This document shows positions 1 to 64,000 of a stretch of DNA of 64,000 nt, in pieces. The DNA is taken from contig CANOIR010000005.1 of the NCBI GenBank assembly GCA_947566125.1, positions 1-64,000 of the forward strand, written 5' to 3'. Source of the stretch: an uncultured Ruminococcus sp. (GTDB lineage: Bacteria > Bacillota > Clostridia > Oscillospirales > Ruminococcaceae). Numbering within the stretch: the first letter of the stretch is position 1; each line of letters starts with the position of its first letter. A model generated the notes under the pieces. That model was not told the origin of the DNA. It worked only from the letters and a program-made list of their open reading frames with translations, and ran no database searches. Position numbers and translations under genes: made by a program.

Positions 1-871
1 ATACCCTTCTTGCGTCAAAGAAGCCCTCTGCTCCAACTATATCGTTTATATCCAAATATGAACATCCGTTTATAGTTACATACATTTGCCTCCAGCCTTT
101 TGACATAAGAGAAAATTTAAGTTTCATAGATTTTACAGGGTCATCAAGATATTGCCGGTCAAATGCAATTTGTTTATGTCTTACGATAAGCAAATCTTCT
201 GCATTATGATTTTCAAGATTGTATTTGTCATAATTACCGTCAATATCCTGCATATGAAAGTGGCTGATTATACCGTTTGTATTTATAGAATGTCCATAGT
301 TTATCATTTGATTTTGATTAAATATAATGGTTGCCGGATTATCATGCGGAAGAAGAGTTATTCTGTTCGGACCTTTTATATAGGGATAAGTTTGATATAG
401 CTTATATCCTAAATTTACTACGCTGTCCCACATTGAACGGTGTTCATTGACATATATGTAATTGCATGAAGAGCTGTCCTTATCCCATTGAATGGGATAA
501 GGAAAATCATAATAAGACGACATCAGTTTATCAAGTGACATATTTGAATGAAGACCGGGTATCATTTGGTTGTTTAATAGAAGTGATGTATAGCCACGGG
601 AGCGTATAGTTATTACAGAAACGCCGTTTTCTATTTTGTAATCAGAACTGTCTATTAAACCTATGTGAATAATGGAGCGGTTTACGGAAAGCTGTATTCT
701 GTAAAATACTGACTTTAAGTCAATAGCATTTTCCTCGTCTATTACTGTAACCGAAAGCTCTGTATACGGTGTATATTTATCCTTTTTAAATACAAATTGC
801 TTTATGGTGCTAAGATTATAGAAATCACTTCCTGTTGTCTGTAATGTAATAGAAATATTGTTATTCTCCAG
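1..871 (-). CDS. Phage baseplate-hub-like tail protein, partial (3' end outside window)
   Basis: The frame stays open from about position 871 to the window edge, giving at least 290 residues. No ATG, GTG or TTG lies near the expected start. After an in-frame stop the first candidate is a CTG at 871-869, preceded six bases upstream by a good ribosome binding site (GAGGTGA), so I place the start there. The gene overlaps the end of the upstream gene by 11 bp, as is normal in this cluster. The protein is beta-rich with aromatic blocks (DKLMSSYYDF, SMWDSVVNLGYKLYQ) that recall gp27/late-control-D-type hub proteins of contractile or Mu-like tails. That resemblance is recalled from general pattern, not aligned. 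What is certain is a long real coding frame in the prophage cluster; the hub function is inference. Confidence 0.55.
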   Translation of the reverse strand, partial: MENNNISITLQTTGSDFYNLSTIKQFVFKKDKYTPYTELSVTVIDEENAIDLKSVFYRIQLSVNRSIIHIGLIDSSDYKIENGVSVITIRSRGYTSLLLNNQMIPGLHSNMSLDKLMSSYYDFPYPIQWDKDSSSCNYIYVNEHRSMWDSVVNLGYKLYQTYPYIKGPNRITLLPHDNPATIIFNQNQMINYGHSINTNGIISHFHMQDIDGNYDKYNLENHNAEDLLIVRHKQIAFDRQYLDDPVKSMKLKFSLMSKGWRQMYVTINGCSYLDINDIVGAEGFFDARRV

Positions 872-1319
872 TGATACTCACCTCTTGTTCTGAATTTGAT
901 AATGAATTTGAATCTGATAAATCAGGTGCAGTTTCTGATAAAAGCTCAATGCTTATATTTATATAAGGTTCACTGCCCTGTTCTTTAGCTGTATATTTAA
1001 TCAGTCTGCACTCTGAAAAGTGCATCTGCTGTAAATTAAAAGTAAAAGAAGTATTATTGCTGATATACTCTTCAAGTTTTAAAATGAGAGCAGATGGGTC
1101 TTTATCTTTTACCCATATACCTTCAAGTGAAATCCGTCTGTATCTCAGCGAACAGTTTGTTATGAGATTTTTGCCATTCACCGAGCTTTGCTCAGCAAAT
1201 ATACGCTGCCCCAAAATTTGCCAGCTGTTTATGTAGAATATTATCTCATCCAGTTCTAATTTAATATCTGATGCAGAAGGCATAAAAAAGCTCCCTTCCG
1301 ATATGTTTGATATATTCAT
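861..1319 (-). CDS. Prophage structural protein of unknown function (152 aa)
   Basis: The ATG start at 1319 overlaps the stop of the upstream gene (ATGA-type overlap) and has a strong AAGGAGGAAAT ribosome binding site. The protein has no signal peptide or membrane segment. It reads as a mixed alpha/beta domain (residues about 15-125) followed by a Ser/Asn/Glu-rich tail that is probably disordered. I do not recognise the family. Its place between the head-completion genes and the hub-like gene suggests a tail or baseplate part. It is translationally coupled on both sides. Confidence 0.6.
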   Translation of the reverse strand: MNISNISEGSFFMPSASDIKLELDEIIFYINSWQILGQRIFAEQSSVNGKNLITNCSLRYRRISLEGIWVKDKDPSALILKLEEYISNNTSFTFNLQQMHFSECRLIKYTAKEQGSEPYINISIELLSETAPDLSDSNSLSNSEQEVSITGE

Positions 1320-1723
1320 ATTTCCTCCTTCTGCGAAACTGTATAGACTCCTTTTATGTTAAATTTTATTTCAAGTGTGTGTATACCTTCTGATGTTTTA
1401 TCAATGCTGTTGTTTTCAGTAAAACCTGCTATAGAAAACTTCATATCAGCCATAATCGGCAAAACATATGTGCAGGCAATACGTCTTAATTCTGAAACAC
1501 CGTATTTAAAGGGAACAATTATTTTAAATGAAACTACAGCAGTCAAAGGGTATATCATTTTGTTTTTTTCTGCTTGTACCATATCTGTATTTATGCTGCA
1601 TAGATCTATAATAATAAATCTTTTGCAAGTTGGTTTTGGAAGACAGCTGTGTGCCATTCTTATTTCATATGGACAAACTTCTTTTAATGCTGATTCTATT
1701 TTTGAAAGTATAGTATTTGTCAA
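1316..1723 (-). CDS. Prophage protein, possible tail-completion/terminator protein (135 aa)
   Basis: The start is TTG at 1723, with AAGGCGGTG eight bases upstream. It lies two bases after the stop of the previous gene, so the pair is probably translationally coupled. The length and the position after a connector-like gene fit a head-tail joining or tail-terminator protein. The N-terminus (an amphipathic helix ending in a Cys-Pro-Tyr turn, then beta strands) is compatible with that. No diagnostic motif is visible and the name is positional inference only. Confidence 0.5.
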   Translation of the reverse strand: MTNTILSKIESALKEVCPYEIRMAHSCLPKPTCKRFIIIDLCSINTDMVQAEKNKMIYPLTAVVSFKIIVPFKYGVSELRRIACTYVLPIMADMKFSIAGFTENNSIDKTSEGIHTLEIKFNIKGVYTVSQKEEI

Positions 1724-1725
1724 GT

Positions 1726-2091
1726 TTAAGCACCGCCTTTTGTGCTTATCATAATGAATTTATCATCAATAAGATATTTACTGCAAAGACTCAAATAATA
1801 GTCTGCAAAATAAGCAGCAGATTTTCTAATATTATCTGTATCTTTATTGAGAATAACACTTCCCTCTTCACTGCATACAGCAGTATCACCAGCACAGTTT
1901 GCATTTGTATACATAAGAACAGCAAGAGCTGCTGCGTATAAAATTACGCAATCCGGAGGTTCTTCTTTGAATTCCGGACGAATTTTATTTTCCGTTTCAC
2001 TTATACTGGATTTTATATAAGTGATATATGGCGTAGCGTCTTTTTTCTGGAAAAGTTTAAGAAAAGCTGCTTTTACTTTTTCAAAGTTCAT
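1726..2091 (-). CDS. Prophage head-tail connector-like protein (121 aa)
   Basis: A short, mainly alpha-helical protein with a basic amphipathic N-terminal helix (KVKAAFLKLFQKK). An alanine-rich helix in the middle (CVILYAAALAVLMYTNANCA) could be a buried helix rather than a membrane span. Length and position directly after capsid and protease genes are those of gp6-like adaptor/connector proteins in HK97-type phages. ATG start at 2091. It sits in the continuous minus-strand structural operon. Function is inferred from position and size. Confidence 0.45.
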   Translation of the reverse strand: MNFEKVKAAFLKLFQKKDATPYITYIKSSISETENKIRPEFKEEPPDCVILYAAALAVLMYTNANCAGDTAVCSEEGSVILNKDTDNIRKSAAYFADYYLSLCSKYLIDDKFIMISTKGGA

Positions 2092-2106
2092 AAAGTGTCC
2101 GCCTCC

Positions 2107-2982
2107 TTATCTTGTAAAGAAAGACGAGATGTTCTCTTCTCCTTCATTCCTCTTATTTTTCTGAATGAAGAGAAGCTGAGAAACAGGTTCATTTTTCTGC
2201 ATAGACAGCAGTTCGTCTTTAAAATCGAGAAGTTCTCTAAGATCCATTTTAGAGGCTATTCTGGAAAAAGCTTTTCCTATAATGCCGCCATTTGCAAACT
2301 GCATCTGCATTACCTCACGTCTTGTTCTTTCTTCAACTTCAGAAAGTATATTCTTATAAAATTCAATCTGTTTGCTGATTTCCAAAGATTTATTGTCAAG
2401 GTTATCTTCATTGTAATGCTTAGTTACGCCTGCATTTCTTTGAGCCGGAACAGCAACAAAGCTCCATTCATATGCATCTGTTATCTGCGACAATATCGTA
2501 TGACATATTTTTCCATTGTACTCTTCACCGTTTATATGAGTGCATGGAGAAATTCTTGTGTCTTTTCCGCAAATGCTGCAAATCTTGGAGCCTGCACTGA
2601 CTGATACACTCACTTCTTTTTTTATGCCTGCATCAATTTCACGTATAAGATCACTGTTTCCATCTGTTTTGACCATATATGCATAAGCAAAAAGCGATGT
2701 ATATGCTTCTCCAGCTTCTGTAATATTTCCTTCTTCAGTTATAATTTCAGTCTGAAATATTCTTGCACTTTGCTTTTCGCCCGATGGATTGTGGTCAAAA
2801 ATGCCTGTCTTTCCAATGAATAATTCTTTCATTTCTTCCAGTGCGTCAAGAGAAAATCTCTCACCATCACGGTCAATTTCATTGTCACACAGCCTTACTC
2901 TAAATATGTACACCTCATCCGCCGTAAGTTCACGGCGGGTAAAGGTGTTTAGCTGTGTGAGCATTTCAGGGGTAATATCCAT
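2107..2982 (-). CDS. Phage prohead (capsid maturation) protease
   Basis: A 291-aa protein that would cleave capsid/scaffold during head assembly. The N-terminal third carries the usual layout of the prohead protease family: a DRDGERF strand, then GIFDHNP with the candidate catalytic histidine. Further on, EWSFVAVPAQRNAGV corresponds to the family motif E-x-S-x-V-x-x-P-A that holds the nucleophilic serine. Between them a four-ligand cluster (CSICGKDTRISPCTH) looks like a small zinc site. The C-terminal 100 residues are charged and helical, as expected of a built-in scaffold. Start ATG 2982 follows a strong AAGGAGGAG site. The gene lies downstream of the capsid gene; the usual phage order is protease before capsid. 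Confidence 0.75.
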   Translation of the reverse strand: MDITPEMLTQLNTFTRRELTADEVYIFRVRLCDNEIDRDGERFSLDALEEMKELFIGKTGIFDHNPSGEKQSARIFQTEIITEEGNITEAGEAYTSLFAYAYMVKTDGNSDLIREIDAGIKKEVSVSVSAGSKICSICGKDTRISPCTHINGEEYNGKICHTILSQITDAYEWSFVAVPAQRNAGVTKHYNEDNLDNKSLEISKQIEFYKNILSEVEERTRREVMQMQFANGGIIGKAFSRIASKMDLRELLDFKDELLSMQKNEPVSQLLFIQKNKRNEGEENISSFFTR

Positions 2983-2999
2983 AAAATGCTCCTCCTTTT

Positions 3000-3968
3000 T
3001 TAAGCCTTGGTCAAAATATGTACAGCATCTGTCATAATAGTACGGAATCCTGTCTGAATTGAAATAGTAATAGTAGAGAGCTGATTGTCTATGATCTTGT
3101 CTGTTTCCATTATCAGATCAGTGCCGGTCACCATTTCCAGAGCAAAATCCTTGTCGATGCCGATAATAGTCTTATCATCAAGCTGGGCTGTTTTCAAAAT
3201 TATTGCACCAAATGGAAGCATAGCTTCACCCGGATTTTCAGAAGAGCTTTCAAGCATCTGATCCATAGTAAGAATATTAGCAAGTACAGCCGGAGATGCA
3301 AGGACTGTATTAAGATTAAAGTCCTTAAATTTGCCGCAAAGATTAGCCAAGTCGCTGTATGTAAAATTAGAGCCGGATGCGGAAGTAGATGAACCGGAAT
3401 TTGTTTTCAATACATTTACAGCAGCCTTTACAATGGCATTGCCAAGCTTTACGCCAACGCTTCTAAGCATAACAGCAAGAACATCAAGTCGCTGTTTTCG
3501 TATAGCTTCATAAGAAATATGAATAGCACGTGCATATTTATTAAGTACAAGAGGTGATGCCTGTTCAGTTATTTCTGTAATAGGAAGAGCATTTTTCTGA
3601 GAAGTTGTAGTATCATATGAAGCATTGTCATTTATAGCACAGCCAAGATACTGAGATGAACTGCAAATAGTATGAACTGCTGATATATCTGACATAGCAG
3701 AACTGTCAATTCCCTGTTTGATTGCTCTGCGAATAAATTCCGGGAAAAGCACAGCACTTTCGGTTGATGTAAAGAACTTTTCTACACGGTCACATTCTGA
3801 ACCACTTATGCGTATATCAAAACGCTTCAGCTGACGTTCATATGCGTCAAGCTTAGCGAGTGGTGTATCTGCGTACTGATTTGATGGGTCAAGAGCTTCC
3901 AAAGCTTCAGTAAAGCTTTTATCTGACAGATGATAAAGACCCTTTTCAAGACGAACATTATTATACAT
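3000..3968 (-). CDS. Phage major capsid protein
   Basis: A 322-aa protein of the length and composition of a HK97-fold major capsid protein. It has a helical N-terminal segment (residues 1-100), a central SPLVLNKYARAIHISYEA strand region, and the long spine helix around residues 150-185. The C-terminal half contains an ASPAVLANILTMDQM-type segment and closing beta strands. It has an excellent ribosome binding site (AAAAAGGAG, seven bases from ATG 3968). It lies between portal and protease in the minus-strand operon. The call rests on length, fold-like pattern and neighbours. Confidence 0.7.
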   Translation of the reverse strand: MYNNVRLEKGLYHLSDKSFTEALEALDPSNQYADTPLAKLDAYERQLKRFDIRISGSECDRVEKFFTSTESAVLFPEFIRRAIKQGIDSSAMSDISAVHTICSSSQYLGCAINDNASYDTTTSQKNALPITEITEQASPLVLNKYARAIHISYEAIRKQRLDVLAVMLRSVGVKLGNAIVKAAVNVLKTNSGSSTSASGSNFTYSDLANLCGKFKDFNLNTVLASPAVLANILTMDQMLESSSENPGEAMLPFGAIILKTAQLDDKTIIGIDKDFALEMVTGTDLIMETDKIIDNQLSTITISIQTGFRTIMTDAVHILTKA

Positions 3969-4024
3969 AAAAAAATCTCCTTTTTAATATTTAAATATTT
4001 TGATATAATTAAACGTTTTTATTT

Positions 4025-5206
4025 TTAGTTTTGATCATTATCTGATGATCCTTCTTCAATTCTATTTTCGATTTCCAAAGCTTGAGCATTTTTCAGTCTT
4101 GCATCAGCAAGTTCTGTTTCATCCTGCAAGCTTATATTGCTCCACAGAACCTCTACTTCAGCATCAGAACCTTGGAGTCCAAGGAATACTTTGCCTATTT
4201 TTGTAAGTACAGGTGTAAGCAGCCGTCTGTAATATTCAAGCTCGGATGTAAGAATATCTGCCTGCTGGCTGCTCATTCTTTCTGTACTGCTCCAGTTGAG
4301 TCCCAGCAGAAATGGAGGAATAGACAGCTTTGCAATGATTTGTTCAAGCAGCTGTCTTACAGGAACTTCTGTAGACATAAGTTGATTTTCTGCACCGATT
4401 ACTTTTATTTCAACATCTCCTGCACAGATAAAATCTCTCACTTCACCATTTGACGCAGCAGCCATGCCGTCACTCCATTCCCTTGCAATAGCAGCAGCAC
4501 GTTCACCGGCATATGCACGGTCGGAAGGGTCATTTCCGGGTTTATATATTACAGCGTAGCGGACATTTCCGGAACGCTCATAATTTTGTCCAATGCATTC
4601 ATAAATTCTCAGCAGTATATCTGATAATGACGGTAAACCACGAAGAAGAGATGTTCCATATATTTCTCCGGCAGCAGGTGATAGTGCTGTAAATAGTATT
4701 CTTTCAGGATGTGGCAGAGGTATTAGTTCATCGCTGTTTTCATTTTTAGGATAGAAAAATTGACAGCTGCCCGGAACTTTACCTGCACGTACTATGATTT
4801 CTGAAGGTTCAGCACAAATGAGAGCTGAAAGGCTTTTTGTTTTAGGGTCAATGCACATTTCGCCAAGACCGTTTCCATATGTTATCATACTGTCGAGATA
4901 CACATCAGCAAATGATTGAAGTGAACTCATTGTATGACCTACCGGAATATTTTTAGCAAAATAATCAAGGCGTTTTTGAAATGTTTTATCACTGCATTTA
5001 AGTTCAAAGCTTCCTGTAAGACGAACTATCTTTTGAATGGCAGCGTCCAGTATAGGCACGGCTTGTCTAAGGCTTCTATATAGTCTTATTTCATAGCTGT
5101 TGTCATTGCAGTTAAAATCATGACTTTTGCATTGTCTTGGAGCAGAATATAAGAGTTGTTGATTTTTTTGTTTTTCAGGCGGATTTCTTTTGCGAAATAA
5201 ACTCAT
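4025..5206 (-). CDS. Phage portal protein
   Basis: A 393-aa portal protein, the dodecameric ring through which DNA enters the head. Family-like features are the N-terminal VPILDAAIQKIVRL helix, the LDSMITYGNGLGEM stretch, GTSLLRGLPSLSDILLRIYECI, and the C-terminal IPPFLLGLNWSSTERMSSQQADIL clip/stem region before a helical, acidic tail. It follows terL by about 25 bp and precedes the capsid gene, the standard packaging-module order. Length is normal for portals of siphophages and PBSX-like elements. Confidence 0.85.
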   Translation of the reverse strand: MSLFRKRNPPEKQKNQQLLYSAPRQCKSHDFNCNDNSYEIRLYRSLRQAVPILDAAIQKIVRLTGSFELKCSDKTFQKRLDYFAKNIPVGHTMSSLQSFADVYLDSMITYGNGLGEMCIDPKTKSLSALICAEPSEIIVRAGKVPGSCQFFYPKNENSDELIPLPHPERILFTALSPAAGEIYGTSLLRGLPSLSDILLRIYECIGQNYERSGNVRYAVIYKPGNDPSDRAYAGERAAAIAREWSDGMAAASNGEVRDFICAGDVEIKVIGAENQLMSTEVPVRQLLEQIIAKLSIPPFLLGLNWSSTERMSSQQADILTSELEYYRRLLTPVLTKIGKVFLGLQGSDAEVEVLWSNISLQDETELADARLKNAQALEIENRIEEGSSDNDQN

Positions 5207-5230
5207 TTTATAATATGTGTCCTTTCTTTT

Positions 5231-6484
5231 TTATTTTCTTCTTGCACTATAAGCAAAGAAGCCGCTCATTTTATCACCTGCAATTTTTGCCATTACGAAA
5301 TATCGCATATCGTCCATTGCATGGTCATTTTCTTTTTTAGGAGCGTCACTGTATGAACCTTCGTCCCAACAGTAGAGAGAAAATTCTCTGATAATATCAT
5401 GACATGATGGAGAGATCATAATTTTCCCAGAAGTAATAGCCTCACTTGTCCGCTGTATTCCCACAAGAACACGATTGTCAGCCCTTAGAACTTTAAACCT
5501 TCCGTGTCTTTCGATACAAGCTATCATACTTGCAGCAGATGGGTCTATTATAATGGTTTTAATGGGAAATTCACCTGCCAAGTTGCAAAGTTCCCTGTAA
5601 TGCTCTTCATCAGTACGTGAAAGGCCTTCTTTTCTGGCGTCATAATAATATTCTTTTAGTCTGTACCATACATCGCCGCATTTACCCCACAAACCAAAGG
5701 AGGAGGGATTAACAGTGCCATAGTCGCAAGAAATGCAGTATTCAGTACAATCATCTACAGGCTCAGCAATATGCTTGTTTCTTTTGAACATTGGATAAAC
5801 AAGGCCGTCTGTTCTTGTCCATTTTCCAAGAACGAATCTTTCATAGAACACACCTGAATAAAGACGTTCATATCTTTTGCGAATATCATCAGTTAGTGAA
5901 GGATTGTCATTCATTGTAAAGTGAAGATAGAGGGCATTTTTTTCATCTTTTTTGCATATCCATTCACGATAAAACCAGTGAGCAGGATTTTCAGGGTTAC
6001 AGTTAAACCAGAGTTTAGAACCTGTAACAGAACATCTTGCTATAGCCTGTTCTACAAATGAACGTGGCATAAGTGCGACTTCATCAAGCAAAACGCCGGA
6101 CAGTGTCATACCCTGTATCAAAGAAGCACTGCCTTCGTCTTTTCCGCCAAAGAAATAGAATCTATTACAGCCAATTCCATCTAATGAAATATCGACATAA
6201 TTAGCACTTGGCTTTTCAATACAGTTAAATCCAAGACTTTTGACAGTACGTATAAGCGGTACAACAACATTTCTTTTAAGAGAAGTAATAGTTTTTCCGC
6301 ATATTGCAAAATCGGCTCCATCAAAGCTTGCAGCAGCCCAAAGCACGAAACCAAGCGACATACAAAGTGTTTTTCCGCTTCGTACAGCGCCATCGCATAT
6401 TATAGCGTCAAAATATTTTGTTTCCGGTTCAGCCCACCATTTTAGAGCGGTTTTCTGCTTTTTTGAAAATGGTTTAAATATCAT
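5231..6484 (-). CDS. terL: Phage terminase large subunit (PBSX/Terminase_6 type)
   Basis: The DNA-packaging motor: an N-terminal ATPase and C-terminal headful/cos nuclease. From the chosen start the protein is 417 aa. Walker A is GAVRSGKT (residues 32-39), Walker B is LLDE (131-134), the coupling motif region is WFNCNPENP, and the first nuclease acid lies in CISCDYGTVNP (Asp near 253) with a second in TIIIDPSAASM. All catalytic motifs are intact. Upstream in-frame ATGs at 6511, 6496 and 6493 exist. I prefer 6484 because the AGGAG site lies 12 bases upstream and the resulting 11-bp overlap matches the other junctions in this cluster. Confidence 0.9.
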   Translation of the reverse strand: MIFKPFSKKQKTALKWWAEPETKYFDAIICDGAVRSGKTLCMSLGFVLWAAASFDGADFAICGKTITSLKRNVVVPLIRTVKSLGFNCIEKPSANYVDISLDGIGCNRFYFFGGKDEGSASLIQGMTLSGVLLDEVALMPRSFVEQAIARCSVTGSKLWFNCNPENPAHWFYREWICKKDEKNALYLHFTMNDNPSLTDDIRKRYERLYSGVFYERFVLGKWTRTDGLVYPMFKRNKHIAEPVDDCTEYCISCDYGTVNPSSFGLWGKCGDVWYRLKEYYYDARKEGLSRTDEEHYRELCNLAGEFPIKTIIIDPSAASMIACIERHGRFKVLRADNRVLVGIQRTSEAITSGKIMISPSCHDIIREFSLYCWDEGSYSDAPKKENDHAMDDMRYFVMAKIAGDKMSGFFAYSARRK

Positions 6485-6875
6485 TTTTTTCATCATCTCC
6501 TGCAAGTGCATTCAGAAGACTTTTAGCAGCAGATCTTTGATCGGCACTTCCAGCATATTCCATCATTTTTTCAAGTGCTTTCTGCCTGTCGAAAAATTTT
6601 ACTTCAACGCCGCCGCCTTTTACACGTTTCAATTCAGAAACATTGAATAAGTCCAGCTTCATAAGCATATCTTCAGTAACAGGTTCTTCACTTAGAACCA
6701 GAAGAGCAGCATCTCTTGTATCTCCAAAAGCAAGTCTTTCAAGTCCTGACATAACTTGATTTCTTGTTTCGGAAGAAAAAATATTTCTCAATTGAGAAAT
6801 AAGCTGATTGTACTTTTTCTTTTTCAGTATTTCCATACCCCACTCAAGAGCGTTGCTTCTGCTACATCCTGCCAT
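6474..6875 (-). CDS. terS: Phage terminase small subunit; N-terminus extends upstream of first ATG
   Basis: The first in-frame ATG (6875) gives 133 aa, but it cuts the predicted DNA-binding domain. The same frame continues open upstream to about 7008. There it encodes NRNALKFCCCYAKLGNISEA directly before the annotated Met, which is the typical N-terminal helix-turn-helix of small terminases (compare F-x-x-x-Y-x-x-x-G-N-x-x-E-A-A). No ATG, GTG or TTG is available in frame. A strong GAAAGGAG at 6961-6968 abuts an out-of-frame ATG (6960) separated from the correct frame by a run of four Ts. Either a rare start codon is used or a one-base insertion has broken the start. Role: recognises phage DNA and recruits the large subunit. 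Confidence 0.65.
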   Translation of the reverse strand: MAGCSRSNALEWGMEILKKKKYNQLISQLRNIFSSETRNQVMSGLERLAFGDTRDAALLVLSEEPVTEDMLMKLDLFNVSELKRVKGGGVEVKFFDRQKALEKMMEYAGSADQRSAAKSLLNALAGDDEKNDI

Positions 6876-7216
6876 AACAGCGGCTTCTGATATATTTCCA
6901 AGTTTGGCATAGCAACAGCAAAATTTTAATGCGTTTCTGTTATCGTTGATCTGAAAACATCTCCTTTCGGCTTTAGAGTTTGTCCATATTTCTATATGGA
7001 AGTTCTGATTTTTATTGTTTTATTTGTTACCTCCTTTCAATAATAGTCCGGTGCATATTGAAACTTGAAGGTTTTTCTTCAAGTTTTGAAAAAATATTTT
7101 AGAAAATATTCGAATTTGTATATATGCACATATAAGCTGTAAAGTAAAGCGAATATTTTATGCTTTTTAACTGTGCTGAAAAATGTAAAAATATTGGATT
7201 AAAACCGTTGAAACTA
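6876..7216. other. Prophage/host boundary region without a complete gene
   Basis: This stretch holds the upstream open frame of the terminase small subunit (to about 7008). It has two strong ribosome binding sites on the minus strand (forward positions 6961-6968 and 7031-7038) that do not lead to normal in-frame start codons. The rest is AT-rich spacer. I see no integrase, repressor, tRNA or clear attachment-site duplication here. Confidence 0.5.
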
Positions 7217-7245
7217 TTGACAAATTAAATCTTATAAGTTATAAT
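7217..7245 (+). promoter_or_regulatory. Consensus sigma-A promoter
   Basis: TTGACA at 7217-7222 and TATAAT at 7240-7245 are separated by 17 bp, a perfect match to the vegetative consensus. It would start transcription about 45 bases before the gene at 7297. Confidence 0.8.
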
Positions 7246-7296
7246 TAAATTATTGTTAAGGATGTGTGATTATAAGATTATGAAAGGAGGATAATT

Positions 7297-7995
7297 GTGG
7301 AACGTAAAATCCATGAAAATATTTTAGATGTAAGAGTAGAAGTACATTGTGGCAAAATTTATTTTCGCCGGAGTGAAGATCATACAGTTAGAATAGTTGC
7401 AGCAAATATGATGGATAATAATATAAGGATACATTCTCATAAGAATAGACTTTCTGTAAAATGCATATTACAAACACCGACAGAGATTCAGATATATCTG
7501 CCGGAAGTGCTTAATAGTATCGAAGTTATATCCGATAGTGTTCAGCTTAATTTTAATGATATTGAGTTAAATTATGCAGACATTACTTCCGGCGGTGATA
7601 TTATTATGAAAAATATAATTATAAATAAGGGTTGTAATATTAGTGCAGAAAATTCATTATTAAATATAATTGGCTGTAATATAAGAAGCATGAATGCACA
7701 GTTGTTTAACAGCAATCTTGAGTTTAAACTTACGGTGCTTTATGGAAATAATGTAGTATACATAATAAATGGTAATGTTATAGGAACGCTGAAGGGAGCA
7801 TTAATAGATTATGTAATATCTGCCGGCAGTGGTGTAGATCCTGGTAATGTAATAGTGAATGATCATTTTTTATTAGAATTTCCAGAAAGAAAAAATGTGC
7901 AGAATTGTGCATGGCTGCTTTTAGCAGGTTATTTAAATAGTACGGCAAGAATAAAAATCGTAAAACCTAAAACAAGTATATCAGGCATATATTAA
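7297..7995 (+). CDS. Hypothetical beta-rich protein, DUF4097-like
   Basis: 232 aa starting at GTG 7297 behind a strong AAAGGAGG site. It has no signal peptide and no clear membrane segment; a hydrophobic stretch (CAWLLLAGYL, near 205-214) is short. The sequence is a run of short beta strands with repeating Ile/Asn/Gly turns (for example ISAENSLLNIIGCNI), which suggests a right-handed beta-helix or the DUF4097/adhesin-like fold. I do not recognise a specific family. It stands alone between prophage and heat-shock operon, with its own consensus promoter and its own structured terminator, so it is a monocistronic gene. Function unknown. Confidence 0.6.
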   Translation: MERKIHENILDVRVEVHCGKIYFRRSEDHTVRIVAANMMDNNIRIHSHKNRLSVKCILQTPTEIQIYLPEVLNSIEVISDSVQLNFNDIELNYADITSGGDIIMKNIIINKGCNISAENSLLNIIGCNIRSMNAQLFNSNLEFKLTVLYGNNVVYIINGNVIGTLKGALIDYVISAGSGVDPGNVIVNDHFLLEFPERKNVQNCAWLLLAGYLNSTARIKIVKPKTSISGIY

Positions 7996-8011
7996 TTGAA
8001 ATAATAATAGT

Positions 8012-8102
8012 AAAAATCCGCTTAAGGAAAAATGGATAATTACAAGGCGTATGTAAAAAGACATCTTGTAAGACATCACATTTACTTTAAAGCGGAATTT
8101 TT
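8012..8102 (+). terminator. Long structured terminator with nested hairpin
   Basis: An outer stem pairs 8012-8023 (AAAAATCCGCTT) with 8090-8102 (AAGCGGAATTTTT), one base bulged, ending in a T run. Inside, 8040-8046 (TTACAAG) pairs with 8065-8071 (CTTGTAA), enclosing a second 4-bp stem (8051-8054 with 8061-8064). This is more elaborate than a simple intrinsic terminator. Confidence 0.6.
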
Positions 8103-8218
8103 ATATGTTCATGTTAAATTAAAATATGTTGGAATATTATGTAATGGTTCAAATACAACATAAAATAATTTTGTGTATCGCGTGATGTTGTGCAAGATGC
8201 TGAAAATCAAAAAAGCGC

Positions 8219-8247
8219 TTGACAATTTGGTGCTGTTGTGATAAATT
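8219..8247 (+). promoter_or_regulatory. Promoter of the hrcA-grpE-dnaK-dnaJ operon
   Basis: TTGACA at 8219-8224 and TAAATT at 8242-8247 with a 17-bp spacer. The HrcA operator (CIRCE) lies immediately downstream, over the expected transcription start. Confidence 0.75.
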
Positions 8248-8251
8248 TATA

Positions 8252-8278
8252 TTAGCACTCATGAAGTGTGAGTGCTAA
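8252..8278 (+). promoter_or_regulatory. CIRCE operator (HrcA binding site)
   Basis: TTAGCACTC, nine bases, GAGTGCTAA: an exact match to the CIRCE inverted repeat bound by the HrcA repressor. Its place between promoter and hrcA shows the operon represses itself and is released on heat or misfolding stress. Confidence 0.97.
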
Positions 8279-8317
8279 CACTTGAAAAGTGAATCTGCCA
8301 GAATTGGAGGGTAAACA

Positions 8318-9358
8318 GTGGATGCACGAAAGTTGCGGATACTTACAGCAGTAGTTGACAACTATATAAAAACAGGAGAACCTGTAGGTTCAAAGACAAT
8401 ATCAATGATGCCTGAAATCAAAGTATCAGCGGCAACGGTGCGAAACGATATGGCTGTCTTAGAAGAGCTTGGCTTTTTGGAGCAGCCGCATACGTCAGCG
8501 GGCAGAATACCTACATTCAGCGGTTACAGACTTTATATAGAAGAAGTGTTAGGCAAGAGTGAGCTTGACGCAGAAGAGAAGGAACGCCTTGATTCAATGT
8601 TAGGCGATGAATCACTTTGTACCGAAGAGTTGCTTTTGCAGAATGCGTCTACAGCACTTGCGGAAATAACAAAGTGTGCTACAGTTGTTTCAAACCTAGC
8701 ACCGAAATATTCCGTAATATCAAAGGTCGAAGTAATTCCTACAGGCAAAAGGATATATGTTATTTTGCTTATAACATCAAACGGCAAGATAAAAAACAAA
8801 GCCTGCCGAATGACATTTGATCTCACAGAAGACCATATGAATTTTCTACAGAAATTTCTTGAGGAAAATCTTGAAGGTGTTTCAATATCAGATTTATCAG
8901 AAGAAAGATTGAATCAGCTTATAACAGCTATGGGAACATATATGGTTGCACTTTCGCCGCTTGTAAAGGGCATATGTGAAATGTCACGAGATCTTCAAAA
9001 AGACGAAGTTATTGTTGCAGGAGAACAGAATCTGCTTTCTTGCGGAGATCTTGATAAGGGCGAAGTGGTACGTTTTATTTCTCATAAGAATGAACTTGGC
9101 GGTTTGCTTGATGACAGCATGAGCGGATTGCAGATAGTGTTTGGTGAGGAAGAAAATCAAAATTTTGCAATAGGCAATTCAAGTATGATTGTTTCTAAAT
9201 ATCAAAAATGCGGAAAGACCGCAGGCTCACTGGGCGTTATAGGTCCGGTAAGACTTGATTATGCAAAAATAATACCTTATATAGATTATTTTACAGAAAA
9301 GCTTACCCGATTCCTTTCGGAACAGGGTGATGGAAAGGACGATGACAATGACGGATAA
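8318..9358 (+). CDS. hrcA: Heat-inducible transcription repressor HrcA
   Basis: 346 aa. It binds CIRCE and represses class I heat-shock genes; GroEL activity keeps it folded in other Firmicutes. The N-terminal winged helix reads ARKLRILTAVVDNYIKTGEP, then VGSKTIS and SAATVRNDMAVLEELGFLEQPHTSAGRIPT, the family hallmark. A central GAF-like domain and dimerisation insert follow. The start is GTG 8318 with a GGAGGG site eight bases upstream. It is the first gene of the operon and overlaps grpE. Confidence 0.97.
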   Translation: MDARKLRILTAVVDNYIKTGEPVGSKTISMMPEIKVSAATVRNDMAVLEELGFLEQPHTSAGRIPTFSGYRLYIEEVLGKSELDAEEKERLDSMLGDESLCTEELLLQNASTALAEITKCATVVSNLAPKYSVISKVEVIPTGKRIYVILLITSNGKIKNKACRMTFDLTEDHMNFLQKFLEENLEGVSISDLSEERLNQLITAMGTYMVALSPLVKGICEMSRDLQKDEVIVAGEQNLLSCGDLDKGEVVRFISHKNELGGLLDDSMSGLQIVFGEEENQNFAIGNSSMIVSKYQKCGKTAGSLGVIGPVRLDYAKIIPYIDYFTEKLTRFLSEQGDGKDDDNDG

Positions 9359-9944
9359 AGAACTTGAAGAGCTTATGAAAGAAAAAGGAAATGCTTCTGC
9401 TGATGAAGGCAAGGAAAAGTCAAAATCAAAGGCTAAGGTTAAAGCTTCTAAAGGGAATTCAGATGAAAATGTTTCTGAAGAAGAAGCAGAATTAAATGCT
9501 TTAAAAGAAGCTGTTGATAAAGCTGAAAAAGCACTTGAAGAAGCAAAAGATCAGCATCTAAGACTTATGGCAGAGTATCAAAATTACCGCAATCGCACAG
9601 CTGAAGAAAAAAAGAAGATTTACGGTGATGCAAAGGTAGATTGCATAAAAGAACTTTTGACAGTAGCAGATACTTTTGACAGAGCAGTGGAAGCGGAATG
9701 TTCAGATGAAACTTATAAAAAGGGCGTAGAGCTTACGTATAATCAGCTGAAAAAGTCATTTGAAAAGCTGGGAATAAAAGAGGTTTCTTCTTTGGGAGAA
9801 GAATTTGATCCAAATCTTCATAATGCAATAAGACAGATTGAAGACGGCGATTTTGAGGAAAATAAAGTTTGCGAGGTTTATCAAAAAGGATATGTCCTTG
9901 GCGACAGACTTATAAGACCAGCAGTTGTTGCTGTTAAGGCATAG
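9348..9944 (+). CDS. grpE: Nucleotide exchange factor GrpE
   Basis: About 198 aa. It releases ADP from DnaK. The N-terminal 55 residues are Lys/Glu/Ser-rich and disordered, followed by the long coiled coil (ALKEAVDKAEKALEEAKDQH), the RLMAEYQNYRNRTAEEK dimer segment, and the C-terminal beta wing ending in YVLGDRLIRPAVVAV. Three closely spaced in-frame starts exist (9330, 9342, 9348). I choose 9348 because AAAGGA lies eight bases upstream. The start overlaps the end of hrcA by 11 bp, implying translational coupling. Confidence 0.93.
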   Translation: MTDKELEELMKEKGNASADEGKEKSKSKAKVKASKGNSDENVSEEEAELNALKEAVDKAEKALEEAKDQHLRLMAEYQNYRNRTAEEKKKIYGDAKVDCIKELLTVADTFDRAVEAECSDETYKKGVELTYNQLKKSFEKLGIKEVSSLGEEFDPNLHNAIRQIEDGDFEENKVCEVYQKGYVLGDRLIRPAVVAVKA

Positions 9945-10022
9945 ACAGACAAAAATTAAAAAAAAGTTTTAGTTTTTGACTGGTTTAAAATAATTAAAAT
10001 AAAAATATTTATATATAATATA

Positions 10023-10036
10023 AGAGCATATGCTCT
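10023..10036. promoter_or_regulatory. 14-bp perfect palindrome in dnaK leader
   Basis: AGAGCATATGCTCT lies 22 bp before the dnaK start, inside an AT-rich leader with no CIRCE of its own. It could be an operator or a short 5' hairpin affecting dnaK message; a separate dnaK promoter is not clear. Confidence 0.4.
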
Positions 10037-10058
10037 AAACTGAAAGGATGAATTTATT

Positions 10059-11906
10059 ATGGGAAAAATTATTGGTATTGACCTTGGTACAACAAACTCA
10101 TGTGTAGCAGTTATGGAAGGCGGTAACGCTGTAGTTATCACAAATGCAGAAGGTGCAAGAACTACACCATCAGTTGTAGGCTTTTCCAAGACAGGAGAAA
10201 GACTGGTAGGTCAGATTGCAAAGCGTCAGGCAGTAGCAAATCCTGATAAGACAATTTCTTCCATCAAGCGTCACATGGGCGAAGATTATAAAGTAGCTAT
10301 TGATGATAAAAATTATACACCACAGGAAATCTCAGCTATGATTCTCCAGAAGCTCAAGACGGATGCAGAAGCATATTTGGGTCAGCCTGTAACAGAAGCA
10401 GTAATCACAGTTCCTGCATATTTTACAGATGCACAGCGTCAGGCAACAAAGGACGCTGGTCAGATCGCAGGTTTGAATGTTCGCAGAATCATCAATGAGC
10501 CTACAGCAGCTGCTCTTTCTTACGGTATTGATAAGGAAGGCGACCAGAAGGTTATGGTATATGACCTTGGCGGCGGTACATTTGATGTGTCTATCATTGA
10601 AATGGGCGATGGCGTTCAGCAGGTTCTGGCAACAGCAGGTAATAACCGTCTTGGCGGTGATGACTTTGACCAGAGAATTATTGATTGGATGATCAGTGAA
10701 TTCAAGGCACAAGAAGGCTTTGATCTTTCTGGTGATAAGATGGCTATGCAAAGACTTAAGGCTGAAGCTGAAAAGGCTAAGATTGAGCTTTCTTCTACAA
10801 CAACAACAGACATCAGCATCCCGTTCATCGCAGTGGATTCAAACAGCACACCGCTGCATTTGAATATGACTCTTACAGTTGCTAAGTTCAATGAACTTAC
10901 ACGTGATCTTGTAGATGCTACAATGGGTCCGGTTCAGCAGGCACTTGCTGATAGTGGTTTGTCAGCATCAGAACTGAATAAGATCCTTATGGTTGGTGGT
11001 TCATCAAGAATCCCTGCTGTTCAGGAAGCAGTTCGTCAGAAGCTTGGCAAAGAGCCTTTCAAGGGTATCAATCCTGATGAATGCGTAGCTCTTGGTGCAG
11101 CTCTTCAGGGCGGCGTTCTTGGCGGCGATGTTAAGGATGGTCTGCTGCTTCTGGACGTAACTCCATTGTCTCTTGGTCTTGAAACAATGGGCGGCGTATG
11201 CACAAAGATCATTGAGAGAAATACAACTATCCCAACAAAGAAGAGCCAGATCTTCTCAACAGCAGCTGATAATCAGACAGCAGTTGATATTAACGTTCTT
11301 CAGGGTGAGCGTGAGTTTGCAAGAGATAACAAGCAGCTCGGAACATTCCGTTTGGATGGTATTGCTCCTGCAAGAAGAGGCGTTCCACAGATCGAAGTAA
11401 CATTTGATATTGATGCAAACGGCATTGTACACGTATCCGCAAAGGATCTTGGTACAGGCAAGGAGCAGAATATCTCTATTACAGCATCTACAAATATGTC
11501 TAAGGAAGATATAGACAAGGCTGTAAAGGACGCTGAAGCTTATGCAGAAGAAGATAAGAAGCGTCGTGATGAAGTTGATACAAAGAATCAGGCAGAAAGT
11601 CTTATCGGTCAGTGTGAAAGCACACTTGCAGAGCTTGGCGACAAGATCAATGCAGCTGACAAGAGCGATATCGAAGCTAAGGTAGCAGATCTTAAAAACG
11701 CTGTTGCAGGTAATGATACAGCTGACATCAAGGCTAAGTCTGAAGCACTTCAGCAGGCACTGTATGCGATGTCATCAAAGATGTATCAGCAGCAGGGTGG
11801 CCCAGATATGAGCAATATGGGCGGTGCAGGTCCTGACATGGGTGCAGGAAATGCAGGCGGTGCAAATGATGATGGTGTTGTAGACGCAGATTTCAAGGAA
11901 GTATAA
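10059..11906 (+). CDS. dnaK: Molecular chaperone DnaK (Hsp70)
   Basis: 615 aa, normal for Firmicutes (which lack part of the Gram-negative N-terminal insertion). The ATPase domain begins [13 protein letters not shown], with the phosphate-2 motif [13 protein letters not shown] and the adenosine motif [14 protein letters not shown]. The linker and substrate domain include [12 protein letters not shown] and NTTIPTKKS. The lid is helical and ends in the Gly/Met/Asp-rich tail with the terminal acidic VDADFKEV co-chaperone motif. Start ATG 10059 with AAAGGA upstream. Third gene of the HrcA operon. Confidence 0.98.
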
Positions 11907-11941
11907 GCGGAACATCCGCATAAATAAGCTATAAAGGCAAT

Positions 11942-11970
11942 CGGGGCGGATAGAAAAATTATTCGTCCCG
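11942..11970 (+). other. Intercistronic hairpin between dnaK and dnaJ
   Basis: A 10-bp stem pairs 11942-11951 with 11961-11970, including two G-T pairs, around a loop of nine A/T-rich bases. It has no T run, so it more likely stabilises the dnaK 3' end or lowers read-through into dnaJ than terminates. Confidence 0.55.
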
Positions 11971-11996
11971 CATTGTCATGTTAAGGAGTAAGTGGC

Positions 11997-13154
11997 ATGG
12001 CAGAGGAAAAAAGAGATTATTATGAAGTCTTGGGGCTGAAAAAGGGTGCGTCCGAAGATGAGATAAAAAAAGCATTCAAAACTATGGCAAGAAAATATCA
12101 TCCAGATCTTCATCCGGGTGATAAAGAGGCTGAAGAAAAATTCAAGGAAGTAAATGAAGCGTACGGCGTACTTTCAGATCCAGAGAAAAAGTCACGTTAT
12201 GATCAGTTTGGTCATGCCGGAGTTGACCCCAATTATGGCGGCGGTGGTGCAGGCGGCTATGCTGGTTATGGAGATATAAATGATATATTTGACAGTATTT
12301 TTGGCGGCTTTGGCGGCGGATTCGGTGGCTTTGGCGGTGGAAGAACACGTGCTAATCCAAATGCTCCAAAGAGTGGCGACGATACAAAAGTAAGCCTTAC
12401 CATAGATTTTCTGGAAGCTTGCAAAGGTGTAAAGAAAACTATAAATTTGCAGCATTTAGAAAAATGTTCACAGTGTAATGGAACAGGAGCTGATGCAGGC
12501 AGCAAGAAAGTAACTTGTTCAGTTTGTGGCGGCAGTGGTCAGAGAACAGAGAGAAGAAAATCAATTCTTGGAATAATGGAAACAGTAGTCCCCTGCTCAG
12601 CTTGTAACGGTACAGGACAGAAAATAGAAAATCCATGCAAGAAGTGCAGTGGTGCCGGAAGATTTAGAACGACAAGCAAAATAGAAATAAACATACCGGC
12701 TGGTATAAATGATGGTCAGGTAGTATGTCTTTCTGGTAAGGGCGATGCAGGTCTGAATGGCGGTCCAAATGGGAATGCATATCTTACAGTATTTGTAAGA
12801 GAACATGAGATTTTCAAGCGTGACGGCAATGATATTTATTGTGAAGTACCTATTTCTTATACACAGGCAGCACTTGGAGCAGAGATAAAAGTACCTACTA
12901 TTGATGGCAATGTAGCATATGAAATAGCAGAAGGTACACAGAGCGGCACAAAGTTTAGACTTCGTGGAAAGGGTACGAAGGTTCTGAATCGTGACGCAAG
13001 AGGCGACCAGTATGTTACAGTAACAGTTGAAGTTCCAAAGAAACTTTCAAAGAAGCAGAAAGAACTTTTGAAGAAATTTGACGATTCACTTGATGATAAG
13101 AATCATACAAGACAAAAAGGCTTTTTTGACAAATTGAAAAATATGTTCGATTGA
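11997..13154 (+). CDS. dnaJ: Co-chaperone DnaJ (Hsp40, type I)
   Basis: 385 aa. It stimulates DnaK ATPase and delivers substrates. The J domain carries HPD at residues 35-37, followed by a Gly/Phe-rich linker. Four zinc repeats are all present ([32 protein letters not shown]), and the C-terminal substrate domains follow. Start ATG 11997 with TAAGGAG nine bases upstream. Last gene of the operon, closed by a strong terminator. Confidence 0.98.
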
Positions 13155-13174
13155 GCATGAAATTACATTAAAGG

Positions 13175-13200
13175 AAAAATGTTCCACGTGGAACATTTTT
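13175..13200 (+). terminator. dnaJ terminator containing a parS-like 16-mer
   Basis: A perfect 26-bp palindrome whose arms end in A5/T5, followed by CTTTTTA: a clear intrinsic terminator usable from both sides. Its core, TGTTCCACGTGGAACA (13180-13195), differs from the Bacillus parS consensus TGTTNCACGTGAAACA at one position and is fully palindromic, so it may also bind ParB/Spo0J. Confidence 0.8.
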
Positions 13201-13299
13201 CTTTTTATATTTATGATTGTGCTTCTAGTTGGATTAAATTGATAAGTTGTGAGAACAAGATTTAAGTGCAGTTGTATTTTTCCAGAACGTTTTATTTGC

Positions 13300-13328
13300 T
13301 TGACAGGCAGATTGAAAATGTGTATAAT
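13300..13328 (+). promoter_or_regulatory. Consensus sigma-A promoter of the dockerin esterase
   Basis: TTGACA at 13300-13305 and TATAAT at 13323-13328, spaced 17 bp. Transcription should begin about 45 bases before the start codon. Confidence 0.8.
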
Positions 13329-13381
13329 ATAGCATATAGAATTATTTTTATTTTAAAATTTAAGTAAAGGTGTGTTTTTTT

Positions 13382-14599
13382 ATGAAAATGAAAAAATTAA
13401 AATATGCTGTCGCATTACTTACAGCAGCAGTATTAAATGCAGCTGCTTTTCCGACCACTGCAAGTGCAAGTGATGGAATGAAGGTAGTAGCGATAGGTGA
13501 CAGTATCACAAATGGTTATTCGATGGACGGTTCGCTTATAGCTTCATATCCACAGCTTGTAAGCAGTTACTATGGTGCAGAGCTTGTTAACTTTGCCGAA
13601 GATGGAATGACAAGTGAAGGTCTTCTTGCAAAGCTTTCTGATGCAAATGTGCAGAGTGAGATTGCAAGTGCAGATATTGTACTTGTAACCGTTGGCGGAA
13701 ATGACATTATGAAGCCGGTTCTTAATAACGAATATGTAGATGCCTCTAAGTACAGCACAATGTCAGAGTTTATTGCGGCAATGAAAGAACAAGGTCAAAT
13801 GACAATACTTCTTATGCAGAGGTATCTTAATTCTGTAATGCCGGAAGCTATAAAGAATTGCAATGCAAATATGCAGGAAATATCAAGTAAGCTTTCATCT
13901 ATGACAAGTGGCAAAGTCGTTATTCAGACTGTTTATAATCCAATGGATTTAGATGGTGACAACACTCCGCTTGCGAATAGTGGTTCTATGACCACCCTAT
14001 GCACAAATGTACATAATTATCTTGAAGGCAGACCGGATAATACTCTTTATCCTGAAGACAGCGGAGTAAATGATATTATAAGAAATCTTACAGGATCTTC
14101 AATTGTTGATACATTCAATACATTTATGGATCATTCATATTTTTACACACATATAAATAATGTTGACGTTCACCCTAATAGCAAAGGCCACCTTGCAATT
14201 GCAGAGACTATTATAGAAACTTTAAATCTTCCGGAAACCGGAAATGAAAACGGCACTCTTATGCGTAAGGCTTATACAAATTCCGGTGCTGAAGAAACTC
14301 TTGCTGGTGTTAGCTCTCCTATAAATGATGGCATACTTGGAAGAGTTTTGAAAAACGGTTATGGTGATGTTGACGCTGATGGAAACGTTAATATTTCTGA
14401 CGCTATGTCCATACTTGGCATTTATTCTTGTAATGCTGCTGCATTAACACCTGAGGTGACTGGTGTTAATGCTGTTGCTGCCGATGCTAACAAAGATAGC
14501 AGTGTAGGTATTGATGACGCTTTACTTGTTTTACAATACTATTCAGAAAGAGCTGCTGGACTTTTTGACGGAACATTTGAGCAGTTCTTAAATAAATAA
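13382..14599 (+). CDS. Secreted SGNH/GDSL esterase with C-terminal type I dockerin
   Basis: 405 aa. Start ATG 13382 is nine bases from AAAGGTG. A signal peptide (KMKKLKYAVALLTAAVLNAA, cleavage probably after TASA) leads into an SGNH hydrolase domain. Block I is AIGDSITNGY (nucleophile Ser), block III is VGGND, and block V is DVHPNSKGH (catalytic Asp and His). Such enzymes remove acetyl or other acyl groups from plant polysaccharides. The last 75 residues hold two dockerin repeats, each with a calcium loop (GDVDADGNVNISDAM and ADANKDSSVGIDDAL), which plug into cohesins of a scaffoldin. The enzyme is therefore expected on a cellulosome- or amylosome-like complex. Exact substrate unknown. Confidence 0.9.
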   Translation: MKMKKLKYAVALLTAAVLNAAAFPTTASASDGMKVVAIGDSITNGYSMDGSLIASYPQLVSSYYGAELVNFAEDGMTSEGLLAKLSDANVQSEIASADIVLVTVGGNDIMKPVLNNEYVDASKYSTMSEFIAAMKEQGQMTILLMQRYLNSVMPEAIKNCNANMQEISSKLSSMTSGKVVIQTVYNPMDLDGDNTPLANSGSMTTLCTNVHNYLEGRPDNTLYPEDSGVNDIIRNLTGSSIVDTFNTFMDHSYFYTHINNVDVHPNSKGHLAIAETIIETLNLPETGNENGTLMRKAYTNSGAEETLAGVSSPINDGILGRVLKNGYGDVDADGNVNISDAMSILGIYSCNAAALTPEVTGVNAVAADANKDSSVGIDDALLVLQYYSERAAGLFDGTFEQFLNK

Positions 14600-14787
14600 T
14601 AATTTCTTTAGAAGTTCATATTAAAGTTTAAATGTGTAAATGTACTATATGTAAGTGAAAAAATGTAAACATCAGTTTTACGGTGTTTTCTATGTGCTAT
14701 CATAATATTATCACATAAAACAGTATAATTATAATTACAAAAACAAAAACAAAAGCGTAAGCTTATAAATTATACTGAAAGGAAGAT

Positions 14788-16461
14788 ATGATCATGGCTG
14801 AATTAACAAATGAAAATCAGAGTGGTACTCCTATGGGAGCAGATAATTTAAACAATATAGGTGAAAATACCACTGGATCATCTGCTTCATCAAATACAGG
14901 AAACGCATATTCTGATTATAAGAATTCTTATTATCGCAATTCTAATCCACATCAAGATGAACCTATCGGAAATACCGGTTATACCGGAAGCAATTCAGGA
15001 TATTCAGGAAGTGCTTATAATAATAACAACAATAATCCTTATCGTTCAAGCTCACAGGCAGGTGGATATACAAACAGAACAGGCAGTGAGAATGGCTACA
15101 ACTATGCAAATTATTATACAAATAATAACAATGCCGTTCAGCCGAGTCAGAATGCAGATAAGAAAAAAACAGGTCACAAGGGATTTAAAATAACAGCTTG
15201 TATTACAGCAGCAGTTTTTGTAATTGGTGCTTCATTTGCCGGCGGATATTTTATTAGTAATTCAGGCAAAGATAATGTAAGCCAAAATAATGTTAATTAC
15301 ACTGCTCCTGACAACAACTCAAGTGATAATAAGGACGACAGTGATAATAAACCAGCATCAGGAACATCAGTGTCAGCTGGATTAAATCAGAGCCTTATTG
15401 AACTTGCTTCACGTAAGGATGCTATAACGATTCCTGAAATTGTAGAGAAAATGACTCCATCAGTTGTAGGTGTTCAGTCTACATTTGTATCAACATCTCA
15501 GCCTAATACACCTTATAGTTTTGGCTTTGGATATTTCGACTTTGGCAATGATAATTCTAAGTCCAGAGAAGCTATAGGAACAGGTACAGGTTTTGTTATA
15601 TCAGAAGACGGATATATTGTAACAAATGCTCATGTAATATATGACAGTAGTTCAGGCTATGGTGTTGCAAATTCTGTTGAAATTCAGATGTCCGATCAGG
15701 AAACTACTTATGATGCAGAAATAGTTGCATATGATATAGAATCTGATATAGCAGTACTGAAAGTAAATCAAACAGGACTTATACCTGCTGAATTTGGCAA
15801 TAGTAATGATTGTTTGGTAGGAGAGCTTGTTGTTGCAATAGGAAATCCACTCGGACTTGAACTTCAGAATACTGTAACTTGCGGTATCATCTCTGCTCTT
15901 AACAGAGAAATTACAATAAACGATAAGAAAATGCGTCTTATTCAAACAGATACAGCAATAAACAGCGGTAATTCCGGCGGTCCGCTTATCAATAGTGCTG
16001 GTCAGGTTATCGGTATAAATTCCGCAAAAATGTCTTCAACATATTCAAGCAGCAATGCATCTATCGAAGGAATAGGCTTTGCAATTCCAATTACCGAAGC
16101 CAAGGAAATAGTAGATGATCTTATTGAATATGGTTATGTAACAGGCAGACCACAGCTTGGAATCACTTGTCAAGATGTATCTGAAGCAGTAGCTCAGGCA
16201 TATAACTTCCCTATCGGAGCTTGCATAATCAGCGTAGAAGAGGGCGGAGCAGCCGACAAGGCTGGTCTTCAGGTTCAAGATTTCATAATTGCCATTGATG
16301 GTAATACTATTGAAACAACAGAGCAACTTAATGATTATAAAAACGAGCATGACGCAGGCGAGCAAATTGTATTGACTATAGTTCGTCAGGGTCAGCAAAT
16401 GGACGTTACAGTAACACTTGAAGAGGCTGTAGCGAAAGCGAATAAAGATTCGCAACAATAA
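14788..16461 (+). CDS. HtrA/DegP-family membrane-anchored serine protease
   Basis: 557 aa. Residues 1-125 are an Asn/Ser/Gly/Tyr-rich, low-complexity cytoplasmic region. A membrane anchor follows (ACITAAVFVIGASFAGGYFI, near 135-155), then an outside linker. The trypsin-like domain has all three catalytic residues: His in VTNAHVI, Asp in ESDIAVLKV and Ser in INSGNSGGPL. One PDZ domain closes the protein (RPQLGITCQD to the end). Role: degradation or refolding of damaged envelope proteins. Start ATG 14788 lies close behind GAAAGGAAG; a second ATG at 14794 is a possible alternative. Monocistronic, with a hairpin downstream. Confidence 0.93.
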   Translation: MIMAELTNENQSGTPMGADNLNNIGENTTGSSASSNTGNAYSDYKNSYYRNSNPHQDEPIGNTGYTGSNSGYSGSAYNNNNNNPYRSSSQAGGYTNRTGSENGYNYANYYTNNNNAVQPSQNADKKKTGHKGFKITACITAAVFVIGASFAGGYFISNSGKDNVSQNNVNYTAPDNNSSDNKDDSDNKPASGTSVSAGLNQSLIELASRKDAITIPEIVEKMTPSVVGVQSTFVSTSQPNTPYSFGFGYFDFGNDNSKSREAIGTGTGFVISEDGYIVTNAHVIYDSSSGYGVANSVEIQMSDQETTYDAEIVAYDIESDIAVLKVNQTGLIPAEFGNSNDCLVGELVVAIGNPLGLELQNTVTCGIISALNREITINDKKMRLIQTDTAINSGNSGGPLINSAGQVIGINSAKMSSTYSSSNASIEGIGFAIPITEAKEIVDDLIEYGYVTGRPQLGITCQDVSEAVAQAYNFPIGACIISVEEGGAADKAGLQVQDFIIAIDGNTIETTEQLNDYKNEHDAGEQIVLTIVRQGQQMDVTVTLEEAVAKANKDSQQ

Positions 16462-16504
16462 ATTAGCAGTCCACTTATCTTCATACATTCTCCTTATTAT
16501 TTTT

Positions 16505-16540
16505 CAGAAAGGCACTTGCATAGATGCAGGTGCCTTTCTG
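16505..16540. terminator. Strong hairpin after htrA
   Basis: A 15-16 bp stem (CAGAAAGGCAC-TTGCA against its complement) with loop TAGA. Only a weak A/T-rich tail follows, but the stem is long enough to stop or protect transcripts. Confidence 0.7.
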
Positions 16541-16620
16541 ATATTAGATATTATAAAAGAAGATAGATTCAGACGGATTTTTTAGTCGAAAAGTTTATTG
16601 AGTTAAAAATAAAAAAACAG

Positions 16621-16649
16621 TTGACGAAAATGCAATTTTCGTGTATTAT
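16621..16649 (+). promoter_or_regulatory. Promoter of the GH25-manA unit
   Basis: TTGACG at 16621-16626 and TATTAT at 16644-16649 with a 17-bp spacer, about 50 bases before the gene at 16705. Confidence 0.6.
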
Positions 16650-16704
16650 TGTATATAGGAAAATAATGTTTTATTTGAATAATATATTTGAGGTAATATA
16701 AAAT

Positions 16705-17526
16705 ATGAGTAAAAAAAGTCAGAGCAGAACGACATCATATGTAAAGAGAGCAATTGCCCTTATAATTGTGCTTGTAGTTATTGGATTTCTGGCACATATA
16801 GGTTATAAAGTATGGAACTTTTATCGTGCTGTAAATGGTGAAATTCCACCGCAGCTTCCCACAGAGGAGGAATATCCGGTTAAAGGAATTGATATTTCAT
16901 ATTATCAGGGTGAAATAAACTGGGAAGAGTTGTCTGCTCATGATCATGTTTCATTTGCATTTATAAAGGCAACAGAAGGAAGCAATCATCAGGACGAACG
17001 TTTTTCTGAAAATTGGGATAATGCCAGAGCAGCAGGTGTATATGTAGGAGCATATCACTTTGTAAGTTTTGAAAGTTCCGGCGAAACTCAGGCTGATAAT
17101 TTTATTTCACTTGTTCCAAAACAGGCAAACAGTTTGCCGCCGGTGCTTGATTTAGAGCTTTATAATGAAGAAATAATGGCAAATCCGCCATCTAAAGATA
17201 AGGTTCATGAAATACTTGATACTATGATAAATAAGCTGGAAGAATATTATGGTGTTAAGCCTATTATATATACCTCGTCTAATCTTTATATGAAATATCT
17301 TTTAGGTTCATATTGGGGATATGACTTTTGGATAAGCAATACAAGTTGTGAACCGCTTTCTGATTGGACATTTTGGCAGTATAGCTATGAAGGAATGCTG
17401 CCGGGATTTTCTATGGATAATATACCGGTAGATTTAAATGTATATAATGGCAGTGAAAAGGAATTCTATGAACAGTTTGATCTTTCACCTGATTTTTCTG
17501 TTTATAAGAAGGAGGAAGTAAATTGA
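16705..17526 (+). CDS. Membrane-anchored GH25 lysozyme (muramidase)
   Basis: 273 aa. A single N-terminal membrane segment (IALIIVLVVIGFLAHIGYKV, residues 13-32) anchors an external glycosyl hydrolase 25 domain. The family start motif GIDISYYQGEINW supplies one catalytic Asp; AFIKATEG and GVYVGAYHFV follow, and PPVLDLELYNEE holds the acidic residues of the active site. It cuts the MurNAc-GlcNAc bond of peptidoglycan. Linkage to manA (4-bp overlap) suggests co-transcription rather than a phage origin. No wall-binding repeats are present. Confidence 0.93.
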   Translation: MSKKSQSRTTSYVKRAIALIIVLVVIGFLAHIGYKVWNFYRAVNGEIPPQLPTEEEYPVKGIDISYYQGEINWEELSAHDHVSFAFIKATEGSNHQDERFSENWDNARAAGVYVGAYHFVSFESSGETQADNFISLVPKQANSLPPVLDLELYNEEIMANPPSKDKVHEILDTMINKLEEYYGVKPIIYTSSNLYMKYLLGSYWGYDFWISNTSCEPLSDWTFWQYSYEGMLPGFSMDNIPVDLNVYNGSEKEFYEQFDLSPDFSVYKKEEVN

Positions 17527-18521
17527 TACCAGAGCCAATTTTTTTAAATCCTGTGCTTAAAAATTATATCTGGGGCGGCACTAAATTGCATGAATTATTT
17601 GATAAAGAATCAGATACCCCAAATGTTGCAGAAAGCTGGGAGCTTTCCTGCAACACAGATGGCTTAAGTACAATAATAAACAATGGCAGTGACAAAGGTC
17701 TTCCTCTAACTGAATATATAGAAAAGTATGGCAAAGAAAATGTCATGGGAACTCTTTGCAAAAATACAGAAAGCATTCCGCTTATAAAGCTTATTGATGC
17801 ACAAAAGCCGTTATCAATACAAGTACATCCAAATGATGAGTATGCAAAAAGCAAAGGATTTCCTAATGGCAAATCCGAGATGTGGTATATAATTGATGCA
17901 GATGAAAATGCTGAAATTGTATATGGTTTAAAGGAAGAGATAAGTAGGGATGATTTCGAGAAACATATTAAGGATGGTACTCTTGAAGAAATATTAAACT
18001 TTGTACCTGTTAAAAAAGGCGATGTATTTTATATTCCGGCAGGAACTCTCCATGCAATAGGCAAAGGAATTCTTATAGCTGAAGTTCAGCAGAATTCTAA
18101 TCTCACATATCGTGTGTATGATTATAACAGAAGGGATGCTAATGGAAACTTAAGAGAGCTTCATATACATGATGCTGTAAATTGCGTTAATCTTGTACCG
18201 ACTGATGTACATCAATTATGCTGTGATATGGCTGAACTTGAGCTGCCTTTTGGAAGCAGCAGGATTTTATGTGCTTGTGATTATTTTGTTACTACTTTAG
18301 AAAAAGTAGACGGCAAAGCATTAAGGACTGGATCGCCTGATGTTTATAGTCATTTTCTTATTTTAGAAGGAAAAGGTACTCTTGAGATAGGTAAAAAAGT
18401 CTATAATATAAAAAAAGGCGACAGCATATTTTTGCCGCCAACAAACGTTGACTACTGCATTGATGGAAAAATTGAATATTTATCTACATTCAGTATTGAT
18501 GCAGAGGATATAGAAAATTAG
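17523..18521 (+). CDS. manA: Mannose-6-phosphate isomerase, class I
   Basis: 332 aa. Interconverts mannose-6-P and fructose-6-P with a bound zinc. The cupin motif QPLSIQVHPNDEYAK and the KSEMWYIID strand supply metal ligands, and AGTLHAIGKGILIAEVQQNS forms the active-site core. The start is TTG at 17523, overlapping the stop of the lysozyme gene and served by the AAGGAGGAAG just upstream, so translation is coupled. With the glucokinase next door it forms a small hexose-phosphate entry set. Confidence 0.95.
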   Translation: MIPEPIFLNPVLKNYIWGGTKLHELFDKESDTPNVAESWELSCNTDGLSTIINNGSDKGLPLTEYIEKYGKENVMGTLCKNTESIPLIKLIDAQKPLSIQVHPNDEYAKSKGFPNGKSEMWYIIDADENAEIVYGLKEEISRDDFEKHIKDGTLEEILNFVPVKKGDVFYIPAGTLHAIGKGILIAEVQQNSNLTYRVYDYNRRDANGNLRELHIHDAVNCVNLVPTDVHQLCCDMAELELPFGSSRILCACDYFVTTLEKVDGKALRTGSPDVYSHFLILEGKGTLEIGKKVYNIKKGDSIFLPPTNVDYCIDGKIEYLSTFSIDAEDIEN

Positions 18522-18545
18522 AATTTATTTTTATAAAATAAATTC
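18521..18545 (+). other. AT-rich perfect hairpin between manA and the ROK kinase gene
   Basis: An 11-bp stem (GAATTTATTTT with AAAATAAATTC) and a TAT loop sit directly after the manA stop codon. It probably separates or protects the two messages; it lacks the GC content of an efficient terminator. Confidence 0.5.
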
Positions 18546-18576
18546 TCAAACAAATCAAACTATGGAGGAATGAATT

Positions 18577-19518
18577 ATGAAGTATTACATTGGTATTGAC
18601 CTTGGCGGAACAAATATTGTTGCAGGTGTGGTAAATGAAAACTATGAGATCATATCTAAAGCAAGCGTTAAGACTAATCTGCCAAGACCGGAACAGGAAA
18701 TAGCAGCTGATATTATCAAGGTATCAAAGCAGGCTGTAGAAAATGCAGGAATTACTATGGATCAGATCGAATGGGTAGGTATGGGTACACCAGGTATTGC
18801 CAACAGCGAAACCGGTATAATTGAGTATTCAAATAATTTAGGTTTTGTAAATACACCTATGGTTAAGTATCTTGAAGAAGGTCTTGGAAAGCCGGCATTT
18901 ATTGAAAATGATGCCAATGCAGCGGCTTATGGTGAATATGTTGCTGGTGCTGCAAAGGGTGCTAAGAATGCAGTTTGCATTACACTTGGCACTGGCGTTG
19001 GCGGTGGAATAATAATTGATGGCAAGATTTATTGCGGTTCTAACTTTGGTGGTGCTGAAATAGGTCATACTGTTATTTCTGTTGACGGACCTCAGTGTAC
19101 TTGCGGAAGAAAGGGCTGCTTTGAGGTATATTCTTCTGCAACAGGTCTTATCCGTATGACAAAGGAAGCTATTGCTGAAAATCCTGACAGTATGATGTCT
19201 GCCGAGGAAAAGATCAGCGGCAGAACAGCATTTGATTATATGAGAAAGGGAGATAAGGTTGCTAAAGGCGTTGTTGATAAATATATCAAGTATCTGGCAG
19301 CAGGTATCACAAATACTATAAATATCTTCCAGCCTGATGTACTCTGCATAGGCGGTGGCGTATGCAACGAAGGTGATCCCCTCCTGCTTCCTATGAAAGA
19401 AATAGTAGCAAGAGAAAACTATACAAGAAATTCTCCAAAGAATGCTGAAATCGTAATTGCTAAGCTTGGCAACGATGCAGGTATAATCGGTGCGGCATTT
19501 CTTGGCAATGCAAAGTAA
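18577..19518 (+). CDS. glk: ROK-family glucokinase
   Basis: 313 aa. Phosphorylates glucose with ATP. The phosphate-binding start GIDLGGTNIVAGV (residues 4-16), the active-site segment ENDANAAAYGEY and the second phosphate motif TLGTGVGGGIIIDG are present. So is the ROK zinc signature CTCGRKGCFE. Start ATG 18577 behind TGGAGGAAT. The zinc motif and length favour a sugar kinase over a ROK repressor (no DNA-binding domain). Confidence 0.92.
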   Translation: MKYYIGIDLGGTNIVAGVVNENYEIISKASVKTNLPRPEQEIAADIIKVSKQAVENAGITMDQIEWVGMGTPGIANSETGIIEYSNNLGFVNTPMVKYLEEGLGKPAFIENDANAAAYGEYVAGAAKGAKNAVCITLGTGVGGGIIIDGKIYCGSNFGGAEIGHTVISVDGPQCTCGRKGCFEVYSSATGLIRMTKEAIAENPDSMMSAEEKISGRTAFDYMRKGDKVAKGVVDKYIKYLAAGITNTINIFQPDVLCIGGGVCNEGDPLLLPMKEIVARENYTRNSPKNAEIVIAKLGNDAGIIGAAFLGNAK

Positions 19519-19556
19519 TTTTTTTAAATTAGCAGGATAAAAATGTGTAAAAAAAC

Positions 19557-19585
19557 TTGCAATTTAAGTGTAAACCTGTTATAAT
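19557..19585 (+). promoter_or_regulatory. Promoter of purA
   Basis: TTGCAA at 19557-19562 and TATAAT at 19580-19585, spaced 17 bp, about 50 bases before the purA start. I see no PurR box or riboswitch. Confidence 0.65.
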
Positions 19586-19637
19586 GTAAAATGGTAGTGT
19601 AATGCTGCTAAAAAACTGAATGAAAAGAGGTTCTATC

Positions 19638-20912
19638 ATGCCTGCTAATGTAATAGTTGGTTCTCAGTGGGGCGATGAGGGTAAAGGTAAAATTATTGAT
19701 ATTATGGCGTCCCGTGCGGATGTTGTAGTTCGTTCAACAGGTGGCAACAATGCTGGCCATACTGTAGTAAATAATGGTGAAGTATATAAACTGCATCTGA
19801 TACCATCTGGTATTCTGTATCCAAATACTTTATGCCTTATAGGTGCTGGTGTTGTACTTGATCCAAAAGATTTTATATCTGAACTCGACAGTTTAGAGAG
19901 CCGTGGAATTTCTACAGCTAATCTTAAAATAGATCCACGTGCCCATATTGTAATGCCTTGGCATATCACACTAGATGGACTTTCTGAAAGTTTTAGAGGA
20001 AACTCCGATATAGGTACTACAAAAAGAGGCATAGGTCCAACATATATGGATAAGTATGAGCGTAGCGGACTTCGCATATGCGATCTTATCAATCCTGAGC
20101 TTTTTGCCGTTAAGGCAAAGTCTGCCGGTGAACTTAAAAATGCAATTATAACAAAGGTTTATGGCGGCGAAGCTTTTGATCTCGATGCTGTTATAGCTGA
20201 ATATATTGAATACGGCAAGCGTCTTGCTCCTTATGTTGATGATGTATCTGTACTTACATATGAAGCTCATAAGGCAGGAAAGAATATTATGCTTGAAGGT
20301 GCACAGGCTACACTTCTTGATATTGATTATGGTACTTATCCTTATGTTACCTCATCTCATCCTGTATCAAGCGGAATGTGTGCTGGTGTAGGTGTTGGTC
20401 CTAAAATGATAACAAATATCATTGGTGTAGCCAAGGCTTATACCACAAGAGTTGGTAAAGGTCCATTCCCTACTGAGCTTGATGATGAAACAGGCGACAA
20501 TATCCGTAATAAGGGCGGCGAATTTGGTACAACTACAGGCAGACCGAGAAGAACAGGTTGGTTCGATGCTGTTATAGTTCGTCACTCTGTAAGAGTAAAT
20601 GGACTTGATGGACTTGCTATCAATAAGCTGGATACACTGGCTGGTATACCTGTACTTAAAATGTGTGTTGGTTATGAAAAGCCAGACGGCACTATTTTAA
20701 AGGATTTCCCAGCATCTCTTGAAGAGCTTGCAGATTGTAAGCCTGTATATGAAGAATTTGAAGGCTTTACAGAAGACATCAGCGGACTTACAAATTATGA
20801 TGAGCTTCCAGAAAATGCAAAGAAATATATTGCAAGACTGGAAGAAGTTTGTGAGTGTAAAGTTGTAATGGTTGGTAACGGCCCTGACAGAACACAGATT
20901 CTTGAAAGATAA
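19638..20912 (+). CDS. purA: Adenylosuccinate synthetase
   Basis: 424 aa from the chosen start. Makes adenylosuccinate from IMP, aspartate and GTP, the first step to AMP. It contains the GTP loop GSQWGDEGKGK at the N-terminus, GGNNAGHTV, and the IMP-site stretch RGIGPTYMDKYER, with TTTGRPRRTGW near residue 300. An earlier ATG (19620) would add six residues, but 19638 gives the conserved MPANVIVG start and has AAGAGG seven bases upstream. Monocistronic. Confidence 0.97.
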   Translation: MPANVIVGSQWGDEGKGKIIDIMASRADVVVRSTGGNNAGHTVVNNGEVYKLHLIPSGILYPNTLCLIGAGVVLDPKDFISELDSLESRGISTANLKIDPRAHIVMPWHITLDGLSESFRGNSDIGTTKRGIGPTYMDKYERSGLRICDLINPELFAVKAKSAGELKNAIITKVYGGEAFDLDAVIAEYIEYGKRLAPYVDDVSVLTYEAHKAGKNIMLEGAQATLLDIDYGTYPYVTSSHPVSSGMCAGVGVGPKMITNIIGVAKAYTTRVGKGPFPTELDDETGDNIRNKGGEFGTTTGRPRRTGWFDAVIVRHSVRVNGLDGLAINKLDTLAGIPVLKMCVGYEKPDGTILKDFPASLEELADCKPVYEEFEGFTEDISGLTNYDELPENAKKYIARLEEVCECKVVMVGNGPDRTQILER

Positions 20913-20930
20913 AATTTAAATATATAAAAT

Positions 20931-20971
20931 AAAAATGCTGTTGCAGAGATTTGAGCTGCAACAGCATTTTT
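20931..20971. terminator. Bidirectional terminator purA / AI-2E permease operon
   Basis: A stem of about 15 bp (AAAATGCTGTTGCAG and its complement), loop of nine bases, with T runs on both strands. It serves converging transcripts from purA and the minus-strand operon. Confidence 0.9.
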
Positions 20972-21039
20972 GTTGTTTTGTAAATGATTAAAAAGTGAAA
21001 GCAGAGATCATAGAGAAGTCGGACTGGAGACAGTTAGTT

Positions 21040-22512
21040 TTACTCTTGAGTTTCTTCACTTTTATCAAGTTCTTCAAGTACCTTATCAATGAATTCTTCT
21101 TCATTAAGTTTTTCAGTATCGATTTCGTCTTTTATTGTATCTTCTTGTTTATCAGGGTTTGATTTATTACTATCATCGTTACTATTATTATTATTTTTAA
21201 TTTCCTTATCTTTATGTTTTTCTTTCTTATGAATGCGATCGTCTATTTTGTCTATTATATTTCCAAGTCCATTATGAACAGTTGTCTTTACCTTTGAAAA
21301 TATTTCTGTAGTTTTTTCATTTACTGCTGGGAACATAGGCGGTTTTTCTATATTTTCTTTATCATTTTTCTCAGCTGCCGCAGCTGTTTTTTCACGTAAA
21401 ATAGTATATATAAGTGACATAACAGGTACGCCGATTATCATTCCTATTATACCAAATAATCCACTGCCTATTGTTATTGCAAATAATATCCATATTGCAG
21501 GAAGTCCCACTGAACTTCCAACTACTCTTGGATATATTAAATTGCTGTCTATTTGCTGAAGAACAATTATAAATACTACAAACCATACTGCCTTCCACGG
21601 GTCGATCATGAGATATATTACAACACCAGGAATCGTTCCTATTATCGGACCTATTATAGGGATAATATTAGTAACACCGATTATTACGCTTATCATTATA
21701 GCATATGGAAATCCCAATATAGTCATTCCTATAAAGCATAAAAGTCCAAGAATAAGTGCTTCCATGAGCTGACCGGAAACAAAATTTGAAAAGGTATTGA
21801 ATATTAAAGAACTGTAATGTGAAATACGCTCGTAGCTTGATTGTGAGAAAAATGTCTTTACTATACGTTTAGCTTGTCCTTTAAGCTTTGACCTTCCTAT
21901 AAGCATATATATAGAAAATGCTAAACCGAAACCTATATCAGTAAGAATACCTGCAAATCCGCTTGCCCATGAGCCTATTTTTTCCATTATATCAGGAATA
22001 TGATCTGGCAGCTTTGAAACAACACTTGAAATTTGAGAAATAATATCCTTTGTGTTAATATTAAAATTCTCTAAGAAATTTGTACTTCCGTTTCCATTTA
22101 TAAATCTCATGACATTTTCAAGTGAGTTCTGAATATTTATCATATAGATAGAAAATTTGCCTGCAAATTCTTCAATACTGTTTATAAATGACGGAACAAC
22201 TATCCATATGAGTCCTATCAGTATGCCAATAAAAAAAACATATGAGAGTAGAACCGCAACACCATTGCATGGAAAGCGTTTTCCCTTTGTAACCTTTTCT
22301 AAGAACTTTGTGATTTTAACGACTGGTCCATATAATATAAATGTTAGTGCGATTCCTATGAAGATCGGACGCATTATGCCCAAGAAACTGCCGATCCAGC
22401 CAAGTATATTTTCCACACGCATCAGTACAAATGCCAGCAATATAAGCACTGCACCGCTAAAAATAAGCGTAATGGCTAAAGTTTTATTTATATTATTTTT
22501 TTTCTTTGGCAT
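21040..22512 (-). CDS. AI-2E family transporter (PerM/YdiK/TqsA type)
   Basis: 490 aa from the preferred start. A polytopic membrane protein with about eight hydrophobic spans, including the conserved re-entrant part (GVTNIIPIIGPIIGTIPGV) and DPWKAVWFVVFIIVLQQIDSNLIYPRVVG, the family signature. The C-terminal 110 residues are cytoplasmic and highly charged, an extension longer than in many members. Family proteins export small molecules or ions; the AI-2 role is shown only for some. The start at 22512 (MPKKKNN) has AGAGGTGG upstream; the longer ATG 22539 has none. Last gene of the metF operon. Confidence 0.88.
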   Translation of the reverse strand: MPKKKNNINKTLAITLIFSGAVLILLAFVLMRVENILGWIGSFLGIMRPIFIGIALTFILYGPVVKITKFLEKVTKGKRFPCNGVAVLLSYVFFIGILIGLIWIVVPSFINSIEEFAGKFSIYMINIQNSLENVMRFINGNGSTNFLENFNINTKDIISQISSVVSKLPDHIPDIMEKIGSWASGFAGILTDIGFGLAFSIYMLIGRSKLKGQAKRIVKTFFSQSSYERISHYSSLIFNTFSNFVSGQLMEALILGLLCFIGMTILGFPYAIMISVIIGVTNIIPIIGPIIGTIPGVVIYLMIDPWKAVWFVVFIIVLQQIDSNLIYPRVVGSSVGLPAIWILFAITIGSGLFGIIGMIIGVPVMSLIYTILREKTAAAAEKNDKENIEKPPMFPAVNEKTTEIFSKVKTTVHNGLGNIIDKIDDRIHKKEKHKDKEIKNNNNSNDDSNKSNPDKQEDTIKDEIDTEKLNEEEFIDKVLEELDKSEETQE

Positions 22513-22531
22513 ATAAAACACCACCTCTCTT

Positions 22532-24904
22532 CTATCCAACTATCATTTTTGCAATATCTACAGTACACTTTGCATCTTTTGCATAAAAGTCTGCATGGAT
22601 CTCTTTTGCATATTCAGGTGTAAGCACTGCACCGCCTACAACTGTTTTGCATTTTGGCATCTTCTCATTTAGAAGTGCAATAGTATCTCTCATTGCACTG
22701 AGAGTAGTTGTCATAAGTGCCGAAAGTCCAACCAGTGAAACATTATGCTCTATCGCAGCATTAACGACTGTTTCCGGCGGAACATCTTTGCCAAGATCTA
22801 TAACTGTGTATCCATAGTTTTCCAGTAAGACTTTAACAATGTTTTTGCCTATATCGTGAACATCTCCCTTTACGGTTGCAAGTACGATTTTTCCTCGGCT
22901 TACAGGCTGAGCCTGATTTTTTGAGATCTTTTCTTTTACCACACCAAAAGCAGCTTGTGCTGCACTTGCAGTAAGAATAAGCTGCGGCAGGAATATTTTC
23001 CCTTGTTCAAAGAGAATGCCAGCCTTGTCAAGAGCCAGAATAAGCATATCGTTTATTATAATCATAGGTTCATTCTGCTCAAGTAATTTTTCTGTAATTT
23101 TTGCAGCTTCTTCTGAAAGTCCATGTTCAATGGCATATCCTATATCCAGATTATCATTTTTATTTTCTGCCGGAGCTGGAGCTTTTTTGACATCAGAAGA
23201 TGTTCCATATGTCTCTATATATTTTACAGAATTTTTATCGATGCATTTAAGGACCTTATAAGCTCTCACTGCTTCCGCCATAGAAATTATATTTGGATTC
23301 ATAATAGGCAGATCCAATCCCATTTGCATAGCCATAGTGAGAAATGTTCTGTTTACAGCTTCACGGTTTGGAAGTCCAAATGAAATATTGGATACGCCCA
23401 ATACTGTTTTCAGACCAAGTTCTGTTTTTACACGGTTAAGTGCGGATAATGTTTCAGCTGCACCTGATTGTTCAGCCGAAACTGTAAGCGTCAGGCAGTC
23501 TATATAAACATCTCTTTTTGGAATACCTATTTTTTCAGCTCTTTCAAGAATTTTTTTTGCAATTGCAAAGCGGTCATCAGCCTTTTGAGGAATACCCTTT
23601 TCATCAAGTGTAAGACCTACAACAGCTGCTCCGTATTTTTTTACTATTGGCAGAATTATTTTCAAAGAGTCTTCTTCGCCGTTTACAGAGTTTACAATAG
23701 GTTTACCGTTGTATACTCTAAGTGCTGCTTCCAGAACCTCAGGGTTTGTAGAATCCAGCTGAAGTGGTGTATCACTCACCGCCTGCAATGCCTTTACAGT
23801 ACGAATCATCATATCCTTTTCATCAATGCCTGGAAGTCCTACATTTACATCAAGAATATCAGCACCAGCTTCTGTTTGCTGAAGTGCCTGATCAAGTATA
23901 TAAGAAATATCGTTTTCACAAAGTGCCTGCTGAAAGCGTTTTTTGCCTGTTGGATTTATTCTTTCACCTATCATTCGAGGCTCAGTTATAGTAACAACAG
24001 AAGTTGCAGAACAAACAGCTGCCGGAATTTCTTTTGATTTTAATAAAGGCATATCTGTTTTGTCTAAAACATCATAGGCAGCTTTTAGATGTTCTGGTGT
24101 AGTGCCGCAGCATCCTCCGAATATTTTTACTCCAAGCTTTGCAAACAATGTCAAAGACTCAGCAAATTCTTTTGGATCTACCTTGAATTCTCCTGTAACA
24201 GGGTCAGGCAAACCTGCATTTGGTTTAATTATAACAGGAAGGTTAGTCCACTTGTAGATCTCCTCTGCAACAGGATATAGTTCATTTAGTCCAAGAGAAC
24301 AGTTTACACCAATAGCATCAGCACCCAATCCTTCAAGTGCAACAGCCATAGCAGCAGCACTGCATCCAGTGAATGTTCTGCCGTTTTCTTCAAATGTCAT
24401 TGTAACAAGTACAGGCTTGCAGCTGTTTTCTTTTGCAGCAAGAATTGCAGCTTTAGCTTCATATAAATCAGTCATAGTTTCAATTACTATGACATCGGCT
24501 TTACTTCCTGCAATGATCTCTTCACAGAAAATATCATATGCATCCTCAAAAGTAAGCGTTCCAAGCGGCTCTAAAAGTTGTCCTATAGGACCTATATCGA
24601 GTGCAACAAGTGTATCTGTACCCTCTGCTGCCCTTTTAGCATTTTCTATTCCGGCTTTTATAAGCTCATCTACAGTTTTGCCTGTTTTCTTCATCTTTAA
24701 ACGGTTAGCACCAAATGTATTTGCATAAATAATATCTGCACCTGCATCTATATAAGCTCTGTGAACTTTTATGATACGTTCAGGTTCTGTAATATTATAA
24801 AGCTCCGGAATAGCTCCGGCAGGCATACCGTCCCTTTGCAGCATTGTTCCCATGCCTCCATCGAGTCGGATATATTTTTTTTCTTCTATAAGCTTTTTAA
24901 ACAT
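22532..24904 (-). CDS. metH: Cobalamin-dependent methionine synthase, core (no activation domain)
   Basis: 790 aa. Transfers the methyl group of 5-methyl-THF to homocysteine via B12. Domain order: homocysteine-binding barrel (residues 1-290) with zinc ligands in GVNCSLG and GGCCGTTPEH; pterin-binding barrel (about 310-580) starting ERINPTGKKRFQ; cobalamin cap and Rossmann domain (about 600-790) with DVHDIGKN, whose His ligates cobalt. The usual C-terminal AdoMet activation domain is absent and is supplied by the gene upstream. I start at ATG 24904, which overlaps that gene by 8 bp and uses its internal AAGGAG. The longer ATG at 24946 has no ribosome binding site. Confidence 0.93.
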   Translation of the reverse strand: MFKKLIEEKKYIRLDGGMGTMLQRDGMPAGAIPELYNITEPERIIKVHRAYIDAGADIIYANTFGANRLKMKKTGKTVDELIKAGIENAKRAAEGTDTLVALDIGPIGQLLEPLGTLTFEDAYDIFCEEIIAGSKADVIVIETMTDLYEAKAAILAAKENSCKPVLVTMTFEENGRTFTGCSAAAMAVALEGLGADAIGVNCSLGLNELYPVAEEIYKWTNLPVIIKPNAGLPDPVTGEFKVDPKEFAESLTLFAKLGVKIFGGCCGTTPEHLKAAYDVLDKTDMPLLKSKEIPAAVCSATSVVTITEPRMIGERINPTGKKRFQQALCENDISYILDQALQQTEAGADILDVNVGLPGIDEKDMMIRTVKALQAVSDTPLQLDSTNPEVLEAALRVYNGKPIVNSVNGEEDSLKIILPIVKKYGAAVVGLTLDEKGIPQKADDRFAIAKKILERAEKIGIPKRDVYIDCLTLTVSAEQSGAAETLSALNRVKTELGLKTVLGVSNISFGLPNREAVNRTFLTMAMQMGLDLPIMNPNIISMAEAVRAYKVLKCIDKNSVKYIETYGTSSDVKKAPAPAENKNDNLDIGYAIEHGLSEEAAKITEKLLEQNEPMIIINDMLILALDKAGILFEQGKIFLPQLILTASAAQAAFGVVKEKISKNQAQPVSRGKIVLATVKGDVHDIGKNIVKVLLENYGYTVIDLGKDVPPETVVNAAIEHNVSLVGLSALMTTTLSAMRDTIALLNEKMPKCKTVVGGAVLTPEYAKEIHADFYAKDAKCTVDIAKMIVG

Positions 24905-25583
24905 TGCCGCAGTGAACTCCTTTTTTTCTGAATTGACATTTATCATACATATTGCAAATCATACAGCCCTGACGTTTTTTAGGCAGTGGCCTGTCTGATA
25001 TGCCTATAATGGCTGTTACTGATTTTGTTGGTATCAGCATAGATGAATCGGTTACAGTAAGACCAATTTTCCTTTGAGCGTCCAGCATAGATACAAAGTC
25101 TTCTTGCAATTGAATAGGCAGGTCGCCATATCCTGGGCTGAAACGCCATGTCATATATTTATTTTTAAGCTCCTGACTTATTAGAAGCTCTGCTTTATTA
25201 CATATTTGTTCAATGCCTGCACTTGCAAGTGCATCTGCGATAAGAGCATCTGTCATATTTATTGCGTTGGCTCTGGAAATGAGCATATCTGTTTGAGATG
25301 AAAGTGTTGCAGCCATAAATACAACTTCACTGCAATCCTTTAAATGTTCAGCAATAGATATGCCATTCAGCTTTACGCTTCCTGCATTATATATGCCGTC
25401 CTCATTACGAGATAATTGCATCAAACGCCATATAAATCTTGGTTTTGCTGTCTTTATAAGTTTTTCTTCAATAGCATTAACTCGTTCTAAAAAGCTTTCA
25501 TCGGGTGTTTCATCTCCAAATCCCATATATCTAAAAGCCTCTTCTCTGTTTATATGTTCAAGTTCGAGTATAATATCTGACAT
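24897..25583 (-). CDS. Separate methionine synthase reactivation-domain protein
   Basis: 228 aa, matching the C-terminal vitamin B12-dependent methionine synthase activation domain as a free protein. It contains SPGYGDLPIQLQEDFVSMLDA, corresponding to the family's R-x-S-P-G-Y-G core that binds AdoMet, and ends in a Cys-rich tail (GCMICNMYDKCQF). It should remethylate oxidised cob(II)alamin in the split MetH. The four cysteines of the tail may hold a metal or Fe-S centre. Start ATG 25583, two bases after metF. Split MetH proteins are known in several Firmicutes. Confidence 0.88.
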   Translation of the reverse strand: MSDIILELEHINREEAFRYMGFGDETPDESFLERVNAIEEKLIKTAKPRFIWRLMQLSRNEDGIYNAGSVKLNGISIAEHLKDCSEVVFMAATLSSQTDMLISRANAINMTDALIADALASAGIEQICNKAELLISQELKNKYMTWRFSPGYGDLPIQLQEDFVSMLDAQRKIGLTVTDSSMLIPTKSVTAIIGISDRPLPKKRQGCMICNMYDKCQFRKKGVHCGNV

Positions 25584-25585
25584 AT

Positions 25586-26461
25586 TTAATTTTTATCTCC
25601 TGCTTTTATAACTCCTGAAACAGCCTCAGAAATTCTTTTTGCAACGTAAGGATTATTCATAGTATAGAGATGGATTCCGTCCACACCTTCTGCGACAAGA
25701 TCTATTATCTGGTCAATTGCATAAGCAATTCCGGCATCACGCAGAGCTTCAGGATTATTTTCATATTTCTGAATAATTCGTGTGAATTTTCTTGGCATAC
25801 TTGCACCGCACATAGAAACCATTCTTTCTATCTGTTTTCTGCTTGTAACAGGCATTATTCCGGCTTCAATCGGAACGTCAATGCCGGCTTTCATAGTTTT
25901 CCATCTAAAATTATAAAATGCATCATTATCAAAAAATAATTGGGAAATTAGATGTGAAGCACCTGCATCTACTTTTCTCTTTAGATTTTCTATATCAATA
26001 TCTATATTTGGAGATTCAGTATGACCTTCTGGATAACAAGCTGCCGCAATATCAAAGTCACCCTTTGAATTTATATATTCTATCAAATCACAAGCATATT
26101 TAAAATCAGTTGTTGGCACAAGATCCGGTATCATATCGCCACGCAGTGCGAGTATATTTTCTATGCCGTTTTCCTTGAAGGATTCTAATATTTCATCTAT
26201 CTGAGCTTTTGTATAGTGGATACATGGAAGATGCGACATAGGAAGAAGGTTGTTTTTTTCCTTCAGACGTTTTGCAATCGCGATGGTATTTGCACCGTTT
26301 CCGCTTCCGCCTGCACCAAGGGTTACGCTTATAAAATCTGGATGAAGTTTTTCCAGTTCATCAAGTGCGTTATAGACCGAATCTATCGGACTTGTTTTTT
26401 TAGGCGGAAATACTTCAAATGAGAAAACCGTCTTTTTTTTGAAGAGTGATGCAATTTTCAT
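25586..26461 (-). CDS. metF: 5,10-Methylenetetrahydrofolate reductase
   Basis: 291 aa, the normal bacterial length. Reduces methylene-THF to methyl-THF with FAD, feeding MetH. Visible motifs: SFEVFPPK at the start (folate-site Glu), SVTLGAGGSGNGANT, ILALRGD, and the FAD-contacting LISQLFFDNDAFYNF. AGIMPVTSRKQIERM is also family-typical. It is the second gene of the operon, 25 bp after ung, with the MetH pieces directly behind it. No SAM or cobalamin riboswitch is visible upstream. Confidence 0.96.
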   Translation of the reverse strand: MKIASLFKKKTVFSFEVFPPKKTSPIDSVYNALDELEKLHPDFISVTLGAGGSGNGANTIAIAKRLKEKNNLLPMSHLPCIHYTKAQIDEILESFKENGIENILALRGDMIPDLVPTTDFKYACDLIEYINSKGDFDIAAACYPEGHTESPNIDIDIENLKRKVDAGASHLISQLFFDNDAFYNFRWKTMKAGIDVPIEAGIMPVTSRKQIERMVSMCGASMPRKFTRIIQKYENNPEALRDAGIAYAIDQIIDLVAEGVDGIHLYTMNNPYVAKRISEAVSGVIKAGDKN

Positions 26462-26486
26462 ATATGATTATCCTTTCAATAATTAT

Positions 26487-27158
26487 TTATTCTATACTCC
26501 AGTCAATTTCTGTAAGACCTTTGCTTTTTAGGAATTCATTTGTTCGGGAAAAATGTCTGCATCCAAAAAAGCCGTTGTATGCAGATAGCGGACTTGGATG
26601 TGCAGCTGTAAGAACAAAATGCTGCGGAGCTGTAATAAGAGCCTTTTTAGACTTTGCATATGCGCCCCAAAGCAGAAAAACGATTGGTTCAGGACGTTCA
26701 TTCAGCTTTTCTATAATCCTGTCTGTAAGCGTTTCCCAGCCTTTTCCACGATGTGAGCCAGCCTGCCCAGCTCTAACTGTCAGCACTGCATTTAAAAGCA
26801 GTACACCGGATTTTGCCCAAGAAGTTAATTCGCCGTGTTTTCCCATATTGTCAATACCGACATCTTCTTTTATCTCCTTGAAAATATTTTTTAAAGACGG
26901 CGGTACTGCTACGCCTTTTTTTACAGAGAAGCAAAGGCCATGGGCTTGACCTTCACCGTGATAAGGATCTTGACCTATAATAACAGCCCGTACGTTTTCG
27001 TAGGGCGTATATTTCATCGCATTGAAAATATCGTACATATTTGGATATACAATGCAGGATCTATATTCATTTATTAGAAATTCTCGAAGCTGACGATAAT
27101 AGGGCTTATCGAATTCACCTTCAAGCACTTTATCCCAGCTATTGCCAAAATTTACCAT
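26487..27158 (-). CDS. ung: Uracil-DNA glycosylase
   Basis: 223 aa. Removes uracil from DNA. Motif A is GQDPYHGEGQAHGL with the catalytic Asp; the uracil-binding Asn lies in LLLNAVLTV; and motif B is HPSPLSAYNGFFGCRHFSRTN. All are intact. It is the promoter-proximal gene of the methionine operon, which is not an obvious functional pairing. Start ATG 27158 with AAAGGAAGG upstream. Confidence 0.97.
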   Translation of the reverse strand: MVNFGNSWDKVLEGEFDKPYYRQLREFLINEYRSCIVYPNMYDIFNAMKYTPYENVRAVIIGQDPYHGEGQAHGLCFSVKKGVAVPPSLKNIFKEIKEDVGIDNMGKHGELTSWAKSGVLLLNAVLTVRAGQAGSHRGKGWETLTDRIIEKLNERPEPIVFLLWGAYAKSKKALITAPQHFVLTAAHPSPLSAYNGFFGCRHFSRTNEFLKSKGLTEIDWSIE

Positions 27159-27192
27159 AAAACCCTTCCTTTACTTACATCGTATTTTTATT

Positions 27193-27221
27193 ATTATAAC
27201 ATAAAGGGTTATTTATTTCAA
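27193..27221 (-). promoter_or_regulatory. Promoter of the ung-metF-metH operon
   Basis: On the minus strand TTGAAA (27221-27216) and TATAAT (27198-27193), spaced 17 bp, about 30 bases before ung. Confidence 0.7.
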
Positions 27222-27662
27222 TGACTTTTGTAATTTTTTCACTGTTTTTTCTCATTGTAAATTTTCAGCTTTTCTGTATGCCTAATATATGCTTAATATA
27301 CATTTGTATTATTACTGAAAGTCATAGTGCATACCGACTAAAAATATAGTTGTATTTAAGCGGTTTTATACAATATTTTAAGAATCCTCTTGACTAATCA
27401 ATAAAATTATAATATAATAATAGATAATTGTCGATATGGTTGAAATCAGCCAAGACACATTAGACAAGCTGGCACAGAAAAAATAACAGATTTCATGTGC
27501 GGAAAATTTATGATCGTTTTCAAGGTTTTTAAAATCTTTTATATTAAAATTAAAATATCAGATTTAAATTTAAACTGAAAAAATAGCAAAGGAAATTTTC
27601 TGTTTTGTATAGATGTTAAAGTATTCTGGCAGCTTCTAATAATCACATTAGGAGGCAAAATC
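27222..27662. other. Divergent intergenic region and long secD leader
   Basis: After the ung promoter the region is AT-rich with nothing recognisable up to 27389. A secD promoter follows at 27390-27418, then a leader of about 240 bases. The leader contains a 16-codon ORF (27436-27486, MVEISQDTLDKLAQKK) without a clear ribosome binding site. A short inverted repeat, CTAAT/ATTAG, lies immediately before the secD ribosome binding site. Confidence 0.5.
27390..27418 (+). promoter_or_regulatory. Probable secDF promoter
   Basis: TTGACT at 27390-27395 and TATAAT at 27413-27418, spaced 17 bp. A nearer TATAAT copy (27408) is too close. This implies an untranslated leader of about 240 bases before secD. 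Confidence 0.65.
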
Positions 27663-29078
27663 GTGAAAAAAATTTCAAAACCGATTTTCTTCATTGTATT
27701 TGCCGTTATTGCACTCTTTACTGTAACCACTGTGTTTGGTGTTCATTCCCAGTATGGTGATATTGTCACCACATATGTACACGGTGTAGATGACATTCGC
27801 CTTGGTATTGATATTCAGGGCGGCGTTGATGTTACATTCGAGCCTGCTGACGGTACAGATGCAACTGAAGAACAGATGGACGCAGCACTTGAAACTATCA
27901 AGTATCGTCTTATCTCACAGAACATCAACGATAGTGAAACATACGTTGATTACAACAGCAATCGTATTATTGTTCGTTTCCCATGGCAAGCAGGTGAGGC
28001 AAATTTTGACCCTGAAGCTGCTGTAAAAGAACTTGGTGAAATGGCAGAGCTTTCTTTCCGTTACGGTCAGGAAACTACCCAGGATGAAAATGGAAATGTT
28101 GTTCCTGCCGGGGCTGTTATTCTGACTGGTGCAGATGTTGAGAAGGCTGGCGTTGGTGCAAATGATAACAATACTACAGGCGGCATACAGTATGTTGTAA
28201 CATTAAAGCTTGCAGATTCCGGAACAGAGGCTTTCCACAATGCAACATCTGCACTTTATTCTGAAAATGGTGTTATTTCAATATGGATGGACAATACCAT
28301 GATTTCAGCTCCTACTGTAAACACTGTAATCACAAACGGTGAATGTACTATCGAAGGCAATTTTACATATGAATCTGCAAAGGAACTTGCCGATAAGATC
28401 AATTCCGGTGCACTTCCGTTTTCTCTCAAGACCTCAAGTTTTAAGACGATCTCTCCTACAATGGGTGAAGGTGCTCTTAAAGCTATGGCTATAGCAGGCA
28501 TTATTTCTTTGTTGTTTATTGTGATTTATATGATCTCCTTGTACAGACTTCAGGGTGTTGTGGCATCTATATGTCTTGTAGGACAGGTTGCAGGTATGTT
28601 TGCATTTGTTTCAGGATGGTTTGGATTTATGGACAGTGCAACTCTGACAATACCGGGTATAGCAGGTATTATTCTGTCTGTTGGTATGGGTGTTGACGCA
28701 AATATCATTACTGGAGAGCGTATTCGTGAAGAACTTGGTGCAGGAAAGAATTTAAATACAGCACTTACATCAGGTTATAAGAGAGCATTCAGTGCGATCT
28801 TCGATGGAAACCTGACAGGTATTATAGTTTCTATTGTTCTTATGGGTGCATTTGGTGTATCCGACAGCTGGTGTGCACAGTTGCTCAGCCCTCTCTTCAG
28901 ATGGTTCGGTGCAACTACAGAAGGTGTTATCTACTCATTCGGCTACACATTGATGACTGGTCTTATTATGAACTTTATCATGGGTGTATTTGCATCAAGA
29001 CTTATGACAATGTCACTTTCAAGATTCAAGTGCTTCCAGAATAAAAAGCTTTATGGAGGTGGCGTCGATGTCAAGTAA
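27663..29078 (+). CDS. secD: Protein translocase subunit SecD
   Basis: 471 aa. Part of the SecDF complex that uses the proton gradient to help pull proteins through SecYEG. The first membrane span is near residues 7-25. The D1 motif region GIDIQGGVDVTFEP opens the large external domain. Five further spans at the C-terminus include the conserved GVDANIITGERIREELG (DxN-type motif). The start is GTG 27663 with TTAGGAGGC seven bases upstream. No yajC gene precedes it. Confidence 0.95.
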   Translation: MKKISKPIFFIVFAVIALFTVTTVFGVHSQYGDIVTTYVHGVDDIRLGIDIQGGVDVTFEPADGTDATEEQMDAALETIKYRLISQNINDSETYVDYNSNRIIVRFPWQAGEANFDPEAAVKELGEMAELSFRYGQETTQDENGNVVPAGAVILTGADVEKAGVGANDNNTTGGIQYVVTLKLADSGTEAFHNATSALYSENGVISIWMDNTMISAPTVNTVITNGECTIEGNFTYESAKELADKINSGALPFSLKTSSFKTISPTMGEGALKAMAIAGIISLLFIVIYMISLYRLQGVVASICLVGQVAGMFAFVSGWFGFMDSATLTIPGIAGIILSVGMGVDANIITGERIREELGAGKNLNTALTSGYKRAFSAIFDGNLTGIIVSIVLMGAFGVSDSWCAQLLSPLFRWFGATTEGVIYSFGYTLMTGLIMNFIMGVFASRLMTMSLSRFKCFQNKKLYGGGVDVK

Positions 29079-30048
29079 TAAATACGAAAAGTTTGACGTA
29101 AAAGTACGTGACTTTTGTGGCAAGACAAAGATATTTTTTATAATTATACTTTCTCTTGTTGTTCTCTCCATAGTTTCAACATTTACAGGCGTAGATATTG
29201 CCTTGGAATTCAAGGGCGGTACTATTATCACTTATGGTTATGATGGTGAAATTGTAGAAAGTGACATTGAAAATGAGCTTTCAAAGCTTATAGGCTCTGG
29301 TGTTCGTGCTCAGATAGGTGAATCACTTAATGATGACACAAAGACTATGACAGTATCATTCACATCTACAGAAGGTCTGACAGCAGAACGTCAGGCAGAA
29401 GTAACAGACACAATTCAGGGAATGTATCCTGATGCAAATTTAAGTGTACTTGACTCAAATGACGTTGATGCACGTTCAGGCGGTGAATTCTTTACAAAGT
29501 GTATAGTAGCTGCTATATTTGCGGCAGTAGTACTTATTTTGTATATTGCATTCCGTTTCCGTATGATAAGTGGTTGGTCATCAGGTGTATGTGCTATTAT
29601 CGGATTGATCATAACACTTATAATTACATACGGCGGTGTAGTAGTATGCGGATTTGAAATCAATTCAAACTTCATGGCAGTTATACTTACACTGCTTGGT
29701 TACTCTGTAAATGATACTATTGTTATTTACGATAGAATCAGAGAGAATCAAGAGAGATGCAATGGTATGAAGATCGAAGAGCTGGTAAATATAAGTAATT
29801 CCCAGTCACTTCGCCGTACTCTTAGAACATCAATCACAACAGTATCAACAATGCTTACTGTATCTATAGTTGCAGGAATAATGGGTGTAACATCTATAAT
29901 CAGCTTCTCTGTTCCTATGGCTATCGGTATCATTGCAGGTACATTTAATTCTATTTGCTTTGTACCTACAATGTGGGTATTATGGCAGAAAAAGCGTGGC
30001 AATACTACAGTTAACTATAAAAAGAAGATGAAGAAAAAGGCTGCGTAA
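29068..30048 (+). CDS. secF: Protein translocase subunit SecF
   Basis: 326 aa from the chosen start. Partner of SecD. It shows the ALEFKGGTIITYGY motif after the first span, and the later spans carry GYSVNDTIVIYDRIREN and RTSITTVSTMLTVSIV, the SecF signatures. ATG 29068 lies six bases behind GGAGGTGG and overlaps the end of secD by 11 bp; an upstream ATG (29053) is less well placed. SecD and SecF are separate proteins here, unlike the fused Bacillus SecDF. Confidence 0.95.
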   Translation: MSSNKYEKFDVKVRDFCGKTKIFFIIILSLVVLSIVSTFTGVDIALEFKGGTIITYGYDGEIVESDIENELSKLIGSGVRAQIGESLNDDTKTMTVSFTSTEGLTAERQAEVTDTIQGMYPDANLSVLDSNDVDARSGGEFFTKCIVAAIFAAVVLILYIAFRFRMISGWSSGVCAIIGLIITLIITYGGVVVCGFEINSNFMAVILTLLGYSVNDTIVIYDRIRENQERCNGMKIEELVNISNSQSLRRTLRTSITTVSTMLTVSIVAGIMGVTSIISFSVPMAIGIIAGTFNSICFVPTMWVLWQKKRGNTTVNYKKKMKKKAA

Positions 30049-30066
30049 AACAATTAAAGATAATTA

Positions 30067-30106
30067 AAAAGGGCTGCTGCAAGTTTGACCTTGCAGCAGC
30101 CCTTTT
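30067..30106. terminator. Bidirectional terminator secF / CNNM gene
   Basis: A 17-bp perfect stem (AAAAGGGCTGCTGCAAG and complement) with a six-base loop and T runs on both strands. Confidence 0.92.
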
Positions 30107-30158
30107 GTTTAAGTATATTTTTTTAAAGCATATTTTAGAAGATGTTTTAATTGAATCT

Positions 30159-31466
30159 TTACTGCATCTTTTCAGCTTTTATCTTTGAGATCCAATTATC
30201 TTCAATTAAAAGTACTTTGAACTTTACATTTTCATATATTACCTCAGCATTTTCATCCTCATCAGGTATTCTGCCAAGAAGTTCTACAAGCCATGCATTC
30301 ATAGTATCAAACTGTTCTTCATGGCCTTCCGGCAAACTAAGTCCTAATTTTTCCAGTGCCTCTTCCGGATTTGCATTACCTTCGATAGTGAATACACCTT
30401 CGCCCATATCACGGACATCTATTTCTTCATCATCGTATTCATCACGAATGCTTCCCACTATCTCTTCAAGTAAATCTTCCATTGTAACAATGCCGGCGGT
30501 ACCGCCGTATTCATCTACAGCAACTGCCAGCTGGGCTTTGTCCTTAAGCATATCTTCCAGTACATATTTGCACTTTGCAGTTTCTGGAACGAATAATGCG
30601 GTACGGATAAAGTGTTTTAAATTAAAATTTGATATATCTTCAGCACCTATAAGACCCAAAAGGTCTTTTACCATAAGTATTCCCACTATATTATCTATGT
30701 TATCTTTATAAACAGGAATTCTTGAATAGCCTTCATTCATAGCCAGATATACAACATCATTTATCTTCATGTCAATATCTACTGCTGTAAGTTCTGTACG
30801 GTGAGTCATTACATTTGTAATAGTTACATCGTCAAAGTCTATGATATTGTTTATCATATCTCTTTGACTCTCCTCAATAAGACCATTTTCATTGCCTGCG
30901 TCAACCATCATAAGGAAGTCTTCTTCTGTAACAGAAGAGTCTTCTTTTGCAAACTTATCTCCGCCAAGCAGCCAATCAATTCCTCTTACAGTTGCTTGCA
31001 AAGGACTAAGCAGTATAACTAATATATCCACAAATCGACTGCATTTTTGAATGAGCTGTTCTGCTTTTTGCGTTCCGATCCTGCCGGCAACAGCATTGCA
31101 AAGTGAGATCAAAAATGCTGATACAATAAATACAGCCAAAAGAGTAAGTATTTCTGCCGTAATATTTTCAAGTCCGCATTTTATCTTTAAAGCAGGCAGA
31201 ATTGTAACCCAGCCTATTTGCTGAATAATTATAGTTATAAGTGATGAACTTAATCCATGTTCTGCTAAAAGTGTAAACTTGAGCCGTCTAGGTTTTTCCA
31301 ATTGTTTTGCGATTTGTGCAAATGATTTTTCTTTTTCTGCGAGATTTTTTATTTTTGGACGCATTTTTTCAATTGCAGACTGTAAAGCTTTGTTGAAACC
31401 ATGCACCACTATCAATACAGCAGCTGCTATAATACAGATGCATAATCGACTGTCGTCGATTTTCAT
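30159..31466 (-). CDS. CNNM/CorC-family (hemolysin C-like) membrane protein
   Basis: 435 aa. The N-terminal part (1-150) has three or four hydrophobic segments of the CNNM (DUF21) domain. Two CBS domains follow around residues 195-315 (VMTHRTELTAVDIDMKINDV, IPVYKDNIDNIVGILMVKDL, AVAVDEYGGTAGIVTMEDLLEEIVGSI). The C-terminal CorC_HlyC domain is the last 90 residues. Family members are linked to magnesium or cobalt efflux; the hemolysin label is historical. The first membrane helices look shorter than usual. Substrate not inferable here. Confidence 0.88.
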   Translation of the reverse strand: MKIDDSRLCICIIAAAVLIVVHGFNKALQSAIEKMRPKIKNLAEKEKSFAQIAKQLEKPRRLKFTLLAEHGLSSSLITIIIQQIGWVTILPALKIKCGLENITAEILTLLAVFIVSAFLISLCNAVAGRIGTQKAEQLIQKCSRFVDILVILLSPLQATVRGIDWLLGGDKFAKEDSSVTEEDFLMMVDAGNENGLIEESQRDMINNIIDFDDVTITNVMTHRTELTAVDIDMKINDVVYLAMNEGYSRIPVYKDNIDNIVGILMVKDLLGLIGAEDISNFNLKHFIRTALFVPETAKCKYVLEDMLKDKAQLAVAVDEYGGTAGIVTMEDLLEEIVGSIRDEYDDEEIDVRDMGEGVFTIEGNANPEEALEKLGLSLPEGHEEQFDTMNAWLVELLGRIPDEDENAEVIYENVKFKVLLIEDNWISKIKAEKMQ

Positions 31467-31536
31467 AAGTTTGTTCTCCTTTCAATTTACGGTTTTAAAG
31501 TGATGTGTAAAAAAATATACAAAAAAACATACAAAA

Positions 31537-31560
31537 AAACGCCGCCTTTCAGCAGCGTTT
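31537..31560 (-). terminator. spoVS terminator
   Basis: On the minus strand a 9-bp stem (AAACGCTGC with GCGGCGTTT, one wobble) and TGAAAG loop are followed by a run of seven Ts, 16 bases after the spoVS stop. Confidence 0.85.
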
Positions 31561-31575
31561 CTGCACAAATATTTG

Positions 31576-31836
31576 TTATCGCTCTTCACAGATGAGCTTT
31601 ATGGCTGTACGCTCTTCGCCGTCGATCTGAATATTAGCAAATGCAGGAATGCAGACCAGATCTACGCCAATAGGTGCAAGGTAGCCACGTGCGATAGCTA
31701 TAGCCTTTACAGCTTGGTTTGCAGCACCAGCACCGACAGCCTGTACCTCTACGACCTTCTTCTCACGGATTACAGCCGCAATAGCACCAGCTACGGAATT
31801 AGGTGATGAATGTGATGATACCTTCAGAACTTCCAT
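31576..31836 (-). CDS. spoVS: Stage V sporulation protein S
   Basis: 86 aa, the exact family length. A highly conserved dimeric nucleic-acid-binding protein (Alba-like fold) affecting spore coat assembly and septation. The sequence EVLKVSSHSSPNSVAGAIA and the rest are near-canonical. It has its own promoter although ymdB lies just upstream, an arrangement also seen in Bacillus (rny-ymdB-spoVS). Its presence supports a spore-forming host. Confidence 0.97.
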   Translation of the reverse strand: MEVLKVSSHSSPNSVAGAIAAVIREKKVVEVQAVGAGAANQAVKAIAIARGYLAPIGVDLVCIPAFANIQIDGEERTAIKLICEER

Positions 31837-31909
31837 GTTATGACCTCCTCATAAAAATTGTAATTCATTTTGTAATATGACCAATAGAAAAGCATTCCTT
31901 GTAATTTAT

Positions 31910-31938
31910 ATTATACAACAATTTGAATATAATTGCAA
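31910..31938 (-). promoter_or_regulatory. Promoter of spoVS
   Basis: Minus strand TTGCAA (31938-31933) and TATAAT (31915-31910), spaced 17 bp, between ymdB and spoVS. Confidence 0.65.
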
Positions 31939-31961
31939 GTCTTTTGAAACAATTTTGTGCA

Positions 31962-32726
31962 TTATCTAATAATAATTCGCTCTATTTTTGTGCATTTGCC
32001 ATTCTTTTCATTAAAAGTAACAACAACACCATTAAGAAAACATTCAGATTGTGCCTCTGCAAAACGAGATGGAAATCTGAAACGAAATCTGTTAAGGGCA
32101 GGTTCTATTTCAATGCCAAGTATTGAAAGTTCAGGACCTGTCATACCGGCATCAGTTATATATCCTGTATGTCCGCCTAAAATGATTTCATCTGATGTTT
32201 GTACATGAGTATGCGTACCCATAACAGCAGTTACCTTTCCGGTAAGAAAGTGACCCATTGCCTTTTTTTCGGCAGTAGCTTCGGCGTGAAAATCCACGAA
32301 AATATTTGGTGTATCAATATCCTCCAATATATTTTCAATACAGGTAAATGGATTGTCGAGCGGATCAAGATAGGTAGTTCCTGACAAATTTATTATAGCG
32401 ACTTGTACTCTGCCATAATCTAAGCGGCATACACCACGACCTATGCAGCCTTCAGGATAGTTTGCAGGACGAATTATAGATTCATTTTCATATATAGCCA
32501 GAGCTTCACGGCGTTTGAAGCAGTGATTTCCTGTAGTTATTACATCAGCACCGGCATTAAAAAGCTGCTGCGATGAATATTTAGTTATGCCATTGCCTTG
32601 AGCAGAATTTTCTCCGTTTATCACAGTTATATCTATCTCATATTCTTTTTTTAATCTATGCAGATTGTTCTGTACAAATTGGCAGCCGGCATTGCCAACA
32701 ACATCTCCTATAAAAAGCAATTTCAT
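31962..32726 (-). CDS. ymdB: YmdB-family metallophosphoesterase
   Basis: 254 aa. Binuclear-metal phosphodiesterase (2',3'-cyclic nucleotide phosphodiesterase in Bacillus) needed there for biofilm and nanotube behaviour. Metal-binding motifs: FIGDVVGNAG at the N-terminus, NGENSAQGNGIT, TGNHCFKR, VDFHAEATAEKKAMG and MGTHTHVQTSDE. All are intact. In Bacillus it follows rny; here rny is not adjacent. Transcribed from its own promoter just upstream. Confidence 0.95.
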   Translation of the reverse strand: MKLLFIGDVVGNAGCQFVQNNLHRLKKEYEIDITVINGENSAQGNGITKYSSQQLFNAGADVITTGNHCFKRREALAIYENESIIRPANYPEGCIGRGVCRLDYGRVQVAIINLSGTTYLDPLDNPFTCIENILEDIDTPNIFVDFHAEATAEKKAMGHFLTGKVTAVMGTHTHVQTSDEIILGGHTGYITDAGMTGPELSILGIEIEPALNRFRFRFPSRFAEAQSECFLNGVVVTFNEKNGKCTKIERIIIR

Positions 32727-32766
32727 AATGTTGAACTCTCCTTTTGTTATCTTTATTCTTACCTTT

Positions 32767-32796
32767 AGTATAGCAGAATATGCGGCACAGTGTCAA
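32767..32796 (-). promoter_or_regulatory. Promoter of ymdB
   Basis: Minus strand TTGACA (32796-32791) and TATACT (32772-32767), spaced 18 bp, about 40 bases before the ymdB start and just after the terminator of the small RNA. Confidence 0.7.
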
Positions 32797-32814
32797 GAGT
32801 TGCTTTTGTAAAAG

Positions 32815-32906
32815 TAAAAAAAACACCGGAGTAAAAAACTCCGGTAAAGAAAGGAGACAACAAAACGAGTGATAATAATTCAAAATAAATATGGATTACT
32901 CTCACT
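32815..32906 (-). ncRNA. Candidate small RNA, about 90 nt
   Basis: A consensus promoter (32941-32913) is followed after about 70 bases by a perfect terminator (stem 32845-32838 with 32832-32825, then eight Ts). No ORF with a start codon and ribosome binding site lies between. The 5' part can fold: GAGTG near the start pairs with CACTC, and AGTAAT with ATTATT inside it. The separate ymdB promoter lies downstream of the terminator, so this looks like an independent transcript and not an attenuator. Identity unknown. Confidence 0.6.
32825..32845 (-). terminator. Intrinsic terminator of the candidate small RNA
   Basis: Eight-base-pair stem ACCGGAGT/ACTCCGGT with a five-base loop, followed on the minus strand by GTTTTTTTT. 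It lies upstream of ymdB and cannot end any known gene. Confidence 0.9.
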
Positions 32907-32912
32907 ACACTC

Positions 32913-32941
32913 ATTATACACGATTTTGAGGTTATAGTCAA
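32913..32941 (-). promoter_or_regulatory. Promoter of the candidate small RNA
   Basis: Minus strand TTGACT (32941-32936) and TATAAT (32918-32913) with an exact 17-bp spacer; predicted start near 32906. Confidence 0.75.
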
Positions 32942-33132
32942 GTGATTTTAGAAAAAAGTTCCATAAAACTGCCCGTTTTGTCTATTCTGCATAGTTTTTC
33001 AAACATTGAAAAAAGCTCATATTTTCAAGGTATTTCCATGATTTTTGTTGAATATACGTCATTAAATTCAGCCATAATAGGAGTGCAGGTTAAGACCTTT
33101 ATTCAAAAAAATTCAAAAAAGAGGTGAATTTT

Positions 33133-33342
33133 ATGTGGGATAAACTTGCATTGATTTTGTTGATTATAGGCGGCTTGAACTGGGGTCTGATAGGAATATT
33201 CCAGTTTGATTTAGTTTCATGGATTTTTGGTGGAGCTGATTCTCTGCTCAGCCGTTCGATTTATATTATTGTCGCTATATGTGCCGTTTGGTGCATTTCG
33301 CTTCTATTTAGACGTGAAGCAGTTAGAGAAACAAACAGGTAA
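33133..33342 (+). CDS. DUF378 family small membrane protein
   Basis: 69 aa with two membrane segments (LALILLIIGGLNWGLIGIF and SIYIIVAICAVWCISLLF) joined by a short loop. The N-terminal GGLNWGLIGIFQFDLV is the DUF378 hallmark. Function unknown. I start at ATG 33133, seven bases from AGAGGTG; the GTG at 33124 overlaps that site. It stands alone and is closed by a terminator. Confidence 0.9.
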   Translation: MWDKLALILLIIGGLNWGLIGIFQFDLVSWIFGGADSLLSRSIYIIVAICAVWCISLLFRREAVRETNR

Positions 33343-33352
33343 AGTCAACATT

Positions 33353-33398
33353 AAAAACAGTGTCGCCGATTTAAAACGATTGTGCGGCACTGTTTTTT
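33353..33398 (+). terminator. Terminator after the DUF378 gene
   Basis: A stem of about ten pairs (ACAGTGTCGC against GCGGCACTGT) with flanking A5 and T6 tracts. The loop is 17 bases. Confidence 0.85.
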
Positions 33399-33459
33399 GC
33401 ATGAATTATTTAAAAGCAGCATATAAATATCAAAAAACATCTAAGCGGAGGTGCTTTAT

Positions 33460-34191
33460 ATGCCTGCTAAAACCCCTGATGATTACTTAAAGGAAATGAT
33501 GGAGCTTTATAAACGTTCCAATTTCAAACATGAACCGAAACAAAAACCAGAGCCGAAATCAATTCCCATATCTGCATCGGTAAGCCAACCAGCGGCAACT
33601 CCTGTTGTTCCAGAGCCTATTCCAGAACCTATTCCAGAGCCAGCTGTAGAACCGATACAAGAAGAAAAACCTGAGCCTGCTCCCGATCCCAAACCGAAAG
33701 CAGAACCCGAACCTATGCCTAAACCACTACCTCTGCCTGAACTTCCACCAGAAATGGTTTCAGAAACAATTATTGAGAATAAGCCTATTGATAATAAGCC
33801 TATAGAGAATGATAATAACACATCATTTGGGTGGATACAAGTTAGTGCCAGAACAGCTGGAAATGCGTTGCCTTTAGAAGGTGTATCTGTGCTTATATTA
33901 AAAGATAATGGCATGGATACTGACCTTATAACTTCGCTTGTTACCGACCAAAGCGGAAATACGCCAAAGATAAAGCTACCTGCACCGCCAAGAGGAAGCG
34001 ATCCTTCTCAAGCTTACAGTACTTATCAAATAAGGGCATTTTTGCCGGGTTATACACGTATGGAGAGTGCATCTGTGCCTGTATTTTCAGGAGTTACGTC
34101 CATTCAGCCTTTTGAGCTTATACCTCTTCCTGTAGGGTCGGACGGTAATGAACCTGCTATAATAAATCAAAATACAGAGCCGAAATTTTAA
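33460..34191 (+). CDS. Proline-rich protein with carboxypeptidase-regulatory-like domain
   Basis: 243 aa. Residues 1-20 form a short helix (MPAKTPDDYLKEMMELY). Residues 25-110 are a Pro-Glu-Pro repeat region (PEPIPEPIPEPAVEPIQEE), likely extended and rigid. Residues 125-235 resemble a small beta-sandwich of the carboxypeptidase regulatory type (GWIQVSARTAGNALPLEGVS, with YQIRAFLPGY). No signal peptide is present. The two genes behind it encode peptidoglycan-binding and SpoIID-like proteins, so a role at the forespore or cell wall is plausible but inferred. ATG 33460 follows GCGGAGGTG. Confidence 0.65.
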   Translation: MPAKTPDDYLKEMMELYKRSNFKHEPKQKPEPKSIPISASVSQPAATPVVPEPIPEPIPEPAVEPIQEEKPEPAPDPKPKAEPEPMPKPLPLPELPPEMVSETIIENKPIDNKPIENDNNTSFGWIQVSARTAGNALPLEGVSVLILKDNGMDTDLITSLVTDQSGNTPKIKLPAPPRGSDPSQAYSTYQIRAFLPGYTRMESASVPVFSGVTSIQPFELIPLPVGSDGNEPAIINQNTEPKF

Positions 34192-34210
34192 AAAAGGAGG
34201 CTAAAATAAT

Positions 34211-35611
34211 ATGCCTATAGGAGAGCCATATATACCCGAAAATATCACGGTACATCTTGGACGCCCTAATGATAACGGTGAAAACGTAACAGTTCCATTT
34301 CCTGAATATGTAAAAAATGTTGCTTCCAGTGAGATTTTTCCAACATGGCCGGAATCAGCTATTCGTGCAAATATATATGCTATTATAAGCTTTGCACTTA
34401 ATCGATATTATACCGAATGGTATCGTTCACGTGGATATGACTTTGATATAACAGATAGTACTCAGTATGATCAGAAATTTATTAAGGGAAGACAGATATT
34501 TGAAAATATATCGCAGATAACAGATGAAATATTCAATGACTATGTACGCAGACAGGGCAGTATCGAACCACTATTTACTGCATTTTGCAATGGTACTACG
34601 GCTGAATGTGAAGGACTTTCTCAATGGGGTACAGTTGCACTTGCAGAAGAGGGATTTACACCTTATGAGATACTTACTTATTACTATGGAGATGATATAG
34701 ATATTGTAAAAGATGCACCAATACGTACCGGAACGCCGTCTTATCCCGGCTTTCCGATTTCTCTTGGATATGTAGGCAATGAGGCACGTACCCTGCAAGT
34801 ACAACTCAACCGCATATCAAGAAATTATCCTGCTATACCTAAAATCGCTGATGTAAGCGGAGTTTATGACTATGCAACAGAAGACGCTGTGCGTACATTT
34901 CAGGAGATTTTCAACTTAGAACCTACAGGTGTAGCAGATGCTGCTACATGGAATAAGATAACATATATTTTTACAAGTGTAAAGAAACTTTCCGAACTTG
35001 ATTCAGAGGGACTGCGTGAAGAAGAAACTGCAAAGCAGTTTCCTGATACATTGAGTATAGGTATGCAAAGCGATGAAGTACGCAAACTGCAATACTTCTT
35101 AGCAGTAATAGGTGCATATTATGAAGCTGTTCAGCCGGTTGATATTACAGGATATTTTGGAAAAGAAACTGAAGCGTCTGTAAAATCTTTTCAGCAAATA
35201 TTTGGACTGCCTCAAACCGGAATTGTTGACCGTGCAACAGCAAGGGATTTATATAAAGCTTATTTTGGAATACTTGAGAGTCAGCCAGAGCCTGATGCAG
35301 ATATTGGCAATGTTGTTCTTTTTCCGGGAGCAGCTCTTAAAGAAGGCTCTTCCGGAGAGGCTGTAAGGCTGCTTCAAACGTATCTCAGCTATATTCATGG
35401 AATATATCCAGAGGTCAATGACGTGTCGGCTACAGGCTATTTTGGACCTGTTACAAAGTCAGCGGTTATTGCTTTTCAGAGATTATATGGTATGCCTGAA
35501 ACAGGAGTAGTAAATTCTATAGTATGGGATGCAATAAGCGAATTATATTCCGATCTGCGTTTTGGAATGGATAAAAGACCATATCAATCGCCCGGATATA
35601 CTATATCATAA
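34211..35611 (+). CDS. SpoIID-like domain protein with three peptidoglycan-binding repeats
   Basis: 466 aa. Residues 20-165 look like the SpoIID/LytB amidase-enhancer fold: VPFPEYVKNVASSEIFPTWP, RANIYAIISFALNRYYTEWY, then GLSQWGTVALAEEGFTPYEI followed by LTYYYGDDI. The latter matches the G-M-S-Q-Y-G...I-L-x-x-Y-Y pattern of true SpoIID. Three PG_binding_1 modules follow (about 180-255, 280-360, 375-450), each with the G-x-Y/F-x-x-x-T...V-x-x-F-Q pattern. No signal peptide is visible, so export may be non-classical or the protein may act inside the mother cell. ATG 34211 with AAGGAGG 11 bases upstream. Probably an operon with its neighbours. Confidence 0.75.
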   Translation: MPIGEPYIPENITVHLGRPNDNGENVTVPFPEYVKNVASSEIFPTWPESAIRANIYAIISFALNRYYTEWYRSRGYDFDITDSTQYDQKFIKGRQIFENISQITDEIFNDYVRRQGSIEPLFTAFCNGTTAECEGLSQWGTVALAEEGFTPYEILTYYYGDDIDIVKDAPIRTGTPSYPGFPISLGYVGNEARTLQVQLNRISRNYPAIPKIADVSGVYDYATEDAVRTFQEIFNLEPTGVADAATWNKITYIFTSVKKLSELDSEGLREEETAKQFPDTLSIGMQSDEVRKLQYFLAVIGAYYEAVQPVDITGYFGKETEASVKSFQQIFGLPQTGIVDRATARDLYKAYFGILESQPEPDADIGNVVLFPGAALKEGSSGEAVRLLQTYLSYIHGIYPEVNDVSATGYFGPVTKSAVIAFQRLYGMPETGVVNSIVWDAISELYSDLRFGMDKRPYQSPGYTIS

Positions 35612-35655
35612 TTATAATATCATAATTATATAATACAGAATGGAGCATCATTATT

Positions 35656-36162
35656 ATGGCATATAATCAGCGTCAGCAAAGGGAACATATAAGAGAGATA
35701 CAAAAAATGCTTTATGGTTTATCACTTTTTGATGAAAGAATGCATACTGTAGTTCCTAATGGTGTATATGGAAAAGAAACAGCACTTGCGGTCAGAGCAT
35801 TCCAGCAGATCATGGGACTTAGGTCTACAGGTGAGGTAAATGCCGCTACATGGGAGAAATTAAGGAATGAGTATTATGAGAAAATAGGCAAGCAAGCATA
35901 TTCTCTGAATGCATTTCCGCAAAACACAATAAATATAGGTCTGAACGATGAAGGACTTGCGGTATATATTATACAAATTATGCTGCATTTGCTAAGTATA
36001 AACTTTGGAAATTTTGACAGCTTGGAAATAACCGGAAAATATGATTCTTTTACAGAAAATGCTGTAAAAGAATTTCAGAAAAGAAGCGGTCAGCCCTCTA
36101 CCGGCAAAGTTGACAGAGATACATGGAATTTGCTCGTGCTTACAACGCAGCATGGTGCATAA
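35656..36162 (+). CDS. Protein with two peptidoglycan-binding domains
   Basis: 168 aa made almost entirely of two PG_binding_1 modules. The first (residues 5-75) includes VYGKETALAVRAFQQIMGL and TGEVNAATWEKL; the second (95-165) includes YDSFTENAVKEFQKRSG and TGKVDRDTWNLL. No catalytic domain, signal peptide or membrane anchor is present. It is the third gene of the cluster, after the SpoIID-like protein whose modules it resembles; it may have arisen from them by duplication. A cell-wall or cortex adaptor role is inference. Confidence 0.8.
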   Translation: MAYNQRQQREHIREIQKMLYGLSLFDERMHTVVPNGVYGKETALAVRAFQQIMGLRSTGEVNAATWEKLRNEYYEKIGKQAYSLNAFPQNTINIGLNDEGLAVYIIQIMLHLLSINFGNFDSLEITGKYDSFTENAVKEFQKRSGQPSTGKVDRDTWNLLVLTTQHGA

Positions 36163-36175
36163 ACTAAAAAAATAA

Positions 36176-36224
36176 AGCTTCGGAGCTTAGTCATTTTGTA
36201 ACGATATGCTAAGCTCCGAAACTT
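36176..36224. terminator. Bidirectional terminator, PG-binding cluster / pgsA
   Basis: TTCGGAGCTTAG pairs with CTAAGCTCCGAA around a loop of about 20 bases, with A-rich sequence on the left and T-rich on the right. It lies between convergent genes. Confidence 0.85.
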
Positions 36225-36230
36225 TTTATT

Positions 36231-36815
36231 TTATTTTGTTTTAGCTATATATTTCCAGCCATTTTTCAGATATACAGCACCTGATATAATAGTCAGTACT
36301 GTTGAGATCCAAATAAGACCTTCCAGAACCCATGTTCTTATAAATGATTGAACATCAGCTGCGTTAATTGAGAAATCACAGAATGTAACTAAATATGCAA
36401 GTATTACAACTACTGTTACCATAGTAAACGCTGTTTTTAATTTTCCCCATATACCGGCTGCTATTACTACACCGTCTTCCATTGCAAGAAGACGCATTCC
36501 GGAAACTAAAAATTCTCTTGTTATAATTATTATAAGCGGTACTGCACTCATGTCTATTACAGGATTGTCAACGAATACTGCCAGAGCTGATATTACAAGT
36601 ATTTTATCGGCAAGAGGGTCAAGAAATTTTCCAAAAGTTGTTATGAGATTTCTCGACCTTGCTATTTTACCGTCCAGCCAGTCTGTTATAGATGCTGCTA
36701 TGAATATTATTGCTGCTATTAGATAGTTAAACGGCATTGAATCTAAATATATAAATATTAAAAATACAGGTACAAGCACTACTCTGAGTACTGTCAGCTT
36801 GTTTGGAAGATTCAT
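36231..36815 (-). CDS. pgsA: CDP-diacylglycerol-glycerol-3-phosphate 3-phosphatidyltransferase
   Basis: 194 aa integral membrane enzyme making phosphatidylglycerol phosphate. The CDP-alcohol phosphotransferase motif D-G-x2-A-R-x8-G-x3-D-x3-D is complete in DGKIARSRNLITTFGKFLD plus PLAD. The N-terminal NLPNKLTVLRVVLVPVF is typical of PgsA. About five membrane spans. The start overlaps the end of rimO by 4 bp, so the two are co-translated. Confidence 0.95.
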   Translation of the reverse strand: MNLPNKLTVLRVVLVPVFLIFIYLDSMPFNYLIAAIIFIAASITDWLDGKIARSRNLITTFGKFLDPLADKILVISALAVFVDNPVIDMSAVPLIIIITREFLVSGMRLLAMEDGVVIAAGIWGKLKTAFTMVTVVVILAYLVTFCDFSINAADVQSFIRTWVLEGLIWISTVLTIISGAVYLKNGWKYIAKTK

Positions 36816-38143
36816 GCGTCTACCTCCTCTGCGAGTAGGTCATAGTCCATTGTATCAAAAACTTCTACAGTAATATACTGTCCAAGTTTTAAGCGATTAT
36901 GGCTTTTTATGAATATTTTGCCGTCAATGTCAGGAGCATCTGCTTTGGTACGTCCAAAATAACAGCCTGCATATTTGTCATAGCCTTCGATAACAGCTTC
37001 AAGCCTGCTGCCGATTTTGGCTTCATTTTTAGCGTAACTTACATCTGCCTGCTGCTGCATGATTATCTCTGCTCTGTGACTTCGAACCTCTTCATCAACT
37101 TGATTTTCCATAAGTGCAGCCTTTGTGCCTTCTTCTTCTGAATATGGGAAACAACCAAGGCGGTCGAATTGCATATCCTGAACAAAGTCACCTAATTTGT
37201 TAAACTGCTGTTTTGTTTCACCAGGGAAACCTGTTATGAGAGTTGTTCTTATGGTTATATCTGGAATATGGCTGCGAAGTTTTGCTATAAGCTCACGCAA
37301 TTCTGCTTCAGTGCTTTTACGGTTCATATTTTTAAGTATTTCATCATCACAGTGCTGAATCGGTATATCAAGATAATGTACCATTTTTTCTTCATTTGCC
37401 ATAACGTCAATAAGTTCATCTGTTATTCTCTCCGGATAACAGTAAAGCACTCTTACCCAGTGAATTTTTTCAATTGCACAAAGCTTTTTAAGAAGTTCCG
37501 GCAGACGGCTTTCTCCATACAGATCGCAGCCGTAACGTGTTGTATCCTGAGCGATAACAATAATTTCTGTAACTCCGTTTTCGGCCATCCAGTTTGCTTC
37601 TTTAAGAATATCTTCCATTGGAACGCTTCTGAAACCGCCTCTTATTTTTGGAATAGCACAATAAGAACAGCAGTTGCTGCATCCTTCTGCTATTTTCAAA
37701 TATGCAAAGAAAGGCAGTGTAGATATAATTCTTTTGCCTGTAAGAGGAGCTTCCATTTTTGGAGCGAAGTTTACATACCTCTCGCCTTTCAAAACTTTAT
37801 CCAGAATATCGACTATATCTCTTTGGTCAGTTATTCCAACAACGGCATCAGCTTCTTTTATAAGTTCGGCAGCCTCTTCTCTATAACGTTCAGTTAAGCA
37901 GCCGGTAAGAATAATTTTTTTAAGTGTACCGTCTGCTTTTAGTGCAGCCAGTTCCATAATGGTTTCAATCGCTTCTTCTTTTGCGGATTGAATAAAACCG
38001 CAGGTATTTACTACTGCAACATCAGCCTCACCTGGTTCAACAACAAGCTTATAGCCATGTGATTTCAGCTTATAAAGCATACGTTCTGAATCTACAAGGT
38101 TCTTTGAGCAGCCAAGGGATACAAGTCCTACTCTGATTGCCAT
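36812..38143 (-). CDS. rimO: Ribosomal protein S12 methylthiotransferase RimO
   Basis: 443 aa. Adds a methylthio group to an aspartate of ribosomal protein S12. The N-terminal UPF0004 domain has its cluster cysteines in VSLGCSKNLVDSE, VNTCGFIQSAKEE and LTGCL. The radical-SAM cluster lies in EGCSNCCSYCAIPKIRG, and a C-terminal TRAM domain closes the protein. GCSKNLVDSE and IRGGFRSVP favour RimO over MiaB. ATG 38143 behind AAAAGGAGTAA. Confidence 0.96.
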   Translation of the reverse strand: MAIRVGLVSLGCSKNLVDSERMLYKLKSHGYKLVVEPGEADVAVVNTCGFIQSAKEEAIETIMELAALKADGTLKKIILTGCLTERYREEAAELIKEADAVVGITDQRDIVDILDKVLKGERYVNFAPKMEAPLTGKRIISTLPFFAYLKIAEGCSNCCSYCAIPKIRGGFRSVPMEDILKEANWMAENGVTEIIVIAQDTTRYGCDLYGESRLPELLKKLCAIEKIHWVRVLYCYPERITDELIDVMANEEKMVHYLDIPIQHCDDEILKNMNRKSTEAELRELIAKLRSHIPDITIRTTLITGFPGETKQQFNKLGDFVQDMQFDRLGCFPYSEEEGTKAALMENQVDEEVRSHRAEIIMQQQADVSYAKNEAKIGSRLEAVIEGYDKYAGCYFGRTKADAPDIDGKIFIKSHNRLKLGQYITVEVFDTMDYDLLAEEVDA

Positions 38144-38166
38144 AATAATTTACTCCTTTTTTCTCT

Positions 38167-39354
38167 TTAATCTACAGCCTTGTTTATCAGCTGAATGAAT
38201 CTGTCTATTACTGTTTCCCATTTGTAATTCTGCTGTGCATATATAAATGCATTTTTTGACATTGCACTGCAAAGTTTAGGACTTTCAAGCATTCTGTTAA
38301 GTGTTCCTTCAAATTCATAAAAATCTTCATAATAAAGTCCGGCATTGCTTTGTCTGCAATGTTCACGAAGTGTTTCACAAGAGCCATTTACAAGTACAGG
38401 AACACCCATTGCCATTGCACTTATTAAAACCTCGGGAATGCTTTCCTGTTTTGATGGAATTACAAGTATTTCAGAACCGGATATTCCGCTGAATTTATCT
38501 TTTTCAGATACAAATCCTGTGAGTATAATATCAGAACTTTCAGGAAGAGAACAGCAAACCTCACCCATAAGCAAGAGTTTTATTGATTCATGTAGATTTC
38601 GCTTTTTATATTCCAGAAAATAATGCACAAGTTCTGGACATTGTTTTTCCTCATCAATCCTGCCACAGTAAATTATATATCGATTTCTTATGTTATACTT
38701 GTGATAAAATGCTGTTTCATCTACAAAATCCGGAATATCTGCACCAGTGCCTATTACTTCGCAAGGAATACCTTGGGTTCTAAAGACTCTGCGTACAAGC
38801 ATTCTTTCTTCATCAGTAATGAAAACAAATCCTCGTGGCATTCTAAACATTTGTTGGAATGTAATGAATTGAAAATAAGGGCTTTCTTCTTTGATAAGAG
38901 GTATTAGTATTGCCTTGTCGGCAGCTTCGGGCATACCGGCAACGGTGAGATAATTCATATACCCTATAAATATTATCGCATCAAAATCCTGTCTGTGCTG
39001 AATTATATATCTTATGCAGTTTGGTGCAAATGGACCATATTTCTCTATCCATATTTTTTCAACACCCATGCTGCGTTTATCGTTTTGACATTCTTCAATA
39101 TAAGTTTTCGCATATGAATCAATATTAGAGGCTTTTTCGTGTTCTGTATTAAATCTGCGTATACGAACGCCTTTTACATATTCATTATCTCTTGCGTACC
39201 AGTTACGCCAAGTTTTATCATCAAGTGCCTTTGTAGTAAGTACTTCAACTTCGTAACGCTTTATAAGCTGTTCAGCCAGCTGTCTTACATAGCGGGCATC
39301 GCTGCCTGTTACCTCTGTACCATATCTTGGGCATACAAGTGCTATTCGTTTCAT
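38167..39354 (-). CDS. Glycosyltransferase family 4 protein
   Basis: 395 aa, GT-B fold. The N-terminal domain starts MKRIALVCPRYGTEVTGSDA, and the C-terminal domain contains YIIYCGRIDEEKQCPELVHY and the sugar-nucleotide site (LVIPSKQESIPEVLISAMAMGVPVLVNG, with the family E-x7-E). It is a clear paralogue of the next gene (shared layout, both with GLYYEDFYEFEG/GLYFKDYYEFEG near the end). Only 5 bp separate them. Donor and acceptor unknown; cell-surface glycan synthesis is likely. Confidence 0.88.
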   Translation of the reverse strand: MKRIALVCPRYGTEVTGSDARYVRQLAEQLIKRYEVEVLTTKALDDKTWRNWYARDNEYVKGVRIRRFNTEHEKASNIDSYAKTYIEECQNDKRSMGVEKIWIEKYGPFAPNCIRYIIQHRQDFDAIIFIGYMNYLTVAGMPEAADKAILIPLIKEESPYFQFITFQQMFRMPRGFVFITDEERMLVRRVFRTQGIPCEVIGTGADIPDFVDETAFYHKYNIRNRYIIYCGRIDEEKQCPELVHYFLEYKKRNLHESIKLLLMGEVCCSLPESSDIILTGFVSEKDKFSGISGSEILVIPSKQESIPEVLISAMAMGVPVLVNGSCETLREHCRQSNAGLYYEDFYEFEGTLNRMLESPKLCSAMSKNAFIYAQQNYKWETVIDRFIQLINKAVD

Positions 39355-39359
39355 AAAGC

Positions 39360-40550
39360 TTATTCCTCTGTAAGTTCTTTAAAAAATTTAATATATTTAT
39401 CAGTTATCTTACGCCATTCAAAATGATCTTTTACAAATGTGCATCCCATTTTGCCAAGGTCCGAAGCATCGTTTTTATTATTTTCAAACCATTTCAAGCA
39501 TCCTTCAAACTCATAATAATCTTTAAAATAAAGTCCGCCCTGAGCCTGTCGAACAAAATTTGAAGTAACAGGGCATTTTTCATTGACAAGTACAGGTCTG
39601 CCGCAAAGCCAGCTTTCCATAACAACGATTGAAAAGCTTTCATTTTTAGATGGCTGACATAAGAATTCAGCAGCAGCCATGGCATTATATTTATCAGCCT
39701 TATCAACATATCCCAGATCGTGAATATAAGATTCCATTCCGTCAGGGAATTCTATTTCACCGCCGCCTATCAGCACCAGTTCCAGATCCGACTGAATATT
39801 TCTCATTTTATATTCTGCAAAATACTTCAAAAGAGTATCTACATTTTTTCCTGTATCTTTTCTTCCTGCATAAAGCACAAAAGGCTTGTTTATGCCGAAT
39901 TTTTTTCTAAAATCATCAGGTGAGCTTTTTATCTCTGTATTCATTCCAATTCCTATGCAAGCTTGTTTTGTTTCCTGTAAATCATATAGTCGGTTTGCAA
40001 GCTCTTGTTCCGGACGTGAATTGAATATCATTCCTTTTATGTTTATATACGTTTGGCGAAACATAAACATATGAGCATAGCATTCATCATGAAGGCATGG
40101 CATCATTACAGATTTATTCGGCGGACATGATAAAACTCCAAAGAATGTAGTACCGAACATATAAGGAATAAATACAAATAAGTCATAAAGACTTTCCTTT
40201 TCTTCAATATAGCTATAGAGAGATGGACTGTTTATCATTTCATTTAAAAAGATTTTTTCCTCATGCATAGTTATCTTTTCGCCACGCATAAGTTTTCGGT
40301 TTATTTTATTAAATAGCTGAGTATCTCTTGATTTTACGGGAAACCGTCTTGTTGGAATGCCAGAAACATATGCAGTTCCTTCTGCGTAATAATTTACATT
40401 CCAGTTTGAGTCGAAACTTTTAGCACAAGTAGTGAGTATTTCAACATCAACACCGGCTGCCGCAAGATGAGCTGAAACTTCACGCAGTTCCATCTCAGCA
40501 CCGCCTTTTACTTCTTCTCCGTACCATGGAATGACAAAAGCTATTTTCAT
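39360..40550 (-). CDS. Glycosyltransferase family 4 protein (paralogue)
   Basis: 396 aa, GT-B fold. It starts MKIAFVIPWYGEEVKGGAEM, the typical nucleotide-sugar glycosyltransferase glycine loop. FVLYAGRKDTGKNVDTLLKY opens the C-terminal domain, and CQPSKNESFSIVVMESWLCG carries the E-x7-E donor site. Tandem duplicate of the downstream gene. The ribosome binding site is modest (AAAGGACGG 12 bases upstream). Likely involved in exopolysaccharide or glycoprotein assembly. Confidence 0.88.
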   Translation of the reverse strand: MKIAFVIPWYGEEVKGGAEMELREVSAHLAAAGVDVEILTTCAKSFDSNWNVNYYAEGTAYVSGIPTRRFPVKSRDTQLFNKINRKLMRGEKITMHEEKIFLNEMINSPSLYSYIEEKESLYDLFVFIPYMFGTTFFGVLSCPPNKSVMMPCLHDECYAHMFMFRQTYINIKGMIFNSRPEQELANRLYDLQETKQACIGIGMNTEIKSSPDDFRKKFGINKPFVLYAGRKDTGKNVDTLLKYFAEYKMRNIQSDLELVLIGGGEIEFPDGMESYIHDLGYVDKADKYNAMAAAEFLCQPSKNESFSIVVMESWLCGRPVLVNEKCPVTSNFVRQAQGGLYFKDYYEFEGCLKWFENNKNDASDLGKMGCTFVKDHFEWRKITDKYIKFFKELTEE

Positions 40551-40639
40551 TTTAGTTTCACCGTCCTTTATAGTGACCGTTGCAGATGTTTAAGCTACAA
40601 TAGTCTTTTTATTGTTTTAATTTACCAAATAAGCATTAT

Positions 40640-40700
40640 CGCCCACCTGGCAGGGGGCTGAGTAAACTTTAAAATGATTTAAAAGTAAGAGGTGGGGGTC
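40640..40700. other. GC-rich structured island between prmC and a glycosyltransferase gene
   Basis: CCCACCT (40642-40648) can pair with AGGTGGG (40689-40695), enclosing a second hairpin in which ACTTTAAAA pairs with TTTAAAAGT. G-rich stretches (CAGGGGGC, GGTGGGGGTC) stand out from the AT-rich surroundings. No ORF fits. It may be a non-coding RNA, a regulatory leader of the glycosyltransferase pair (minus strand), or the end of a lost mobile element. Confidence 0.45.
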
Positions 40701-40709
40701 GTAGAGCGG

Positions 40710-41588
40710 TCAAGCTGGCTTCAGCGTGCCCATAACCACACGTTCTATTCCTGCAAGGTCACGGGCAAAAGAAATATCACAAAAGTTATTTTCCTCTAAT
40801 ATTTTAATTACATCTTTATATTGCCCGATTCCTACTTCAAAAAGCAGCATACCGCCGCTTTTTAGTGAATCCTTCCAAATACGTGTGATTTCTCTGTAAA
40901 ACATAAGTCCGTCATCGCCGCCAAACAGTGCAAGTTCTGGTTCAAATGTTACTTCTTTTTGCAGAACATTCATATCTGCTGCTGTAAGATATGGAGGATT
41001 TGCAGTTATAAGGTCAAGTTCAGTATATTTTTCTGCCGTGCTTTTTAAAAGTACATCTCCAAGACATGCAGTTATGTTTGGTGCAAGCTTTTCAAGATTT
41101 TCTTTTAAGTACTCAAAAGCTTCTTTGGATTTTTCCACAGCAATGCCGTTTAATCCTTTTACATATTTTGCAACAGCAGCTGCAACGCAACCGCTTCCGC
41201 TGCAAAGGTCAACATAATTTGTATGTTTAAATCCTTCTCTTGATTTAATTGCTTCTTCAGCAAGCACTTCTGTATCAGAACGTGGAATAAGTACTCCTTT
41301 GCCAACTTTAAATGTCATTCCAAAGAAATCCCAATTTCCTAAAATATATTGAAGAGGTTCGCCTTCTATTCTTCTTTTGCAAAAATCTTCGACTTTTTTA
41401 ATGTCACGTTCAGAAATAGATTTGCATTCAAGTATTAAGTTAGGATATGATTTTCCTGTAATATGCTCAAGGATAAATCGTGCCTCACCTGCTGCGTTTT
41501 CTATTTCGCCTTTTTTCAATATATTTGTAAGTTCCCTGCAAATAGTTTGTACTGAAATAGATTCAGAATCGATATTACCAAATATCAT
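40710..41588 (-). CDS. prmC: Peptide chain release factor N5-glutamine methyltransferase
   Basis: 292 aa. Methylates the GGQ glutamine of RF1/RF2. The N-terminal helical substrate domain is followed by the SAM-binding Rossmann fold: VDLCSGSGCVAAAVAKYV, then the catalytic LITANPPYLTAADM (NPPY). ATG 41588 overlaps the end of the DUF1385 gene by 14 bp; an earlier ATG at 41633 lies deeper in that gene and lacks a ribosome binding site. The DUF1385-prmC order is common in Firmicutes. The last residues (LKPA) merge into the GC-rich island downstream. Confidence 0.95.
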   Translation of the reverse strand: MIFGNIDSESISVQTICRELTNILKKGEIENAAGEARFILEHITGKSYPNLILECKSISERDIKKVEDFCKRRIEGEPLQYILGNWDFFGMTFKVGKGVLIPRSDTEVLAEEAIKSREGFKHTNYVDLCSGSGCVAAAVAKYVKGLNGIAVEKSKEAFEYLKENLEKLAPNITACLGDVLLKSTAEKYTELDLITANPPYLTAADMNVLQKEVTFEPELALFGGDDGLMFYREITRIWKDSLKSGGMLLFEVGIGQYKDVIKILEENNFCDISFARDLAGIERVVMGTLKPA

Positions 41589-42540
41589 CTTCCATATCCT
41601 CAGGAATACAAGGTTTAATTGCAGCAATAGCACACTCTATTTGAGAATCATCGGGTTCTCTTGTAGTCAGCCTTTGTATTTGCAGACCAGGCCATGAAAG
41701 TATTCTTGTAAATAAGCTATTGCTTCTTCCGGCAAGCCGTATAAACTCATATGATATGCCGACTATTATAGGCAAAAGCAATATGCTTACAATAGTTCTA
41801 AGCCATATTATTCTTATAGGAACAAGACACATAACAAGTATGCTTACAATAAGAGTAATAAATATAAAGCTTGTACCGCATCTTGGGTGGAATCGACTGT
41901 GTTTTTTTACATTTGCAATAGTTAGTTCTTCTCCGGATTCGTGGCAGGCTATTGTTTTATGTTCTGCACCGTGGTATTCATATGTTCTGCGTATATCTTT
42001 CATACAGCCTGTAAGCCACATATAAAACAGGAATATAATTATTTTAAGTACGCCTTCAAGAGCAGAACGCAGGATGTTCACATCCGGAACAGGTGTGTGA
42101 TCAATAAGCAGACCGATAGTTAGCTTTGGCAGAAACATAAATAGTAATAATGCCATTGCAACGCCTATTACCATAGCAAATCCCATTATAATTCCAAAGA
42201 GCTTTTCTCCGAGCTTATCATTGAGCCACTTTTCAAAACGGCTCATTTCCTCTTCTTCATCTTCCTCATCCTCTATCTGCTTTTCGGCAGATTTCATAAG
42301 ACAACGATAACCATCTTTCATAGAACCTACAAAATTAAAGCTTCCTCTTATAAATGGGCATTTTCTGTACCACGGCATATTTTTGCCATTATTTTCAGGC
42401 CATGTTTCAACGTCTATTGTTCCGTTTGGAAGACGGCAAGCCATTGCACCCGTATCCGCACCTTTCATCATTACGCCTTCGATGAGTGCTTGTCCGCCTA
42501 TTTTTGAACGATGTTGTTCTTTTTTTTCATTTTTACCCAT
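41575..42540 (-). CDS. DUF1385 family membrane protein
   Basis: 321 aa. Conserved family near prmC in many Firmicutes. It starts with the family motif KIGGQALIEGVMMKG, has a charged linker (residues 85-110), and four or five membrane spans. Between spans lies YEYHGAEHKTIACHESGEELT, followed by HPRCGTSFIFI. Those His/Cys positions look like a metal or catalytic site. Function not established. ATG 42540 has GAAAGGAAC about ten bases upstream. Confidence 0.93.
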   Translation of the reverse strand: MGKNEKKEQHRSKIGGQALIEGVMMKGADTGAMACRLPNGTIDVETWPENNGKNMPWYRKCPFIRGSFNFVGSMKDGYRCLMKSAEKQIEDEEDEEEEMSRFEKWLNDKLGEKLFGIIMGFAMVIGVAMALLLFMFLPKLTIGLLIDHTPVPDVNILRSALEGVLKIIIFLFYMWLTGCMKDIRRTYEYHGAEHKTIACHESGEELTIANVKKHSRFHPRCGTSFIFITLIVSILVMCLVPIRIIWLRTIVSILLLPIIVGISYEFIRLAGRSNSLFTRILSWPGLQIQRLTTREPDDSQIECAIAAIKPCIPEDMEDDIW

Positions 42541-42584
42541 ATCGTGTCTGTTCCTTTCATTTTTGCATTAAATAACATCAGAAT

Positions 42585-44039
42585 TTAATCGCCTTCTACA
42601 GTAACAGCTGTCTGCTCAGTAGTCATTGCTGTTGGCAGAGTTATTACAACACTTGTTCCAAAGCCAAGTTCACTGCTTATCTGAAGAGTACCGCCGTGCA
42701 TAGTGATTATCTCATCGGCAACAGCAAGACCTATACCACTTCCACGTCTTGTCTGATTAGCCTTGAAGAATTTGGTTTTTACTCTTGGCAGATCTTGTTT
42801 GCTTATACCAATGCCGTTGTCGGTAACCATAACCTGTATCTTATTTCCAACATAATCTGCACTTATTGTAATAGTGCCACCTTTATTGGAATATTTAATA
42901 GCATTGTCGATTATATTTATGAAAACTTGTTTTATCCTGTTTTTATCACCTATTACAAATGGCAAGGTTTGAGGTTCACGGTATATCATACGAATTTGTT
43001 CTCGTCTGGCTTTTTCAGCATAGATGAGAACAGCGTCACCAAGTTCTGCTAAAAGATCCATCTTTTCCATATGCAGTGAAAATTTACCGCTTTGCATACG
43101 TGAAAAGTCCAACAGCTCTTCAACCATTTCAGAAAGTCTGTCAGTTTCATTTTTTATAACTCCAACGCCTTTGTGAACAGTTTCCTTATCCACATCGTAT
43201 AACAGAGTTTCCGCCCAGCCTTTTATAGCAGTAAGCGGAGTTCTAAGCTCATGAGAAACAGATGATATAAATTCATTTTTCATAGCTTCTGTAGATGAAA
43301 GAGCCTCTGCCATGTTGTTTATAGAATCACACAAATCACCTATTTCGTCATCTGTGGTTTTTTCGATTCTTTCTTTAAAGTCGCCTTTTGCAAATTTCTT
43401 TGTGCTTTCATTTATAGCAGTAATAGGTTTTACAATACTGTTTACAAAATATCGTCCGGTTATCAGCATTAGCAGGATTATAATAATACAGCATACAGCA
43501 ACAAGAGTCATATATCCCGTAAGAGTATTGTCTATATTTCTAAGTGACGTTATTACACGTATTGCGTTATATTCCGTGCTTATTCCTGAAATATCAACAC
43601 TTATAGCCATCATCTTTTCGCCGTTCATCCTGCCAACCCAATATCCTTCACCGCCGTCCATAAGTGACTGATAATCAGGCATTTCTGAATTATCCGATGG
43701 AGGAAATCCTGAAGATGCAAGCAGTACCCTGCCCTTTGAATCTATTGCCATAAGTTCCATTTTATCTTTGTCGGAAAAATTTTCGAGTGTACTGCGAAGT
43801 TCTGCTGAAAAATTCACATCAGAATCCTGCGTATAACGTGTAAGCACTGAAGATACAGAATTTATTCTTACTTGCAGGTACTGTTTTGCGGAATTGTAGT
43901 GATAATTTTGCAGAGCATATATTATTGAAAATGAAATAACAAGCAGCAGCAGTACAATAAGACCGAGATTGTTTATCATCCATCTTCTTATAATAGTATT
44001 TTTTTTTGCATTCCGTCTTTTTTTTCTTTTACTGATCAT
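42585..44039 (-). CDS. Sensor histidine kinase (two membrane spans, HAMP)
   Basis: 484 aa from the chosen start. Membrane span 1 is near residues 22-42. The extracellular sensor (45-170) holds a short PAS/Cache-like region, and span 2 is near 175-197. HAMP follows (200-250), then HisKA with the phosphorylated His in SSVSHELRTPLTAIKGW (His 263). The ATPase domain has N-box VFINIIDNAIKYSNKGG, G1 VTDNGIGIS and G2 RRGSGIGLAVADE. ATG 44039 overlaps the response regulator stop by 11 bp; the longer ATG 44096 is deep inside that gene. Ligand unknown. Works with the regulator upstream. Confidence 0.92.
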   Translation of the reverse strand: MISKRKKRRNAKKNTIIRRWMINNLGLIVLLLLVISFSIIYALQNYHYNSAKQYLQVRINSVSSVLTRYTQDSDVNFSAELRSTLENFSDKDKMELMAIDSKGRVLLASSGFPPSDNSEMPDYQSLMDGGEGYWVGRMNGEKMMAISVDISGISTEYNAIRVITSLRNIDNTLTGYMTLVAVCCIIIILLMLITGRYFVNSIVKPITAINESTKKFAKGDFKERIEKTTDDEIGDLCDSINNMAEALSSTEAMKNEFISSVSHELRTPLTAIKGWAETLLYDVDKETVHKGVGVIKNETDRLSEMVEELLDFSRMQSGKFSLHMEKMDLLAELGDAVLIYAEKARREQIRMIYREPQTLPFVIGDKNRIKQVFINIIDNAIKYSNKGGTITISADYVGNKIQVMVTDNGIGISKQDLPRVKTKFFKANQTRRGSGIGLAVADEIITMHGGTLQISSELGFGTSVVITLPTAMTTEQTAVTVEGD

Positions 44040-44727
44040 TCCATTTATAACCGTATCCCCATATAGTTGTGATATACTTTGGATTAGATGGCTCATCTTC
44101 TATTTTCATGCGTATGCGTCTAATATTTACATCAACTATTTTGTCATCGCCAAAATAGCCGTCACCCCATATATGGTCAAGAATGCTTGCTCTGTCAAGT
44201 GCAGTATTCTTATTATTTAGAAAGTATTCCATTATCTGATATTCAACTTGTGTGAGTTCGATCAGAGTACTATTTTTGGTAACAGTTCTGCTCTTAAGAT
44301 TAAGGGAAAAAGGACCGCTGTGTATGATCGGAGATTTTTCGTCTTTTATAAAGCTCATACATACTCTTCTATATATTGCGTCCACCCTTGCTGTTAATTC
44401 AGACAAAGAGAATGGCTTTGTAATATAGTCATCTGCGCCCATCATAAGACCACTGACTTTATCCATTTCTTGAGAACGTGCCGTCAGCATTATAATTCCA
44501 AGTGTAGAACTTTTTTCACGAAGTTTTTTGCAAACGGTAAAGCCATCTATTCCGGGCATCATTATATCAAGGAGAACTATATCAAAATTTCCGCCGGCTG
44601 CATCGAATGCCGCAAGTGCGTCTTCACCGCAGGCAACATCCATAACGTCATAACCTATTCGTTTGAGGTTCATTACAACAAATTCACGTATTGCGTCCTC
44701 ATCTTCACAAACAAGAATACGTTTCAT
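44029..44727 (-). CDS. OmpR/PhoB-type response regulator
   Basis: 232 aa. Receiver domain with acid pocket CEDEDA, phosphorylated Asp 54 in VLLDIMMPGIDGF, Thr in MLTARS and Lys in YITKPFSLSEL. The C-terminal winged helix ends DVNIRRIRMKIEDEP...TIWGYGYKWN, the OmpR-type recognition helix and wing. It is co-translated with the kinase (11-bp overlap). Targets cannot be read from this window. Confidence 0.95.
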   Translation of the reverse strand: MKRILVCEDEDAIREFVVMNLKRIGYDVMDVACGEDALAAFDAAGGNFDIVLLDIMMPGIDGFTVCKKLREKSSTLGIIMLTARSQEMDKVSGLMMGADDYITKPFSLSELTARVDAIYRRVCMSFIKDEKSPIIHSGPFSLNLKSRTVTKNSTLIELTQVEYQIMEYFLNNKNTALDRASILDHIWGDGYFGDDKIVDVNIRRIRMKIEDEPSNPKYITTIWGYGYKWNDQ

Positions 44728-44753
44728 AAGTTTTTCCTTTCTTTATTTAATGC

Positions 44754-46064
44754 TCATACAAACCGAAAGCATGATAAAAGCTCGCTCTCAGGAAGATACA
44801 AGCTGTCGTTGCTTTCACATACATTTATAAAATAATATGCATTTCCTCTGGAATGTATAAGACTATATCCATCTTCCAGAAGAGAATCTCTTGTGTCACG
44901 GTCAGAAGCTATCCCTATACGCATAAGCTCCTGCATAGGTTCTGAAAGTGAACCTGTATAGTGATAGAATACAATATCTCCGGTAATACCATCGCTTATA
45001 GCAGTAACATCAGTCTGCCAGAGTTTTGGCAGCATAAACGAATATCCTTCACTTACGCTGAAATAACTGCGGTATTTTTCTTCAAAACAGTTGTCACCTA
45101 TTGTCATCCACCTTGTAAGGCGTATATTTTGGTCAGTGACATTGCCTTCATATCCCGGAAAAACAGTTTGAACCGGTACTTCCGGTGTGCCGTCACCATC
45201 AATATCAAGTGTAGGACATCCTACCGAACGTGTAGTTTCAGACGCAGCGCTTTCATCATCAAAAATATGTTTGAGTTTTGTTCCGTCAAAGCTAAAGAGT
45301 TCAGTCTGCATAGTAGTAACTCCAGTCAGCATATCGGCATAAACTGCTGCTGAACCGTCATCACGTGTTGAATACTGCACTTGACTGAATCCAGTGCAGC
45401 TGCTTCTAAGAGTAAGTTGTGTTTTGCGAAACTGTTTTTGCTCATCGGGAACATATACCGCTGCCTTTGCACCTGATGTTGATGAATCTGTTTGCAGTAC
45501 AAGTAATTCCTGCAAACCGTCACCATCAAGATCGTGTATATCAAACAATGAATATGTTGTCGTAAAATTCTTTATAAGTCCGCCGTTTTCATAGTCATAT
45601 ACTACCAGACCTTTGTCAGATTGGTCTACTATAGAATAGCCTATTACTATCTGAGCGTCTGCATATGCGCCTATTGGAGATATTATTACTCTTTCAATTT
45701 CAGCACCTTCGGCTGGAATATCACAAACCGAACGCCATGTATTATTATCCTGGTCAAGTACATTTATACGAAGACCGTTTTCAGCTGCCGAAAGACCCAT
45801 TTTTGTATAGAAAACGAGAGCTTCATTTTCGTTGTCGCCGTCAAGGTCGGATAGAATAAATGCAGAAAGATAATCTCCTGTTTTAGGATATTGTAATTTT
45901 ATGTCCTTGCCAACGACATTTTGAAGTGCATTATAAATCTGCTCCTGTTCTATCCCAAGGCTTGGCGGAACAAGCAAAGTATCTATTGAAGCTCCAAAAG
46001 AGCAGCTGCAAAGAAATAATGCTGTTGATATAACAGCTGCAAGGATCATTTCTTTAAAGTTCAT
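44754..46064 (-). CDS. Secreted lipoprotein with calcium-type DxDGDGxxE repeats
   Basis: 436 aa. Start ATG 46064 forms an ATGA overlap with the citrate synthase stop. It gives a lipoprotein signal (MNFKEMILAAVISTALFLCS), with lipobox LCSC and the modified Cys near residue 20. The mature part contains three acidic loops (LSDLDGDNENEALV, IHDLDGDGLQELLV, TLDIDGDGTPEVPV) spaced like FG-GAP/integrin-type beta-propeller blades that bind calcium. I recognise no named family. Being next to a two-component pair it could be a sensor accessory protein; that is inference. Confidence 0.75.
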   Translation of the reverse strand: MNFKEMILAAVISTALFLCSCSFGASIDTLLVPPSLGIEQEQIYNALQNVVGKDIKLQYPKTGDYLSAFILSDLDGDNENEALVFYTKMGLSAAENGLRINVLDQDNNTWRSVCDIPAEGAEIERVIISPIGAYADAQIVIGYSIVDQSDKGLVVYDYENGGLIKNFTTTYSLFDIHDLDGDGLQELLVLQTDSSTSGAKAAVYVPDEQKQFRKTQLTLRSSCTGFSQVQYSTRDDGSAAVYADMLTGVTTMQTELFSFDGTKLKHIFDDESAASETTRSVGCPTLDIDGDGTPEVPVQTVFPGYEGNVTDQNIRLTRWMTIGDNCFEEKYRSYFSVSEGYSFMLPKLWQTDVTAISDGITGDIVFYHYTGSLSEPMQELMRIGIASDRDTRDSLLEDGYSLIHSRGNAYYFINVCESNDSLYLPESELLSCFRFV

Positions 46065-47458
46065 TCTTCCTTTGTACGATTGCATAGTGGCACATAACTT
46101 TTTCTCTTGGCATTAGTACGATAAGCCGGACGGATAATTCTTTTTCCGGTAAGAATCTCCTCCATACGATGAGCAGACCAGCCGACCATACGTGCTGTAG
46201 CAAAGAGAGGTGTAAAGAGGTCATCAGGAATACCAAGCATTCTGTATACAAGACCGGAGTACATATCAACATTTGCACAAACTGTCTTGTCAACGCCTCT
46301 TACTGAGAGCATGAGTTCTGGTGTAAGCTTTTCAATAAGTGAAAGCAGCTTGAATTGTGGTTCAAAATCAGTGTTTTCAGCAAGTTCAAATGCTTTTCTT
46401 TTTAGAATAACTGCTCGTGGGTCAGAGAGAGTATAAACAGCGTGACCCATTCCGTATATAAGACCTGAATGATCTCCTGCCTTTTTTTGCAGTATTTTTG
46501 TAAGGTAATCTGCAACTTCGCCTTCACTTTCCCAGTTCTTTACATTAGCTTTTATATCATCAAGCATTTCTATAGCTTTGATATTTGCACCGCCGTGACG
46601 TGGACCTTTTAAGGAGTTCATAGCTGTTGAATATGCAGCATATGGATCTGTTCCGGAAGATGTAGAAACACGACAAGCAAATGTAGAGTTGTTTCCGCCG
46701 CCGTGTTCAGCATGAATTGCGAGCATAGTATCAAGCAGCTGGGCTTCTTTTTTTGTATATTGTCTGTCATTTCTCAGCAGAGAAAGAATTGATTCTGCTG
46801 TTTTTTCTTCTGGCTTGATTTGATGCATTACCATGCTTGCACTGTCATATTTATGACGTTTTGTCTGATATGCACCATTCATAAGATTTGGCATTTTGGC
46901 AATAAGATTAAGGGCAATAAGCATTTCATCTTCAATAGTAGTATGATCAGGATCTTCATCATAGGAATAAAGAGAGAGAATGCTTCTTGAGAGCTTGTTC
47001 ATTATATTTTTAGAAGGTGACTGCATAATGGAATCAACAAGAAATCCTGGCGGCAATTCTCTATGAATACTAAGATCGTGTTCACAGTCGGCAAGTTCTT
47101 TTTTTGTAGGAAGCTGTCCGAACAGTAAGAGATATACTACCTCTTCAAATACAAAGCGGTCTTCCTTTTCAGCATTTTCTATAAGATCGTTTATATCATA
47201 TCCACGATAAATAAGCTCACCCGGAATAGGTGTTCTTATACCTTCATCGATTATGTATCCGTGAACGCTGCATATATTTGTAATACCGGCAGCAACGCCA
47301 GAACCGTCACTGTATCTAAGACCTCTTTTTACATGATATTTATCATAAAGGCTGCTGTCTATTTGAGAATAAAAAGCAAGATTTTCACATAAAGATGAAA
47401 TATCAAGATTTGCTTCTTCCCTCTTGAGCTTTAAGTAATTTACTAGCTGCTGATTCAT
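46061..47458 (-). CDS. Citrate synthase
   Basis: 465 aa. Condenses oxaloacetate and acetyl-CoA. Catalytic His regions are HAEHGGGNNSTFACR and KGPRHGGANIKAIEM, and the third helix GMGHAVYTLSDPRA precedes the late arginines. The catalytic Asp is expected in NVDMYSGLVYRMLGIP. It has a roughly 40-residue N-terminal extension and a Lys/Arg-rich C-terminus, and belongs to the longer anaerobe type rather than the short Bacillus CitZ. In such organisms it feeds glutamate synthesis. Promoter at 47533-47505. Confidence 0.94.
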   Translation of the reverse strand: MNQQLVNYLKLKREEANLDISSLCENLAFYSQIDSSLYDKYHVKRGLRYSDGSGVAAGITNICSVHGYIIDEGIRTPIPGELIYRGYDINDLIENAEKEDRFVFEEVVYLLLFGQLPTKKELADCEHDLSIHRELPPGFLVDSIMQSPSKNIMNKLSRSILSLYSYDEDPDHTTIEDEMLIALNLIAKMPNLMNGAYQTKRHKYDSASMVMHQIKPEEKTAESILSLLRNDRQYTKKEAQLLDTMLAIHAEHGGGNNSTFACRVSTSSGTDPYAAYSTAMNSLKGPRHGGANIKAIEMLDDIKANVKNWESEGEVADYLTKILQKKAGDHSGLIYGMGHAVYTLSDPRAVILKRKAFELAENTDFEPQFKLLSLIEKLTPELMLSVRGVDKTVCANVDMYSGLVYRMLGIPDDLFTPLFATARMVGWSAHRMEEILTGKRIIRPAYRTNAKRKSYVPLCNRTKEE

Positions 47459-47504
47459 TATATATAACCTCCATTACTTTTCATTTGCATCTTATACATA
47501 GTAT

Positions 47505-47533
47505 ATTATACATTAAAATCATTTATCTGTCAA
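47505..47533 (-). promoter_or_regulatory. Promoter of the citrate synthase operon
   Basis: Minus strand TTGACA (47533-47528) and TATAAT (47510-47505), spaced 17 bp, about 45 bases before the start codon. Confidence 0.8.
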
Positions 47534-47639
47534 CCGTCTTATATTCAATATGCTTTAATGCAATGTTACCTGTTTTTTATTATTTAAGCTTGTTTTGGGA
47601 ATAGATCTGCTCATAAAAAGAAAAGAGGATATAATTATT

Positions 47640-48650
47640 ATGAAACATTATGGACTTATGATATTTTCATTTGCATTTGTGCTTACAGCCATTCCAATTG
47701 CACCTGCACTTATATCACGCATAGGCGATACGGATAGTGAGAATAAGACACAAAATTTTGAAAGCATTGATGATTCTGATAGATCAGAAAAATCAGATGA
47801 AAGCATACTTATGCTTGATACATCAACGGGAGATGTACTGGATCTTTCAATGAGGGATTACATAATAGGTGCAGTAACAGCAGAAATGCCGGCATCATTT
47901 GATGAAGAGGCATTAAAGGCTCAGGCTGTAGCTGTACATACCTATGCAGTTCGGCAGCAGCAAGCAGAGAGCGAGAATCCAACCCCGGAGCTTTGCGGTG
48001 CTGATCTATCAAATGACAGTAGTCGCTATCAGGCATATTTCACAAAAAGTCAAGCTATGGAGTTTTACGGCAGCGGATATAAAACAGCATATGAAAAAAT
48101 AAGTTCAGCAGCTGATGCAGTTTTGCCGTATATTATCACATATGAAGAAAGACCGATTTTAGCAGCATTTTGTTCAATGTCATCTGGTCAAACGGAAAGT
48201 GCTTCAAATGTTTGGGGACAAGATGTACCGTATCTTGTCCCGACTGATAGTAAAGCAGATAAAAATGCACCTAATTATTTATGCGAGCATGAATTTTCTA
48301 AATCAGAGCTGAAAGAAATGCTTGAAAATGCATATCCCGATGGCGATTTTTCAGGTCCTGTTAAAGAATGGATAAAAATAGAGAAAAAATCGGATTCAGG
48401 AACGATTTTAAAAATAAATGTCGGCGGAGCAGAAGTCAGCGGACAGGATATAAGAGAAGCTCTTTCGCTTAGAAGTGCATCATTTGATTTAAAGTGGAAT
48501 GGTGATATATGTACATTCACTACAAAAGGATATGGTCATGGTGTAGGCATGAGTCAATATGGAGCAGATGCAATGGCAAAAGCAGGTGCAGATTGGAGAG
48601 AAATATTGCTTCATTATTACAGCGGTGCTAAAATAAGCAAGGTAAAATAA
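47640..48650 (+). CDS. spoIID: Stage II sporulation protein D (SpoIID)
   Basis: 336 aa. Lytic transglycosylase that trims peptidoglycan during engulfment, with SpoIIM/SpoIIP. N-terminal membrane anchor (HYGLMIFSFAFVLTAIPIAP). The SpoIID domain has the active-site Glu in TAEMPASFDEEALKAQAVAV, then AFCSMSSGQTESA and KGYGHGVGMSQYGADAMAKA and ILLHYYSGAKI. ATG 47640 is preferred over 47595 since it begins the hydrophobic anchor and follows AAAGAGGAT. A sigma-E promoter is expected but I could not identify one confidently. Confidence 0.93.
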   Translation: MKHYGLMIFSFAFVLTAIPIAPALISRIGDTDSENKTQNFESIDDSDRSEKSDESILMLDTSTGDVLDLSMRDYIIGAVTAEMPASFDEEALKAQAVAVHTYAVRQQQAESENPTPELCGADLSNDSSRYQAYFTKSQAMEFYGSGYKTAYEKISSAADAVLPYIITYEERPILAAFCSMSSGQTESASNVWGQDVPYLVPTDSKADKNAPNYLCEHEFSKSELKEMLENAYPDGDFSGPVKEWIKIEKKSDSGTILKINVGGAEVSGQDIREALSLRSASFDLKWNGDICTFTTKGYGHGVGMSQYGADAMAKAGADWREILLHYYSGAKISKVK

Positions 48651-48681
48651 ATTATATTTATTATTATAGCTTTATGTTAAC

Positions 48682-48710
48682 TTGACTTTTTAATTAAAAT
48701 CGGTTATAAT
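48682..48710 (+). promoter_or_regulatory. Promoter of the coiled-coil/glycosyltransferase operon
   Basis: TTGACT at 48682-48687 and TATAAT at 48705-48710 with a 17-bp spacer, about 48 bases before the start at 48758. Confidence 0.75.
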
Positions 48711-48757
48711 GTCCAATATACAAGCAAATTTTGCAAAAACGGAAAGGAAAGTCTGTT

Positions 48758-49255
48758 ATGAGTCTTAATATAGAGGATATTATGTCGGAAATCCGTGCCG
48801 ATATTAAGGAAAAAGGTCTGTCTGGAGATATGCTCTCCTTTGCGGATATTCCATGTGATGCAAATCCACGAGATCCGGCAAAACAGTATGATTCCGATCA
48901 GCTCAGAAAAAATATCGCTTTTGTATCTGATTATTTTGCTCTTACTACGGAAAATGAAATAACGGGCGGTGCTTTGTCACGCTTTGTCAAAAAAGTTGTA
49001 AGGAAACTGAGTCGTTTCTATGTTGAACCTATAGCAGATGAACAGTCTGCTGTCAATGCAAATACTGCACAGGCTCTTCAGCAGCTTGAGCTTTATATTA
49101 TGGATTCGCAGGAGCAGAATAATATTGTTCTTGCTAAACGTGCGGAAGAACTAGAACTTCAGCAGCGAAATAACCGTATGGAGATAGACAGCTTGCAAAA
49201 ACAAGTGGCTGCACTTAGTAAGCAGCTTGCTGAATTGCGAAAGGAGAAAGGCTGA
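48758..49255 (+). CDS. Coiled-coil protein paired with a glycosyltransferase
   Basis: 165 aa, cytoplasmic (no signal or membrane segment). The N-terminal 100 residues are helical with a short basic patch (RFVKKVVRKLSRFY). Residues 105-165 form a regular heptad coiled coil (AEELELQQRNNRMEIDSLQK and onward). It shares the stop/start TGATG with the glycosyltransferase behind it, so the two are made in step and likely interact. I do not recognise a named family; similar short coiled-coil partners accompany glycan-assembly genes. ATG 48758 behind GGAAAGGAAAG. Confidence 0.7.
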   Translation: MSLNIEDIMSEIRADIKEKGLSGDMLSFADIPCDANPRDPAKQYDSDQLRKNIAFVSDYFALTTENEITGGALSRFVKKVVRKLSRFYVEPIADEQSAVNANTAQALQQLELYIMDSQEQNNIVLAKRAEELELQQRNNRMEIDSLQKQVAALSKQLAELRKEKG

Positions 49256-50325
49256 TGCGTGTATTTCAGCTTATGCCCACTATAGCTGTTGGTGATGCTG
49301 TAAGCAATGATGCTATAGCTATAGATAAAGTTTTAAAGAGCATGGGCTGCAAAACCGAGATATTTGCTGAAAATATAGATAAACGTCTGCCTTCGGGTAC
49401 TGCACATCATGTAAAAAATATGCCACGACTCACTCCAAATGATGCAGTGCTGTATCACTTGTCAGTAGGTTCAGAGCTTAGTTTTGAATTTGCAAAGCTT
49501 AAGTCAAAAAAAGGTGTTATTTATCATAATATTACACCATCGTATTTTTTTCGTCCGTACAATGGTGACCTTACAGAACTTTTGGATTATGGCAGAAAAG
49601 GTGCAGCTTTTTTGGCGGATAAAGTTGACTTTTGCATGGCAGATTCGCAGTACAATAAAGATGATCTTTTAGGTCTTGGCTATAAATGCGATATTTCTGT
49701 AAGACCGATACTGATACCATTTACAGATTACCGAAGCAGACCGGATTCCGATACACTAAGAAAATATGATAGTGATGATTATGTTAATTTTCTATTTGTC
49801 GGCAGAGTTGCTCCAAATAAAAAACACGAAGATGTTATAAGAGCTTTTTATTGTTATCAGAAATACTGCAATTCTAAATCAAGGCTTATTTTTGTAGGTT
49901 CATGGCAGGGAACAGAGCTTTATTATAAGCGTCTTATGAGATATATAAAAGCACTTGAACTTAAAGATGTTATATTTACAGGACACGTTTCATTTACAGA
50001 GCTTATTGCATATTATCAGATCGCAGATGTATTTTTGTGTATGAGTGAACACGAGGGATTTTGTGTACCTTTAGTGGAAGCTATGTATTTTGGCGTGCCT
50101 ATAATCGCATATGATTCCTGTGCTGTGCCGGATACACTTGGAGGAAGCGGTATTCTTCTTCATGATAAAGATCCGCTTGAGGTGGCCATGGCTGCGGACA
50201 GACTGCTTACAGACATCGTATTGAAACGTGAAATAGTGGCACAGCAACGCAGAAGGCAACAGGATTTTGCATATAATAAGGTAAGAAATCAATTTGAAGA
50301 ACAACTAATAAATTTTTTAAAATAA
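49255..50325 (+). CDS. Glycosyltransferase family 4 protein
   Basis: 356 aa, GT-B fold. It opens MRVFQLMPTIAVGDAVSNDA. The C-terminal domain begins NFLFVGRVAPNKKHEDVIRAF, and FLCMSEHEGFCVPLVEAMYFGVP carries the E-x7-E donor motif. It is less like the two at 38-40 kb than they are like each other. Overlaps the coiled-coil gene by one base. Probably transfers a hexose during surface glycan assembly; donor and acceptor unknown. Confidence 0.88.
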   Translation: MRVFQLMPTIAVGDAVSNDAIAIDKVLKSMGCKTEIFAENIDKRLPSGTAHHVKNMPRLTPNDAVLYHLSVGSELSFEFAKLKSKKGVIYHNITPSYFFRPYNGDLTELLDYGRKGAAFLADKVDFCMADSQYNKDDLLGLGYKCDISVRPILIPFTDYRSRPDSDTLRKYDSDDYVNFLFVGRVAPNKKHEDVIRAFYCYQKYCNSKSRLIFVGSWQGTELYYKRLMRYIKALELKDVIFTGHVSFTELIAYYQIADVFLCMSEHEGFCVPLVEAMYFGVPIIAYDSCAVPDTLGGSGILLHDKDPLEVAMAADRLLTDIVLKREIVAQQRRRQQDFAYNKVRNQFEEQLINFLK

Positions 50326-50372
50326 TAAAATAATTGACTGAATGTTTTAAAATATAGAAAGGATCTTAAGCT

Positions 50373-51626
50373 ATGGCTAAAGCGGATTTAAAAAAGAAGA
50401 ATCAATTTGTTATGCCGGCAACTGCTGAGGAAAAAAAGAAAGCACTTGAAAGTGCTATTGCACATATCACCAAGACTTACGGAAGCGGATCAATTATGAG
50501 GTTGGGTGAAAGCACCTGTATGTCAGTAGACGTTATACCTACAGGTTCAATGTCACTTGATATGGCATTGGGTGTAGGCGGTGTGCCGAAAGGTCGTATA
50601 GTTGAGCTTTATGGTCCTGAAAGTTCTGGTAAGACAACAGTTGCACTTCACATAATTGCAGAAGCTCAGAAACAGGGTGGAGAAGCAGCATTTATTGATG
50701 TTGAACACGCTCTTGATCCAAAATATGCACGAGCTTTGGGTGTTGATATAGATAATTTACTGGTATCACAGCCGGACAGCGGTGAACAAGCATTGGAAAT
50801 TGCGGAAGCTCTTGTACGTTCTGGTGCTATTGATGTTATAGTTATAGATTCAGTTGCAGCTATGACTACAAAAGCTGAAATTGACGGCGAGATGGGTGAT
50901 TCTCATGTCGGAATGCTTGCAAGACTTATGTCACAGGCTATGAGAAAGCTTACAGCCGTTATTTCTAAATCAAATTGTGTTGCTGTATTTATTAACCAGA
51001 TTCGTGAAAAAATCGGAGTTTTGTATGGAAATCCGGAAACAACACCGGGTGGACGAGCTTTGAAATTTTATGCTTCCGTTCGTATGGAAGTAAGAAAAGG
51101 TGAACCTATAAAAGATGGTTCTGATATAATTGGTGCAAGAACAAAGGTAAAGGTAGTAAAAAATAAGGTCGCACCTCCGTTTAAGAGCTGTGAGTTTGAT
51201 ATTATTTATGGTAAAGGCATCTCACGTTCAGCCGAAGTGCTTGATATGGCAATTGAACTTGATATTATAAATAAAAGCGGTTCTTGGTTTAGCTATAATG
51301 GAAATAAGCTTGGTCAGGGCAGAGAAAATGTCAAGGAGATCCTTCTTGGAAATGCTGAAATGATGAAGGAAGTAGAAGATAAGATCACAGCCAAGATGAA
51401 AGAAATGGCTGATGCTGAAAAATCTAAGGAAAAGAAGGAAAAAGCTGACAAAAAGGACAGCAGCAAAGAACGTCTTGCAAAGGCTGCTGAAAATGCTGCA
51501 AAAGCAGCTGCCGGCGGAAGCAATAATGGCAGTGATGATGAATTTTATGATGATGAATTTACTCCGGTTAGCAGTAGTCCAGATATTGACAATGATGATT
51601 CATTCGATGAATTTACTCCGGTATAA
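50373..51626 (+). CDS. recA: Recombinase RecA
   Basis: 417 aa. Strand exchange and LexA co-protease. Walker A GPESSGKT at residues 81-88, Walker [12 protein letters not shown]2 loop region [22 protein letters not shown]. The C-terminal 80 residues are longer than in E. coli and change from Lys/Ala-rich to a strongly acidic Asp/Ser tail. ATG 50373 with GAAAGGATC upstream. I see no LexA box in the 47-bp gap before it. Confidence 0.98.
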
Positions 51627-51634
51627 GTTGGATT

Positions 51635-52264
51635 ATGAAAATTTCATCATGTAAACCGCAGCATGGTTCTTATCTTGAGCTTATTCTTGAAAGCGGAGCG
51701 GTATATGAGATCCATAGAGATATTGCAATGATGTATGACCTTATGAATATTGAAGATATTTCCGAAGAAACTCTTGTTAAAATGCTTTTTGACAATGATG
51801 TTCGGAGAGCATATCACAGGGCATTATATTTGTTGGAAAAGCAGAGTTACAGTTATCATATGCTGTTTCTAAAGCTTAGCAATAACTATGATTATGTTGT
51901 TTGCTATGAAGTAATGGATCGCCTTACAAAACTTGGTGTTATAAATGATTGGGAATATGCTGAAAATGCTGCCAGACGTGCCGCAGAAATAAAACTTTAT
52001 GGACCACGCAGAATACGCCAGATACTCTATCAAAAAGGCATACCTAAAACTGTTATTGATAAGACTGTTTCTGAATATGTAAGTGCTGAATATCAAACAG
52101 AACAAATTATACAGCTGCTTAATAAAAAGTATAGCAGAATGCTTGATGATAAAGAGGATAGGAAGAAAATCGAAAAGTGTAAAGCTGCACTGGTGCGTAT
52201 GGGTTATGGATTCACTCCGATAGCTGCGGCGTTAAAACTTTATTTTGAAAATGAGGAATCCTGA
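51635..52264 (+). CDS. recX: RecA regulator RecX
   Basis: 209 aa of repeated three-helix units typical of RecX (ALYLLEKQSYSYHMLFLKL; LGVINDWEYAENAARRAAEI; GPRRIRQILYQKGIP). Inhibits or modulates RecA filaments. It begins 8 bp after recA and is certainly co-transcribed. The N-terminal 60 residues are the family's extra region found in Firmicutes. The ribosome binding site is weak, consistent with lower expression than RecA. Confidence 0.92.
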   Translation: MKISSCKPQHGSYLELILESGAVYEIHRDIAMMYDLMNIEDISEETLVKMLFDNDVRRAYHRALYLLEKQSYSYHMLFLKLSNNYDYVVCYEVMDRLTKLGVINDWEYAENAARRAAEIKLYGPRRIRQILYQKGIPKTVIDKTVSEYVSAEYQTEQIIQLLNKKYSRMLDDKEDRKKIEKCKAALVRMGYGFTPIAAALKLYFENEES

Positions 52265-52316
52265 GGATTTCTGTATAATTTATATTATAATATTACAATT
52301 GAAAGAGGTATGAAGT

Positions 52317-53705
52317 ATGCTGTCAAACAAAGAAAAAAGCATGGACAAAATTGTTGAGCTTTGTAAATCAAGAGGTTTCGTTTACGCCGGCTCTGAAATT
52401 TACGGCGGACTTGCCAACACATGGGATTACGGTCCGCTTGGTGTTGGACTGAAAAACAACATAAAAGATGCATGGCGTAAGAAATTCGTTCAGGAATGTC
52501 CTTATAATGTAGGACTTGACAGTGCGATTCTTATGAATCCTGAAACATGGGTAGCATCTGGTCATTTGGGCGGATTCTCTGATCCGCTTATGGATTGTAA
52601 GAGCTGCAAGACACGTCACAGAGCTGATAATCTCATTGAAGATTTTGATGGTACTAACCCTGCTGGCTGGAGCAATCAGGAAATGATGGATTATATCCGT
52701 GAAAAGGGAATTACTTGTCCAAACTGCGGTAAGTGTGATTTTACTGATATAAGACAGTTCAATCTTATGTTCAAGACTTTCCAAGGCGTTACAGAGGATT
52801 CTAAATCTGAACTTTACCTGCGTCCTGAAACTGCTCAGGGAATATTTGTAAACTTTGCAAATATACAGCGTACTACAAGAAGAAAAGTTCCTTTTGGAGT
52901 AGCACAGGTCGGTAAATCTTTCCGTAATGAGATAACACCGGGCAACTTTATTTTCCGTGTACGTGAATTTGAGCAGATGGAGCTTGAATTTTTCTGCAAG
53001 CCTGGTACTGACCTTGAGTGGTTCCAGTATTGGAGAAGCTATTGCAAGAACTTCCTGACTAATCTTGGCATTAAGGAAGAGAATTTAAGACTTCGTGACC
53101 ATGATAAGGAAGAGCTTTGCTTCTACTCAAAGGCAACAACAGACTTTGAGTATCTGTTCCCATTTGGTTGGGGTGAGCTTTGGGGTATTGCTGACAGAAC
53201 AGACTATGACCTTACACAGCATCAGAATCACAGCGGTAAGTCACTGGAATATTTTGATCCAGAAGACAACACAAAGTATATTCCATATGTAATTGAGCCG
53301 TCACTTGGTGTTGAGCGTTTGTTCCTGTCAATTGTTACAGAAGCTTATGACGAAGAAGTTATTGATGCTGAAAAGAATGATGTAAGAACAGTTATGCATC
53401 TTCATCCTGCTCTTGCACCGTATAAGTGTGCGGTTTTACCACTTTCAAAGAAGCTTAGCACACAGGCTATGGAAGTATTCCAGGAGTTGTCAAAATATTT
53501 CTCTGTTGATTTTGATGAAACAGGTTCTATTGGTAAGCGTTATCGCAGACAGGATGAAATTGGTACACCATTCTGTATTACTTATGATTTTGACACATTG
53601 GAAAAAGACCAGTGTGTAACAGTACGTGACCGTGACACAATGCAGCAGGTAAGAATGCCGATTACAGAATTGGTAGATTACCTGCGTGAGAAAGTAATGC
53701 TTTAA
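52317..53705 (+). CDS. glyS: Glycyl-tRNA synthetase, alpha2 type
   Basis: 462 aa class II synthetase of the eukaryote/archaea-like homodimer type. Start region [21 protein letters not shown] with [19 protein letters not shown]; zinc site [11 protein letters not shown] and CPNCGKCDF; motif 2 [21 protein letters not shown]; motif 3 [14 protein letters not shown]. The C-terminal anticodon-binding domain is complete. No T-box leader fits in the 52 bp before it. ATG 52317 with GAAAGAGG upstream. Confidence 0.97.
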
Positions 53706-53732
53706 TTTTAAGTAAAAGAAAAAAAGGAACAA

Positions 53733-53985
53733 AATCAATAAAAGCTTTTTGGTCCAGCAATTTTTCAAAAATGCTGGTCGCTGTCCGCAGACAGCGAAAC
53801 GGCTCGCCACCAAAAAAGTTACGTGTGAAAAATTTAGCGTAAAAACAAAAAACAAAATTTCGCAAAATAAAAGGGCTTTCTGTTAAAATCAAGCAAACAA
53901 CAGAAAGCCTTGTTCTAATTTTAAGTAAAAGAAAAAAAGCGAAATTTTGTTGACAAAGCAAAAGAGGGAGCGAAGTGACCAATTT
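53733..53985 (+). repeat. Structured intergenic repeat, left copy
   Basis: About 253 bp. It contains three hairpins: CCAGCA...TGCTGG (53754-53777), CGCTGTC-cgca-GACAGCG (53779-53796), and GGCTTTCTG...CAGAAAGCC (53874-53909). The end reads GCGAAGTGACCAATT. It is the inverted, diverged counterpart of 54136-54380. No coding capacity. Confidence 0.85.
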
Positions 53986-54135
53986 TTTCGAACGGTTTAG
54001 ATCTTGCTTAATTTAGAATAAGTTGCTTTAAGAGTTGTAGCTCTGCTCTGATTTTGTGAAATTCAGAATGATTTTTCTTTTAGTTTTATCCATAGGCGAA
54101 ATATCCTATTTAAAGAATGCTTTATCCATCCGCAA

Positions 54136-54380
54136 GATTTGTCGCTTCGCTCTTGCTGGGTGTAAAAATTTCGCTTTTTTCTTTGATTGAATTTGAAAAA
54201 AGACTTTCTGTTTTGTGCTTGACATTTGCAGAAAGTCTTTTTATTATGCAAAATTTTTATTTTGGCTTTTTTGTTCTTTTTTTATCGCACGAACCTTTTT
54301 TGCTGTCGAGCCGTTTCGCCGTCTGCGGACGGCGACCAGCATTTTTGAAAAATTGCTGGACCAAAAAACTTTTATTGATT
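54136..54380 (-). repeat. Structured intergenic repeat, right copy (inverted)
   Basis: About 245 bp, reading from 54380 to 54136. It has the same three hairpins as the left copy, but two stems differ by paired changes. CGCCGTC/GACGGCG (54317-54334) replaces CGCTGTC/GACAGCG, and GACTTTCTG/CAGAAAGTC (54202-54237) replaces GGCTTTCTG/CAGAAAGCC. The outer hairpin arms are identical. Confidence 0.85.
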
Positions 54381-54413
54381 TAGGCTCCTTTTTTCTTGGC
54401 TCGAATTTAACAC

Positions 54414-54458
54414 AAAAAGCACCATGCCGGCTTGTCCGCCGAAAACATGATGCTTTTT
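54414..54458. terminator. Bidirectional terminator downstream of ppdK
   Basis: AAAAAGCA pairs with TGCTTTTT; after a small internal loop ATG pairs with CAT, and a CGGC/GCCG stem lies inside. T runs follow on both strands. It ends the minus-strand ppdK message. Confidence 0.8.
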
Positions 54459-54558
54459 TTACGTTATGATACAAAAATCAGATGTCGGGATGTTTTTTAT
54501 AAAATTAAAATTTATATAAAACGATTTTATTTAAAATTTAAATTAAAAAATGCGATTA

Positions 54559-57186
54559 TTACTTGTTCTTGATTGCAGCCTGAGCAGCAGCCAGTCTTGC
54601 GATCGGAACACGATAAGGTGAGCAAGATACATAGTCAAGACCGATCTTGTGGCAGAATTCGATAGAAGAAGGATCGCCACCATGCTCGCCGCAGATACCT
54701 ACGTGGAGGTTTGGATTAACTGGCTTGCCCAGTTCGATAGCCATCTTCATCAGCTTACCTACACCTACCTGATCCAGTCTTGCAAATGGATCAGACTCGT
54801 AAATCTTGTTTTCATAATAAGAAGTAAGGAACTTACCAGCATCATCACGTGAGAAGCCAAATGTCATCTGTGTAAGGTCGTTTGTACCGAAGCAGAAGAA
54901 GTCAGCATCCTTTGCGATTTCGTCAGCTGTAAGAGCAGCTCTTGGGATTTCGATCATTGTACCTACCTGGTACTTCAGATCTACACCAGCTGCTGCGATT
55001 TCAGCATCAGCAGTTGCTACAACGCTCTTCTTAACGAACAGCATTTCCTTGTCTTCGCCAACCAGTGGGATCATGATCTCAGGAACTACATTCCAATCCG
55101 GATGAGCAGCCTTAACTTCGATTGCTGCACGGATAACTGCCTTTGTCTGCATTACTGCAATTTCCGGATATGTTACTGCCAGACGGCATCCACGGTGACC
55201 CATCATTGGGTTGAATTCGTGGAGAGAAGAGATGATGTTCTTGATAGACTCAACAGATTTACCCTGTGCATCTGCAAGAAGCTTAATATCCTCTTCTTCT
55301 GTAGGAACGAATTCGTGAAGCGGAGGATCCAGGAAACGGATAGTTACTGGACAGCCTTCCAGAGCTTCATAAAGTGCCTTGAAGTCGCTCTGCTGCATTG
55401 GGAGGATCTTCTCGAGTGCTGCTTCACGTTCTTCAACAGTTTCAGAACAAATCATTTCACGGAATGCATCAATTCTGCCTTCACCAAAGAACATATGCTC
55501 TGTACGGCAAAGACCGATACCATCAGCACCAAAGTGTCTTGCCTGCTTTGCATCCTTAGGAGTATCAGCATTTGTACGAACGCCAAGCTTCTTGTACTTA
55601 TCAGACCATTCCATGATCTTGCCGAAGTAACCACTGTCTGTGTTTGCAGGTACAGTTGGGATAGCTTCGCCATAAATGTTACCTGTTGTACCATCAAGAG
55701 AAATATAATCACCTTCAACATAAGTCTTGCCAGCAAGCTCGAACTTCTTGTTTGCTTCGTCCATCTTGATAGCACCGCAGCCAGATACACAGCAAGTACC
55801 CATACCACGAGCAACAACGGCAGCGTGAGATGTCATACCGCCACGTACAGTCAGGATACCCTGAGCTGCAACCATGCCTTCGATATCTTCAGGAGATGTT
55901 TCAAGACGAACCAGAACAACCTTTTCGCCCTTTGCAGCCCATTCCTTAGCATCGTCAGCTGTAAATACAACCTTACCGCAAGCAGCACCAGGAGATGCAG
56001 CAAGTGCAGATGCAACTGGAACAGCCTTCTTAAGAGCAGCAGCATCGAACTGTGGGTGAAGAAGAGCATCAAGTGACTTAGCATCAATCTGCATAAGAGC
56101 TTCTTCTTCTGTGATCATGCCTTCTTCTACCAGATCACAAGCGATCTTGATAGCAGCAGCAGCTGTTCTCTTACCATTTCTTGTCTGGAGCATATAGAGT
56201 TTCTTATCTTCGATTGTGAATTCCATATCCTGCATATCTCTGTAGTGATTTTCCAGAGTATTGCAGATGTTTGTGAACTGCTCGTAAACTTCAGGCATTG
56301 TATCAGCGAGCTGCTGAATTGGCTGAGGAGTACGTACACCAGCAACAACGTCTTCACCCTGTGCGTTCATAAGGAATTCGCCCATGAGCTTCTTTTCACC
56401 TGTAGCAGGGTTTCTTGTAAATGCAACACCTGTACCGGATGTATCACCCATGTTACCAAATGCCATCATCTGTACGTTTACAGCTGTACCCCAAGAATAA
56501 GGAATATCATTCATCATTCTGTATACGTTAGCTCTTGGGTTATCCCAGCTTCTGAATACGGCTTCAACAGCACCCATCAGCTGTTCTACAGGATCAGTTG
56601 GGAAGTCCTTACCGATCTTGGACTTGTACTCATCCTTGAACTGCTCAGCCAGGATCTTCAGGTCTTCTGCTGTCAGGTCAACGTCCTGAGTTACGCCACG
56701 CTCTTCCTTCATCTTGTCGATAAGCTCTTCAAAGTACTTCTTACCAACTTCCATAACTACGTCAGAATACATCTGGATGAATCTTCTGTAGCAGTCACGA
56801 GCCCAACGTTCATTACCGGACTTAGCAGCCATTACTTCAACAACATCTTCGTTAAGACCAAGGTTAAGGATTGTATCCATCATGCCTGGCATTGATGCTC
56901 TTGCACCTGAACGTACAGATACCAGAAGAGGATTTTCCTTATCACCGAACTTCTTGCCAGTGATTTCTTCCATCTTGCCGATGTATTCCATGATCTGAGC
57001 CTTGATCTCATCATTGATCTTACGGCCATCTTCATAATACTGTGTGCAAGCCTCTGTGGAAATTGTAAAGCCCTGCGGTACCGGCAGACCCAGACCTGTC
57101 ATTTCAGCCAGGTTTGCACCCTTACCGCCGAGAAGCTCTCTCATTGTTGCGTTACCTTCTGTGAACAAATAAACATACTTCTTCAT
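54559..57186 (-). CDS. ppdK: Pyruvate, phosphate dikinase
   Basis: 875 aa, full length. Interconverts pyruvate, ATP and phosphate with PEP, AMP and pyrophosphate; in anaerobes it often runs in the glycolytic direction. ATP-grasp N-terminal domain begins LLGGKGANLAEMTGLGLPVP. The swivelling phosphohistidine domain has GGMTSHAAVVARGMGTCCVSG (catalytic His). The C-terminal PEP barrel holds CGEHGGDPSSIEFCHKIG with the catalytic Cys. Start ATG 57186 behind CTGGAGG, overlapping the stop of a short upstream ORF. Codon choice is strongly biased, as in highly expressed genes. Confidence 0.98.
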   Translation of the reverse strand: MKKYVYLFTEGNATMRELLGGKGANLAEMTGLGLPVPQGFTISTEACTQYYEDGRKINDEIKAQIMEYIGKMEEITGKKFGDKENPLLVSVRSGARASMPGMMDTILNLGLNEDVVEVMAAKSGNERWARDCYRRFIQMYSDVVMEVGKKYFEELIDKMKEERGVTQDVDLTAEDLKILAEQFKDEYKSKIGKDFPTDPVEQLMGAVEAVFRSWDNPRANVYRMMNDIPYSWGTAVNVQMMAFGNMGDTSGTGVAFTRNPATGEKKLMGEFLMNAQGEDVVAGVRTPQPIQQLADTMPEVYEQFTNICNTLENHYRDMQDMEFTIEDKKLYMLQTRNGKRTAAAAIKIACDLVEEGMITEEEALMQIDAKSLDALLHPQFDAAALKKAVPVASALAASPGAACGKVVFTADDAKEWAAKGEKVVLVRLETSPEDIEGMVAAQGILTVRGGMTSHAAVVARGMGTCCVSGCGAIKMDEANKKFELAGKTYVEGDYISLDGTTGNIYGEAIPTVPANTDSGYFGKIMEWSDKYKKLGVRTNADTPKDAKQARHFGADGIGLCRTEHMFFGEGRIDAFREMICSETVEEREAALEKILPMQQSDFKALYEALEGCPVTIRFLDPPLHEFVPTEEEDIKLLADAQGKSVESIKNIISSLHEFNPMMGHRGCRLAVTYPEIAVMQTKAVIRAAIEVKAAHPDWNVVPEIMIPLVGEDKEMLFVKKSVVATADAEIAAAGVDLKYQVGTMIEIPRAALTADEIAKDADFFCFGTNDLTQMTFGFSRDDAGKFLTSYYENKIYESDPFARLDQVGVGKLMKMAIELGKPVNPNLHVGICGEHGGDPSSIEFCHKIGLDYVSCSPYRVPIARLAAAQAAIKNK

Positions 57187-57272
57187 TTCGAGTTATACCT
57201 CCAGTTTTTTATCGTTGTAACTGGAATTGCCGTCCGTGGTATGTCCGGAAAGCAGGGGCAGAGGTCGCACAT
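57183..57272 (-). CDS. Possible 29-aa Cys-rich leader ORF overlapping ppdK
   Basis: An ATG at 57272, preceded by GTAGGGAT, opens a frame whose peptide begins MCDLCPCFPDIPRTAIPVT. It ends with a TGA that overlaps the ppdK ATG (ATGA). It lies wholly inside the ppdK transcript downstream of the likely promoter. The C-x2-C-x-C start and the exact overlap suggest a translated leader or coupling ORF, but there is no homologue knowledge. The RNA also contains a CCAGTT/AACTGG hairpin next to the ppdK ribosome binding site. Confidence 0.35.
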   Translation of the reverse strand: MCDLCPCFPDIPRTAIPVTTIKNWRYNSK

Positions 57273-57299
57273 ATCCCTACCCAAACCAGTCGTATTCTT

Positions 57300-57308
57300 A
57301 TTATAACA
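57300..57308 (-). promoter_or_regulatory. Likely ppdK promoter (extended -10)
   Basis: Minus strand TGTTATAAT (57308-57300): a TATAAT with the TGN extension. The -35 at 17 bp (TAGTAA) is poor. A transcript from here has a leader of about 110 bases including the leader ORF. Confidence 0.5.
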
Positions 57309-57413
57309 TATTACACCAGAAATTACTATACCTTTTTTCAAAAAAAATTTCCATTGTTTTTTTAGCAACTTGTACAAAAATTACAATTTATGCAAGTTTT
57401 TAAAAAATAGCTC

Positions 57414-57441
57414 TTGAAAAATCTTTTAAAATTTGTAATAA
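57414..57441 (+). promoter_or_regulatory. Weak candidate promoter of glmU
   Basis: TTGAAA at 57414-57419 and TAATAA at 57436-57441, 16-bp spacer, about 100 bases before glmU. A second TATAAT at 57516-57521 has no well-spaced -35. Confidence 0.3.
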
Positions 57442-57550
57442 TATAAGTGTATTGCTTTTTGATATTGATCTTGATCTTAATAAAAAAGTTGATAACTAAT
57501 GCAGGTGATTTAATTTATAATATAAATAGAATAGAGAGGACTTTAAAATT

Positions 57551-58969
57551 ATGAATAAAGCTGTTATTCTTGCCGGCGGACACGGCAAACGTATGAAAGC
57601 CGATATACCTAAACCTATGTTGGAAATTCTTGATGTTCCTATGCTTGGTTGGGTAACACGTGCTTGTGAAAATGCAGAGGTATCAGATATTTGCGTAATA
57701 ACCGGCTACAAGGCTGAATATATTGAACATTATCTTAACGGCAAATATGAAACCGCTTTGCAGTCAGAACGCCTTGGCACAGGACACGCTGTAATGCAGG
57801 CAGAGCATTTTCTAAAAAAAGATATAAGCGGAAATACACTTATTCTTTGCGGTGATGCACCATTTATGGATGCTGAAACCATAAAGAATGCACTGGAACT
57901 TCATAAAGCACAGAATAACTCTGTTACTGTTATAACTGCTGAACTTGAAAAGCCTTATGGATATGGAAGAATAGTTCGTAGTGAGAGCGATGGAATTGCC
58001 GAAATAGTTGAAGAAAAAGACGCAACTCCTGTTCAGAAAAAAATAAAAGAAGTAAATTCCGGAGCATATTGGTTTAAGACGGCTGATCTTTTGGAATTTT
58101 TATCAAAACTCACACCTCAGAATGCTCAGGGTGAATATTATCTTACCGATACAATAAGCATTGCAATTTCTTGCGGTAAGAGAGCCGGTGTTTATCTTAC
58201 AGAAAATACAGATGTTATACTTGGTGCCAATACAAGAAAGGATCTTTTGAATCTGCGTGAAAATGCAAGACATAAGATACTTGAAAAGCATATGGACGGC
58301 GGTGTTGACTTTATTAGTACTGATGGCGTTATAATAGGAATGGACGTTGAGATAGAACCGGCAACTGTTATACAGCCGGGAACTATTTTAAAGGGTAAAA
58401 CAAAGATTGGTTCTCACAGCAAGATTGGTCCAAACTGCTTGATTGATAATACTATTATAGGTCAGCATTGCAAATTAAATGCTGTACAGGCTTATGATTC
58501 TGTTATTGAAGATAATGTAAAAATCGGACCGTTTGTACATATTCGTCCAAATTCTCATATAAAGAGCGGTGTTAAAATAGGCGATTTCGTAGAAGTGAAG
58601 AACTCTGTTATAGGTGAGCAGACTTCTATTGCACATCTCACATATGTAGGCGATAGTGATGTTGGTAGGAAGGTAAACTTTGGTTGCGGCACTGTTACTG
58701 TAAATTATGATGGTGTAAGCAAGGAAAGATGTGTTATAGGTGACAGCTGTTTTATTGGCTGCAATACAAATCTCATCGCTCCTGTAAAACTTGGCAACGG
58801 AGTGTACACAGCAGCAGGTTCAACTATTACAAAAGATGTTCCTGATTATGCACTGGCTGTTGAAAGAGGTCAGATGAAAGTGAAAGAAGGCTATAGTCTT
58901 AGAAAGCTTAAGACAAGAATTTTTTCAGATAAAGATAAGGAAAAAGATAAGGATAATAAGAACAAATAA
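57551..58969 (+). CDS. glmU: Bifunctional GlmU: glucosamine-1-P acetyltransferase / UDP-GlcNAc pyrophosphorylase
   Basis: 472 aa. Makes UDP-GlcNAc, precursor of peptidoglycan. The uridyltransferase domain (1-230) opens with LAGGHGKRMKADIPKPM, has LGTGHAVMQAE and CGDAPF. The C-terminal left-handed beta-helix (250-450) repeats hexapeptides (IGSHSKIGPNCLIDNTIIG, VKIGPFVHIRPNSHI), with the acetyltransfer His expected in HLTYVGDSDVG. The motif has GGHGKR where most GlmU have AAGxGTR, but the fold is otherwise canonical. The Lys-rich end is family-variable. Confidence 0.95.
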   Translation: MNKAVILAGGHGKRMKADIPKPMLEILDVPMLGWVTRACENAEVSDICVITGYKAEYIEHYLNGKYETALQSERLGTGHAVMQAEHFLKKDISGNTLILCGDAPFMDAETIKNALELHKAQNNSVTVITAELEKPYGYGRIVRSESDGIAEIVEEKDATPVQKKIKEVNSGAYWFKTADLLEFLSKLTPQNAQGEYYLTDTISIAISCGKRAGVYLTENTDVILGANTRKDLLNLRENARHKILEKHMDGGVDFISTDGVIIGMDVEIEPATVIQPGTILKGKTKIGSHSKIGPNCLIDNTIIGQHCKLNAVQAYDSVIEDNVKIGPFVHIRPNSHIKSGVKIGDFVEVKNSVIGEQTSIAHLTYVGDSDVGRKVNFGCGTVTVNYDGVSKERCVIGDSCFIGCNTNLIAPVKLGNGVYTAAGSTITKDVPDYALAVERGQMKVKEGYSLRKLKTRIFSDKDKEKDKDNKNK

Positions 58970-58978
58970 AAAATTCAA

Positions 58979-59013
58979 ATCATGCGGTGCTGTTTAGTTC
59001 AGTGCCGCATGAT
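58979..59013 (+). other. Hairpin between glmU and pth
   Basis: A 14-bp stem (ATCATGCGGTGCTG with CAGTGCCGCATGAT, two mismatched or wobble positions) and loop TTTAGTT. No T run follows, so it likely tunes rather than ends read-through into pth. Confidence 0.6.
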
Positions 59014-59032
59014 GTAGGTTAAGAGGTAAATT

Positions 59033-59665
59033 ATGAGTATTTTTGATATTTTTAAATCGATTGAAAATGAACGCAGTGCCAATACTTCCGGCAAAATTTC
59101 ATGGATAGTAGCAGGTCTTGGAAATCCTGGACTTGCATATGCAAATACAAGACATAACGCAGGATTTATGGGACTTGATAAGCTTGCTGAAATGAATAAC
59201 ATAGATATAAATATAAAGAAATTCAAAGGCGACTGCGGTGATGGCATGATAGGTTCGGAGAGGTGTTTGCTTATAAAGCCGGGAACATTTATGAATCTAA
59301 GCGGTGAAGCAATATCAGCAGCGGCAGATTTCTACAAAATTCCACCTGAAAAAGTTGTTATAATGTATGATGACATAACACTTTCGCCAGGAAAACTCAG
59401 AATAAGACGAAAGGGCAGTGCCGGCGGTCATAATGGCATGAAGAGTATCATAGCATTGCTTGGCACAGATGAATTTCCAAGAGTTCGTATAGGCGTTGGT
59501 GCCAAGCCACGTCCAGACTATGACCTTGCCGATTGGGTACTCAGCAAATTTTCAGACGAAGATAAAGAGCTTTTAACACCTGTACTTGAAAATGCTGCAA
59601 AAGCGGCAAAACTTATAGTTCAGTGCAAAATAGATGAGGCTATGAATAGATACAGCAGCAAATAA
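59033..59665 (+). CDS. pth: Peptidyl-tRNA hydrolase
   Basis: 210 aa. Recycles prematurely released peptidyl-tRNA. The core begins WIVAGLGNPGLAYANTRHNAGF with the catalytic His. KPGTFMNLSGEA, YDDITLSPGKLRIRRKGSAGGHNGMKSI and RVRIGVGAKP follow. About 22 extra N-terminal residues precede the usual start. ATG 59033 with AAGAGG upstream supports the extension. The gene order glmU-pth-mfd is conserved in Firmicutes. Confidence 0.97.
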   Translation: MSIFDIFKSIENERSANTSGKISWIVAGLGNPGLAYANTRHNAGFMGLDKLAEMNNIDINIKKFKGDCGDGMIGSERCLLIKPGTFMNLSGEAISAAADFYKIPPEKVVIMYDDITLSPGKLRIRRKGSAGGHNGMKSIIALLGTDEFPRVRIGVGAKPRPDYDLADWVLSKFSDEDKELLTPVLENAAKAAKLIVQCKIDEAMNRYSSK

Positions 59666-59730
59666 ATTTAATTATATTATTATATAATATATAAAATAAA
59701 TATATAAACGTTTTAAGAAAGGAGCGAAAA

Positions 59731-62700
59731 ATGAGCTTTTTTGAAAATACATTCAAATCACTTTCCGCATATAAAAGTCTTGTAAGCTGTATAGAAAACG
59801 GTATTTCTCCGGTATCTCTTACGGGATTGTCTATAGTTCACAAGGCACAGCTTGCACTTGCATTGTCCCGGTTGACAAATAAACCGGTACTGGTAATATC
59901 TCCGGATGAAAATGAGGCTATGCGTGTTTGTAGTGATATAAATAATATGTGTCCATCGGAAGATACAACGTCATCAGTTCTTTTTCCTGCAAGAGAGCTT
60001 GTTTTAGCTCCTATAGAAGGCATTTCGGGAGAATTTGTATGTGCCAGACTATCGGCGCTCTCTGCTGTGGTGAATAATTCCTGCAAAGTAGTTTCTGCAT
60101 CTATAGAAGCGGTAATGCAGCCGGTTATACCAAAAAATCAGCTTGAAAATGCAACAATGCATCTTGCAGTCAATGATACAATTGAGATCCATGAGCTTAC
60201 AAGGAAGCTTATTGCTATTGGGTATGTTCGTGCAGATACTGTTGAAGGTCAAGGTCAGTTTGCGGTTCGTGGTGCTATTATAGATATTTTTCCGCCTCAG
60301 GCACAGAATCCTGTCAGAATGGAGCTTTGGGGTGATGAAATAGACACTATTTCAGAATTCAGCACTGAAAGCCAAAGACGTATAACATCATTGGCAAGTA
60401 TAATTATTCCGCCTGTAAAAGAAGTAATATGTGACTCTATTGAGCTTGCTGAAAAAATAGATTCTGTATCCAGTACATTGCGTGGAAAGCGTGCAGCTGC
60501 TGTAAAAGAAGTTTTAAAAAGTGATGCTGATATGCTGCGAGATGGATTATTGCTCAGCAATATAGATAAGTATATACCGATTATTTATGATAAACTGCCG
60601 CTTATTTTTGAGTATGATTTCGGCATTGTTATATTCAATGAGTTTTCAGGCTGTACGGGCAGTTCCAATAATATTTCTGCAAGATATCAAGAAGATCTAA
60701 AAATCATGCTTGAAGAAGGTGCTATTTGCAGTAAACTTACGGGACATATGGTGGAAATGCCTGTTATTCAAAATGAGGCAGAGAAAAGCGGTTTTTGTGT
60801 ATATGCCAGCAATTTTTTACAGGGCGGCGAGCATATCAGTTTCAAAAAACTTTTATCCATTGATGCCTATCAATCTGCACCTTGGGGTGGAGAAATGCGT
60901 CAGCTTATAGAAGATCTTCAGGAATTTTGTGAAATGGGATACTGCATTATGCTTGCAGCAGGAAGTGAAAAAACATTACCTATTATAAAAAGCGACATTG
61001 AAAAAGGCGGCTTTTCATGCAGCATTGCAAATGATGATTCTACATGGAAAAAAGGTCATATTTACATTATGACCGGCAGTTTTTCAAGTGGTTTTTCATA
61101 TCCTGAAATCAAGACTGCTCTTATAACTCAGGCAAAGGCTCTTCGCTCAAAAAGCCGTAAACCAAAGGCAGCTCCCGGAAAAGAGCTTCGTTCTCTGGCG
61201 GATCTTGAAAAGGGTGATCTTGTAGTTCATGCACTTCACGGAATAGGCAGATTTGCAGGAATAAAGAAACTTTGTCTTGAAGATATAACTAAAGATTACA
61301 TAATGATACAATATGCAGGCAATGAAAATCTCTATGTGCCCGTTACTCAAATGGATCTTGTATCAAAATATATTGGCTCAAGAGATGACAGCGGAGTTAA
61401 ACTTCACAGACTGTCATCTCCGGAATGGCAGAAGACACGCAGCAATGTAAAACGTGCTGTAAAAGATATGGCAAAGGAGCTTACTGCACTTTATGCAAAG
61501 CGAGAGCAAGCCAAGGGAATTGCTTTTGAAGCTGACGATGATGTTCAAAAAGAATTTGAACAGAGATTCCCATATATTGAAACTGATGATCAGCTTAATG
61601 CTATCGAAGAAATCAAAGCGGATATGGAAAAAAGTCGTCCTATGGACAGACTGCTTTGCGGTGATGTTGGCTTTGGAAAGACTGAAGTCGCACTTAGGGC
61701 AGCTATGAAATGCGTTCTTAGCGGCAAACAGTGTGCTATATTAGTTCCGACTACAGTTTTGGCAATGCAGCATTATCAAACAGCTGTAAGAAGATTTGAA
61801 GCCTTTCCGGTAAATATTGAGCTTTTATCACGTTTTAGAACACCAAAGCAGCAAAAAGAAGCCATAGAGCGAATGAAAAAAGGTACGGCAGATATTGTAA
61901 TTGGTACACATAGAATAGTTCAAAAGGATGTTGAATTCAAAAACCTTGGACTTGCTATAATAGATGAAGAACAGCGGTTTGGTGTTGCACATAAAGAAAA
62001 ATTCAAAGAGATGTTTTCGGGCGTGGATGTGCTTACTCTTTCTGCAACGCCTATTCCACGTACTTTAAATATGGCAATGAGCGGCATACGTGATATGTCC
62101 GTTATTGCAGAAGCACCTCAGGACAGACATCCTGTACAGACTTATGTTATGGAATATAATTTTGGCGTTATTATTGGTGCTATTGAACGTGAACTAAGAC
62201 GTGGCGGTCAGGTTTATTATATTCACAATAGGGTAGATACTATTGAATATACTGCATCTAAAATAAGACAGGCACTGCCGAACGCAAGAATCGGAGTGGC
62301 TCATGGAAAAATGGTCGAAACCGAAATGTCCGAAATATGGAGGCAGTTGGTTGAACAGGAAATAGATGTGCTTGTATGTACTACTATTATAGAAACGGGT
62401 GTTGATGTTTCAAATGTCAATACTATCATTCTGGAAAATGCAGATTACTTTGGACTTTCACAGCTCTACCAGCTAAGAGGAAGAGTTGGCAGAGGCAGCA
62501 GACGTGCATATGCTTATTTCACTTTTAAAAGGGATAAATCGATTTCTGAAGTTTCAGCCAAGCGTCTTGCTGCAATGAGAGAATTTACACAATTCGGCAG
62601 CGGATTCCAAATTGCATTGCGTGATCTTGAGATAAGAGGAGCAGGCAGTATTTTAGGCGGAAGGCAGCACGGTCATATGGAAGCTGTTGGATATGATATG

Positions 62701-63189
62701 TATCTTAAACTTCTTGGCGAGGCTATTGCGGAAGAACGTGGTGAAAAGCCAGAGAAAGCTGCTGAATGCGTTGTTGACGTTCAGATAAATGCACATATTC
62801 CGGAAGATTATATAGAAAGCCTGAGCCAGCGACTTTCGATGTACAGAAAAATTGCGGCAATCGAATCTGAAGAAGATAAGCTTGATTTGCTTGATGAGCT
62901 GATTGACCGTTATGGTGATCCTCCGGCTGAAATAATGGGACTTATTTGGGTATCACTTCTTAGAAATCGTGCGGCAAAGCTTGGCATTACAGAGATAAAT
63001 CAACGCAGTGACAGAATTTATTTCTATATAACAAGTCCATCACAGGAACAGGTAACAGCTCTTGCTTCGGAATTTCGTGGAAAAATAATATTTAACAGCC
63101 TGAAAAAGCCTTATATTGGAGTTGGCGTACCTAAAAAAATGAAACCTCTTGAACTTATTCAAAAGGTTATCGAAATTATGGAAATTTAG
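59731..63189 (+). CDS. mfd: Transcription-repair coupling factor
   Basis: 1152 aa, full length. Removes stalled RNA polymerase and recruits UvrA. The N-terminal UvrB-like module (1-340) is followed by the RNA polymerase-interaction domain ([20 protein letters not shown]). The RecG-like translocase has Walker [18 protein letters not shown], Walker [11 protein letters not shown], motif [15 protein letters not shown] and motif [19 protein letters not shown]. The TRCF C-terminal domain ends the protein. ATG 59731 behind AAAGGAGCG. No clear terminator follows. Confidence 0.98.
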
Positions 63190-63256
63190 AAGATTTGAAG
63201 AATTAGAAAATTTAAATGGTAATTTTTCGACCGTCTTTTTTTGTGCAAAATAACAG

Positions 63257-63285
63257 TGGACATTATTTTTAAATTGTGTTATAAT
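63257..63285 (+). promoter_or_regulatory. Promoter of the secreted protein at the right edge
   Basis: TGGACA at 63257-63262 and TATAAT at 63280-63285 with a 17-bp spacer, about 60 bases before the start codon. Confidence 0.65.
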
Positions 63286-63347
63286 AATTTAAATAATAGG
63301 TTAGCTATAACTTGTTACGAGTTTAAATACACAAAGGAGTATGCAAA

Positions 63348-64000
63348 ATGAATGTTTTTAAGAAAACTCTGATTACTCTAACAGTAGCTGCTTCAATGAG
63401 TGCTTTCACTGTTGTACCTTTTTCTGCTTATGCGGCTGAAAAGATACTTACACCTGCTGAAAATGCACCTTATACTATACTTATGGGAATAAATGCAGAT
63501 AAGGAATTATGGGAGCAGAAGGACGGAAATTATAAAACGTTTTCTGAAGACGGTGATTTCATTCTTTATTATACATTCCTTACAGGCGGAAGCAGTATAA
63601 ATGAATTGATATTGGAAACAGATTTAAAAGCAGAACAATTTCCAAACGCTAAAATAACGATTGATAAAATCACTGTTGTTGATTCGGTAGGTTTATCAAC
63701 AGATGTTCCTTATGATGCCTCTAAAGCTGTTCAATCTGTAACTTCAAATGGCACTATTACACTTAGAGTATTGACAGCATTTTCACCGGCTGCAAATGCT
63801 ATCAGCAATAGTTTGCCGGTAAGTGCGGCAGCAGGCGATAATTTGATGGTGACTGCCAGCGTTTCCGGTGTTTCATCTAATTCTGGAATAGATACATCTG
63901 TACCGAATGATTCCAGTAATATTGTAACAACTGTGAATTCTGAAACAGAAAATGCGGTTCAGACGGGCGCAAATTCTATAACAGGAACTGTATCTCAGAC
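63348..64000 (+). CDS. Secreted protein, partial (possible cellulosome-type component)
   Basis: At least 217 residues, running off the right edge. ATG 63348 lies eight bases after AAAGGAG; an upstream ATG at 63341 is out of frame. A clear signal peptide (MNVFKKTLITLTVAASMSAF, cleavage after AYA) is followed by a beta-rich domain of about 130 residues (FILYYTFLTGGSSINELILE). Near residue 175 a Ser/Thr/Asn-rich linker begins. This layout (exported domain plus linker) is typical of extracellular enzymes or binding proteins of ruminococci that end in a dockerin or cohesin. That ending would lie outside the window, so it is only a guess. Confidence 0.75.
   Translation, partial: MNVFKKTLITLTVAASMSAFTVVPFSAYAAEKILTPAENAPYTILMGINADKELWEQKDGNYKTFSEDGDFILYYTFLTGGSSINELILETDLKAEQFPNAKITIDKITVVDSVGLSTDVPYDASKAVQSVTSNGTITLRVLTAFSPAANAISNSLPVSAAAGDNLMVTASVSGVSSNSGIDTSVPNDSSNIVTTVNSETENAVQTGANSITGTVSQ

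Follow-up and report, generated by a model that had tools for sequence, protein, structure and literature searches.

The described systems closest to the feature analysed here are MITEs and the ERIC, NEMIS/Correia, RUP, BOX and CIR repeats, which share with it a short, non-coding, dispersed, intergenic and non-autonomous nature and the presence of strong hairpins (PMC2229807, PMC2267715). Some MITEs and stem-loop repeats feature terminal inverted repeats, as does the present family, and target duplications, which in this family were recognised in relatives, and CIR repeats likewise consist of two arms and a linker (PMC2229807, PMC2267715). In contrast to MITE/ERIC-type repeats, however, the family contains three abutting palindromes, whose sequence has changed wholesale across a whole order while pairing was kept, and one and the same cluster occurs in elements whose terminal repeats differ. 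Moreover, the two-armed form measures about 650 bp.

Elements of the IS1272/IS1182 type insert at palindromic stem-loops beside genes (PMC5678879), a habit observed here in relatives only. In IS1272 insertions, the stem-loop was found to be replaced and no target duplication arose; a pathway duplicating the whole stem-loop is drawn in the IS1272 model, but was not seen (PMC5678879). Unlike IS1272, insertions in the relatives duplicate the whole terminator palindrome, and no PF13751 (IS1182-type) transposase was found in the 6 genomes searched. REPINs and REP-RAYT systems are also palindromic intergenic repeats, sometimes arranged in inverted pairs. Here, in contrast, most carriers lack a Y1 transposase, and the unit comprises at least three hairpins and extends up to hundreds of bases. 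Structured RNA families of Rfam likewise have hairpins that covary and keep a fixed order, yet here G.U pairs are in deficit, unlike in RNA genes. The nearest Rfam family, Clostridiales-2 (RF02937), reaches 22 bits, its gathering score being 58.6. The feature probably represents a mobile repeat that is non-autonomous and MITE-like, is made of a string of hairpins and is present here in a two-armed foldback form.

Two-armed element between glyS and ppdK

In the window, i.e., the whole stretch of 64,000 nucleotides that was analysed, positions 53734-54379 between glyS (+) and ppdK (-) are occupied by a two-armed, palindromic, non-coding element of approximately 650 bases. The element lies in the intergenic gap of two convergent genes, the stop codons of which map at 53705 (glyS) and near 54559 (ppdK). 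The two diverged, inverted segments of ~250 bp noted in this gap by a preliminary description are indeed present. A repeat search of the window revealed two inverted matches, 53716-53845/54268-54397 (130 nt, 85% complementary) and 53828-53936/54175-54283 (109 nt, 72% complementary). The features are the following:

53734-54379, no strand: whole foldback element, outer ends ATCAATAAAAG.../...CTTTTATTGAT
53734-53989, plus strand: left arm, A type, with the loop GAGGGAGCGAAGTGACCAA in the terminal hairpin
53754-53777, plus strand: left-arm hairpin H1, CCAGCA-ATTTTTCAAAAA-TGCTGG, covarying order-wide
53778-53797, plus strand: left-arm hairpin H3, TCGCTGTC-CGCA-GACAGCGA
53853-53949, plus strand: left-arm long stem, CAAAATTTCGC / GCGAAATTTTG, covarying between species
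53874-53909, plus strand: left-arm inner hairpin, GGCTTTCTGTT / AACAGAAAGCC
53958-53989, plus strand: left-arm terminal hairpin, GCAAAA..TTTTTC, one uncompensated C x T mismatch
53990-54131, no strand: central spacer
54132-54379, minus strand: right arm, B type
54132-54156, minus strand: right-arm terminal hairpin, GCAAGA..TCTTGC
54164-54258, minus strand: right-arm long stem, AAAAATTTTGC / GCGAAATTTTT, one G.U pair
54197-54242, minus strand: right-arm inner hairpin, AAAAAGACTTTCTG / CAGAAAGTCTTTTT
54316-54335, minus strand: right-arm hairpin H3, TCGCCGTC..GACGGCGA
54336-54359, minus strand: right-arm hairpin H1
54414-54460, no strand: terminator-like hairpin adjoining ppdK, outside the element, kept in a species (G008) that lacks the element at this place

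From the outside inwards, arms consist of ATCAATAAAAGTTTTTTGGTC, H1 (CCAGCA..TGCTGG), H3 (TCGCYGTC-CGCA-GACRGCGA), a linker, a long stem and a terminal hairpin (consensus GCAARA..TYTTGC). In both arms the long stem (AAAATTTCGC/GCGAAATTTT, 11 pairs) encloses the GGCTTTCTG hairpin. A further hairpin of the family, H2, is absent in the window species. The hairpins recognised earlier are real, but each arm contains more than the three that had been counted. The arms of the window copy begin with ATCAATAAAAGTTTTTTGG, and thus have terminal inverted repeats, as MITEs do. The element also resembles MITEs in being non-coding, dispersed and multi-copy and in lacking a transposase; neither coding capacity in the element nor a transposase nearby was found in the window, as the preliminary description had stated. 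Folding z-scores are -4.3 and -4.6 for the single arms and -22.8 for the whole stretch, the latter mainly reflecting arm-to-arm pairing.

A role as a terminator or ncRNA, also put forward earlier, was not shown. The window contains no match to Rfam at the gathering threshold, and no terminator-like site was found within the element. A near-consensus promoter-like site (TTGACA-17-TATTAT, 54219-54247) facing ppdK is present in the right arm, and the count of such sites does not exceed the chance expectation.

The two segments are not the only ones of their kind, which the preliminary description had named as a condition that would refute it. A search with the first 130 bp located 14 matching places in the genome (2.19 Mb). 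The full two-armed layout is found at three loci: the window copy, C13:35623-36276 and C13:56501-57106, the last at a contig end. Other copies include a tandem (contig C45), a minimal 67-bp palindrome (C16) and a variant (C3). Over 250 nt, A arms are 0.89 alike and B arms 0.87-0.92, versus 0.76-0.83 for the two arms of one element. Since arms of the same type resemble each other more than they resemble their own partners, it was the whole element, with distinct left and right arms, that spread through this genome. Judged by sequence likeness, the two supposed copies are better described as a left and a right arm belonging to a single element, not as independent units. Homogenisation between the arms of one element was tested over the same 250 nt and was not found. 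The central spacer of the C13:35623 copy is inverted relative to the arms when compared with the window and C13:56501 copies.

A pair of unrelated terminators that converge, or an inverted repeat arisen by chance, would suit a site between convergent genes. This explanation has a negligible probability, given that the same arms occur at many loci and in other species and that a terminator-like site is missing. A chance inverted repeat, in particular, is excluded by the 14 genomic matches and by the folding of the single arms.

Distribution and gene context of the family

BLAST-level matches were found in 11/15 other members of the genus checked. Many Ruminococcus contigs carry the repeat and are often broken at it. 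When about 85,000 species genomes were scanned for the exact pattern, the matches lay mostly in Ruminococcus contigs, along with about a dozen scattered, chance-like single matches in unrelated organisms; a search of viral contigs returned 1 match. A covariance model of the H1-H2-H3 cluster (R2), built from a subset consisting of Ruminococcus sequences only, produced full-length matches in other genera and families. The search of relatives that the preliminary description had called for thus located the cluster in 53/297 genomes and 34/146 genera of the order, figures that carry rough E-values and come from search filters that may miss weak copies. In a phylum sample R2 hit the window genome only, out of 299 genomes, few of which belong to the same class.

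The distribution is patchy, and copy number is uneven, ranging among congeners from 0 in some to 42 in another. Hairpin order and spacing are held across families, and inverted pairs of the cluster are also present in other genera. The H1 stem CCAGCA..TGCTGG is elsewhere replaced by CAAGCC..GGCTTG, CCACCTT..AAGGTGG or CAGCC..GGCTG. Rfam scans of the genus loci and of the order loci gave weak matches only, all below gathering. In the open-access literature, neither the sequence strings of the repeat nor any account of a comparable repeat from Ruminococcus or Oscillospirales was found. We are dealing with a previously unnamed, hairpin-rich family dispersed across many genera of the order. If this is correct, many gut Clostridia share a common intergenic component that has been overlooked and that in some species reaches dozens of copies per genome and breaks assemblies.

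The position of the cluster relative to genes is biased. Order-wide, the left gene reads towards the cluster in 54 of the 70 cases in which there is a left gene, and 27 of these 54 clusters start no more than 40 nt from the upstream stop codon. In co-directional intergenes, sense clusters outnumber antisense ones (19 vs 7). These features would be expected of a structured RNA at gene 3' ends, co-transcribed and active in mRNA 3'-end protection, processing or termination, in which covariation reflects RNA selection. We regard this reading as rather unlikely. Within Ruminococcus the co-directional orientation is evenly split (16:16), so that the gene-end bias may come from elements inserting, or being tolerated, close to gene ends and not from a function as RNA. 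The great patchiness among close relatives, the lack of any Rfam match above threshold and of a terminator-like site in the window element also speak against an RNA.

Some loci are common to several species, i.e., the 3' ends of rnr, glgP, rpiB and glyS and the 5' side of aguB (gene names were read from the protein sequences). Shared positions suggest that, besides moving, the repeat was vertically inherited long ago or has been retained. In G008, the glyS-ppdK order is conserved along with the terminator on the ppdK side, and the insert is different. This insert (L171) contains a 35-aa hydrophobic ORF (MMETYVTWNDLIQFMLMLISGTSLLYMIFHNNKRK), the product of which resembles small peptides of the holin-like or type I toxin kind.

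Covariation of the stems

The two compensatory changes given in the preliminary description are real. A T-A to C-G change distinguishes the H3 hairpins of the two arms, and a G-C to A-T change distinguishes the GGCTTTCTG hairpin (53874-53909) from its counterpart AGACTTTCTG (54197-54242). Compensation is incomplete, the left terminal hairpin having a C x T mismatch and the right long stem a G.U. In window-type arms, 97.6% of cells are paired and double-changed cells are 17 versus 5.5 in shuffles; the counts come from alignment subset A3, and RNAalifold misplaced H3 in three rows of the arms. In the genus, 95.7% of H1-H3 cells are paired (37-47% in the slid control), and 36 are double-changed (12 in shuffles). 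Order-wide, double changes occur at 25/25 stem pairs, 98.6% of cells are paired against 32-47% when slid, and double-changed cells number 525 against 130 in shuffles; this alignment (A6) was fitted to the structure from best-scoring matches only, and leans towards pairing and perfect stems. Covariation thus exceeds both shuffled and slid controls, as in structured RNA families. Entire stems have been rewritten with pairing kept, and double changes are found almost without intermediates. A possible closing stem, TTTYG/CGAAA, surrounds H1-H3.

Covariation, the fixed order of the hairpins and the possible closing stem favour the RNA reading. Under RNA selection, however, G.U pairs should be tolerated and A.C pairs avoided on one strand, and order-wide this pattern was not found. 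Of 2341 pair cells, 2288 are Watson-Crick, 19 G.T and 13 A.C (G.T vs A.C, p = 0.38); the G.U share is only 0.8%, in an alignment that, being made by a covariance model, would if anything favour G.U. By comparison, tRNA stems at the same loci feature 12 G.T of 120 (10%) and no A.C, and terminator-like hairpins 63 G.T vs 31 A.C. A weak contrary result, which leans to RNA, was obtained from the in-genus H2-H4 hairpins alone (6 G.T vs 0 A.C, p = 0.03). The rarity and near-equal numbers of G.T and A.C, unlike in tRNA stems, argue for a constraint at the level of DNA hairpins, or for template copying, over RNA selection. The covariation reported in the preliminary description is confirmed, but selection on RNA, which that description had offered beside selection on cruciform structure, is not supported as its cause.

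Judged by the alignments, the better fit is provided by copying of one hairpin arm from the other or by recognition at the DNA level. Template switching has been reported to homogenise inverted-repeat arms and to invert spacers (PMC8604942). Changes on both sides of a stem with almost no intermediates would fit such DNA template switching. Such copying would have to be confined to the short hairpins, as the arms of a single element are not homogenised with each other. If the DNA-level reading is true, covariation, which usually serves as proof that an RNA is functional, can also originate in DNA, with hundreds of double changes and G.T no commoner than A.C. The family, in which hairpins are rebuilt in new sequence and perfectly paired, is a test case for the spread and maintenance of palindromes.

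Mobility in relatives

The cluster of Ruminococcus sp. SIG547 resides inside elements of 295-316 bp with the ends CAGTTTGTCGAAAAAG and CTACAGTCTG (CAG..GAAAAA). All nine complete copies for which both flanks are available (L101, L106, L111, L136, L150, L151, L154, L161 and L162) sit between duplicated perfect palindromes of 19-28 bp; outside these nine, a 349-bp stretch in L154 has the same end motifs and no duplication, and the L138 copy is cut by a contig end. Duplications are exact or have one mismatch, and the palindrome, which is the host terminator, differs at each locus. The elements directly follow host terminator hairpins, and the whole hairpin is found on both sides, as a target duplication of variable length defined by structure. 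Such duplications would make structure-directed transposition directly testable. They support the option of a non-autonomous mobile element raised in the preliminary description.

Shorter elements with the same CAGNYTGTNGAAAAA ends, devoid of the cluster, are located beside terminator palindromes in G012 and G010 (L323-L325, L327, L334), and the palindrome is duplicated in 5/12 of them. G012 holds about 90 such CAGNYTGTNGAAAAA ends. In genus g280, four copies carry terminal inverted repeats of ~20 bp (AGYGCCCAAA..) that differ from the SIG547 ends, and are probably flanked by short duplications. The cluster thus travels in elements with unlike ends. Consequently, H1-H2-H3 could be an order-wide passenger cassette captured by unrelated MITEs, with stem-loop-targeting ends in SIG547, classical terminal inverted repeats in g280 and ends of its own in the window genome; its palindromes would be kept perfect by DNA template copying, and its covariation would mimic an RNA family in which no RNA is under selection. 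We hold this as a tentative reading of fairly low probability.

Movement was observed in relatives, and we infer it for the window copy. No target-site duplication or clean empty site was recognised for the latter, the corresponding place in G008 being occupied by other DNA. An unlikely explanation is that the repeats are neutral relics, old and immobile, the palindromes of which are kept by quasi-palindrome template switching with neither selection nor current transposition. Positions conserved between species, diverged copies and degenerate fragments in the window genome, and double changes that nearly lack intermediates are consistent with relics. Near-identical SIG547 copies with exact target duplications, the amplification of the unit in the window genome, and hairpin order and spacing held across families are not.

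According to the mobile-repeat reading, which we favour, the unit would consist of near-perfect palindromes (H1, an optional H2 and H3) followed by variable hairpins. A transposase supplied in trans would recognise the ends or the extruded hairpins, and insertion would preferentially occur at gene ends and terminator palindromes. Stems may be kept perfect mainly by arm-to-arm copying at the DNA level (intrastrand template switching), by recognition of DNA hairpins, or by both, and less by selection on an RNA.

IS200/IS605 elements are not known to make long target duplications. A Y1 tyrosine transposase moving palindromes of REPIN/RAYT-like or IS200/IS605-derived type would account for small intergenic hairpin repeats that often form inverted pairs. 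Only 2 of the 12 repeat-rich genomes encode a Y1 transposase, and the 10 genomes without it include the window genome; together with the long target duplications in SIG547, this makes involvement of a Y1 enzyme very improbable.

No autonomous element with matching ends was found in the genomes searched, which are incomplete. Two pairs of ends were considered as candidates and rejected, since the G003 pair encloses serS and the G004 pair a GNAT gene, and separate insertions beside ordinary genes are more likely. In G003 (C45:15247-17285, L080), serS, next to rsmG and parB, is located between two arms that face each other. In G004, the GNAT gene between the two facing arms is intact. The centres of G006 elements (L082, about 850-990; L126, about 3860-3990) read as the degenerate C-terminal part of a GNAT acetyltransferase, based on a weak Pfam match (E 0.083), and GNAT sequences are possible cargo of the elements.
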